Origin: Owenia fusiformis
Lineage: Eukaryota; Annelida; Polychaeta; Sabellida; Oweniidae
Assembly: GCA_903813345.2 (NCBI GenBank)
Contig: CAIIXF020000010.1
Coordinates: 26,872,425 to 26,936,424, forward strand
DNA: 64,000 nucleotides
Direction of reading: 5' to 3'
The position numbers and the translations under genes are program-made. Position 1 is the stretch's first letter. Every line of letters starts with the position of its first letter. Shown here one piece after another: positions 1 to 64,000 of this stretch. The notes beneath the pieces are model-generated. The model was not told where the DNA came from, searched no databases, and saw nothing but the letters and a program-made list of their open reading frames with translations.

Positions 1-81
1 ACTTAGTCTTGATGAATTATTCAAATTTAAATATAATTTGATACTGGTCGATTATCGTTGAATGACCCTCTGCACTCAATG

Positions 82-150
82 TTGCACCTTTAACACAGGA
101 GTTCCCCAAGGCTCTGTTCTTGGCCCTTGTTCTTTCTTTTTTAAATTAAT
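82..150 (+). pseudogene. Non-LTR retrotransposon reverse transcriptase relic
   Basis: The plus-strand frame containing the codon at 101 reads TGVPQGSVLGPCSF. This matches the GVPQGSVLGP block conserved in reverse transcriptases of CR1/Jockey-like LINEs. The frame opens into poor sequence on both sides and I see no other RT motif nearby, so it is an old fragment of a few dozen bases. The limits given are the part that can be read, not the element ends. Confidence 0.55.
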
Positions 151-639
151 GTCACTTTGCAATCAGTACATGCATGGCCTATGTAGGTCAGATCCTTAAA
201 TCTGACAATCCCACCTTTCAAATGGTACACTCAATTACAACGACTGTGATGACATCAAAGTAACACATCTTTATTTATTTTCAACTTTATTGTACACATA
301 TCGATATCTGATGTTAGGTTCATGCGCATGTTTTGCGTAATTTTAAAATTACATGCTTCGAAGACAAATTCGCAATGCGAACTTCTCAATACATATATGG
401 TAAAACCCGTATTTTAAATCTATACAATGTTATTATCAAATATCACAAGGTATATACATCTTATGTCATAAAAATGATTTCAGTCCATCTCATGTAGAAT
501 ATCAAATTTGAACTTGCATTCACTCATAACATGATAACATGAAAAAAATGTTCTGATCAAAGCATCTTCAAGCATTTGTTTACTAGATGAATATATCAGG
601 GATTTTGGCAAAATAGTATATTTCAAGGTAAATATTTAC

Positions 640-1376
640 CATCTGAGCAACTAGAAAACAGCAACTCCACGGAGTAGCAAATCCCACCGAACAATATATG
701 TTTCAATAAATAGAGTCTATCTTGCAAAATTCTTCTTGAACAGAGCTCCTTTGTCACTATAGGTGTCAGCAAATAAAATTTGAACCAAATCTGTCCACTG
801 GTACTTGAGTTATCAAAGGCATATAAAATTGGAACCAAATACGTCAACTGGTATTTGAGTTATCAAAGATTACATTTTTACGAAAAATAGCGGCCATTTT
901 GAAATTCACCTGCCATCTTAAAAATCCTTCTCGAACAGAGCTCTTGTGTCGCTAGGCATCAGCATATACAATTTGAATCAAATTTGTTTACTTAAATTTG
1001 AGTTATCAAATATTACATTTTTACGAAAAAAGGCAGCCATTTTGAAATTCAGCGGACATCTTGAAAATCTCTTCTTGAGCAAAGCTCCTTTGCCCCTAAG
1101 CATCAGCATATAAACTTTGAACCAAATCCGTCAACTGTATAGTATTTGAGTTATCAAAGATTACATTTCTTATGAAAAGTGGTGACCATTTTGAATTAAA
1201 CGGCCATATTGAAAATTCCTTTTCAAGCAGAGGTCCCACACTCATAAGGCATAAGCCTGTACAGTGTATAAGATTTGAACCAAATCCGTCAACCGGTTTT
1301 GACTTATCGTCCGGACGGATGGACAAATAGACGGATGGCTTTTCTATATCCCTCAAGAACTACGTTCGGTGAGATA
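640..1376. repeat. Dispersed repeat, 'CCACGGAGTAGC' family, copy 1
   Basis: The left part contains CAACTCCACGGAGTAGCAAA followed by TCCCACCGAAC. The right end contains GTTCGGTGAGATAAT, the inverse of ATCCCACCGAAC, so the element has inverted ends. Inside, a module of about 120 bp (ttgaaccaaatccgtcaact, tgagttatcaaagattacat, cggccattttgaaatt) is repeated about four times. A shorter copy lies at 53252-53600 and a fragment at about 54958-55460. No transposase frame is present. Confidence 0.6.
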
Positions 1377-1760
1377 ATAATATCACAATAAAATGTTCTC
1401 ACTCATTGTACATGTTCTTTTAATTGAAACAAATCTGAGATACCTATATATCCGAACAGCAACACCTCTTCAATCCGAACACCTCGCGATGTGAACACTT
1501 TTTTCTTGGTCCAAAATTTGTTTTTTCCATTAACACACATATTAAGAAACCTTTAAATGTGAACACCAGCTAATCTAAACCCTTTTGGTCGGTCCTAAAT
1601 GCGTTCAGATTGAACAGTTTTACTGTACTTATAAACTGGTGGATAACGTTTATCTATAAAACTATAGATCACATTTAACCAAACCAGTCACATATATCTG
1701 TGAGTAATATACAATATCAAATGACAAGAGTAGATCATTGTAGAATACATAGAACGCCCA

Positions 1761-4700
1761 TTAGTTCTTAATCGCCTTCTTTTTTGATGTGACTGCAACC
1801 TCTTTCTGAAATTGCAAATAACATAATAAAGCAATCAATATATATAGCAATATATATAGCAAAACTGACAATGATATGATTGGCGGTTTAGAATAGTTTT
1901 ATATAATTAAATGACTCGCACTGTTATAGTTTTAAAGTTCAAAGTTAGCAACCTCAAAAACTTAACTGTTTTAAAGTATGGTAGTATTTTCTCAAAATCA
2001 ATGCCTTTAATATGAGATCTATATGTAATACCAGAAAAGGGTAAAATCAGGTGAGAGAATACAACGTTTTCCAAATATATTGTTGGCGTAGCTATCTTGA
2101 ATTAATTGTAAGCTAGCCACAAATCTTTTCAAAGGACGTATACTTATACCAAAATCAGTAAGCAATGTGCTATTTCAATAGAGAAAATGGTGTGTGTGCA
2201 TGCAACTTCTTCGAATACACTATTCCATGCTTGGAAAAGTTGATGAAAATTATCTTCAAACAAATATACGATTGATTTTGATGGATAATGGGTTGCATTC
2301 TTTTGACTACCCAATTTGAAGATGGGAATAGTTTACCTCTTTCATTTTATCTGTCTTAGCTTTCATTTCCTCGTAATGGTCACGTGCCAACCGTAGAGGT
2401 TCAACCATCACTCGCTCTATGACGTTGTAAAGCTACAAATGTTAATATTGCCACAAATTTTATGTACGAACGGCAAGCTTGACTTAACTATGTTCACTAT
2501 GGTGATACACTAGGGCTAGGTGAACGCCCGGGGAATGATATCACTAGTAGACTATGTGGCTAATGTGTGCATGATATAAACTTACATGTATCATCACTAA
2601 TACACGAGTCAAACATTCCATAACATGCTTCTTGGTGAACAAGATATACTGTATTGTTATTTAAGGACTTAACGTCCTTCAACATAAGCAGTTTGATCAA
2701 AATTAATTATTGATGGTAAACCTTTTCTAATTCTGTTGGTTATACTGGTTGGTCCGATTGTATAATCTGTATTCAAAAGAGTAATTGGGTACAAATAAGA
2801 ACGTCCTGGTTTTATCTTTGTTATGACAAAAAAACGACAAAATTTTTAATATCAATCCAAGATTTTATGGTAAATCCGTTATTTCCGCGTGTTTTATCAT
2901 TTGGCATATTTTTAAAGAAATTGTACACTCGTTGCGGTTAGTTCGCCATCACATGCATAGGCGTAGCCAGGGTGGGGAGGGGGATGCGGTGGCTGCGATC
3001 GAACCCCCCCCCCTTGACCTTAAAATGCTTTTTACTTGAAGCGTCTAGCTCAATTTCGAAGGAAGTTGCATCAATTTTTGTAAAATTAAAAAAAATAAGG
3101 GCTTGTTTATGCCACAATCGCACTCCACTGAGTGAAAACCGAATCTTTTGGCGATCGCACCCCCTGACTGAAAACGCACCCCCTGACTGAATGCTGGCTA
3201 CGCCCTCGACATGAATCTTTTTTAAAATTAGAAAGCTTCCTCAAGTTTAGATTCTTAAAGTTATACATTTGTACAACGTGTAAATTGTCACCGTTTATGG
3301 TCTCTCTATGAAGATTTTCATAAAAGCGTTCTTCTTCTCCTAAGATTTGACTTGAACTAGTTATCATGGCACCGTCTTTTTTATGTCTAGTTATTGGTTT
3401 GTTAAGTAATCTTCGAAGAGATAAAGATAGGAAATATTTCCCGTTTCTTTCATCTTCCTTAATCCTCATACCATTGATTTTGATTTAAATAATATTAGGA
3501 TTTTATTAGTACTGATGCCCTTTTAGGGCCAAACGTACATCCAATATACAATTTTCAATTGATTTGATAGCTGATTCTAGTTTTAATCTTATTTAAATTC
3601 TCGACGTCCAATTTGGTTAACTTTTGCTTAGTCATCCATATACTTATCAATGCACGTTTCAGGTTATAATTGTCCTTTAGCTTAGTGATCGAGCGTGGGG
3701 AGGTGGGAACCGACGATGTAGATTATTGTGAATATTGAAAACTGCAAGGACTGCGCAAACCAAACCTGCAACCTTAAAAAGTTTTCGCATAACCTAAGTT
3801 GACTAAAAAGATGACACTTTTGGTACTTTCATGACGAATTTTTAAATCTACGCAACCAGTTAGTAAATAGTAGTTTTTAGAATAAAAATTATTTAATTCA
3901 ATTCTTCGGTCCATAGTTTATATGACTTCTCTTCAGTATTTCATAGTCACCATGGAGTATGTTATATCATTATTTATATGCAAAAATGTAAGAAATTGTG
4001 CAGCCCATGTAGTTGGCATGACTAGACATGCATCACTGATTTCATGCGCCACAACCAAAACAGTTGACCAAGTTCTTGCATCCTACATGGGTTTAATTTC
4101 AATTTTTCTTCCAGTTGTAAAAATCCACAAGGAATGTAAGAACCTCGTTTTCATTTTAAGATACCTCTCTGAGCCGCAACATTATGTTTCTACTTTCAAT
4201 TGCTGGTAATGGTCATGTGATTGTTTTAAAGGATCGAGCATTACTTCCTTTAATGGGGTGAATAGCTAAAATATATGAGAAACATAACATTCACGAGCAT
4301 ACACATAGACATTTCTGACTAGGAGAAGATATATAGCAATGTTCAGTTAACAATGGTTATGGAGTCAAAGATCTGTTACCCGGTGATTAGAACCAGGGCG
4401 GGAAAAGGAAACGACGTAACATACATGTACAAAGGAGATATATTAATGCTGGATGGCTAGAGTTTGGAGAAATCGTTCATTCTTTTTGCAGGAGTTAAGA
4501 TCAATTCATCTTAACATACCATCATTTTATATCATTTCGCTTGAATAACTAAATTGTACCAGCCCCATATGTGTCAGATTACCAATATAGAAAACATCAA
4601 AAATCAAATCAAATGAGGAAAACATTTAACATAGTTTTTGAGAGGTAGAGGTCCGTTTCTGATTACCCTTTGCATTCGTTTGACTTCACTTCTTAAAAGA

Positions 4701-7700
4701 GAGCTTCGTCTTAACTAGACTCTGTACGCAGGGTAGTTTCTGATAATATGCATATTATACAATATCTGTCCAAGACATTCTAGTTTCTCCAGACACCCCT
4801 ATGGGTACATGTTTCAGAATTCTATAGAAACTATAGGTTGCAATTTGATTCCCTTGCCCCTTTTGTAAATTCTTTTTAAATATTGTTTAGGCATATAGGT
4901 AGTAGGAAGTGCTAACCGTAGTTCTATGCTTACCTTTGCCACTGTTTCGAACATTGGTATGAGGACAAATTTGATGAAACCAATCTGGGCCGTTGGCTTT
5001 GTCACTTTGTCTCTATCCATGAATGGTGCAACTGGAAGGCCTTCCATCTTTTCCCTGTCAGACTAAACACCAAAACTTTATAAAATGATAGTGCAAACAA
5101 CTTTGGAAAGTCGAGTTCTTATTGCGTTTCTTTTCTAATAAGTTTGAAATAGCTGGATCTGAGTGGGGAGACCAATTAATTATTTCATGCCGTACCTGGT
5201 TAAAATACTCCTCCAGTAAGCAGTCAACCCAAGGTTCAGACACCTCCATAGGGCGAACTTCGTTTGAAATATCGCAACACTTTATGAGGACCATTTTTAG
5301 CTGAAAAAGATGTATCGTAGAAATAAAATTAAAATAATATTGCTTGTTTAGATTACCACTTAAAAATCAAAATAAGCAATTATTTCCTAAAAGTATGAAT
5401 GAAAGTTGTATTGATAAATTTTAAACCCCTGTGTTTACAAAATTCGGAGGCTGTGCATATTTAACAGTCTGTCAGTTACATGGTTAGCTGCAAACATAAT
5501 TATTGCAATAACAATGTCGCCCACCTCACGTCTTAATCTATCATATTTATGTACATTCAGATGGTACTTTAATTATTTTCGATAATACGCTCTTTAAATA
5601 AGAATATTTTCAAAATTTTCAGTCGACTCGGATTAATTCCTGGGAAATGAAAAATATTTAATATCAAACTAAAATCTTTTGGTAGTTTAAGACTACCAAC
5701 ACTGAAATCAAGGAAACTAATGAAAAATTGGAAATATATTTGCAAAAGTGTACTGTGTATACTACAAGTCCATTGATGACACAATATTATAGATGGAAAG
5801 GTTATAAATCATGACAGGATATACGAAACTCATGGAGAAAAACATGTGGGACAGACAGAGCACACAAACACTACTAGCACACATGAGAGCATTACGAAAA
5901 CACAACATCAAGAATATTCGCCTATTGCTATGAAGCTCAGAATGTTTCATTGTGCACAATGTTTAACTCAATGAGACGCAAAGATCTAGAAAAACCAAAC
6001 AATAAAGTCGTTGGAACAAAAAGTTGAGTCTTCATTAAGTTCAAAGTGAAACATAACTGGACAGCCTTCATTTGAATTTTGGTGAGAATATAGTGTCTAA
6101 AAATGGTATGGAACATCCTGTTCATTGGCGATATTTCAATGCGATGTATTATGCAAACCACTTATTGAACAGACTCAGTTTTGTAGGGATCTCTAAATAC
6201 GACCAAGGCGGGTAAATATCACTTCCAAAAAATGTTATAAATACCTTATACCATAACATGTTATAGTCCACAATAAACATATATGAATCTGAAAAGAATG
6301 GTAGCGAGTCTCTACGCAGCTAGTATTCGACAGAGGTGCTATTTGAAGCAGAAGCAGTAAATCTGAATGTATTAGCGACAATGTTAAAACATGCAAAGCT
6401 TTTTCAGTATTAGTAATCATCCAAATCACAGAAATCATCAGCCAATTTGAAAGCATAAGCATAGACATACAACATGTGGTAATAAGGTATTACCGAATTC
6501 ACATGATCATCTTTTGAGAAATCAAACTCTGGGATCTTTGAATCAAATGACTCCAGAATTTCTTTGTGGCGTGCCATGTCAGTTGCTAAGATGAGCATAA
6601 CCATTCCCTAAGAACATACAACACAGGGGTTCATACTAAAACAAATTATCTGACACGATGGGGAAGTTGTATGCATTTGGGGTAGTTGCTATTTTGGATA
6701 CGTAGTCACAGACAATTTAATGCATGTGTCGGTTTCTTTGTGAAAATACTAATAATAGATTTAGATTAACCCTAAAATGAGTACTTAATGCCATTGCAAC
6801 CAGGGTGGACAGTTCTGTAGCACATATTAACAAATACAGGAATAGGTCATGCTTCATCACACCGATGACGTTTACCGTATCAAGATGTTCTTTAGATTTA
6901 TAATCAAAACCGATACACTTTCCCTTAAAGCTCTCCATAATCTCTCCATGCCGTGCCATATCTGTGGCTAGGATGAGCATGGTAATACCCTAAAATGGAT
7001 AGTCAGATTAATCGAATATATTTAGCTAGATTGAGCATGGTAATTTCCTAAAATGTATAAAGTCAGATTAATCGAATCTATTTTGGCGATATTGAGCAAG
7101 GTATAAATACCCTAAAATGTAGAATCAGATTAATCAAGTAATTTTAAGCTCGGTGAAACATGATGATACCGACCTAAAATGTAGAATCAGATTAATCTAT
7201 TCAAATACATGGTATACCCTAAAATGATGGAAGAGTCGGATTTATTAATACCCAAAAAATGTATATTCAGTTTAATCGAATATATCTGATCTAGGTTGCG
7301 CATTACAAAACAAGTAGAATGTTGATTATAATCTAAGCTTGGTGCTGGATGACACTTTTAGTTGTATAAAATTTCTGGTCCCTATTATCATTGTTTTCAT
7401 TACCAATTTTGGTATTTTTATTTAAAATAAAATAAAATTTTGGTAAGATAGATATTCCGCACCTAAATGCACAATCTGAAAGAATAGGCAGTTAGTTCTT
7501 AAAAGGATGATGAGTGTTTCCCATCTTATTTGCCCATAGATATAAATCATGCAATCAAATGGAATCAGCTCATGTTGGTCATTCAGAATTATTGGCCTGC
7601 ACTAAATCATCGTTTTTCTCTGGTATTTATGACATAAAAAAACATACAAACAGACAAATGGGCGATTACATTATCCCACATTTAAATCACATTTTCTCCA

Positions 7701-10700
7701 TGTGAGAAATTGTTATTGGCCATTCATACTTTTCATCTTCACAACTAAAAAAATAAGCAAACACCGTTAAGATACATATGAGGCATATAATACACATACA
7801 CGATTAAAATTGATTACAAGTATTTTTCTTGGATATGGCAGTGGCTTCATGAGAATAGCCAACGTTGAATAAGGAGCAAATGGACTCACCGCTCTTATCC
7901 TTTTGAAAATTTCCGGTGTAACATTTGCGAATATGTTGGTTTCTGGGTTGGATAAAATCTGAAATGCTACGGCACAATGGTGGTTTTCTAGAGGAGAAAT
8001 ATCATTATAGCGGATAGCAAGCTCTGTTTTGGCATTAATTTGGTACCTACAAATAAACAAGAAATATAAAAGAATTGAATTGAGAGATTTGATAACTAAA
8101 TTACGCATTATAACTTGGTTGACAAATGTAAACCCAGTGAAATGAGCGCGGAAAACAATTCCAAACTCTCCCATAACTAATCCCAATTTATCTAGTTGAA
8201 AGCCCATGTATGAATGGACCACATTTTCTCTCTCTACATATTATTTCAAGGATATTAGAAAGACAAACGAAACATATAAAAGTGATTAACTCTTAGTTTA
8301 TGAATATTTACGATGTTTAGCAGTATATATAATTAATTAGGTTCAAATAACCGATCTAGGTCTCAAAGGAGTAGTATCGATATGGAGAACTTTTTGAACA
8401 CACGTTTCTCTTCCCAGTCATAAAAAATCTAAAAATTTAAAACATCGTCAATTTAATGGTCATCTTTTGAATGGTAACATATAATTTGAAAAATATATAT
8501 ATACTTTCATCTATATTGTTTTAGAAAACACATCAAACACTTGTTTTGTTCTTGGTATCATGTTTCCAGAGTGAAATGAAACATCTTTCTGAACCTCATT
8601 GGAACAAAACGACATAAACACAACATGTTTAGGTCTCTCAATATTGTAATTGTACAAAGGAAATTTAAAAAAAGTATCTTGTTAATGAAATAAAAGGTTT
8701 ATCTTGATTTTTATCTATTTTGGGGGGATTTTGTTTTGATTTTTTGAATACTTTTTTAAAATCAACCCAAAATTCCCTTGTATAACTATAATATTGAGAG
8801 GTCTTAAAACATGTTGTATATGCTATTTTGTTCCAACAAGGTTCGGAAAGACATTTTATTTCATTCTCAACAATTCACCCTACACATAGAGCGCGCGCAA
8901 TATTACTACGCTGGCTGCATTTGAAGAGACTATCTGGCTATTTCAAACATGGCTGAAGAGAGGTAAGTTTTCTTTCCAACATTTTGATTGTTTTTCAAGC
9001 TGTATACCAGCGATTATTGAATTTCTTAAAAGAATGATATTCAAAGTACCTATGTTTGACAGCTTACTATACAACGCCGACCAATTGGCATGTGCTGCTG
9101 AGATAAAAACAAATTCCAAAAAAAACGCCAAATTATTTTCATTTATTTCTTCCTCTCGATCAACTTCTAAGCTACCAATTATCCAGGTAAGCTGACAATT
9201 GAACGATGATGACCCCATCCACCATCTATGCATGTCATTAGATCCTATAATAGCCCGAATTTGTTACAGTACGAGTCCTAAGTAGAACTCTGCCGAAAAT
9301 TTAGGAGAGGACTACGGCGGGTGAGTATTTTATGATTCTAATGCATACTAAAATGTTTTCATTTTATTTCAGACTAGGATTCGAATGTTACTATTGCAAC
9401 ACAAACAGGAGATGTAAGAAATTTACAGATACGATTCATCACCTAATATAAGAATAACAACAAGAAATTTCTCCAGAATTATACCAAGTGCAGTGACAAA
9501 CGCAAATAAAAGAATAATTATTGATAGCGATGAATATATGACAATAAGTGTAATTAATAGTAATAAAATGAAATGTTCAAAAATTCAAAATTCAACCCCA
9601 ATGAAATGTTGAATTCATGTAGCTATGAGCTTAACGTCCATGTACAGTCATACTGGACCTCACCAAGGACCTCCTCAACTCTACCTAGTACTTACATACT
9701 GGTTGAGAAACAATGTATGGATTTGTGTCTTCAGTGGGGGTACAGTACTATGCTAGTGCTTTCATAAACTGGTCATCCAACTATTGCCAGGCCCATATGT
9801 AGGGACTTGATAGAAGTCCCTTTGACCAATGATTATTGCAAACTTACTCAGTATTTGAGGATTTTTAGGAACTTTAATTTAAGTGTTAGAGTCCCCCTGG
9901 AAAAGTTTGGGAAATAAAGCATGTCAGTTTACATCATTTTTAGCTGTGTGAACGTATTGAATTCTCCATCAGTCCGTCCGTCCAGCTGGAAAGAAGCAGC
10001 AGATTATTAAGTGACATCCGTCTGTCCGTCCATCCTTCCATCGTCAACAGTTGTGGCACTAAGCTTAAGAGACAAATGCAATATCCATTCATATTTTTTA
10101 TGCACACAAGTGACAAACCCTATACCGTACATGTATGTATAGCCAGGATATCTCTTTGGAAATAAGTCGCTTAATATCATATATGGTACAGCAAAATAAT
10201 CCATTTAGGTGTATATAGCATCACTGTCATCTGAAGGTCCAAGGTCATCATAAAAGTTCGAAATTTTATAACAATTTGATATTATAGTGAGTTATTCCAC
10301 AGTCTATGTGCTTTTGATACACATGAGCACTGGATCAGTGGTCGATATCTGATCGAGCAGTCTATCGCATCTTTCAAGTTGTAGTGTTAATCCCAAAAGG
10401 TTGATATTGACACGCGTAGTCCTCTCATCCAAAAATTTGATCTCGGGATTTCCTCAGGAAAAATAATGGTAAAATTCTTCAAAATAACATCAATGATGCA
10501 AAATATGTTAGGAATGTATATACTACTCTCATAATACTTCAGTTAACGTGATAATATGAGGATATTGAGATTCTTTAGTGGAAACTTCGCGGTAACTTTC
10601 TCAATTATCGACTTTACATCGTATTTTATTCATTATGTGGGCATACTTTCCTATATTTTTGTCATATTTCTTCAATTAAAGGTGTGCTATATGGTTTAAA

Positions 10701-13700
10701 AATAGCCAGATAGTCTCTTCAAATGCAGCCAGCGTAGTAATTTACTCGCGCTCTATGTGTAGGGTGACAATTGGTCGAAAGGAGGAAAAACAATTGCACT
10801 AAAATTTTTAACAAAAACAGTTATATAAAATATTTTAAAATAATTTTCGCATAAATTGTTGTCAATCAGTCAACATTACATAAAATACCGTGTTTTTTAA
10901 AGAATGTTTTCAATGCTTGGTTTAAGAGAAAAACATTGTTGAATTGAGTTCTCCATATCGATACCACTCCTTTTGTCAGATTTGAGGTTTTGTTTTTTTC
11001 AAAATAATTTGAACATGCCAAATTGAGTATGTTTGGCTCAAAACATGTTTACTTATATATTATATATATGAAAAGATTCATTTATTTTAGTCTACTAATT
11101 GCCATGGTTAATTGTCCAGTGTTATAGAAATATAGAATAAAAAAGTTGAGCATATCTTACGTGTTGTTGTACCCCGGGTGGTCCAAATCGTGACATACGC
11201 AGGCAGTCAGTAAAATGCCAAGGTCTTCTCTCGACATTTTCTCCCAAAGCTTACACAGTTGGATCATTCCGTACATCATTTGCGTAACACAGAAGCAATG
11301 ACGGAAGTTGTGAAATGGATTGTTCCTGTAATTTTCTTGTACACACAGCTTAAAGAAAAAAAGAGAAATTAGTTGACACAAAACACGACTCTAATTTTGA
11401 TTCCGTTTTCGATGTGGTAACAACGCGAATATTAGTGATAATGCAGATCCTTATATGATACTATTATCTTAAATTGATAATCCTAAAACAAATTTAAATC
11501 AACCATACATTACAAAACGATAATCCAACACTTCAATATATTGACACTAGTTTTATATGTTTTTATTATTACGTTATGGATAAACTATGCGTCCTAGGTT
11601 TTAGGATAAATAATAGCCGATGGTCTTGGTCTTAAATCCCACATCGACTCTTATGAAATGCAAATGGCCCATGATCCAATTTTATGAAAATTTTATCAGG
11701 TAAGTGTGTTGAGAAGTGAGTGGGTGCTATAAGTTCTGCTTCAGTGCACTGCATGTAACAGGTCAGGTATAGTTTAATGTAACTTTTGAATTTTTCTTTT
11801 GGGTTTGCTATTTAACTATTGAATGGGTGAATATAGGGTGTAATTAGATCAGCTTTAGTGCACTGCATGTGACAGTCAATCGTCTTTTGTGCCACACTGG
11901 TTTTGGATAGCTTGCCAAGTGGCAATGCTTTAGAAACAATAGAACAACTGTACAAAAACTACAGTTCATTGACTTCATTCTATTTTGTTGTTTAAGTAAT
12001 GAAAAATACGTTTGATTGTGCAAGCCCAACCAATAGTATAAATATTTGGTAAACACGAAGTTGGCTTTAAACTAAAAATATGATTAACATAAGATCCCAC
12101 ATCAATCTGGGTGTGTTGGTTGTATTAAAATGTTACAATAAAATATGTTCTTACCAACCAGCGCTTTAGAGTGATAGGATTGATGTTGAACTCATGTACC
12201 AGACCAAGTTCATGATACATGTGCTCAAGCAAACTCAGCATCTAAAAGAACAATGAATTTTCGTCATAAAACGGAGGAAAATGCATTCCATATGTTACGA
12301 TCATTCATATAAAAAACACATACTTATAGTTGCAAATCTTGCCCATACCTCGTTTGGTTCCCAGTGCCACATATCAAACGTTGGCTGCTTCAAGTAATCA
12401 ATGGTCTCCTGAGATAGTGTGTACTGAAATAAAACGTATTAAGATTGACTTAATAAAATAGAAAAAACTCATTGTTTTTTATTTTCATTCATAAAATGTG
12501 ATCTTTAATTAAATATATTGAAATTTAATGCAATTGATATTTATCTTAATCACCATTTATCAAAATAGAATTACATCCTTTTCCTTTCCATGAATTCATG
12601 AGTTTTATGACGTAAGAGATGTGAAATGTTTATATATATTTGTAATGTTATATTTTTTATAATGGAAACGCAATAAAAAAAGGAAAATGATAATGTTTGC
12701 ACATTCCGAGAACTGAAAGTTGTACTTTACAAAACATACATGCTTTTCAAAACGCTGCGACACTTGATTCATATTTCACAATTAGCTAGGCATTCTATAT
12801 CTTTATGACCGATCAGAATAAAGTATAGCCATTCCATGTTTTACAACAGACGCATGGTTTATAGTAAATTAATTGCCTTTTTTAAAAACTAATTTAAAAA
12901 CTGAAAATGGCGAAGGCGATATTTCTAAACTAGATCATGCATATCCTACTGCTTATACTACTGGAATTCAGTAACGTAAGTTGCTGATCATAATCGATGA
13001 AAACAGTTTGGGGCGATTTACTCTTATAATATCGCATTTTGTCCAACTTAAAGTGAAAGTGAATACAACCCTGCAGGAGGTCATATAGGTATCTATATAT
13101 TTCCATAAATTGTCTAAATCTTTATTTTTTGAATTGAGTTTTTGTTGCTATGGTGACACGGACACCGGTGCCATGGAGCAGATCAAAATCCGAGTTGTTT
13201 ACTCAATGTATGATCGTCAAGTTAACGAATTATAATAAAGTTAACTTTCATCAACTATTCAAGAACAGTAATGATAATTATATTACAATCGTATTGATGT
13301 CATAAAATGATATTATGATTGTTTTTTGTGTTTTAATTCTGCCGAAGGATACATCTTCGACATACCCTCTATTATCCTTTTATTGAGTCTCATTGGGTAT
13401 ATGACCATTATTTTTTCTCATTTCCTGATACTTGAGTCATTTCGCAGAAGTTGATGTGACTGCCTCGTGATTGAAAAATGCGGTTTACATTTAATGATGG
13501 CATCATATTATGACACCAAGGTGTAATAGATATAACAATTTCTGAACTTGAATGGCTGATATCCATTTTATCAATATATTTGCAGTTGCTTCAGGAGACC
13601 ACTGTCGGTGTTTCCATAGCAACCATTATTCAACTATTAATGCAGCAGGGATCGCCCGTTAGGCTAGAAATAAAACTAAAATATTACATGCTTACATAAA

Positions 13701-16700
13701 ATATACCATCGTATAAGGCAACAATATCAAATCATAATATGACATGCACACTATACAATTGCAATATAAATCGAAGAAAAAACAAAGTCTGCAACTTAAT
13801 AATTGTCATGCCAACCGAGTTACTGACAACAATCCAAGAAGCTAAGGTTACCTTCTGGAAAGTTAAAGGGGGAGGTGCACTCTTCAATTTTCGACTATTT
13901 GTATTTTTATCGTCTCTGTATTGAAAAGAGAAGCATCCATTGAATGACTATTTTCATAAATGATACATGGTACTTATTACTGGATAATTTCTCATATAAG
14001 ATGCTAAGTGGATGCTAAGTGCAGTTACAGTGTTACATCAGATGTGGGTGACCATGCTTCAAACCATTCCATGCTTCAAGAATATCAAGAAGAGAATGAA
14101 GCTACATTTATACGTGCGGAGGGCCTCGGGCGAAGGGCATTGTGGGGTCCAGTCTTTATTATCCCTTGGAAAAAGAGCTTTAGACAATAAGAGACTCTGA
14201 TAAATAAGATTGTGTGAAGGGTGCTTATTCAAATTTATATTTAAAAATAGTTTTAGTTATGTTAAACATTCCCATAAGCAAGCATAGAAAGAAAAGTAGA
14301 TACACATTCCTTTGCTTTCGTAATAATAGAGGCACATTCCTTTGCAAGCATTATAGTAGAAGATTCGCTGCAATAATGTACTGAGGCCCTACAACATTTT
14401 AAGGCCCAAAAATAAATCTTTCTGGGCCCATCTTAAGGGATGAGGCGCCTAGTGGATCCGCCAGTGTCTTAACACCCCAGTCACATTTCCTGCGGCCGCC
14501 GTGCGGACTATCATTTCTGCGGCCAGTTGCTTTTCTACGCTCGCCGCAGAATTTCTGCGCTCTCATACTTTTGCAGTCACATTTCCCACGGCAGCCGCAC
14601 GGTGAATTTTAAATTTCTGTTGATAAATAATACTTTTTTTCATTTTATTTACATCAGGACAATTTATAAATGTTAATCATAGTGCTAGGATGTAATATCA
14701 AATGAAAAGTTATCGTGAAACATTGACAAATAATGATTCAATCTTGTCGGGGACCTCAGAAATGAACAAATATTATAACTCCGAGTTATAATTTCTACGG
14801 CGACCCTGCGGCCTGTAAAAAACTGGATACGCCGTACGGAGACCGCAAGTCGAGCATAGTTTTTCTACGCTCGCCGCAGAAATTCACCGATTTAATTGAT
14901 CTGCGGCCGACTTGCGGCCGCCGTGCGACAAATATGACTGGGGTGTTAGGCTTAGCCACATTTGCTCTACAGCTGTAGAACGGAGGCCGTAGCTTCACAA
15001 AATCGATATAGAAAAATCTACATCATACTGCATATCCCTATTATGTATTTTATGTTGCATATTTCTCTCGATTTTAGGAAGCTACGGCCGCCATACTGTT
15101 GCCGTAGATCAAGTGTGATTGGGGCATTTTGCACCTAGAACCTTGGTAGGTACATGACACACTGCCAATTCTCTATAATACACTAATAACACTGAGCACT
15201 CTGTTGCATATGTTGGCATAAAAATCAATAAAAAAATCAATGAGATATTTCGTACATGGCAAAGGTATAACGCTACTGTCGTGTTCATGTTTGCCTACCA
15301 TTGGCATATTAGAGTGCATTTGCTATATGTTAACACTGGCATTCACTAATTCCACAGTGTTTGTTGACATTGAAAAACACACACAAGTTCTTTAATATCA
15401 TGAAGTACACTGTCAAAATGTATATGATATATACATGGTGTTCAATAAATAAGGTGAAAGACACTTTAACTTTCATAGTAATTTTACACATTGCCGGTTA
15501 ACACTACGTGTGGTGCACTGGCATACCTGACAACAATGGCATACAATTAGGTCACATATAACTGAGGCGGGAAATACCACACTGTCAACCGTCTAGCATA
15601 CCTTTGGGTAATTCGGGACATCCCTCTTGAGCTGAATTTTCCCTTCATCTGACATTGAGCTATAAAATGTGTAAGTATCTTTAAATCTGAACATTGTGGT
15701 CGTGTATTGAAAGTCGAGATGACTTGTATTCGTACACTGGTTGGCATCTGTGTTCGTGATACGACCGAATCTCAAAATACGAGGCGTGTACCACATCAAT
15801 AAATTCTGAGAAAATAAGTATAAGTCAAAAGGGGCATTATTTCTAAAAATCGATGACATTTTTTATTCAAACTTTGAGATGTATTTCTATGTTGTATTAT
15901 TGATAGAACGTGACCTACACATATACTTTCCTTCTGGGCCGTTATAATGAGGGCGGGGGGGGGGGCTATTGAAGTCGTGGCAGTCTCTGCCTGTCTTATA
16001 ATTCTGCATAGCTTACATGCCTGAAACCCCCAAAGTTCACATTCCAAAAAACACCAAAAGAGAGTGGACACTGTCACTGAACACGCCGAAAATAAATTAA
16101 AGGCAATAATGAAATACCGTTAATCTGCTACAATACTCAACAAAGATGAGATTCAATCATCAATGTCACAACTACAGGGTGGTCCAAAAAGTGAACCCCT
16201 GCAACAGGCTGTATTTTTCTTAAAACATGCATGAATTGGCTCATATTATCACATCTTGTAGAGAAAGGTCTATAGTTTTTGTTGATGCCATAATTTATTC
16301 TTAATCTTGAATTTTTAAGAAATTACAAGACTTAAGCAAATATGCCTAAAATTTGTTATTGTGCAAAATTTTACCAGTTTGATACATGGAAATTGTTGAA
16401 ACATATTGGGTGATCTGAAAAAAGCTTTCAGTGGGAAATACAAGTTTAAAACCCTACCATATAAAAAATGGGACACTATTTGATCAGATAACACATTTCA
16501 CACTTTCATTGATCATTTTGAAACAGTTTTAGCCGTTTCATTTATCGAGAAGTATTGATTGAAATGGTTGGAACGGTTGAAAGGCCCCGGTAAAATGCTT
16601 GAAACGAAAAACGTGCATGTTCGTTTTTCTTTTCAATCGTTTCGCCCGTTTCTTCATGAATTGGTCGTATGATTGAAATGCTTGAAACGGCGAAACAGGC

Positions 16701-19700
16701 GCAAACTGCGAAACTTTTAATTAATTTCAATTGCGAATCGATTGAAACGATTGAAATGCCCAAAACGACGTAAGCATTGGAACGTAGGGAATGATGCAAG
16801 CATTGAAACCATTGAATTGATTTGAAAAGATTGAAACGCTATTTACAGTGTTTAGAAGAACGTATGGTACTAACAAAAATGTTAGACCTTCCTCTACAAC
16901 ATGTGAAAATATGAAAGGATTCTTGCTGGTAATAAGGAAAATATAGCCCGTTGCAGAGGTTCACTTTCTTTGGACCACCCTGTACATAAAGGTATCACGT
17001 TCTCATTGGTCAATGTGCTGTATGTCATATACCGCAGGTGAATCTGTCATACACCGCAAGTGAATATGCCATATTCGTTGCGGAATATGACATATTTTTG
17101 TATCGTGTTTACCGCGTAACAACTATTCTGATTAATCCATTATCCAAAGGTAGACAATATAGTGTCATAAAATGATAAAATAGAAGAGCGTCAAAGGTGT
17201 CCGCATAATACGTTCATGCAATCCCGATTTAAAGGTAAAATATGAATGAGAGCTATACGCGTTTGCTGATCTATGGGAAGTTGTTCAAGATCTTTAGGAC
17301 TGTCTCCCGGGGACTCGACTGTCTATACCTATTATTACATTCATTGAGCTTGTCCGCTATGCATCAACCAACTCTTGAGTACAATTATCAAATAGAGTAA
17401 AACCCGATCATGCATACATGCATCAATATGTTTCTCATTCTGTAACCCAGAAGGGTTATTAAAAACGAATTGCAGCAAACAATCGCTCTTCAGAACGAGG
17501 CTCACGTACATTATTCCGGACATTAATAAAATACCTCGTTCTGGAAGAGGGATATTAAAACGGAATAATATAAATATTAATCACTCGTCAAAACGAGTCT
17601 CACTTATCAACCAATCACAGAATGAGAAACATAACAGTCAGCTGATGATAAAAATATTTATAACTTTACACAAAATTAGTAAAATGTGCAGTTATAAAAA
17701 ATGACCATTGTGCAAAGGTATTAAAAGACACTATAAAGCATATGGTAATAACTGGTTATTGTAAAGCTATTAACTTGTCGTGTGGAATCAATAATGGTAT
17801 TTTCATTATACCTTGCAGAGAAACTTATCGCATAGATACATAAGTGGTACTAATAGTCATATTAAATTTTAACACAATTAGGAATTAATCAAGGTTTAAT
17901 ATCAGAGTTAGCAAAATTACAAGTACTTTGTCTAGTATCTAATTTTAGGATTATACAGCAAAGCTATTAACTAATCTCTACTTACCGTAAATGGTTGTAG
18001 TCAATAAACTTTTTCTGTGCGTCATATATTTGATCTTTAATCTCAACAATTTCTTTCTTGCATCTGTCTATTTCCACCAGTTTCATGTTTTCAACTGAAA
18101 TAGAAAAGATTCCAGATCCTCCACAGCCTAGTAAAATACTACAATCTTATATCAATATTAGTACCTCAAAAACAATATAATACCCATTTTCTTAGATTCA
18201 CTTATCATAGTTATTGGAGTTCTTGAAGTATGGAATTGCAGTAGTCAGTCCCATAATTAAATAACAGTTTAGACATTATCATTTACATTCATATAGTATA
18301 GTATAGCCAAAAATAGATATATTAATTTCAAAGGTTTTAATCTACATATCAGAGTATGAACAATTGGATATCATAAAAGTGAGCTTCAATTCCAGGGGTA
18401 CTTGTAATAGTGAGCGATTTACAAAAGTGAGCTTCAATTCCAGGGGTACTTGTAATAGTGAGCGATTTACAAAAGTGAGCTTCAATTCCAGGGGTACTTG
18501 TAATAGTGAGCGATTTACAAAAGTGAGCTTCAATTCCAGGGGTACTTGTAATAGTGAGCGATTTACAAAAGTGAGCTTCAATTCCAGGGGTACTTGTAAT
18601 AGTGAGCGATTTACAAAAGTGAGCTTCAATTCCAGGGGTACTTGTAATAGTGAGCGATTTACAAAAGTGAGCTTCAATTCCAGGGGTACTTGTAATAGTG
18701 AGCGATTTACAAAAGTGAGCTTCAATTCCAGGGGTACTTGTAATAGTGAGCGATTTACAAAAGTGAGCTTCAATTCCAGGGGTACTTGTAATAGTGAGCG
18801 ATTTACAAAAGTGAGCTTCAATTTCAGGGGTACTTGTAATAGTGAGCGATTTACAAAAGTAATTTAATTCAAACGTTTGAGACAACCAGTCGACTATACC
18901 CTTGCGGAATAAATACTCACATTCCATCTTCTTTTCGAGATTATTCAACCTCTCCGAGAGATTTTTCTTCATTTCTTCTATCTTGAATGCCCTGAAATGA
19001 AAATATGAGATTATCTTCTTGCTAACAGCAAGTTTGGTGACATGTACAATGCTTTTTTCTCCCCGTTGAGAAATCCGAACTTTCCCATTTAAGAGTATTG
19101 AGCTAGGTTAGCCACAGTACAAGCTTATGCCGTTGTGTCGGCCCTAACTTCTAAATGTGTTGTGTTGGTGAAGTACAATGTAGTCCTGACTCCATAGTTT
19201 TGAAGCAAGACTCACAATTGGTGGGCTTTTGAAAGATATATGTTTATAAACATGATAACATGATTTTTAATCACCAATGAACAATTTGCCACTGAATTAA
19301 AGCTAATTTTGACAATGATCCATGCAGAGTGATGAAAGAAACAGACGAAACTCCTTTTTGGCATTGATCTAACTATAACGTCATGAGCTGACCATGCGTT
19401 TGCCTACCTGTTGAATTGTTCCGACACCTGGTGTAAGACAAGCTGCAACATTTCGTTTCCGTCTGCAATTAAACACGTTTGGATGGATAAAGAAAATTCC
19501 AATGCAGGAATTATTGATCTATAGTAAAATGGGGGCTACAGGCACACAAGGGGAGGAATTCGGCTTGATTACAGTCTGATGGTTTGCTTTGTCTACACGT
19601 ACTCCTTAAAACATAAACATCTAAGTCGTAGATAGATGATGCAAAATCCGAGATGAGTACGATTCGTATGACTTTAAATGATCAATCGATGAGCAGGAAA

Positions 19701-21465
19701 TGAGTATTTTCAAAATAATGTCAAAGTTGGGACATTACTGGGAGTAGAGCTTTAACATTTAAAAAAATTATCCGCGATTGTATGATAAACAATGAGAAAT
19801 GTTCTAAAAAAAATCATTGACTTTTTGTGTTTTTACAAAAGAATCATACTTGGCTGCTTCACAACTTCTTTGACGTAGACTTTGTACGGAGTGCTGAAAA
19901 ATAAAAAACGAAATCATGCATATTTTATTTAGCCATTCAAAGTCGTAATTTACTACGATACTTACAATTTTAGATCATCACATACATTATTATATTTTAT
20001 AAAGCACATCATGTTCTCAAAAGGATTTGATAGATTGAATAATGATCGAGTTAAGTTGTGTCTTCTATTTAATTATATTTTAAGTATCTGTCAAATAGAC
20101 AATTCCAGTAAACACCAGCTTCATTTGTCACCCTGACGACTGAATTAAATGAGAAGCATAACAAGAACATTTGCCGAAGCATTGGGATGATAACATTCAA
20201 TGGGATTACATTAGTCATCTCGCTTGAATATTAAATAGCAAATAAGTAATCTAGGCTAATCGCTTTGTACATTGTTCCTCCAAAGTGAATTTTTGAGGAT
20301 TGATGTGTAAGACGTACCTATTTGAATTAACGGGCATTGTGGGTGCAACAGAGACCAAGGCGCCCTCTTTATCCTTCAGAGACACGGAGGCAATGCTGAA
20401 ATTGAATTCATAATTTCGAAAGTCGTCCATTGATCGCTTAAAGGAATGTACATTTTTGTATGTTAAATATTTATTATGAATTGATGATGCTGCAACGGAA
20501 CCACAAAATAATATTATCTATATACAATGCACTCAAGTGATATTAATGAAGAATCTTGTATCATTCTTTATTTGAAACTTAACACCATGAGTACTTGTAT
20601 ATGTAGTATGAAATTATCAGATTAGGTTAGTATATACGTGAATGCTTTTAAATTCATTAAAGAATGATAGGGGGTTCTTTATTGCAATTCAAATACACTA
20701 TCACTCCTTTATAAAAATGAAATTGTCCAGTTCTTTATCAAACCATAATACACTTTGTTGACGTCACCCTTTTGCTAATGATGGCACTGCCATAATGCAT
20801 TGTAAAATAATGTTTCTTAGTCACATTTGAATTTAATATATTAACCAATGGATATATATCTAAAGTTTATTCGTGAAAATTCGTGAAAGTTCGGAAAATA
20901 TCAACCGAATCGAAAAGAAACAAAACAGGATATTCACAAATGGTACAATGGGAAAGTGATGACTGTCCCTTTAAATACCAAAAATGCTCGCGATGAGCTA
21001 TGTAATTTGGGATACTTACTTTTCCTTCCCAATTGCCTGTGTCAATAAATGTTGAATATCCAGAGAGCTGCAATTTGTCCCAAAACATATCTGAAATTTC
21101 AAGATAAGTTTTAATGATTGTGTATTCTTAAATGTATGACATGACTTGCCGTCCCGCGTGAAAATTCTATACAATTGTACACAGACCACTCGAAGGTTGC
21201 TATTATTACCCCTGCTGACGAATGGATAGAGGAAAACGTTTTTTGATATCTTGATCTTGATCACCCTGTGTTCATACGGTTGTTTTTATATTGTTTAACC
21301 GCTCTATGGTATTCTGCAATTAATAAGTAAATGGTGTATATCATGGTATTTTTAGACCCGTATTGCCACCGTTCAGTGCGACATATCACATCTCACCTTT
21401 TCCATTTTGCCATTGATATCCAAATATATGGTTTTTGATGACTCTACTGACGCCCCATTCCCCAT
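1761..21465 (-). CDS. PDE9A: cGMP-specific 3',5'-cyclic phosphodiesterase 9A
   Basis: Hydrolyses cGMP to 5'-GMP; the family is the high-affinity cGMP PDE. Coding exons, 5' to 3': 21465-21397, 21090-21020, 20395-20318, 19893-19850, 19462-19408, 18991-18921, 18094-17986, 15659-15602, 12423-12349, 12241-12155, 11348-11161, 8046-7890, 6989-6876 (13a) or 6607-6494 (13b), 5300-5196, 5062-4934, 2432-2337, 1805-1761. All have AG/GT borders and compatible phase, giving 516 aa. Residue numbers fall exactly on those of human PDE9A2: H252, H256, H292, D293 and D402 (metal and catalysis), N405, E406, L420, Y424, Q453 and F456 (nucleotide pocket). The start [17 protein letters not shown] matches the family N terminus, which supports this ATG. 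A charged helical segment (exons 5-7) precedes the catalytic domain. The final [14 protein letters not shown] tail is lysine-rich and poorly conserved. The locus is head-to-head with ABHD8. Confidence 0.96.
2960..3204. mobile_element. MITE with GGCGTAGCCAG ends
   Basis: The left end GGCGTAGCCAG and right end CTGGCTACGCC are exact inverse complements, 245 bp apart. The inside is G-run and C-run rich and has no coding capacity. It lies in PDE9A intron 16 and abuts a LINE relic. Confidence 0.65.
3205..3480 (-). pseudogene. LINE reverse transcriptase linker relic
   Basis: A minus-strand frame reads [20 protein letters not shown] after a basic stretch ([14 protein letters not shown]). This is the pattern found between the endonuclease and RT domains of L1/CR1-type LINEs (an 'I..xxEIL.EE..FY..L' run). 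The frame then loses similarity, so it is a fragment. The class assignment rests on motif memory only. Confidence 0.45.
4934..5062 (-). CDS. PDE9A: PDE9A exon 15, invariant glutamine
   Basis: Encodes residues 428-470 with [16 protein letters not shown] and [18 protein letters not shown]453 is the invariant purine-selective glutamine and F456 the stacking residue. The donor is GCAAAG|GTAAGC. Confidence 0.95.
5196..5300 (-). CDS. PDE9A: PDE9A exon 14, second metal aspartate
   Basis: Encodes residues 393-427: [20 protein letters not shown], then [15 protein letters not shown]. It holds D402 (second metal-binding aspartate), N405, E406, L420 and Y424. The exon is phase 0 at both ends and therefore accepts either version of exon 13. 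Confidence 0.95.
6494..6607 (-). CDS. PDE9A: PDE9A alternative exon 13b
   Basis: 114 bp, phase 0 at both ends, 38 codons: [20 protein letters not shown] to KDDHVNS. It encodes the same segment as exon 13a and lies 268 bp downstream of it. The acceptor is TTCTTAG|GGA and the donor TCG|GTAATA. The frame is intact and the block [10 protein letters not shown] is identical between the two. Differences cluster after that block, on what should be the following helix and loop. Including both exons or neither would keep the frame but add or remove part of the PDE fold, so one-or-other use is the likely mode. Confidence 0.9.
6876..6989 (-). CDS. PDE9A: PDE9A alternative exon 13a
   Basis: 114 bp, phase 0 at both ends, 38 codons: [20 protein letters not shown] to SKEHLDT. 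It covers residues 355-392 of the catalytic domain and contains M365, a residue that lines the pocket in PDE9A. The acceptor is CCATTTTAG|GGT and the donor ACG|GTAAAC. It shares 21 of 38 residues with exon 13b, and its C-terminal half ([11 protein letters not shown]) is the more like vertebrate PDE9A. Degenerate tandem copies of its acceptor plus exon start lie just upstream (6990-7300). Confidence 0.9.
6990..7300 (-). repeat. Tandem repeats built from the exon 13a acceptor
   Basis: About five degenerate units of roughly 60 bp lie immediately upstream of PDE9A exon 13a. On the plus strand the unit reads gctagnntgagcatggtaat, then nncctaaaatgta, then agtcagattaatcgaat. On the coding strand it repeats CATTTTAGG plus the first 20-25 nt of exon 13a (ATTACCATGCTCA). 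Copies begin near 7024, 7084, 7147 and 7206, with decay towards 7300. The unit nearest the exon is the most complete. Confidence 0.8.
7890..8046 (-). CDS. PDE9A: PDE9A exon 12, catalytic domain
   Basis: Completes T302 and encodes residues 303-354, including [20 protein letters not shown], which is close to vertebrate PDE9A throughout. The donor is AGA GCG|GTGAGT in phase 0, so it can join either exon 13a (acceptor at 6990) or exon 13b (acceptor at 6608) without a frame change. Confidence 0.95.
8365..10973. mobile_element. Inverted-repeat element A, copy 1 (with nested insertion)
   Basis: The left end AAAGGAGTAGTATCGATATG and the inverse of the right end, AAAGGAGTGGTATCGATATG, match over about 28 bp including GAGAACT. 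Without the nested 8876-10766 element it is about 0.7 kb. A second copy lies at 23529-~24535 and shares long internal stretches (caatttaatggtcatctttt; tatattgttttagaaaacac). It lies in PDE9A intron 11 and has no transposase frame. Confidence 0.75.
8876..10766. mobile_element. Nested 1.9-kb terminal-inverted-repeat element
   Basis: Left end CACCCTACACATAGAGCGCG; right end CGCGCTCTATGTGTAGGGTG. The inverted repeats run about 70 bp and include ACTACGCTGGCTGCATTTGA and AGAGACTATCTGGCTATTT. It is flanked by the direct repeat ACAATT (8870-8875 and 10767-10772). Element copy 2 at 24380-24400 shows the unoccupied site. No long frame is present, so it is non-autonomous. An alternative reading of the border (TCACCC ends, 4-bp duplication CAAT) cannot be excluded. 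Confidence 0.8.
11161..11348 (-). CDS. PDE9A: PDE9A exon 11, catalytic histidines and metal site
   Basis: Encodes residues 240-301 and most of 302. It contains [11 protein letters not shown], with H252 (general acid in the family) and H256, and [11 protein letters not shown], with H292 and D293 of the HD metal-binding signature. The acceptor is TTTAAG|CTG and the donor AAC AC|GTAAGA. Its phase (2) joins exon 12 to restore T302-Y303. Confidence 0.95.
14470..14948. mobile_element. GC-rich MITE with TAACACCCCAGTCA ends
   Basis: TAACACCCCAGTCA at the left and TGACTGGGGTGTTA at the right are exact inverses. The next 20 bp inward (GCGGCCGCCGTGCG) are also inverted with small changes. The element is strikingly GC-rich against an AT-rich intron (PDE9A intron 8). 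Related GC-rich sequence continues to about 15126 and ends in ...GATTGGGGC, which suggests a second, overlapping copy. Confidence 0.7.
16175..16982. mobile_element. Tc1/mariner-type MITE, CAGGGTGGTCC ends, copy 1
   Basis: The left end CAGGGTGGTCCAAAAAGTG and the inverse of the right end, CAGGGTGGTCCAAAGAAAG, begin inverted repeats of about 35 bp that continue through GAACCnCTGCAAC. TA flanks both ends (16173-16174 and 16983-16984), as expected of the Tc1/mariner superfamily. The 808-bp inside contains no transposase. Its middle (16520-16850) is a mesh of GATTGAAACG-like words in both orientations. Confidence 0.8.
18375..18862. repeat. 48-bp minisatellite, ten near-identical copies
   Basis: Ten copies of a 48-bp unit starting aaaagtgagcttcaattcca, then ggggtacttgtaatagtgag, then cgatttac. 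I see one base change inside the full copies (C to T in the tenth), plus a trailing partial unit. It lies in PDE9A intron 6, about 60 bp from the exon 6 donor. Because 48 is divisible by three, stop-free frames appear on both strands. These are not genes. Such homogeneity implies recent expansion or an active length polymorphism. Confidence 0.95.
21397..21465 (-). CDS. PDE9A: PDE9A coding exon 1 with start codon
   Basis: Twenty-three codons, [10 protein letters not shown] to GKMEK, ending AAG|GTGAGA in phase 0. The segment [10 protein letters not shown] aligns with the N terminus of vertebrate PDE9A. An internal second ATG lies seven codons before the donor, but the first is favoured because the MG(N/S)G start is shared with vertebrates. 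Confidence 0.92.
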
Positions 21466-22545
21466 GGTGATATGGTAAATCACAGGTCAAAATATCAAAG
21501 TCAATTTACACCACAATCGTGCAAACCAAGATGGCGCCGTATATGTATATCCTTTCATATAACCTCCCCTGGCCTTCTACTATATATCCCTCCACAGTTC
21601 GTTGACAATACTGACTAGATTCATAGACCTCGTTGTAATCGCATATATTGCGAAATTAAAATACAGAATATTGTGAATAAATCAAAATGTTTTTCTTTTT
21701 TCTTTTGATTTTATAATTTCCCAATGTTATTATGAAGCCACAAGGCAAACAGGTTAACAAGTGTTTCTCTATCCAATAATGTTTTTCTTGTTACCATGGC
21801 GACTCTCAGGTATCATAGTGCTAATGAGCCAGTGTATTATTGATTATTATACCGTAGATAATGCATGTAATGGGACCTTCACAAATGCAATCTCTATAAA
21901 TTACGCGCAGATATATGTATCATGTATCATATGTCAAATTGAAGTAAAGCAACCTTTCTTTGACTCATGATCGAGGAAACCGACCTCTACCCGATGGACA
22001 AATGTCATTCACTTGTTTAAATGACATGTATATTGAATCGTATTGATCTATCCAGGTCTGCTTTTCAAAAATGTCCCAACTATGTGATTATAACGGTAAA
22101 TGGAAATGTTAACCCAATAATGTCATATTTCTTCATTTCTCGTTATTATTACGTCATTTTACGTAAATATTTAATACATAATCAAGCAATGTTGGACGGA
22201 CAATAGCCATACAAAGGATAGTCGCTAATATAAAAGAAAAACGCAAAATTTACTTCGATTTTGTTAAGGTTAAGAGTAAAAATTGACGATTCAAACAATT
22301 TTGTTTGTTTATAAATGACATACATGTTTTTAATGGCCAATATTTTAATATTCTGATGAAATCATTTTGCTCCTTAACCAGAGATATTTTTATCATTTTC
22401 TTGAAAGATCTAAGTAAGAGAAGAACTTGTTTGAAGCCAAACGCTGTAATTAGAAAGTTTGTGAATTTAAAATAAAGCCAATCCATTGAAGTAACAGTTA
22501 TTGCAATGTATTAAAGTGGATAGTTATAGATAGGATATAATTGCA

Positions 22546-22828
22546 CACGCCCGGTGATCGTGAAAATGGGACGGAGGGGGGGGGAGCAAGCAATTTCTGG
22601 TAGAAAAATGAACAAATCTGCAAAAATTATTTTTTCAAGAAAAGGTTTATGATTGAATTGCTAAACGAATAGGCGCACGGTATGGTAAAATATGTCACGT
22701 ATTCGACGAATTTTTTTAGCCGATTCTCTTCCAATTAGGTATAAGATCTATTAAAAAAGGCGCAACGCCACCAACGTGCAAAAGTCAATGTTCCCCCCTC
22801 CGTCCCATTTTCACGATCACCGGGCGTG
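22546..22828. mobile_element. MITE with near-perfect 36-bp inverted ends
   Basis: CACGCCCGGTGATCGTGAAA then ATGGGACGGAGGGGGG at the left is mirrored by CCCCCCTCCGTCCCAT then TTTCACGATCACCGGGCGTG at the right. The arms match almost base for base over 36 bp, so the element is young. 283 bp, no coding capacity. I could not recognise a clear target duplication. Confidence 0.85.
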
Positions 22829-22935
22829 GTACATGTTAACGCACAAAATCAAAAATAATTCCCGAAAAGTCTGCGTCCAAATTCTTAAACGAGGTAACCT
22901 GAACGAGCTGATGATCTTAAATTATGCTTATCTCT

Positions 22936-23142
22936 CAGGCCCACAGCCATGCAGGATTTGCCAAGGGGGGGGGGGTCCCTTTTTGAAAAATTCCAGGGGG
23001 GTTCACTTGTGACAATTTTGGTCCAAAATCGGCAAAAGTCACTTAAAAAGTGCTCAGAATGGTGAAAAACTGCATGAATTTGAAAGATTTTCTGGCCCGG
23101 GGGGGGGGGGTGGTGGTTCAACCCCCCCCCCACTTCCTGGCT
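22936..23142. mobile_element. MITE, CAGGCCCGTAGCCAG family, degraded copy
   Basis: A decayed relative of the element at 50829-51034. Shared stretches include GCAGGATTTGCCAAGGGGGG, ATTTCCAGGGGGGTTCA-like sequence, and AGTGCTCAnAAnGGTGAAAA followed by ACTGCATGA. The left end has mutated to CAGGCCCACAGCCATG and the right end to CCTGGCTATAATCTG. Long G and C runs make alignment at the borders uncertain. Confidence 0.65.
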
Positions 23143-23711
23143 ATAATCTGAAGTGTATTATATAAATGTCCCATATGGACTAAATGCAGTTGTTGAGATC
23201 AGATTATATGGTGCCATTTTTGAGGAAGGTACACAATTATGTAACTTCCTCTCTTTTTATATAGTTTTTTTAAACTTAGAAGACAGAACCTACCTAGAAC
23301 CTCAGTAGTATGTTATGTATTGTCGACATTTAATAGGGTTATCCCTCGGTAAATATTATGTATCTCACTCTCCAGGCCGTCTCCAGGTCCCTGAGGTCGG
23401 CGACTCACATTTCCTTTGGCATTGAGGCATAATTCATAACTATTATCTACTCGACAAACTTAGTACATGGAGTGGACGAGCTAAGTCTTTTTGTATCTGA
23501 GAAGACATGAACTAGTTTTGTGTAAAAGTAAAGGATGAGTATCGATATGGTTAACTTTTTGAACACACGTTTCTCCTAAACCAGTGATCAAAAAATTCTG
23601 AAAATTTTACACATTGTCAATTTAATGGTCATCTTTTGAATGGTAACAATATAATCTTAAATAGATATATATATACTTTTCTCTATATTGTTTTAGAAAA
23701 CACATCGGACA

Positions 23712-24092
23712 CAGGAGGAGTGAGTAGCTCCCATAATTCTTTCATATTCTATCGTATTCGGGGATTCCCCATTACATCATCGCTTGCATCATCTCCAATC
23801 AAATTGCAGGATTCGATCACGTGAACAAACCTTAGCACGTGCTCTCTCAGTGGTGCGCATGCGCAAAGTTAAATTTGAAATCGTAAGAATGGCCTCAACA
23901 TCAGTTCAACATCATCATTTCAAACCTACGGTAATACTATTGAAGTTACTCGATCCATACTTGTAGAGAATACTCATAAAACTACAGTGAACATTTGGAG
24001 ATCCATTTTAACGGCAAATTAAGGTCTGTTTATAAAATTTGTTTTCGAACGTGCTAATATGATAGGGCATCTTTGGGAAATCTCCCCCCCTG
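23712..24092. mobile_element. hAT-like 381-bp insertion with 8-bp target duplication
   Basis: Starts CAGGAGGAG and ends CTCCCCCCCTG. It is flanked by the direct repeat ATCGGACA (23704-23711 and 24093-24100). An 8-bp duplication with CAG...CTG ends fits the hAT superfamily. Element A copy 1 shows the empty site as a single ATCAAACA. The insertion contains the CACGTG and NRF1-type motifs listed separately. Confidence 0.75.
23818..23865 (+). promoter_or_regulatory. Cluster of two CACGTG boxes and an NRF1-type palindrome
   Basis: CACGTG occurs at 23818-23823 and 23836-23841 (the latter within AGCACGTGCT), and TGCGCATGCGCA, the palindromic NRF1 consensus, at 23854-23865. Twenty-odd bases later an ATG at about 23892 opens 14 codons that run to ACG|GTAATA, a fair splice donor. 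In metazoans these motifs are typical of TATA-less promoters. Whether this is the ABHD8 promoter is inference. Joining that donor to the 27659 acceptor would give a stop after one more codon, so it would be leader sequence with a short upstream frame. Confidence 0.4.
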
Positions 24093-25110
24093 ATCGGACA
24101 CTTCATTTGTTCGGAATGAAACAATCCGAACCTTATCAATCGAACAAAATCAATATTGTAATTATACAAATGAAAGTTTGGTTGATTTATATCCTATTAA
24201 TGAATTAAAGGCTTATCTTAGTTTTTATATGATATTTCGGGGGTTTTGTATTAATTTTTTGAATACTTTTTGTTAAATCAACCAAAATTTCCTTTGTACA
24301 ACTATGATGTTGGAAGAAAATGTTTTATATGCTATTTTGTTCAAACAAGCTTCGGAAAGTTCTTTTATTTCATTCTCAAGAATTGGTAAAAAGGGACAAA
24401 AAACAATTGCACTAAAAAAAATGTTAACAGTTATATAAATAAATTATTTTCGCATTTAATTGTTGTCAATCACTCAACATTACATAAAGGACTTTGTTAA
24501 TTCTTTACAGAATGTTTCAATCCTTTCTCCAATTAAGGTTCCCGGGAATTTTAGCATTTGCAAGAGAGACACGATAGCACTAAACGAACTACTCAGAGAT
24601 CGCTTCTTTTCAAAGGTTTTGTGCTACTCAATTAGACTGGATTTTATTACTCCGCGGACTATATTTTAGTCAAATAGAGAAAAATGAATCTATGCGTAAT
24701 CAAAGTGACAAATCGGACATATAAAATATTGAACTGAATCATATTTCAAGCATAATTGTGATCTAAGTGAGGTTTAAAGATATATATATATATCAGAACT
24801 ATATTCTTACAATTAAAAGCCAAATTACGCCATTCGTCATAGAGAAACAAAATGGATGTATGTCGACGAATTTGGCTAATAATTTGTGATGTTTCACTAA
24901 TTCCCCGAGGCAATGTAAGCTTACTCCATGTCCATTCATACAAATGGAAGGTATGTCCGTGTATCTATTCTATTTGTATGTCATTTAGACAGACTTCATC
25001 AGTCTTTGTCACTTCATTTTTGTATGCTTGAATTTCTGAATCTGCTTGACTGTCAGTGACATTTGAAATGAGCAACCCAGTGAAGGAATCTGCAGCTGTA
25101 TTGGTCCTTA

Positions 25111-27369
25111 TTATGTCACCACCAAAAGTGGTGACATATTGTTATGGTCTCCGTTTTTTTGCGACGGCGGTTGGCGTCCGGCGGTTGGTGGTTGGCGTCC
25201 GGCGGTTGGCGTCTGTAACAATTTCTTACAACTTCCTATAACTTAACAAATACTGTTTAGACTGACTTCAATGTTTTACTAAATCATCTACATGTTCTCA
25301 GAAGTTCAAATCTGACTTTAGATTTGACATTTGACCTTCAATGACCTTCTCAAGGTCAAAAAGGTCTTTTTTCAACTTGCTTCACATTGACTAAATTTTT
25401 TTTCAAAATCATCTACATGTTCTCAGAAATTCAAATCTGACTTTAGATTTGACATTTGACCTTCAAATCTGACTTTAGATTTGACATTTGACCTTCAATG
25501 ACCTTCTCAAGGTCAAAAAAGGTCAAAAAGGTCTGTTTTCAACTTGCATCAAATTGACAAATTTTTTTTTTCAAAATCATCTACGTGTTCTCAGAAATTC
25601 AAATCTGACTTAAGATTTGACATTTGACCTTCGATGACCTTCTCAAGGTCAAAAAAGGTCAAAAAGGTCTGTTTTAAACTTGCTTCAAATTGACTAAAAA
25701 ATTTTTTCAAAATCATCTACGTGTTCTCAGAAATTCAAATCTGACTTTAGATTTGACTTAAGATTTGACATTTGACCTTCAATGACCTTCTCAAAGTAAA
25801 AAAAGGTCAAAAAGGTCTTTTTTCAACTTGCTTCAAATTGACTAAATTTTTTTTTCAAAATCATCTACATGTTCTCAGAAATTCAAATCTGACTTTAGAT
25901 TTGACATTTGACCTTCAATGACCTTCTCAAGGTCAAAAAAGGTCAAAAAGGTCTGTTTTCAACTTGCTTCAAATTGACTAAATTTTTTTTTCAAAATCAT
26001 CTACGTGTTCTCAGAAATTCAAATCTGACTTAAGATTTGACTTAAGATTTGACATTTGACCTTCAATGACCTTCTCAAGGTCAAAAAAGGTCAAAAAGGT
26101 CTGTTTTCAACTTGCTTCAAATTGACTAAAAAAAATTTTCAAAATCATCTACGTGTTCTCAGAAATTCAAATCTGACTTTAGATTTGACTTAAGATTTGA
26201 CATTTGACCTTCAATGACCTTCTCAAAGTCAAAAAAGGTCAAAAAGGTCTTTTTTCAACTTGCTTCAAATTGACAAAATTTTTTTTTCAAAATCATCTGC
26301 ATGTTCTCAGAAATTCAAATCTGACTTTAGATTTGACATTTGACCTTCAATGACCTTCTCAATGTCAAAAAAGGTCAAAAAGGTATTTTTTCATCTTGCT
26401 TCAAATTGACTAAATTTTTTTTCAAAATCATCTACATGTTCTCAAAAATTCAAATATGACTTTAGATTTGACTTTAGATTTGACATTTGACCTTCAATGA
26501 CCTTCTCAAGGTCAAAAAAGGTCAAAAAGGTCTTTTTTCAACTTGCTTCAAATTGACTAATTTTTTTTTTCAAAATCATCTACATGTTCTCAGAAATTCA
26601 AATCTGAAAAAGGTAAAAAAGGTAAAAAAGGTCTGTTTTCAACTTGCTTCAAATTGACTAAAAAAAATTTTCAAAATCATCTACGTGTTCTCAGAAATTC
26701 AAATCTGACTTTAGATTTGACTTAAGATTTGACATTTGACCTTCAATGACCTTCTCAAAGTCAAAAAAGGTCAAAAAGATCTTTTTTCAACTTGCTTCAA
26801 ATTGACTAAATTTTTTTTTCAAAATCATCTACATGTTCTCAGAAATTCAAATCTGACTTTAGATTTGACATTTGACCTTCAATGACCTTCTCAATGTCAA
26901 AAAAGGTCAAAAAGGTATTTTTTCATCTTGCTTCAAATTGACTAAAATTTTTTTCAAAATCATCTACATGTTCTCAAAAATTCAAATATGACTTTAGATT
27001 TGACTTTAGATTTGACATTTGACCTTCAATGACCTTCTCAAGGTAAAAAAAGGTCAAAAAGGTCTTTTTTCAACTTGCTTCAAATTGACTAATTTTTTTT
27101 TTCAAAATCATCTACATGTTCTCAGAAATTCAAATCTGACTTTAGATTTGACATTTGACCTTTAATGACCTTCTCAAGGTCAAAAAAGGTCAAAAAGGTA
27201 TGTTTTCAACTTGCTTCAAATTGACCAAATTTTTTTTCAAAATCATCTACATCTTTTCAGAAGTTCAAATTTGACTTTACAAGTTCTCAGAAATTCAAAT
27301 CTGACTTAAGTTTGAACTCATAATATTGTGAGCAACTAGGTGGTGACATTTTGTCATGTTAATGCCTTG
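25111..27369. mobile_element. Dispersed element carrying an AGGTCA-rich satellite
   Basis: The left end reads TTATGTCACCACCAAAAGTG then GTGACATATTGTTATGG. The right end reads GTGGTGACATTTTGTCATG then TTAATGCCTTGT. Both ends carry the inverse pair TGTCACCAC/GTGGTGACA. Between them lie about 14-15 imperfect units of 110-150 bp (tcaaaatcatctacatgttc, tcagaaattcaaatctgact, tttgaccttcaatgaccttc, tcaaggtcaaaaaaggtcaa). A second copy with fewer units is at 59862-61075, and a left-end fragment is near 50320. No protein is encoded. Confidence 0.8.
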
Positions 27370-27688
27370 TTGTGGATTTGAGATTTTTTCAATTCATCGA
27401 CAAACTTCAACTATTAACACAGTTGCTATAGACTATAGTGATAAAGATTACCAGATCAAATACATATAGAGAAAATGTACACAGAGATCAACATAATAGA
27501 TATTGACATTTATAATGTAGGCCTACATACTTACATTAATCGTAACATTTGAATCACAAGACAAATCCTGACTGTATCAATTCTTGACAACATTGAGTTG
27601 AATAGGCCTACACACTGAATATTTGTCAGCCTAAACTTCTTGATAATTTCTGTTTCAGGCTTAAAGAGTTCGCGGTGTGACGTGCGCC

Positions 27689-30600
27689 ATGTCTGCAGAC
27701 TCTGTAGTCAGCATGCTGAGGGAACCTAGCACTGAGCAGAAACTTCCACCAGCTAGGGAGTTTCCGAGATATAGCAGCTGTTGTTGTGGAAAACCTAACA
27801 CTAAGATTGAGCCAGAGACATGGTCTAGCCTACTGGTTGAAATACGGAAAAATCGTTGGCTTCAAATCTATCATTATCATCCAACAGTGAGGGACAAACA
27901 ATTTCAGATTGAGTTAGAGACTTATTTGAATTATCGTAAGACGGGGAGAGATTTTACACGTAAGCAACAACTTTTACAACTGTTGCAAGTGAAACAGAGG
28001 TCTCGATCAAACTCAATTATATCTAATAATTCTCTGTTGAACTCTACTGTCCGTAAGAAAAAAATTACAAGTGACTCCATGAAAACAGAGTGGAGTGGAA
28101 GTGGAGTCATACCAGGTAGTGTTGTTGGGTCAGACTCAGACATCAATGTTAGAGATACTAATGGGGGGCAGACTGCACCTAAATCATCTGACAGTTCTGT
28201 AAGTGTTTATACAGATAATAAGCCATTAATTGGGATTGAAAGTACAACGAATAATCACCAGAATAAGACAGACACTGCTTCAATAGCAATGGGCCATAGT
28301 GATGTGATAACAACAGCAAGAGACACATGTGGACATAATATATCACTAAAAAGTCCCAGTTTGGATATTCAAAATTCTGACAGTGAAAGTATTAACACAT
28401 CAAGAGATGTCCAAATATCTTTAGCTAAATCACAACAGGGAATAAATCAACACACACATGACAAAGATCAAGGCAATATTGGGACAAAGATGGACAGAGA
28501 ATCTCCTGGTGCTGTTGACAATTATAACAAACTACCTCATAGCTTTGAACACATTGGAACACAGAGACCTGCATCTAATGACTCCCAGGATCTCTCATCA
28601 GAAGGTTCTGAGAGATCTGTGAACCAAGACAAAGGAACTATGAACCAAGACAAAGGAACTATGGACCAAGACAAAGGAACTGTGAACCAAGACAAAGGAA
28701 CTGTGAACCAAGACAAAGGAACTTTGGACCAAGACAAAGGAACTATGAACCAAGACAAGGGAACTATGGACCAAGACAAAGGAACTATGAACCAAGACAA
28801 AGGAACTGTGAACCAAGACAAAGGAACTTTGAACCAAGACAAAGGAGATCATAGTGCAGTTCTCTTCTTCTTTCATGGTGTTGGTGGTTCAGCCGATGTT
28901 TGGAAGCCACAGGTTGACTATTTCCGCAAAGAAGGTTATGAAATTATAGTTCCAGATCTTCTGGGACACGGCTACAGCCAGGCCCCAAAGACACAATCTG
29001 CATATCATTTTAAAGAACTCACCAAAGACATTGTGGCAATATTTGATAGATACTGTAAGAGAAGAAATGTCATTATAGGTCACTCTTATGGGTAAGCATA
29101 GCAGTTTGTAGATTAAGTTAACTAACCAAAATTAAGTTATTTCTAGACCTCCATATGTTTCTGGAGGTATAATATACTACATCTATCATATAATGGTTCT
29201 AAATGTACATGCAAGTCATGCCCTCACAATTTTTCTTTGCTGTCTTCTCCCCAGGATTGTTTCTCAAGTGGATGCCAAATTCATATTTACACAATTTAGA
29301 CCTTTGCTCAAAATATGCTGGTTTTTCCATTCTCATTTTATGGATTCTTATGTGGGTGCAAACCTATTAATAAAATCTCAAGTGGATGAAGCAACCACTA
29401 GCTTTAATGCTTGGGAGATCACTGCTATTTAAGAACATATTACATGTAATGTTATAATAGATTTATTGTGACATGTTGTCTTGTATTTTCAGGACATGTT
29501 TTGCAACAATTTTAGCCAGACAGCGCTCTCTCTATGTGACCAAGATGATTCTTATCAGTGGGGGAGGCCCCACCCCCCTTCAACCCCAGCCAGGGATATT
29601 CTCACTGCCTTCCTGCCTCCTTGGCTGCCTCAAACCCATTCTAGTCTGTGGATTTAAAAAGTAAGTTTCCAGAAGACATAGATGTAAAACAATAATAAAG
29701 TCATATATCACTGTTGGGATGAATTCTTAGAATACAGTATGATAGCAGCATTCTCGACATCAGTCATATATCACCCAATCAACACCTGTCATGAATACAT
29801 GTATGGCCATAAGAAGTAGATTCTTTGTTTTGTGTCAATGACACTGTCAATTTTGATGCACATCGAATTATCCACCATTTCGTCTGATTCTGATTGAATG
29901 AAATGCAATGGTACTTTTAGACCCTTGTGATTGCTATTTGGATGTGTTTTTTTTGATTTACTCAAAATCGTACAAGCAAGCAAACCAAAGAATCTACTTC
30001 TTATGGCCTATGTGGCCCAGTCAATAACAAAATACATGTAAGCATGTGGTTTTGTCTTTCTCTATTGTATTCAGGAATTGACAATGAAATGATTATGTGT
30101 TTTATTTAAGACATATTATAAATCATTTCGATTTTACAATATTATAGCTTAATAAGTTTCACAGATACATGTATTCCTGTTTTCAGATCTGCATTTGTGA
30201 CAAAATCAAAAACATATGTACCAAAAGAAAAAGCTTTTGATGTTCCGTCCTATGTGTTGAAGCACACAATGAATGGCCAAGATTGGCTAGATGGTGATGA
30301 GAATTATCACAGATGGATCACAGTACCAACACTACTTATCTATGGGATGAATGACCCCCTGGTCACTCTCTGGGAGACACAGGCTATGCAAAAAGTATGA
30401 GTCAACTTGTGATGGACTAAGACATTTTTATGTACAATACTATTTATATTTTAGCGTTTCCTTCTCATGAGATTTAACTTGAGATTGACTTGTTTATTGA
30501 TGGTCCTGTCACCTTTTTGAGCTCTAATTTTGACAATTTATTAACCAGTCTACACAAACTTCAAATTCTGCTTTAAAATGTTTAGGCCTAACGGGCCCCA

Positions 30601-31084
30601 CATCATATACTTATTGAACTGTCAAAAACTGGCACAAAGAGGAAGTTCTTGTAACTGTAATTAACATTTTCAATTTGCAAATCATAATGTTTAATTAAAG
30701 TTATGGTTGAACAGGTATCTCATGAAGTCTGAAATTAAGAATTTCCAAGTTAATTGTTAAAAGGTTATTATGGCAATTTATTTCTTCTGGGATGATTGTT
30801 CCTTTAAGTTGTAATTCTCTAGATTCTTATTTTTGGCTTTCTTTGTGTTTCAGATTGTGTTTGGCTCTACTCTAGAGGTAATAGACAATGCAAGCCACAT
30901 GGTTATGATCGACCAACCAGAACTAACCAACAAACTTATACATGACTACTTACACAAAGACTTCAGAGTTATTGGTACAGCAAAGCGACAGAATAGACTG
31001 GTTAAACATCAAAGCTCTGTAATATCTTTGAAAACACTCCCACCAAGTGGCTTATTCATGACAGGAAAGCACAATGATCACTAG
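27689..31084 (+). CDS. ABHD8: Alpha/beta hydrolase domain-containing protein 8
   Basis: Serine-hydrolase fold; a physiological substrate is not firmly known for the family. Coding exons: 27689-29091, 29493-29660, 30187-30394, 30854-31084, in phase, 669 aa. An oxyanion-type HGVGG lies at 396-400, the nucleophile elbow GHSYG at 464-468 (S466), the acid D580 in YGMNDPLV and the base H608 in NASHMVMI, so the triad is complete. DLLGHGYSQAP and MILISGGGPT are close to human ABHD8. The ATG at 27689 is chosen because it is the first in frame after the 27659 acceptor. A GTG-led extension upstream is not a start. The N-terminal ~385 residues are long, polar and probably disordered, with an 11-copy heptad array, which makes the protein much longer than the ~440 aa human form. 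ANKLE1 follows on the same strand. Confidence 0.93.
28619..28847 (+). repeat. ABHD8: In-frame 21-bp array encoding NQDKGT(M/V/L) heptads
   Basis: Eleven copies of a 21-bp unit (aaccaagacaaaggaactat type) encode (V/M/L)(N/D)QDKGT heptads just before the hydrolase domain. N/D and M/V/L alternate between units, and 21 bp keeps the frame. The array is polar and probably an unstructured spacer. It is a likely site of length variation between individuals. Confidence 0.95.
29803..30009. mobile_element. MITE in ABHD8 intron 2
   Basis: GGCCATAAGAAGTAGATTCT at 29805 is mirrored by AGAATCTACTTCTTATGGCC ending at 30008. The arms extend to about 23 bp (TTTG/CAAA). It is about 205 bp long with no coding capacity. 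Confidence 0.75.
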
Positions 31085-31334
31085 TAAGATCTCATATGTG
31101 TTATCTCTAGCTACCTCTTTGAACAGTGCAATATCTCAGGCCATGTATCTATTTGAAGGAGTGTAATACTTAAGGGTTCACACAGACTGTATATAATGTA
31201 CATCATGTATATCATGCATATCATGTATATTATGATCAGTGATGCCTGCCTCTTAATTGGTGGTTATTACTCAATCTTGTTTGTTGTCTTGTTCAAATTT
31301 CATTGGAATACATGATCTTAATTGTATATATGTA

Positions 31335-31782
31335 CAGGGTGGTCCAAAAAGTGGAACATAACTTAAATGTAAAAAAATTATTTCTGTATCAAAATGCACC
31401 AACATTTTCCTTTGCATATAGTTCTTTCAAATGTTTGTATACAGTCTTTCTTGTTAATGGTCTTAAAACAACTCAATGATTGATGTGACCCTTCAATTGT
31501 TTCTTCTTGAATAACAAGTTCAAACTTGGGCTTCCATTTTGAAGTGATTTTTAAATTTTCTTGTGGTTGTGATAAATGATTTCCTTTCAACATATCTTAA
31601 CAGAAACAGACTTCCTCAATGTTTGCCATTGTGAGTTCAAATCCTGCGATTTGATTAACATTTTGTTTAAACTTTACAGGAGATTTGATATGGTCTGTAA
31701 ATATATACTTTGTGTACATTTAAAAGAAAGAAACTTTCTGTGTACGATTAACAAATGTTCCACTTTTTGGACCACTCGCCTG
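31335..31782. mobile_element. Tc1/mariner-type MITE, CAGGGTGGTCC ends, copy 2
   Basis: CAGGGTGGTCCAAAAAGTGG at the left, preceded by TA, and CACTTTTTGGACCACTCGCC then TG at the right. The right terminus has a two-base interruption and no clean TA, so it is older than the copy at 16175-16982. No transposase. Confidence 0.7.
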
Positions 31783-32620
31783 CACTTACCTGTACATGTA
31801 GTAGTGTAAGTAGAATAAGAAAATGTAATTTGAACATGTACCACTACTATTCACTGCAATTGACAGCTGGACTGTTGAACATTTGAACATGATTTTGCCT
31901 AGTCATAATTTAACTTAATTTTTATCATAGAGATGACTATATATTATGTCACTGCAGATTTATAATGTAGTGTTGTAATTATTGGAACAAATGTCTCATG
32001 TTTTGTTTGTACAATAATATATGATATATGCATGCATTTGTATAGAGGTATTTTTAATACACAATAGATTATGACACAACTGATACTGTAAATGACTATT
32101 AATTAAGAATATATATTCATATATACAGTAAAACCTGTCCTAGTGAACATCTGTGTCTAGTGAACCCAGATTTACAGTGAGCATTTTTATCAGATGCCAA
32201 ACCTTGTTCTCCCATTGATTTTCATGTTATGTGAACACTTACCTACTATAAAAAGTGAACACCAAATCTTGAATTGCCCTGTGTATAGTCAACAATATAT
32301 GATTTCTCACAGATTTTCTACAAGTGTCCTTTAAAAGTTTAGCACTTTGTTATCTGTCAAAAGATAATACCCTAGAGGAGATTTTGATAGGGTGACTAAT
32401 TTCTTCATAATAAAAATGACATGCCAACTTATGCAGATGAGGGAGATGCAATTTTACAGTCCCAGCAGAATACCATCTTTACATTCCATACCCAGGTCCA
32501 TACGACTGGAAAGATGTCACTGAAGTCAGTTTTTGTTATCTTCGCATTTGCAAATACAAGCTAGTAAACTCACAATACTTTGGAAAATCAGAATACTGAA
32601 AGCTTTAAATGGCCTTTATA

Positions 32621-33233
32621 CAGGGTGGGCAAAAAATGTCACTTTTTTTAAGACTACAACTTTTTCATTTTCCAACCTACATACCCCAAATTTTGCAGTT
32701 ATATAGTGCCAAGGGTTCTTAGTAATAATATAATGTAACAAGTCCTTCAACTTGGATTATATTTGATCTAAAAGGGGAGTTCAATTGGTCGGCCACCCTA
32801 ATTGATGATATATTTTAGTTTTAGTTGACTTGCTCATATTGCAGTATCAATGAAATGTTAGCCAAGTTTTTTTCAACCTGTCTTAATTGCCAGCTTTAGT
32901 TTAGCAATTTCCTATATTGGGTGCCAGACAATCTCCTGGAGACCTTCCAATACCTTATACTCACTGGGGTTTGCATCAGGGCTATTCGCTTGGCGATCAT
33001 CAGGCAGTTCAGGAACATTTTGCAAATTATGCTTATTTCTCATGGCACACCACATGTTTAAGAGAGACGCTGGCATGCTGGTGACATATTTTATTCAAGT
33101 AAAAGTGTATAATTTATGATCCATTGCTAGATAACAACCTCAAGTTTCATTTGGTATGCTAATTATGATTTAATATCAAAAATTAAAAAAGTTGTAGCAT
33201 TTTGAAATAAGTGGCGTTTTTTGGCCCACCCTG
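32621..33233. mobile_element. Tc1/mariner-type MITE, CAGGGTGGGC ends
   Basis: The left end CAGGGTGGGCAAAAAATGTC and the inverse of the right end, CAGGGTGGGCCAAAAAACG, continue into CTACAACTTTTT on both arms. TA lies at 32619-32620 and 33234-33235. It is 613 bp with no coding capacity. The terminal variant (GGGC instead of GGTCC) marks a sister family of copies 1 and 2. Confidence 0.78.
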
Positions 33234-33451
33234 TATATTAAGCCCTTTGCAGAATATTATCTGATTCCCGAACAATTTGATCCCCTAACGTTCGTATTTT
33301 CAGCGGAACAAAAATTTTGAACCAATAAAATCACCCGTATCATCTCTGTTTGGAATGACGCGGTAAATAACATGATTTTGGTTTCCATAAATCTTCTAAC
33401 TAAAAATACTGTTTTCTAAGAGTTCTAAAGTCCTAAACATAAAAACCGATT

Positions 33452-36400
33452 ATGCTTTTAGAACATGAACTGATAGAGGCACTGCAGGGAGAAGACATAA
33501 GGTAAATTTTGAAAATAATAACATAATATCTTCAGTCACAAGTTTTCTCGGCCTTTTTTGTCAGCTGACACTGACAGTGACAGCTAGCCTAGCCTAAACT
33601 AAAAACTTACTCACAAAGGTGCTCCCTAGGTTATAAGATTGTAGGCCGGTCGGGATCACCTCATTGTACCGACGCACATTATACCGAAACCCATTATACC
33701 GGCGCGCATTGTAGAGACCCTATCTGTTGCAAGACTAGTCAAGTGAACTCGACTTAATGTTGTTGTTTCACGTTTCTTTTTGACGATTTGGATATTTGTT
33801 TTTTATTTTTGTTTTCAACATTTGCGTCGAGGATATTAAGCCCTGTATATTGCGGTAAATGCTTTTCTGCCCTCTATGCTCAACAAAAGTTACACAGATA
33901 AGATAATGGATCCAATGCTTCAACTAGAATGTATTAACTCTTACCTTAAACACAGGAAGTACTTGATAATTGAAGAAATGTAATCATTTTCGTATATGTT
34001 TGAACCAATTTCCAATATGGTTCTCAAGGTCACTCAAGGTCACTGAATACTGTCTAAATGTGAAACCATGCAACCAAAACGAAATCGTAATTATTTATTA
34101 CCAACATATCTGTTTTCGGTTTCTTCACCCTCCTTGGTGTCTGAGAAGGCGATTCAATTGTCATAAGACGATGATAAACTTTCGAGTTGAAATCTCGATC
34201 TCAATATGGCTGCTGTTATTTATTGTAATTTCGTTTTTCGCTTCACCTAGAGTTTTACTTTTACACAATCATTACCCAGAATGCATCTACACATGGGGAA
34301 AAAAAAATTTTCCAGAAAAATTCTTATACTTCTTCAATTATCAAGCGTTTGACGTGTGTAAGGTAGGATTAAATACATTATCGATGAAGAGCATATTCTA
34401 ATACATAATTTGTGTGATTTTGGTTGCCTAAACAGGCCAGGAAAGCATTTCCCTCAATTTACAACCGGGAAGTGTGTACGACCCTAGTATGCAAGAAAAT
34501 AACAAAAAATAAATATCCAAATTATCAAAAAATAATGACAAATAAAGCATACGATGGTCGGATTTATATGACTATTGCAAGACTAACGCCTGGCGTAACC
34601 GTCACCATGTTATTCAGTGTTTTTAAGTAGCGCAAGGATCCTGCCATCACAGGCTGGTATCGAAAAATTTGTCCGCTGTGACGGAGCGTGCTATTTTGCA
34701 TAGAAACACTAAGAAACCCAGATAATTTATTTTTTTACTCATATGTTTCGCTATTCCAAAGAAAATTTCTTACTCCATGCAATGGGTATATCATTTGCGG
34801 GTAACTTTAACTTTTGTTTGAAGTCCAAAAACGCTAAGAGTAAAAGCTATTGAAAACGGCGCTGGGGTATCATACTCCAAAATGTACCATTTCTTTTATT
34901 TCTTTTTAATGGTACAATATAGTGATACGATAATATTTACATGTGTTTTCAGCATAACTCTGAAGGTATTAATGATATCTTGATATATTGGGTATTTTTA
35001 ATATTTTTTATAAAAAATAATGTTTACATTTTTTGTCAGCTGTGACGGAGCAGCTTTAACTGTGAACTACGTTAAGAATTTAAGATGCAAATTATATCTT
35101 TTAAAAGTACACTTAGAAGAGAGAACGTCACAAATCACTTTCCTAAATTATGACAAGTAGTCTCTTGGAGATCTGGGGTAATGTAAATCTGAGATATAAA
35201 AACGACAACGGAGATTTGTACTGAAATCAACATGAATCAACATGGTGTAAACTCAACATAATATTTCTAATACGTTTTCGCCAAGACGTCTTGAAATGTC
35301 ACGTGTAGTGTAAATAGGGCTAATATGAATTTATTCGAAATAGCGCACAGACATCCTGCATTCCGACAGATGTATAACCTTTTACCACATAATATTACTG
35401 TACATAAGATGATCCCAATACAGATTTAATTTGTATTTATTTGAAATTCATGAAATTCATCGTTTTGCATAGACTAAAATTATAAAAAAGTCTTGGTAAA
35501 CGTGCTGCACTGTAAAACCTGTCTCAATGAATATCTTTCTCTAGTGAACACCTCTTCTTATCAAATATTCCTCTGACTTCTGTATGAAATCGCCTGTATG
35601 AAGTGAACATCTACCAACTGGGAACACATTTTTGGGCTCCATATGTGTTCACTGTACACATGTTTTACTGTAGTTACATCAGATAGCCATAACTCTTATT
35701 CAAATAAAGAACGATCTTAAAATCAAATTTTGCATTTTCGTATTTCAAGATACACTCAACTTACCTTTTGGAACGACTAAAGAGGGTAGAACAATGCACA
35801 TTCCATACCATTATATGTATTTAGCTTCATCTTCAGCAAATCATTTTACTTCAAATAATCAAGTTACCGTAAAAAATGACCATGTCAGGCCGATGGATCC
35901 ACAGAAGGCACTACGAAAGGGAAATACCCTATACTTAAATGAAGCTGGCTATGATTTTCATGAGTTACCATGCATAAGTTGGATTGCAGTACAAACTGAG
36001 AAAAGATGCTTAAAGAGTGGTCGTATATACATCTCAGAATTTGAATTGTGTACTTTTATTACGTTTCATTTTTCAGAATACTTTACGAGATTTGACACGC
36101 TCGCTCCTCTAACGTGTAGTTGTAAAGAGATATATTATAAATCTAAATTCTTAACGTATTTCAGATTTGAAACTGCTCCGTCACAGCGGACAAAAAATCT
36201 AATTATTATTTTTTATCAAAAAAATTAAAAATACCCAATACATAAAGATCTCATTAATACCTCGAGAGTTATGCTGAAAACATATGTAAATATTATCGTG
36301 TCGCTACATTGTACCATTAAAAAGAAATAAAAGAAATGATACATTTTGGAGTATGATACTCCGACGCCGTTTTCAATAGCTTTTACTCTTAGCGTTGTTG

Positions 36401-39400
36401 GACTTCAAACAGAAGTTAAAGTTACCCACAAATGATAAATTCATTGCATGGAGTCAGTAATTTTCTTTGATATAGTAAAACATATGAGTAAAAAAATAAA
36501 TTGTGTGGATTTCCTAGTGTTTCTATGCAAAATAACACGCTCCGTCACAGCGGACAAATTTTTCGATACCTGCCTGTGGCCATGACCGTGGTAATGTTAT
36601 CGTGAAAGCCTGGTATAACCGCGACAATGCTGTATTATATTGCAATGCCTGCCATGTTATCGCATCCTACGATCCCTTTAGATATTTCGTGATTTATTAT
36701 TAAAGTTCCGTGCGTAACACTTAATTTCCCAGTCCGTGAACATTTGATTCGATTTTGTTATGAATGAGATTAAAGAACACTAAACACGCTTTCTAATGGT
36801 TTGATGTACATCTGGCTCGCTGGCTACAAAACTTCCCACAAACACTTGGGATTCATTTTTGACAATCGCTTCAAATTTGACATACACATAAATGAACTTG
36901 CCAGCAAGGTGCAAAAACAGCTCAGCCCACTGAAATCACTATCCTACAAATTAAAGTCAAAGCACCTTGAACTTATATATAATTCCTTTATTTTACCACA
37001 CTTAGATTACTGCAGTTCAATTCATGGCTCTAGCACAGCTCAAAACTTGATAAAACTTGACAGACTGCATTACAAAGCAGCACTCAGCTGCTCAGGGGCT
37101 CTTCATGGATCAAATACTATAAAAACTCTTAATTGTCTAAAGTGGAAGCCACTTGAATCCAGAAGAAGAGATAAAGATTGCATTATCATGTTTAAGATTT
37201 GTAAAAATATGGCACCTGATTATATAATTGAACTCTTTGACCGTTATAAATCTGAGCCAAGAAGGGTTCTTAGAACTCATAGAACTTTCCAAAATACCGC
37301 CAAAATCAAGCACGCGACTTAATAAAGCACCAGTATTGCGATTAATTTCTGAATGGAATAGAATCTCCAGAAGATAGGTCTATTCCCACCATATCAATGT
37401 TCAAAAGTAAAATCAAAAACAAAACTTTAAAATTTACTGACTTCAATACAACATCAAAACTAAATCTGTCTCGAAAACAAGAAATTATCCTAAACAGAAT
37501 TAGATGTGGACTTTATTTCGAATCACAAAAGTTTGCCCATAATTTTCCTAACACATCTAACCTATGTGTCTGTGGTAAGAGTGCAACCCAAAAACATTTA
37601 ATTCTGCATTGCAAGCGCCATTCTACTCAAAGAAAACGCCTTGAAGAATCCCTCGAAGAGTATAACCTGTGGACCCCACTCAATGGACAAGAAAAAATTG
37701 AATCTCTAATTTTTCAAAATTCCCTTTCACTTGGAAATATATAATGAAATGAAAAAAAATCTGGCTCGCTGTTTCAAATCATATACAATACTGTCAGTCA
37801 GCAAAGAATTTTTTGTCATCTATTAAAGTCTGATCTTTATGTAAAACGCAATATTTGGATGTATTTTTATTTTTATAAATTTTACAACTGACAAGTTTAT
37901 GAATGCCTATATATTAAAATGACATTGTTAATAATGGCATTTCCAGTGCAGAATAAAAGCACAATAAAAAATAAAATATCATTTAGGATAAGCCGGTAGT
38001 CGAACCATGGTATATCGGGGGGAAACGAGCATTTTCCCCCTAGACCACATGGGCCGAATATACAGAGAGAGGTCAATCAATGCTACTCATCCAAACGGCT
38101 TTAGTGTACAAGTCACGTGATGTCAGGCGATAAATATCCAAGAAAATCGGACAGCCGGCGAACATCGAAGCAATGGAAGAAATAATCGTGACAATTCTTT
38201 GCCCCAATTGTTCATCAGCGTATATCCTCTCAATTTAGCTCAAAATAGCACCAGGGACATTGGAACAACTCACGATTGCTTTTTATCGAGAGCTCACAGT
38301 TTAATAAAGTTCAATGCATAACAGTTGATTCACTTTTGTTAGAATGGAGCCTAAAGAAGACAAGATAACCTTTCCAATGGTGCGTTGAGCGTTGTATATG
38401 TGGCTAGGTACATCAAATTATGAAAATGTACGCAATGTTGTCACGTCAGTTCGTGAAATTCATCTATTACACAATGCGTTACATTTAATTTCAATTCGAT
38501 TTACTGTATTTTCTTTTACATTTTTATCCCATTTTTCTTCCCTCAAGAAGGGATCCTTAAATTGAAGGCTAGACAACACAGAATAAATGTTAGAATTGTG
38601 GCGACAACTTTTTTTTTTTTAATTGGCTTCAATTTTCGAAGATTGTTCTAAATCAGACGTCCTATGGCCATTTGGCGTATTCCTATAAACTATTGAGTTT
38701 TCCGAAAAAATAGATGGACAAACAGACAAATGTATGGGCATCTTTTCTATCTCTGATGACAGGTTGTTCTAGTCTCAAAATACATATTCTCTCGTTTGTA
38801 AAGATTTTCGTCAATTCTAATTAAAGAATATCATGGATAAAAACTGTCTAATATTTTACTCCAAATAAACTTTAAATATGTGTTTGATCGCTAATATGTC
38901 TATCAATTAAGTTGCGTTGCATTGTCTCTTAAATGTTACACGCAGGAAAACTTTACAATGTGCGTAGCTGTTATGGCATTCGACATAACTCTTAAAAGTT
39001 ACACGCAGAAAGATACACGCAGGAAAACTTTATAATGTGAGGTATTATGGCATTCGGCATAACGCCTTTCGGTACAATGCGTGTCGGTATAATGGATTTC
39101 GGTATAATTGCGTTGGTATAATGGGTTTCGGTATAATGACCCCGGTTGGTCACTCTGCATGGCGTGCAGGGCGGCCATGTACTATGGTTTCCTGGGGAGC
39201 ACCTATGGCTACTCACAGTGACACTGACAGTTTTGAGTTTCAGCTTTCAAAATAGGTCATCAAACTTAAAGTTTTTTAGAAGTGCATCTTCGGTATCACA
39301 GGCATCGGAACAGAGATAACCCCCCCCCCCACTCAGTCTATGTACATAGTAAATAATATTATTTACTAGGTACATATACTGAGTGGGGGAGGGGGGTATC

Positions 39401-42400
39401 TCTGTTTCGATGCCTTTGTTTGGTGTATCCCAAAAATTTCAGATTGATGGAACTAAGTCTAGTGTCCCATCTAGTGAATTCCAAAATGCCAGGTATAGAG
39501 ATCTCCACTCCCAGGTCTCCATTCCAGTCTGTACTGAATCTGGCATAGATTGCCCTAGCCCTGTTTAGGACTCTAAATTTGTCGTTATTAGATTTGAGAT
39601 TTGACCACACTTCAGGGTGGGTGTGGCATATCGACGTTAATCCTGTGCTTGGCTTGCTATGATTAACTGAAAGTGTTACTTATGTACATGTATAAGTTTT
39701 TATCTGTATCCAAACATGCTTTTATAATCATAATATGGTCAAATAAATTATCTTTCAATATTTAACTTTTTAGATTGGTATGCAAAATATGGGTAGGTAT
39801 ATTGTAGGTTCCTTTAATAAAATATAAAATTACCAAACTTTTATTATAGCATGTTATGATTGTATTATTTATGATCTAAGTATTTGATTTCAGTACAGTT
39901 GAGGGATGTCTGTACATGGGTGCCAATCCTAATCTGGTTCTGCCCGATGGTGCCGCTGCCATGCACATTAGTGTTGGGGTGGACAGTGACCAAGCAGAGG
40001 ACTTTGTTAAACTCATGATTCAGTATGGTGGTAATCCCAATGTCCAGTGAGTATTCATCCATGTAAACTAAGACATAACTTATTGATAAAATACCCTCTT
40101 AAAAAGATTAGCAAGCTTTATAAGAATCCATTTTATCCCTAAGTTTGGTTGGGATATTAGTGAAGCTCTCTGTTAGTCCAACCGTGCAAAAGGATTTATA
40201 ACTAAATTTTGATAGTTAAAAGTCATTTTAGATCATAAAAAATTATTTTGACTTTTCACATTAACTTTTAAGTAATCCTGACCCAAAATGCTACACATTT
40301 CCCAATTTACATCATGATTTTTTTTCTTTCATCTCACATGATGGATCAAGCTTTTCTTGTGAACCCGTACCAATAGATATATGAAAAAAGGTATACTGGT
40401 AATAGGTATAGAATGTGGATCTTTGAAATTTTTCAGGGATACAGAAGGAGTAACCCCACTCCATGCAGCTGCCAGCTGGGGTAGAGCAGAGATCCTCAAA
40501 TTATTATTGGTCAATGGAGGAGACCCTACTCTCAAAGATCAGGTATATTTAGTGCCAAATCTCATATCAACTTGAAACAGGATCCTGAGTTGAATTAGAT
40601 TTTTACAGCTTTGTAGTATTTGACTCTTATGATGCAATTTGACATACTACACAGCCAATCTCCAATATACCGCACCATAGTACCATAGACTTACAGTACT
40701 GTATGCATGGTATCATGAACTCTGTACAGCACCATACTCAAATGGTACCGCATGGTGCCATACTCTTAACCTACTGTAAAGTACAATGATTTCAGAGTGC
40801 GGATAGGCAACTTATAAAACTATAACCAAGACCTATTATAACTGGTCAAAACAACCATATATGGTGACCTGGTTTTAAAGTTCTGTTGGAGGAATGTCTT
40901 TATACGTAATGTCTTAATAACCAGATGGGGACTAGTGAGTAATGGACTCTATTTTAATACATTACAACCATTCTTTCTTTGCAGGATGGTATGGATGTGG
41001 AGGCCTATGCCCTTGAGTCTAAAGATGACCTCACCATTAAATATGTTGAACTGTTTGCATTTAATGAGAAGGGTGATGATTCCAGTGAGGGTGAAGATAA
41101 GCCAGTGGAGCATTATACCTTGGAGTTACTAGGTATGTATGCCATTATTACATCTTTTAAAATTGGAGCATCTAAGGTCTAGGGCTGTATTGTATGCAAC
41201 ATATCTATGCAAGTGATTGCATCTTGAACAATAACATTATTTCATTGCATAAAATTAATCAGCCACATTGCAATTTTTGTTAAATCTGTTTCTGTTTTGG
41301 TAGATACAAAGGTCCATTGTTTCAGATGCTGGGGATAAAAATTCACGGTACAGTTGGGGAACCAGTTCTTGCAGAAGCAGTTGGGGTAGACACATGGCCC
41401 CCTCTCCACCCCTGGAACCTGGTACCAGCCCCCCTCCATACAATTCAAACACATGTACTATTCACCCACATCCTTCTCACCCACATATAAATCCTGCCCA
41501 TATGCACAGTGAAGATGTGGCTAATGGAGACATCTGTGATGAGATCTACAAGCTGTACATCGACTCTGCGGACAAGACAGAAGAAGAAGACAATAAACTA
41601 CATAAGAATGACTTTTTGGAGCCAGTGAACAGAATAACTAAAAATCAACAGGATAACTACATCAAACCCAGTAGGTTGAGTAATGTATTTGAACCTAATA
41701 GCCACAACAATCCAAAGAGAAGTAAACGAAGCCAACGTACTAGACTGTCTATTCCAGTAAAGCAACGCCAAAGTTTCTATACTTCCAAAGTGCAGGCAGT
41801 TCTCAATGATGACTATGATCAAGGTTCACAAATCTTTGATGTCACTTCCCCAGATCATCCCATTGTGGTTGAGCGGCAATCCCTGGATGATACAATGGAG
41901 AAGATAGAACGCAGGAGGTCCAAATATCCAATTATATCCTCTAAGGACGGATATTTTAGGGTAAGCTGAATTGTATAAATCCCATCCTCAATGGTAGCTA
42001 AATTTTCAGGTTAGCCAAATTATTTAGAACCTTTGGCAAAAATTCCTGCAAAAATGACTGCCATTTGTATCATGGAAGAGTTGCCCGTTTGAATACAAAC
42101 TTGATAGTATTCACTTTTCTGCAAAGTCAATTCATGAATATTATAACATATGGCTTAAAAATATTTGTGTATTATTGATATTGAAATTCAAAACTCCTGT
42201 AGTTCCAGGTTGATTCTGAAATCTCATTTGCTAGTATAGCACACAGAGACCAAGATGATAGAGACATGGCCTGCCAGCAGGAACATGTAGGTTCTCCATT
42301 CAAAAGCTACAGGACTCGGAGCAAATCAGCTAGTTTATCTAGTGGGAATGAGTCCTTTGAATCCTGCTCTAGTGGGGGATCTTATCACTCTACACACAAC

Positions 42401-45400
42401 AACTCCTTGGAGTTACCCAGTGCTAAAGACACTTCATCTCATGTTAAAGACAAAGATAATGCATCTGCTGGTAGTCTATCAAGCAAAAGTGACATATTTT
42501 ATGACACTGTAGAACCAAACTCCATTAAACCTGTATATTTGAAACCACTTCCCATGTGCCATGAACCCCATAGCCCGAGTGACAAAGTGCCCAATACTGC
42601 AAAAAGAAGTAATGACAAGGTGCCCAGTGCATCCAAAAGTACTAATGACAAGTTGCCAAGTACAGCCCAAAGTATCAACAATAAAGTGTCTTGTTCATCC
42701 AAAAGTACCAATGACAATTTGCCAAGAATAGCACAAAGTAACAATGACAAGGTGTCCAGTACATCCAAAAGTCCCAGTAACAAGGTACCCAGTATGGCCC
42801 AAAGTACCTATGACAAGGTACCCAGTACATCCAAGAGTACCCATGACAAAGTGCCCAGTACAGCCCAATACTACAGAAGCATTAAAGATGGTCAAATCAA
42901 AAAGGAAGAAAGAACTGATACGGACTCACTCAATGACAGCCTCCTCAGCCATCTAACTCAGTTGAAATTGGGAGATACCCCTAAATCTAGCAAACCTCAA
43001 GTCACCAAGTACAAACCAAATAAACCAAGTGTTGATTTATTTACATCAGATGAAAGTGACTTGGACACTACATTAAATATTTTGTCAAAAAGAAACCGTT
43101 ATAGTATTAGAACACTCAGAAAGCCCAATGGATATACACCCTCTGAGCCCATGGAGCATTGCAATTGCACATGCCCTCCTGAGGATGGGGACTCAGAATA
43201 TAGCAGCACAAGTAGCTTGTCTGACAGACTTTCCTCAAGTGGAATGAGTGGGAGAAACTCTGTGGGGAGTAACCAATCATGTCGGTCAGAACTGAGCAAC
43301 TATAGTGAGGGGGCCTCCATCATGCATCTCTACAGAGATGATCAGGAAGACTGTTCATTAATTGAGCATCATTATCTTCCTGATAGTTCATTATATTCCC
43401 ATCATTCGCCTGATGTTTCCCTGTCTTTAACAACCCTGGGAATCAGTAGTGCACTAGAGCCACTGTCTAATGAGGAGATCAGGGCTCAACTTGTTGCAAT
43501 GGGAGATCAGCCAGGACCCGTAGTGAACAGTCTCAGAGACGTTTATCTAAAGAGGCTTGCAAGACTGAAAAATGACCCTGATTTACCAAAAATCATAGTT
43601 AAATCTACAGAATCGGGTATGTCATCCTTCTCTGTTTAAAAACAATATGTATTGTCTGTCCTTAAGACAATAGGTGAATTAATTACATGTAAAAATATGC
43701 AGTTCAATACAATTATAACAGCTTTGGATTTTCCAAATTTGAGGTTACAAATCCTTAAGTTACAAATCCTTAGATTTTGTCATTTTAATGGATTGGTACT
43801 ATAGATTACATGTACTTGATCAGCAAGGCAGTCCATATTATCACAAAAACAAATGATTTTAATGATTAAGTCGACACTTTCACATTTACTTCCTTTTAGA
43901 ATACCTTCCAGAGCTGACTAAAGCTTTAGAAGGAGATCTCTATCCCAGTGATGTCAGTGTGATGGAGCAGCACATGGAGGCACCATTCAAAGACTCTGAT
44001 CCCTCCCTCAAGTGGAGAGAGGGCACCCTAAAGACTAGCTTCAACTATATACTACTAGACCCTAGATTTACACAGAATCTGCCCTCCAGAGCAAAATATA
44101 TGAGTAAGTTAAATACGTTATGTATGTGTTGAAGTGTCTTCCCATTTTACAAAGGCCAGTAAAAAAGGCTAGCAAGAGCTTACCACTTTGCGCATTTTAC
44201 CTTTAGAACTGGATTGTTTAATGTTAAAGATCATGATTTTTGTAAATTGGAAATACAGCTATTAATACATAATTATGACTGGCTTCACAGAAAATAAATA
44301 ATCCTGTTTGATAACCTCAATTTACATATCTTAGCCTCAAACAAAATCACATTTTCCTGTTCTTGTAACTTCAGAAATGTACTCAGTATTAATATTTACC
44401 AACTTTTCTATTGGATTTCCATTTAATTGTGATTTAGGTGACACAGGATGTGTTCCGAGTGTCTCTAGTGCCAGATATTCTACATCTAATTGTGTTTCTT
44501 ACATATAGGTGAGCAAGATGTGTTCCGAGTGTCTCTAGTGCCATCTATTCTACATCTAATTGTGTTTGTTACATATAGGTGAGCAGGATGTGTTCAGAGT
44601 GTCTCTAGTGCCAGATATTCTACATGTAATTGTGTTTCTTACATATAGGTGAGCAGGATGTGTTCCAAGTGTCTCTAGTGCCAGATATTCTACCTCTAAT
44701 TGTGTTTCTTACATATAGGTGAGCAGGATGTGTTCCAAGTGTCTCTAGTGCCAGATATTCTACATGTAATTGTGTTTCTTACATATAGGTGAGCAAGATG
44801 TGTTCCGAGTGTCTCTAGTGCCAGATATTCTACATCTAATTGTGTTTCTTACATATAGGTGAGCAAGATGTGTTCCAAGTGTCTCTAGTGCCAGATATTC
44901 TACATGTAATTGTGTTTCTTACATATAGGTGAGCAGGATGTGTTCCGAGTGTCTCTAGTGCCAGATATTCTACATCTAATTGTGTTTCTTACATATAGGT
45001 GAGCAATTTGTGTTCCGAGTGTCCCTAGTGCCAGATATTCTACATCTAATTGTGTTTCTTACATATAGGTGAGCAAGATGTGTTCCGAGTGTCTCTAGTG
45101 CCATCTATTCTACCTCTAATTGTGTTTTAGGTGACTCAGGATGTGTTCCGAGTGTCTCTAGTGCCAGATATTCTACATCTAATTGTGTTTCTTACATATA
45201 GGTGAGCAAGATGTGTTCCGAGTGTCTCTAGTGCCAGATATTCTACATCTAATTGTGTTTTTTACATATAGGTGAGCAAGATGTGTTCCGAGTGTCTCTA
45301 GTGCCATCTATTCTACATCTAATTGTGTTTCTTACATATAGGTGAGCAAGATGTGTTCCGAGTGTCTCTAGTGCCATCTATTCTACATCTAATTGTGTTT

Positions 45401-48400
45401 TAGTTGACTCAGGATGTGTTCCGAGTGTCTCTAGCACCAGATATTCTACATATAATTGTGTTTCTTACATATAGGTGAGCAGGATGTGTTCCGAGTGTCT
45501 CTAGCACCAGATATTCTACATGTAATTGTGTTTCTTACATATAGGTGAGCAAGATGTGTTCCGAGTGTCTCTAGTGCCATCTATTCTACATCTAATTGTG
45601 TTTCTTACATATAGGTGAGCAGGATGTGTTCCAAGTGTCTCTAGTGCCAGATATTCTACCTCTAATTGTGTTTCTTACATATAGGTGAGCAGGATGTGTC
45701 CGAGTGTCTCTAGTGCCATCTATTCTACATCTAATTGTGTTTCTTACATATAGGTGAGCAGGATGTGTTCAGAGTGTCTCTAGTGCCAGATATTCTACCT
45801 CTAATTGTGTTTCTTACATATAGGTGAGCAGGATGTGTTCAGAGTGTCTCTAGTGCCAGATATTCTACATGTAATTGTGTTTCTTACATATAGGTGAGCA
45901 GGATGTGTTCCAAGTGTCTCTAGTGCCAGATATTCTACATGTAATTGTGTTTCTTACATATAGGTGAGCAGGATGTGTTCCAAGTGTCTCTAGTGCCAGA
46001 TATTCTACCTCTAATTGTGTTTCTTACATATAGGTGAGCAGGATGTGTTCCAAGTGTCTCTAGTGCCAGATATTCTACATGTAATTGTGTTTCTTACATA
46101 TAGGTGAGCAGGATGTGTTCCGAGTGTCTCTAGTGCCATCTATTCTACATCTAATTGTGTTTCTTACATATAGGTGAGCAGGATGTGTTCCGAGTGTCTC
46201 TAGCACAAGATTATTCTACATCTAATTGTGTTTCTTACATATAGTTGAGCAGGATGTGTTTCGAGTGTCTCTAGTGCCAGATATTCTACATCTAATTGTG
46301 TTTCTTACATATAGGTGAGCAGGATGTGTTCCGAGTGTCTCTAGCACAAGATTATTCTACATCTAATTGTGTTTCTTACATATAGGTGAGCAGGATGTGT
46401 TTCGAGTGTCTCTAGTGCCAGATATTCTATATCTAATCGTGTTTCTTACATATAGGTGAGCAGGATGTGTTCCGAGTGTCTCTATTGCCAGATATTCTAC
46501 ATGTAATTGTGTTTCTTACATATAGGTGAGCAGGATGTGTTCCAAGTGTCTCTAGTGCCAGATATTCTACCTCTAATTGTGTTTCTTACATATAGGTGAG
46601 CAGGATGTGTTACAAGTGTCTCTAGTGCCAGATATTCTACATGTAATTGTGTTTCTTATATATAGTCGAGCAGGATGTGTTCAGAGTGTCTCTAGTGCCA
46701 GATATTCTACATGTAATTGTGTTTCTTACATAAAGGTGAGCAAGATGTGTTCCGAGTGTTCATCAGTGCCAGATATTCTACATGTAATTGTGTTTCTTAC
46801 ATAAAGGTGAGCAAGATGTGTTCCAAGTGTCTCTAGTGCCAGATATTCTACATGTAATTGTGTTTCTTACATATAGGTGAGCAGGATGTGTTCAGAGTGT
46901 CTCTAGTGCCAGATATTCTACCTCTAATTGTGTTTCTTACATAAAGGTGAGCAGGATGTGTTCCGAGTGTTTCTAGTGCCAGATATTCTACATCTAATTG
47001 TGTTTCTTACATATAGGTGAGCAAGATGTGTTCCGAGTGTCTCTAGTGCCAGATATTCTACATCTAATTGTGTTTCTTACATATAGGTGAGCAAGATGTG
47101 TTCCGAGTGTCTCTAGCACCAGATATTCTACATATAATTGTGTTTCTTACATATAGGTGAGCAAGATGTGTTCCAAGTGTCTCTAGTGCCAGATATTCTA
47201 CATGTAATTGTGTTTCTTACATATAGGTGAGCAGGATGTGTTCCGAGTGTCTCTAGTGCCATCTATTCTACATCTAATTGTGTTTCTTACATATAGGTGA
47301 GCAAGATGTGTTCCGAGTGTCTCTAGTGCCAGATATTCTACATCTAATTGTGTTTCTTACATATAGGTAAGCAGGATGTGTTCAGAGTGTCCCTAGTGCC
47401 AGATATTCTACCTCTAATTGTGTTTCTTACATATAGGTGAGCAGGATGTTTTCAGAGTGTCTCTAGTGCCAGATATTCTACCTCTAATTGTGTTTCTTAC
47501 ATATAGGTGAGCAGGATGTGTCCGAGTGTCTCTAGTGCCAGATATTCTACCTCTAATTGTGTTTCTTACATATAGGTGAGCAGGATGTGTCCGAGTGTCT
47601 CTAGTGCCAGATATTATACATCTAATTGTGTTTCTTACATATAGGTAAGCAGGATGTGTTCAGAGTGTCCCTAGTGCCAAATATTCTACATCTAATTGTG
47701 TTTCTTACATATAGGTGAGCAGGATATGTTCAGAGTGTCTCTAGCACCAGATATCCTACCTCTAATTGTGTTTCTTACATATAGGTGAGCAGGATGTGTT
47801 CCAAGTGTCCCTAGTGCCAGATATTCTACATCTAATTGTGTTTCTTACATATAGGTGAGCAGGATATGTTCAGAGTGTCTCTAGCACCAGATATCCTACC
47901 TCTAATTGTGTTTCTTACATAAAGGTGAGCAAGATGTGTTCCGAGTGTCTCTAGTGCCAGATATTATACATCTAATTGTGTTTCTTACATATAGGTAAGC
48001 AGGATGTGTTCAGAGTGTCCCTAGTGCCAAATATTCTACATCTAATTGTGTTTCTTACATATAGGTGAGCAGGATATGTTCAGAGTGTCTCTAGCACCAG
48101 ATATCCTACCTCTAATTGTGTTTCTTACATATAGGTGAGCAGGATGTGTTCCAAGTGTCCCTAGTGCCAGATATTCTACATCTAATTGTGTTTCTTACAT
48201 ATAGGTGAGCAGGATATGTTCAGAGTGTCTCTAGCACCAGATATTCTACATCTAATTGTGTTTCTTACATATAGGTGAGCAGGATGTGTTCCGAGTGTCC
48301 CTAGTGCCAGATATTCTACATCTAATTGTGTTTCTTACATATAGGTGAGCAGGACGTGTTCAGAGTGTTTCTAGCTCCAGATATTCTACATCTAATTGTG

Positions 48401-50309
48401 TTTCTTACATATAGGTGAGCAGGACGTGTTCCGCGTGTCCCTAGTGCCAGATATTCTACATGTAATTGTGTTTCTTACATATAGGTGAGCAGGATGTGTT
48501 CCGAGTGTCCCTAGTGCCAGATATTCTACATCTAATTGTGTTTCTTACATATAGGTGAGCAGGATGTGTTCCGAGTGTCCCTAGTGCCAGATATTCTACA
48601 TCTAATTGTGTTTCTTACATATAGGTGAGCAGGATGTGTTCAGAGTGTCTCTAGCACCAGATATTCTACATCTAATTGTGTTTCTTACATATAGGTGAGC
48701 AAGATGTGTTCCGAGTGTCCCTAGTGCCAGATATTCTACATCTAATTGTGTTTCTTACATATAGGTGAGCAGGACGTGTTCAGAGTGTCTCTAGCACCAG
48801 ATATTCTACATCTAATTGTGTTTCTTACATATAGGTGAGCAGGATGTGTTCCGAGTGTCTCTAGTGCCAGATATTCTACATCTAATTGTGTTTCTTACAT
48901 ATATTAGGTGAGCAGGATGTGTTCAGAATATTCATCAGTGCCATATTTTACATTGGAAAGGGCAAGAGAAGCAGGCCCTACCAACACTTCTATGAGGCCA
49001 TCAAACAGAGGGATTCACCCAAGCCTAAGGTATACATTCCATTATGTTAGCTCTCTGATGTGAAAATAATGTTCCCTCGATACATCCAACATTTTACATG
49101 TTAATTCAGAGAGAATATTGGTGACAAACCCTTCAATATTTACTCATCTTTATGAATGAAACATAATGACATTACATATTGTAACATTTTGGTATGCAGT
49201 CAGTAGTTTATCCATTTGGAACTCTTTTTATGAATACTGTTCAATTGATGCATAATTGATATGATTAAATATTCTCTATAGTGTTAGAGGAAATCTCAAG
49301 AAATTAGTAAGCCCAAGTAAAGAGCAATATTCCAAGAGTTATGGAGACTTTTAGTCATAATTGTTTTCAATTTCATAGAAGTGATAATAAGTCTTTCATG
49401 ATTAATTGCTTCCAGTGCAGTGCAAAGGTTCAGAGGATCCTAGATATATGGTCTGAAGGCTATGGGCCAGTGTCTCTGCACATCTTCCAGAATACCATTC
49501 CAGTAGAGGCTTATACCCGAGAGGCATGTATGGTAGAGAGTATAGGTGAGTTTCATTAGAATGTTATACATGAGAGGCGTGTATGGTAGAGAGTATAGGT
49601 GAGTACCATTAGAAGGTTACACAAGAGGCATGTATGGTAGAGAGTCTAGTTGAGTTCCATTAGAAGATTATACACGAGATGCATGGAGGTAGAGAGTATA
49701 GGTGAGTACCATTAGAAGGTTACACAAGAGGCATGTATGGCAGAGGTATCTAGGTGAGTTCCTTTAAAAGATTATACACGAGAGACATGTAGGTGGAGAG
49801 TAAAGGTGAGTGCCATTAGAAAATCATCCACGAAAGGCATGTATGGTAGAGAGTATAGGTGAGTGCCATTAGAAGGTTACACAAGAGGCATGTATGGTAG
49901 AGAGTATAGGTGAGTACCATTAGGAGAAGCATGTATGGTAGAGAGTATTATTAGGTGAATTGTGATGCAATATATTATGCAAGTAATTTCACCTTGAACA
50001 AACTGTTCGGTTAACATTACTGTAGGCCAATGTTGTCAATTCTCCTTTGAAAACTAGTGGAGACACAGTAAAAGGAAATTGTATGTGTATGTGGGAAAAC
50101 TGAACAATATTACATTAATTGGTTGTTATGTTTCAGGACTGAGTAGGTTGACCAATCAGAAGAGTGGGGATTATTATGGGATATCTAGCACTTGGAAACC
50201 ACTTGATAAAAGAAAGTTGGGGGTCCATCTCTTAGTGAGAGCCATGAGGGTGCTTCTGGCAGAGGGAGAGAGGCAGATCACACCCAGGGACATCAAAATA
50301 GGACAATAG
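33452..50309 (+). CDS. ANKLE1: Ankyrin repeat and LEM domain GIY-YIG nuclease
   Basis: The family is a DNA endonuclease that cuts branched and bridged DNA late in division. Coding exons: 33452-33501, 39894-40046, 40437-40542, 40985-41132, 41326-41960, 42209-43616, 43900-44103, 48908-49029, 49416-49545, 50137-50309. All phases agree, giving 1042 aa. Ankyrin repeats occupy about residues 5-120 (TPLHAAASWGRAEILKLLLV). A long polar region follows. The LEM domain is at about 780-825 (LSNEEIRAQLVAMGDQPGPV). The nuclease starts near 870: FNYILLDPR, AIFYIGKG (914-920), RPYQH, VEAYTREACMVES and LTNQKSG, ending AEGERQITPRDIKIGQ. The human protein is shorter; the extra length is in exons 5-6. Exon 1 (MLLEHELIEALQGEDI) joins exon 2 to form the first ankyrin repeat, which supports this distant start. 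Introns 7 and 9 contain arrays made from the adjoining exon borders. Confidence 0.95.
34648..36578. mobile_element. Long-arm inverted-repeat element, GCCAT duplication
   Basis: Ends CACAGGC(T)GGTATCGAAAA and the inverse TTTTCGATACCTGCCTGTG, flanked by the direct repeat GCCAT (34643-34647 and 36579-36583). The arms run about 415 bp each (34648-35065 and 36163-36578), through TTTGTCCGCTGTGACGGAGC, the tactccatgcaatg region and the tgtaccatttcttttatttc region. The centre has no transposase; the 144-codon frame at 35794-36228 mostly runs through arm and AT-rich filler. It is a foldback-like, non-autonomous element. Confidence 0.82.
35509..35672. mobile_element. Small MITE nested in the foldback element
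   Basis: ACTGTAAAACCTGTCTCAAT at the left and ACATGTTTTACTGTA at the right form inverted ends of about 14 bp. The inside has repeated 'gtgaacac' words. Related termini occur near 32127, 55070 and 1620. The ends resemble pogo/Tc1-type elements, but the assignment is tentative. Confidence 0.55.
36823..37758 (+). pseudogene. 5'-truncated LINE with perfect 13-bp target duplication
   Basis: The direct repeat ATCTGGCTCGCTG lies at 36810-36822 and 37759-37771. The insert ends in an A-rich tail (gaaatgaaaaaaa). Within it one frame encodes the C-terminal RT region (HLGFIFDNRFKFDIHINELA, LIYNSFILPHLDYCSS, LDRLHYKAALSC) to a stop at 37320. Another frame gives the terminal CxCG-type zinc knuckle (CVCGKSATQKHLILHC, stop at 37742). 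At least two frameshifts separate them. It is a CR1/Jockey-type remnant inserted by target-primed reverse transcription, complete only at its 3' end. Confidence 0.85.
37985..38056 (-). other. tRNA-like sequence, possible SINE head
   Basis: On the minus strand it reads ATGTGGTCTAGGGGGAAAA, then CATGGTTCGACTACCGG about 30 bp on. These look like a Pol III A box (GTGGTCTAG, as in tRNA-Glu/Gly) and B box (GGTTCGACTACC). No convincing acceptor stem closes, so this is more likely a tRNA-derived SINE or a tRNA pseudogene than a working tRNA. Confidence 0.35.
39301..39414. repeat. Near-perfect 114-bp palindrome
   Basis: The arms read GGCATCGGAACAGAGATAAC then a C run then ACTCAGTCTATGTACATAGT, and back through ACTAGGTACATATACTGAGT, a G run, and GTATCTCTGTTTCGATGCC. 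The centre is at about 39357 (AAATAATATTATTTAC). It lies 480 bp upstream of ANKLE1 exon 2. As RNA it would fold into one long hairpin. It is probably a minimal hairpin MITE. Confidence 0.85.
42209..43616 (+). CDS. ANKLE1: ANKLE1 exon 6, polar repeats and LEM domain
   Basis: The largest exon (1408 bp), residues 365-833. It opens VDSEISFASIAHRD, comparable to DASFVTAVEV in human ANKLE1. Residues about 490-580 (42590-42870) contain about eight loose 13-residue repeats of the form KSTNDKVPSTAQS. A cysteine-containing EHCNCTCPPEDGDSEY stretch follows. The LEM domain closes the exon, which ends TCG G|GTATGT in phase 1. Confidence 0.92.
42590..42870 (+). repeat. ANKLE1: In-frame 39-bp repeats (NDKVPSTxxS) in ANKLE1
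   Basis: About eight units of 39 bp encode KS(T/N)NDK(V/L)PSTAQ-like 13-mers with alternating SK and AQ endings. The units have diverged (5-6 differences each), so this is an old expansion in a presumably disordered linker. Confidence 0.85.
44438..48907 (+). repeat. 70-bp array copied from ANKLE1 exon 8 acceptor
   Basis: About 64 units (4470 bp / 70) fill nearly all of intron 7. The unit is GTGAGCAGGATGTGTTCCGA, gtgtctctagtgccagatat, tctacatctaattgtgtttc, TTACATATAG. The exon 8 border is TTACATATATTAG|GTGAGCAGGATGTGTTCAGA, so each unit copies the polypyrimidine tract, AG and the first ~45 exon bases. A unit near 46735-46785 keeps 'gttcatcagtgcc', closer to the exon. The first unit (44438) starts from GATTTAG|GTGACAC, and shorter units appear near 45129 and 45408. 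In every unit AG is followed directly by GTGAGC, a strong donor. Confidence 0.95.
48908..49029 (+). CDS. ANKLE1: ANKLE1 exon 8, nuclease core, begins with GTGAGC
   Basis: Encodes SEQDVFRIFISAIFYIGKGK and on to DSPKPK, with the YIG half of the GIY-YIG motif (residues 914-920) and RPYQH. The acceptor is ATATTAG|GTGAGC: the exon itself starts with a donor-like hexamer, the hallmark of recursive-splice exons. It is in phase with exons 7 and 9. Skipping it, or splicing to an upstream array unit instead, would destroy the nuclease. Confidence 0.94.
49416..49545 (+). CDS. ANKLE1: ANKLE1 exon 9, nuclease domain
   Basis: Encodes CSAKVQRILDIWSEGYGPVS then LHIFQNTIPVEAYTREACMV, ESI (residues 943-985), aligned with human ANKLE1 over its full length. 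Two nearby AGs exist (49415 and 49420); only the first keeps the frame. The donor ATAG|GTGAGT is the first of a tandem series. Confidence 0.93.
49520..49960 (+). repeat. ~52-bp tandem repeats of exon 9 end plus donor
   Basis: About nine units beginning with the exon itself: gaggcatgtatggtagagag, TATAG|GTGAGT, accattagaaggttacacaa. Donor GTs fall at 49546, 49599, 49702, 49754, 49806, 49859 and 49910. The unit near 49651 is mutated to TAGTTGAGT. Each unit copies the last ~25 bp of exon 9, its 5' splice site and ~25 bp of intron. Downstream donors would lengthen the exon by a non-multiple of three in most cases. Confidence 0.9.
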
Positions 50310-50828
50310 AGTATTATTATGTCACCACAAAAGTATTTTTGTAGTTTCCAACTTTTTTGTGGATGGCAGTCGGAGCTTGGTGTTTGGCGTCTTTAAAAAT
50401 TGGCAGGTGGTAATATTTTGCATCTTTATGCCTTGTACACACACATCTGTTCTGCTAGCAGAAGAACAATGGAGTATTATAAGTTAAGAGTAGTCAAAAA
50501 TGTAGATGATATGATCTGTGTACCATTGTTATATTTATACCCATGTTACACAATATAAAGCCCATGATCTGATACATGTTTGTTTTTGATGACGTTTTCT
50601 TATAAATCTATAAGTGAAAGTATGTTTTATCTGCAATCTTTTCTTCATTTTAAGTTTTCATGAGAAATGAAACCCAAAGCAATTATTAATGGAAGAGTTT
50701 AGAAAATGTAAATGTTGGATATTTAAAAGAAGAAATTATGATATGTGTTTTCAGAGAGTAAAGACAAATGGCACATGTACAAGATTTAGAAAAACATGAG
50801 TTCAATAAATAGGTTAATGCATACCTTT

Positions 50829-51034
50829 CAGGCCCGTAGCCAGGATTTGCCAAGGGGGGTTCAGTTTTCAAAAATTTCCAGGGGGGTTCATATTTGACAA
50901 TATTGGCCCAAATATGGCTAAAATCACTTGAGAAGTGCTCAAAACGGTGAAAAACTGCATGATTTTGAAAGAATTTTTGGCCAAGTTGGAGGTTCACCCG
51001 AACCCTGCGAACCCCCCCCCTGGCTACGGGCCTG
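50829..51034. mobile_element. MITE, CAGGCCCGTAGCCAG ends, intact copy
   Basis: CAGGCCCGTAGCCAG and CTGGCTACGGGCCTG are exact inverses 206 bp apart. CCTTT flanks both sides as a 5-bp direct repeat. The degraded relative is at 22936-23142. It lies in the ANKLE1 3' region and contains a C run near 51011-51020. Confidence 0.8.
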
Positions 51035-51435
51035 CCTTTCTCTATATGTAGCTCTTCAAATCAAAGATGTTCTTGAACAGATTTGAATTTTCCTCTGCCT
51101 AAATCTCACTCAGGATTTATAAATTACTTGTTAATGTCACAGAGAACTATTTACATCCTTTTTGTTTCAGAAATCTACACTGAAAAGTAAAACAAGATGT
51201 AAATATTTCTCTGTGGTTGATGTACATGTACACTATCTACTGTCAATATAACTGCGGTAGAATGAATGATATTAAATATAACAATGGAAGAAAATTGTTA
51301 AAGACAACAGAAGATTGATTGTCAATATCTTATGTCAGTTTTGCAGCAATAGAATGTCTCATGTCTTTATATAACAACTTCTATTGAGGATTATGTACTT
51401 GAATCTGTAAATATAGATTAGGTGTTAGTCAGATA

Positions 51436-51441
51436 AATAAA
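51436..51441 (+). terminator. Candidate ANKLE1 poly(A) signal
   Basis: AATAAA in agataaataaatatcatttt, about 1.1 kb after the ANKLE1 stop. It is the first plain AATAAA after the MITE that I noticed in suitable context; an earlier site cannot be excluded. Confidence 0.35.
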
Positions 51442-51615
51442 TATCATTTTATAAAAAATTAAAAATCTATACTTGCATTATGTGGATAAATATTTTTTGA
51501 TATAAACAGATAAAAGGACATGTATGAGATGAGTCAATATCATGTGCCCCACCTGTTGGCAGATTCCACCTACTCTACTCGTACCAACAAAAAGTTCCGA
51601 AAAGCAAGCTCAACG

Positions 51616-51914
51616 AATCTTACTTTTGAAAATAGATTCCAGCAATACTTTCCCACATGAATCTACTTGTTGAGACTCGATCAACATGAGTTCTGAGAAA
51701 ATGAGGATTTTAGCAAGAGTGCATTGACTCAACATGGGGACATACACCATTGACCATTGACATAGCTTGGGGATACCATCATGTATGTCACCATGTAAAG
51801 TCAATGCACCCTTGCTGAAATCTTCATTTTCTCAGAAGAACTCAAGTTGATCGAATCTCAACAAGTAGATTCCTGTTGCATAGTATTGCTAGAATATATT
51901 TTCGAAAGTTAGAA
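51616..51914. repeat. ~300-bp imperfect hairpin
   Basis: The left arm (cttacttttgaaaatagatt, ccagcaatactttc, aatctacttgttgagactcg, atcaacatgagttctgagaa) is mirrored by the right arm (ttctcagaagaactcaagtt, gatcgaatctcaacaagtag, attcctgttgcatagtattg, ctagaatatattttcgaaag). Arms are about 140 bp with a short loop near 51770. No coding capacity; probably a foldback MITE. Confidence 0.75.
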
Positions 51915-52659
51915 TAGGGGTTCTTAAACAGGGCATTTAAAGCATTTAAGGCCTTTTTCAAATTTTTGTTTAGTACTATACCACACAGGGTCTGATGATA
52001 TAGTATTCCATCATCAACTCAATTCTCCATCATTTATGATTGGAGGTAGACAATGCCAAGTTGTAGCAAATTCCATTGAACTGTCACTGCTGCCATTTTT
52101 CAGAATGGCTGCCTATGTATTTAATCAACTTGTTTCAATGAGTTTACAATAAGCTTTCATATGGTATATAACATACTTTATGGGGGTGTGCTATTTAGGC
52201 TTTGCTGTTGAGCTAGGGTGTCCTGATGAAACCTCATTTGTTGGGATGAAATTCATACAAAGTGAGTCAGGGGTATATATATTACTGTAATTACATTTCC
52301 ATTATATAGTAGGTTCGATAAGTGTTACAAAGAACTAGAACAAAAACTTATTTAAAACAATCTTAATTTAATTATATTTGGAGCACATAATGGTTCATGT
52401 ACACATAAATTTTCTATTATTTACAATGTGACCTGTACCTTCACAATTACATTTACTGTTTTACATCATACATCACTTATCCTATGGAGAGTAAAAGGAA
52501 GAAAGATAAAACAGTCACCAACAATGAATAAATCCAAATTTTTCTCCTGTTAATTTAGTACAGATCAACAGAACTTCAATTTCAACATATATCACATAGT
52601 CTATACAGTATTGCATTGATCATCTCATTAGTCCATTTTACTTTTTATGTCCCCTTCTG

Positions 52660-52669
52660 TTTATTTATT
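52660..52669 (-). terminator. Candidate ETFA poly(A) signals
   Basis: Two overlapping AATAAA motifs on the minus strand (tttatttatt on the plus strand) lie about 100 nt after the ETFA stop codon. That spacing gives a short 3' UTR. Confidence 0.45.
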
Positions 52670-52768
52670 TTCCCAAAGTGATATATTTCCTGGCATTTCT
52701 ATATTATAAGAGACTTCTGTTGTGTCGGTATATCAGGAAATCGAGAGAATCTGGAGTCTAGGAGAATT

Positions 52769-59314
<6,546 letters not shown>

Positions 59315-59861
59315 GTTTAAATTCTATAGCAAACTGATAAACAAGATAAATTTGTGAGGTTTTATAATTTCGGATTTTATTTTTGGGCGATAATATGCAA
59401 GAGTTACGAAAGTGCTTGCAACGACATCTATATTTGGATTGTCGCTGCAGCGGCTGTTATTTCAGCAATTTACATGTTCTTCTTGAAAAATAGTTCAAAG
59501 TTTTCAGTTTTTTATTTGATCTTTTACAAATACAAGCTAGGCACACATCAATAAGAAAGTAAAGTAAGTGATTCTTTATAAATACATCCCCAAAAATATA
59601 TTTTCCATACACTTTGGTACTACTAAACAGTCAACCAATACCATTTAGTAGGCTAATCAATTTTCGTGAAATTATTTCAAATTCCCTCCATTTATTTGTC
59701 CTTGAATCATCATCCACAGATGCCAGCCAGGTATGTACGTAGTAGGCTAGGCTCAATAAGAAAAAATTCTGTACTTGTTTTAGACATCTAGTAAGTTACA
59801 GGAGGAGAAGGAGGAGACAGCACTGATGCAAGAGATTTTCTTGCACAAGGAGTCTGACGTA

Positions 59862-61075
59862 ACCGTGATATTGTTATGGTCTCCATTTTTTTGACTGCGG
59901 TTGGTAGTTGGTGGTTGGCGACCCGGGGGGTTCACTGTATATAAAACTCGACGGGGGTCCTAGGCTGAAGCCTCAAATATCAATATGTTCCCATACCAAT
60001 CTGTCAAATTTCAATAATTTCCCATACCAACCAAAATAACCCCCGAAGGCCATACCAAATGTCCAAATATAGGACCAATGCCATACCAAATGTCCAAATA
60101 TAGGACCAATGCCATACCAAATGCCTAATTATGAGACCAATGTCATACCAAATGTCAAAATGTAGGACCAATGCCATACCATATAAAATTCAAAAGTTGA
60201 AAAAGGCCCTTGAAAAGAAGATACTTCGGGAAACGATCCAAAACAACTTCAAATTTGCAACTACTGGACCAATGCCATACCACGAATGTTAGGTAACGTA
60301 TCTACAACGACCATTCTCATACCAGAAGAGCAAAGGTCTGACCATTGCCATACCTCAGAAGTCAGAAATTTCCGGGCATTCCCATACCAAATCCTAAAAT
60401 ATGGGTCCATTGCCATACCAAACGTTGAAAAAGGTACCCCACATGCGCCGAGGATCCCCGTCAAGGTTTATATATAGTGAACCCCCCGGGGTTGGCGATC
60501 TGTGTCTGTAACAAATTCTTACAATTTCCAATGTTAGACTGACTTCAATTTTTTCAGATCATCTACATGTTTTCAGAATTTCAAATCTGACTTTATATTT
60601 AAAATTTGACCTTCAATGACCTTTTCCAGGTCAAAAAAGGTCCAAAATGTCTTTTTTCAACTTGCTTTAAATCATGGGCTTTCAATCCCATGAAAGCCCA
60701 TGTTTAACTTGACCATTTTAAAATCATCTACAAGTTATCAGAAGTTCAATTCTGACTTAAGATGTGTGATTTGACTTTCAATGGCCTTCTCAAGGTAAAA
60801 AATGTCAAAAAGGTATTTTTTCAACTTGCTCAACCAATTTTTTCAATATCATCTACAATTCTCAATAGTTCAAGTCTGACTATAAATTTGACCTTCAATG
60901 ACATTCTCAAGGTCAAAAAAGATTTGACCTTTAATGACCTTCTCAAGGTCAAAAAGGTCTTTTTTATTTTTTCAATATCATCTACAAGTTCTCAGAAATT
61001 CAAATCTGACTTAAGATTGATCTCATAATATTGTGAGCAACTCAGTGGTGACATTTTGTCATGTTAATGCCTTGT
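59862..61075. mobile_element. Second copy of the AGGTCA-satellite element, interrupted
   Basis: Left part GATATTGTTATGGTCTCCAT and TTGGTGGTTGGCG; right end GTGAGCAACTCAGTGGTGAC, ATTTTGTCATGTTAATGCCT. It contains about four satellite units (60550-61010) against 14-15 in the copy at 25111-27369. It is interrupted by the 569-bp element at 59922-60490. Confidence 0.78.
59922..60490. mobile_element. Nested element with 8-bp duplication and internal 30-bp repeats
   Basis: Left end CCCGGGGGGTTCACTGTATA, right end TATATAGTGAACCCCCCGGG. It is flanked by GTTGGCGA (59914-59921 and 60491-60498). The inverted arms extend to about 35 bp (CGACGGGG / CCCCGTC). Inside, the words aggaccaatgccataccaaa and tgtccaaatat repeat about six times (60030-60240) with looser 'ccataccaaa' spacing elsewhere. 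The 8-bp duplication suggests a hAT-like mechanism. Confidence 0.8.
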
Positions 61076-61521
61076 AATATTTTTTGATTTTGTTTAGTGC
61101 TATTTTTCTGGCACAACTATAGGAATTCAGTAGTATGAATCCTGTGTAGTATCAATGCGGGTCTCCCATGGTTTATACCATACTCTTCAGTTTCCATACC
61201 ATTTGATTGGCGATGTACATGTACATTGTAATTACCGCAGATAATACAACTACATGTACACTACCTGTAATGTACATGTACTTTCATTTAGTCCATCTTG
61301 TTGTTGTGTTGCATTAGCCTATTTTTTCACACTCAGACTTTTTGATTCTCTTTAGCAATGTCACGGTTGTACCAGACTGTGCTTGTGTGTGGGATTTCTT
61401 TAATGCACATGCCTTGTTACTTAAACAAGAAAGAGGTTTTTACAATGTACAAAAGTGTATATGATAATTCAAATTCTTATGCATGCATGCATTCCAGGCT
61501 ATTCATATCTCTTACTGGGGA

Positions 61522-64000
61522 ATGGGGAGTGAGATGATTGAGAGCGTGCCAGACAGTGAGGATGAAAATGAGGACTGGTCATCAGCAGCTTGGGAACACA
61601 ACCCTGAACGAGCAGAAGGTGAGGTACCTTTTAACATTGAGCGTTGAATTGAGTTTCCAAAACTGCTGTTTTTCTACATTTGAACAAATCTTGATTAATC
61701 TGCAGAATTTATACTCCATACACGTATGTCAGCTAACAGCTTGATCACTTATGAACTTGAGTCATGGTTCTGTGATGACCCGCGATAACCAGCTGTAGTG
61801 GCTAGCCTTGATGGCTCAAGCGGTAGAGCCTTGGACTTTGAAATGGAAGGTCCTGTATTTGATGCCTGCTTGGGGCATTGTATATGTATTAAGCACACTC
61901 CTTTTCATACAAATGTTGTTTCATATCCCACAAATGGAGCGTATAGAGCGTCAAATGTTTCTGAATCTGTGAAATTGGGAACTGTGATGTCAATGTCATG
62001 ACTCATGCTATCATCGCAATCATAGCTCAATGGCACGTTGTACATCGATTTTAAACCACCTTTCTAGTGGATGAATGTATATTCTGTGAACATTTGAATA
62101 TGATCAACTAAATGGCACAACCTGTCTTCCACTGACTATTAATCTTAAGACCTCTAGAGTTGTGATCTTTAAAGTAGTGAATCCAGGCATCCAGGTCGGA
62201 TACAGTAAGTTCTTCTTCATCTTGATTGTGTTTAATACTGTTTATTCATTCACAGGTACAAACCTGGTAGGGTCTTGCCTCCCCCATGATGTACCCTTTA
62301 AGGAAGGATCAAGGGTCTCTGATGATGCTAAACTACAAAACCAGGTACAAGAAAGTAAAAGTGTCAAACAAGAGAAGTCAGTGTTATTATCTGGCATGCA
62401 GTTGAATGATAACAAAGCTGGTATGACTGGACTGGATAAGGAGAAGATAAACAGAATTATCATGGAAGCTTCAAAAGGTATGTACAGTGCAATACACTTT
62501 CCCATTATTTTGGAACCCATTGAAGCTTAGTTGACTCCCATTATTTTAGTACACATTAAAGCTATTGATTCCCATTATTTTGGAATCAATTGAATATATT
62601 GACTCATTATCTGAGCTTAATTGACTCCCATTATTTTTGTACCTATTGAAGCTATTGACTCCCATTATTTTGGAACCCATTTAATATATTGAGTCATTAT
62701 CTTGGAACCCATTGAATCTATTCACTCCCATTATTTTTGAACCGATTGAAATTATCGCCTCCTATGATTTTGGAATCCATTAAAGCTATTGACTCCCATT
62801 ACTTTGTAACCCATTGAATCTATTGACTCCCATTATCTTTGAACCTATTGAATCAAATTGTGAACTCCTCTATGTTAAATGTAAAATGCTAAAATAGTGT
62901 GTTGTGATTGCAGGCTCGTCATTCTATGAGAATGAACAGAAGAAGGAGAAGCAGATGGAAGTGAGATTGGAGGAACAGAAGAGGAAACTTGCTGCAATTC
63001 CTGCACATAAAATCCTAGAAGGAGAGAAACAGGTTAATCCCTTATTAATATATCACCTTTGAGAGACATGTTACTCTACATTGGCACTCCCATTTAAGAA
63101 AATAAGAATATCCTATGACGTGTTGTGTACCATTCTGTATGTTTAACCAGACCTGGGATCTGATAAGACTTGTTAACAATAATAGATTTTCTATTGTAAA
63201 CAATGTGTATTCTTTTTTTCCTTGCAGGCTGACAGACTTCTGTGTGAGCTGGAGTCAACTAGAGATATGAGTCATACCATTGTACATGTTGACATGGATG
63301 CATTCTACGCTGCTGTGGAGATGAGGGATGATCCAACACTCAGGGATGTCCCCATGGCTGTAGGGGGACTAGGAATGCTGGTGGGTGCAGTATTAATTTG
63401 GATATTTCACCCTTAGCAACATACAGTGTACTTGCCAAGTGCTTAAATACATTTAGAATACTGTGTTATATGAGTTCATGAATCATGCTTAGTTACTTAT
63501 ATTTGAAAGTATATTTCAGTGATGGTTCAAATTCATTTTTAAATTGAAAAAGAAACTGTTATTCTGGAACATATCTGGACGTTCATAGTGTAAAATTGCC
63601 GTGTTTGTTATTTCAGTCAACATCAAACTACCATGCTAGGAAGTTTGGAGTGAGAGCCGCAATGCCTGGGTTTATTGGCAAAAAGTTATGTCCTGATCTA
63701 GTCATAGTGCCTACTCACTTTGACAAGTACACTGAAGTGAGCAAGCAGATCAGGTCTATCATTGCAGAATATGATCCTGGATTTGCACCTATGAGTCTAG
63801 ATGAGGCCTATTTAGATATAACAGAACATTTAAACAAGCGGCAACACTTCAGCATCGAGGAGAGAACTTTCTATAAACGCCCTGATGATACAAAGTTCTG
63901 CGTGTGTAATATGAATTGTTCAAAGTACCATTGGATGAAGAGAAAGGAAAATGAAGAGATGGTTGGTGCAACACCAGTTGTTGAAGCTATGGATGAACAA
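61522..64000 (+). CDS. POLK: DNA polymerase kappa, N-terminal part
   Basis: Y-family translesion polymerase of the nucleus; it extends mismatched ends and bypasses minor-groove lesions. Coding exons in the window: 61522-61618, 62256-62477, 62914-63032, 63228-63380, 63617-64000 (open at the edge), 325 codons. [20 protein letters not shown] is the N-clasp start typical of Pol kappa. The palm has [17 protein letters not shown] (D168) and [11 protein letters not shown] (D259, E260), the three carboxylates of the active site. [20 protein letters not shown] is almost as in human. Residues 1-80 before the clasp ([16 protein letters not shown] start, [10 protein letters not shown]) are longer than in human. 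Near the edge the insert [17 protein letters not shown] has four Cys/His and replaces a non-conserved part of the vertebrate protein. Fingers, little finger and zinc knuckles lie beyond the window. Confidence 0.95.
61795..61885 (+). mobile_element. tRNA-derived SINE head
   Basis: TGATGGCTCAAGCGGTAGAG fits a Pol III A box (TGGCTCAAGCGG), and GGTCCTGTATTTGATGCC, about 35 bp on, a decayed B box (GGTTCGAnTCC). The spacing fits a tRNA-derived SINE in POLK intron 1. I could not fix its 3' end; no A tail is obvious. Confidence 0.45.
62500..62860 (+). repeat. 34-40-bp minisatellite in POLK intron 2
   Basis: About ten diverged units of cccattattttggaacccat, tgaagctattgact. Lengths vary by several bases and two units are truncated to 'actcattatct'. 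It lies immediately after the exon 2 donor (62478). I looked for derivation from the exon border and did not find a convincing one. Confidence 0.85.

Follow-up and report, generated by a model that had tools for sequence, protein, structure and literature searches.

Intron 7 of an ANKLE1-like gene in the annelid Owenia fusiformis is occupied almost entirely by a tandem repeat in which most units place a splice acceptor directly before a donor-like hexamer. The question raised by this locus is whether the series acts as a recursive-splicing ladder, as a sequence-only reading had proposed, or has a simpler origin. The window, i.e. the whole stretch of DNA that was analysed, comprises 64,000 nucleotides (assembly GCA_903813345.2, contig CAIIXF020000010.1, positions 26,872,425 to 26,936,424 of the forward strand), and positions below are counted from its first nucleotide. 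On the evidence assembled here, the array is very probably a junction minisatellite of the kind named "mirage" in amphioxus, that is, a passenger amplification with largely normal splicing from 44103 to 48908.

The ANKLE1-like gene lies on the + strand of the window, and its ankyrin-repeat stretch was matched by Pfam Ank (3.7e-8). The LEM-3_GIY-YIG domain was found with an E value of 4e-63 over the peptide joined from exons 7 to 10, with the nuclease domain spread across these four exons and the open frame intact across them. Protein searches with the ANKLE1 exons returned four matches at one genomic place only, where the match for exon 7 is listed with two stops because it overruns its own donor. 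Elsewhere in the window, a 21-bp in-frame repeat (NQDKGT-like, 28620-28846) lies in an open frame that continues as alpha/beta-hydrolase-like sequence, and which we take to be ABHD8-like. In human, ABHD8 lies next to ANKLE1, so the two may long have been paired. Two stretches of ETF_alpha (electron transfer flavoprotein alpha subunit; Pfam 5.7e-19 and 1.4e-6) were also seen at 53611-54311 on the - strand.

Table 1. Features of the ANKLE1-like gene (window positions) and arrays at apparent exon/intron junctions elsewhere in the Owenia fusiformis genome (by locus; values are Pfam E values)
Feature	Position	Strand	Description	Exon end shared by later copies	Basis or source
ANKLE1 large exon	42203..43616	+	LEM domain, 4.8e-09		left end, stop-to-stop frame; right end, read by eye
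Third array	42580..42868	+	33-bp in-frame coding repeat, 11 residues, e.g. DKVPSTSKSTN
ANKLE1 exon 7 (numbering of the sequence-only reading)	43900..44103	+	donor GA|GTAAGT		open frame and Pfam on joined peptide
ANKLE1 intron 7	44104-48907	+	4,804 bp
Tandem array in intron 7	44435..48907	+	64 copies (~70 bp) of intron 7/exon 8 acceptor junction		TRF, unit splitting, alignment
ANKLE1 exon 8	48908..49029	+	122 nt, begins GTGAGCAGGATGTG, codes S-E-Q-D-V; donor AAG|GTATAC
ANKLE1 exon 9	49416..49545	+	donor TATAG|GTGAGT
Second array	49500..49923	+	~8 copies of 53 bp, exon 9/intron 9 donor junction
ANKLE1 last exon	50137..50309	+	GLSRLTNQ...KIGQ, then stop
L005			donor of Rieske exon, 3.4e-8	~9 bp	AGGTGAG list
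L001			open coding-like frame without Pfam support	up to 18 bp	AGGTGAG list
L027			tetraspanin-like, 0.058, below cut-off		AGGTAAG list
L028			Muted, 5.9e-15	up to 43 bp	AGGTAAG list
L029	G000:C1:5215300-5219900		56 copies of 56-bp unit across donor of WD40 exon, 3e-8	up to 34 bp	AGGTAAG list
L030			open frame, no Pfam		AGGTAAG list
L052	G000:C2:33677900-33682700		acceptor array, 57 TACAGGCT sites, ~57 bp spacing, unit TTATTACAG|GCTAGTGACAG		GTAGAGA list
L054			PRDM2_PR, 2.2e-4, below Pfam's own cut-off	up to 47 bp	GTAGAGA list
L059			EGF, 2.1e-8	up to 51 bp	GTAGAGA list
L037			donor spanned; open frame, no significant Pfam; GAGTGGA overlaps donor	36 bp	GAGTGGA list
L039			TSP_1, 1.4e-15, donor spanned	10-14 bp	GAGTGGA list
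L041			donor between two NIDO-like exons (E 0.04, 0.05, below cut-off)	59 bp	hand-picked, contig C2

The repeat in intron 7 was resolved by TRF as one array (44435-48924, period 70, 64.3 copies, 92% matches, score 7555), and cutting it at the junction gave 64 units with 45 distinct sequences, which confirms the roughly 64 tandem units of about 70 bp that had been reported. The accompanying statement that they fill almost the whole 4.8-kb intron also holds, the array making up 93% of its length. AGGTGAGC occurs 57 times in 44431-48930 (56 internal units and the one true exon 8) and nowhere else in the window, so a chance origin of this clustering is excluded. When a 281-bp piece of the array was compared with the genome, all 19 of the matches listed fell inside the ANKLE1 array. 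One acceptor-donor string had been quoted for every unit, and this stood in its general form, AG|GTRAGC being present in 59 of 64 units (AG|GTGAGC in 56 and AG|GTAAGC in 3), but not to the letter, as TATAG|GTGAGC is found in 52 of the 64 internal units and AAAG|GTGAGC in 4, with AG|GTGAC in 2 others and the GT lost in 3. Three units (44435, 45128 and 45401) have a shorter, differing acceptor. TAAT is missing from no more than one of the 64 units, CTAAT is found in 48, and a pyrimidine tract accompanies them; the true exon 8 acceptor forms the 65th site of the series. Mean unit identity was 0.915-0.928 at spacings of 1 to 12 units, indicating an array that is homogenised and without strong order in this one allele. 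No clear higher-order period was seen at unit distances 1 to 12 of the ANKLE1 array, and no gradient of exon-likeness was found along it (Spearman 0.19, p=0.13).

When set against the intron 7/exon 8 junction, the unit consensus matches it both before and after the AG: 20 acceptor bases and exon 8 up to about base 46 are covered, and the two sequences differ there by a few base changes and short gaps. Common to the unit and the exon 8 junction is TTGTGTTTCTTACATA...TAG|GTGAGCAGGATGTGTTC, with homology reaching approximately exon base 46, and the exon part of the unit alone gave an alignment score of 46, compared with a maximum of 24 among 2000 unit shuffles. An exon 8 variant, TTCATCAGTGCC, was found within the window only in one unit (46759) and in exon 8 itself (48931). 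By alignment, the unit is a tandem copy of ANKLE1's own intron 7/exon 8 junction, consisting of ~20 bp of acceptor and ~50 bp of exon. Exon 8 starts with A|GT GAG CAG GAT GTG TTC (S E Q D V F), and the "donor hexamer" GTGAGC is, when read in this frame, the first six bases of exon 8, i.e. coding sequence and not an added ratchet. AG and GT would then be juxtaposed in each unit because the copied coding junction has an exon that starts with GTGAGC. What remains of the recursive-site form ascribed to the units is an acceptor with a donor-grade hexamer right behind it (59 of 64 units), but that hexamer is the copied start of exon 8. Most probably, the apparent series of splice sites arose as a side effect of tandem duplication and is not a splicing machine.

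A second array within ANKLE1 lies at the other end of an exon (Table 1). Exact copies of AGGTGAGT are found at 49544, which is the true donor, and then at 49597, 49700, 49752, 49804, 49857 and 49908; the unit consists of the end of exon 9 and its donor (GAGAGTATAG|GTGAGT), and later copies share up to 35 bp of the exon 9 end. Compared by eye as consensus units, the 53-bp and 70-bp repeats have little in common beyond the junction string TATAGGTGAG. Two arrays were noted outside the gene. A 34-bp array (window 62499-62854) starts shortly after the donor of an exon, presumably one of DNA polymerase kappa, and apparently does not run across the junction. A 48-bp array (window 18375-18860; 10 copies, 99% alike) is open in three frames over both strands, with no splice junction evident at that array.

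According to the junction-minisatellite account, a segment covering the last part of intron 7 and some 50 bp at the start of exon 8 would have been duplicated in tandem. Slippage or unequal exchange would probably have raised the number to 64 copies, all on the intron side, with the outermost right copy remaining the real exon and the donor-like hexamers being exon 8 coding sequence carried along. Splicing would stay largely normal, with the last acceptor favoured by exon definition because no other acceptor is separated from the exon 8 donor by the length of an exon (122 nt), whereas occasional use of a decoy acceptor would yield an exon-8-like insert with a premature stop and loss by NMD. 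Passenger amplification with the last acceptor picked by exon definition is the simplest account of these observations, and no new splicing machine would be needed for ANKLE1. When variants present in at least 8 of the 64 units were mapped, 1 of 10 such columns fell between the branch site and donor position +6, which covers 29 of 70 positions (p=0.028), and likewise 1 of 10 fell between the branch site and the AG (23 of 70 positions, p=0.09). This scarcity of common variants near the acceptor could hint at constraint on splice function. In a test of seven arrays, uncorrected and including L arrays that had been found by requiring the AGGTGAG motif, a calmer AGGTGAG core was indicated by p values of 0.049 (ANKLE1 5' array), 0.047 (L006) and 0.098 (L005b), the other four giving 0.21-0.71. 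Selection on the splice core was considered as support and set aside, the signal over the seven arrays and the variant columns being mixed and weak.

It is possible, though not probable, that tandem duplication is mechanistically drawn to exon/intron junctions as a mutational hot spot, of which ANKLE1 would be one outcome. Searches for spaced heptamers lend this some weight. Three-copy AGGTGAG was found 1648 times per 41,968 single sites (3.9%) compared with 341 per 38,345 (0.9%) for its reverse, GAGTGGA, at gaps of 45-75, which makes it 4.4 times commoner per single site than this one control heptamer at equal spacing, although pattern matches within one array are not independent of each other. 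With gaps of 20-50, three-copy AGGTAAG occurred at 1621 per 62,839 (2.6%) and its reverse at 539 per 79,990 (0.7%), the excess per single site being 2.1- to 3.8-fold over three controls, and GTAGAGA and its reverse gave 525 per 43,665 and 855 per 69,152 (1.2% each). Arrays were then taken from the matches listed. For AGGTGAG, all six clusters among the matches listed were examined, and L005 and L001 lie at junctions while four do not; for AGGTAAG, four of six were examined, two low-complexity ones being omitted. Nineteen of the 20 GTAGAGA clusters among the matches listed were examined (one near-copy omitted; edges visible in 16), of which L052, L054 and L059 span a junction, as were seven of nine GAGTGGA clusters among those listed for contig C1 (two dispersed-repeat copies omitted). 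The count excludes two more, hand-picked clusters from contig C2.

Outside the window, six arrays were found at the donor of an exon with a Pfam match at E<0.001 (L005, L028, L029, L039, L054 and L059), five of which share at least 13 bp of exon with later copies, L005 being borderline at ~9 bp. In L027, L028, L029 and L030 the shared exon end reaches maxima of 34 to 46 bp. The closest parallel to the ANKLE1 array is L052, also a large acceptor array, in which the last TACAGGCT site precedes an open frame without a Pfam hit and AG|GCTAGT is present at 54 of 57 sites; unlike ANKLE1, it has no donor hexamer. L052 shows, as judged from its repeat unit, that acceptor arrays can be large without having a donor. 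Visual inspection of open frames, in which small exons could have been missed, revealed no coding junction spanned by L002, L004, L006, L031, L032, L033-L036, L038, L040, L042, L045-L047, L049, L050, L051, L055, L056, L058 or L060. The same applies to L003, where the frame is open through a 33-bp unit that is perhaps a coding repeat, to L043, which begins ~54 bp past a coding-like frame without a Pfam hit, and to L057, which lies ~130 bp past a channel-like frame (Pfam ASC, 0.039). These calls leave out L048, together with L044 and L053, in which the array fills the whole stretch and its edges lie outside. L049 and L050 are similar arrays at two similar loci ~128 kb apart on contig C2, each ~80-100 bp upstream of a neurotransmitter-symporter-like frame (for L049, Pfam SNF, 0.023, below cut-off).

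From the splice-neutral heptamer lists, 5 of 26 arrays (23 inspectable) span an apparent coding junction, where ~1 would be expected by a rough estimate. The binomial p value is 0.004 at a chance rate of 4.2% and 0.05 at 8%, the lower rate assuming a 55-bp unit and ~380,000 junctions in 498 Mb. This number of junctions combines the published count of 26,966 genes for Owenia fusiformis (PMC9977687) with an assumed intron number. Against the idea of a hot spot, the chance rate depends on assumed intron numbers, two of the five arrays (L037 and L052) have no Pfam support, the exon end shared in L039 is just 10-14 bp, GAGTGGA itself overlaps the donor in L037, and junctions were recognised by eye. 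Doubtful as well is the proposal that arrays arise far more often at junctions, donors and acceptors alike, which would make splice junctions a mutational source of minisatellites, with the ANKLE1 ladder being tolerable as mis-spliced intermediates are partly re-spliced.

The array might instead act as a decoy or rheostat that absorbs U1/U2AF or captures exon 7, its length tuning the amount of full-length, nuclease-bearing ANKLE1 through poison splicing, but this is unlikely. From each of the 64 internal acceptors, the reading frame meets a stop before it reaches exon 8, after ~9 to 69 codons and mostly after 24, which bears out the earlier expectation that an exonised unit would read SEQDVFR... 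and then stop, truncating ANKLE1. In addition, the unit donor gave a U1 duplex energy of -9.5 compared with -5.6 and -5.7 for the authentic donors of exons 7 and 8 (ViennaRNA duplex, kcal/mol, a crude energy and not an assay); because the unit donors out-pair the true ones, interference with splicing is quite possible. However, amphioxus mirages with AG/GT signals were reported to leave regular splicing apparently undisturbed (PMC3087553), and the sequence analysis gave no evidence of selection for decoy strength.

Least probable is the recursive-splicing ladder, in which exon 7 would join successive unit acceptors, a donor would be regenerated each time and the intron would exit in 70-nt or multi-unit steps: although AG|GTRAGC follows a pyrimidine tract and TAAT in 59 of 64 units, a donor-like site lies ~70 nt downstream of each acceptor in most units, as RS-exons require, and recursive lariats have also been described in small to medium introns (PMC10156609), the regenerated donor GA|GTGAGC (ATGA|GTGAGC) has a U1 duplex energy of -4.6 compared with -9.5 for the RS-exon-type donor of the next unit, the AG|GTGAG core is no calmer than the rest within the array (mismatches 2.4% vs 4.0%, rank test p=0.705), and the 57 TACAGGCT sites of L052 are without a donor after the AG (0 TACAGGT). 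In flies, the stronger of two competing donors tends to win (PMC8605326), so with a weak regenerated donor the 70-nt, stop-bearing piece would tend to be kept. Fly ratchet points are also described as ultraconserved, in the sense of conservation between species (PMC8605326). Ratchet-like pairs TTTCAGGTGAG at 40-70 bp gave 4 matches at 3 loci compared with 1 for the reversed pattern, and no exon was evident at the array in the two of these three loci that were examined (L031 and L032). Taken as a whole, the evidence in the DNA goes against a ladder of 70-nt steps, and the original proposal is weakened to that extent.

The junction minisatellite remains the preferred reading, and what is new is its breadth, with copies of junctions in several genes of Owenia fusiformis. 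A fluorescent-protein query, for a family in which amphioxus is rich, found no match in this genome, although the tool used recovers ANKLE1 exons of ~45 residues; a COX1 query gave no hit either. Boundary minisatellites, which the literature seen so far describes as a peculiarity of amphioxus, would on this evidence recur in another lineage, as the arrays suggest. Sixty-four near-identical acceptors before one real exon offer a natural test of how the spliceosome chooses an acceptor, and of the way in which new introns may arise from duplicated junctions.

Several known systems resemble the ANKLE1 array in part. No report of such junction arrays in annelids was found among titles and abstract openings of open-licence literature; the intronic minisatellites of earthworm metallothionein are not placed across junctions in the text examined (PMC12783039). 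Dual-specificity splice sites share with the ANKLE1 unit an AG|GT that could act as acceptor or donor. Zhang and colleagues reportedly demonstrated such dual use by transcripts in 2007, whereas in ANKLE1 it is known as a sequence form alone. Recursive or ratchet sites (Drosophila Ubx, kuz and Bx; long vertebrate introns) likewise have AG and GT juxtaposed with a donor downstream, but the ANKLE1 unit differs in being a copied coding exon start with a weak regenerated donor and no calmer core within the array, and in occurring by the dozen, one every 70 nt in tandem along a 4.8-kb intron. Intron gain by AGGT-containing tandem duplication reportedly also makes splice signals by duplicating a gene segment (PMC4974935), whereas the ANKLE1 copies lie within an intron that was there beforehand. 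In human segmental duplications, tandem repeats that alter splicing have also been described at exon-intron boundaries (PMC2812944). The nearest relatives are the mirages, tandem repeats across exon/intron boundaries in the amphioxus Adh3 and globin genes, where 5' and 3' boundaries can both be duplicated, AG/GT signals persist in many of the units, though not in every one, and regular splicing is left undisturbed as far as can be judged from Adh3 data and globin RT-PCR (PMC3087553); PGBD5 and troponin C were later added (PMC3902484). Like the mirages of Adh3, BflGb6, BflGb9, PGBD5 and troponin C, the arrays of ANKLE1 have a boundary-spanning unit and affect 3' and 5' boundaries, the aligned 70-bp unit holds the intron end and the adjoining exon part of the same gene, and AG/GT is kept in many units (AG|GTRAGC in 59 of 64, with 3 of 64 lacking the GT). 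ANKLE1 differs from them in its annelid host, in combining two boundary arrays and a coding repeat in one gene, and in its copy number of 64, far above the 6 and 3 given for the globin BflGb6 haplotypes in the text consulted (PMC3087553).
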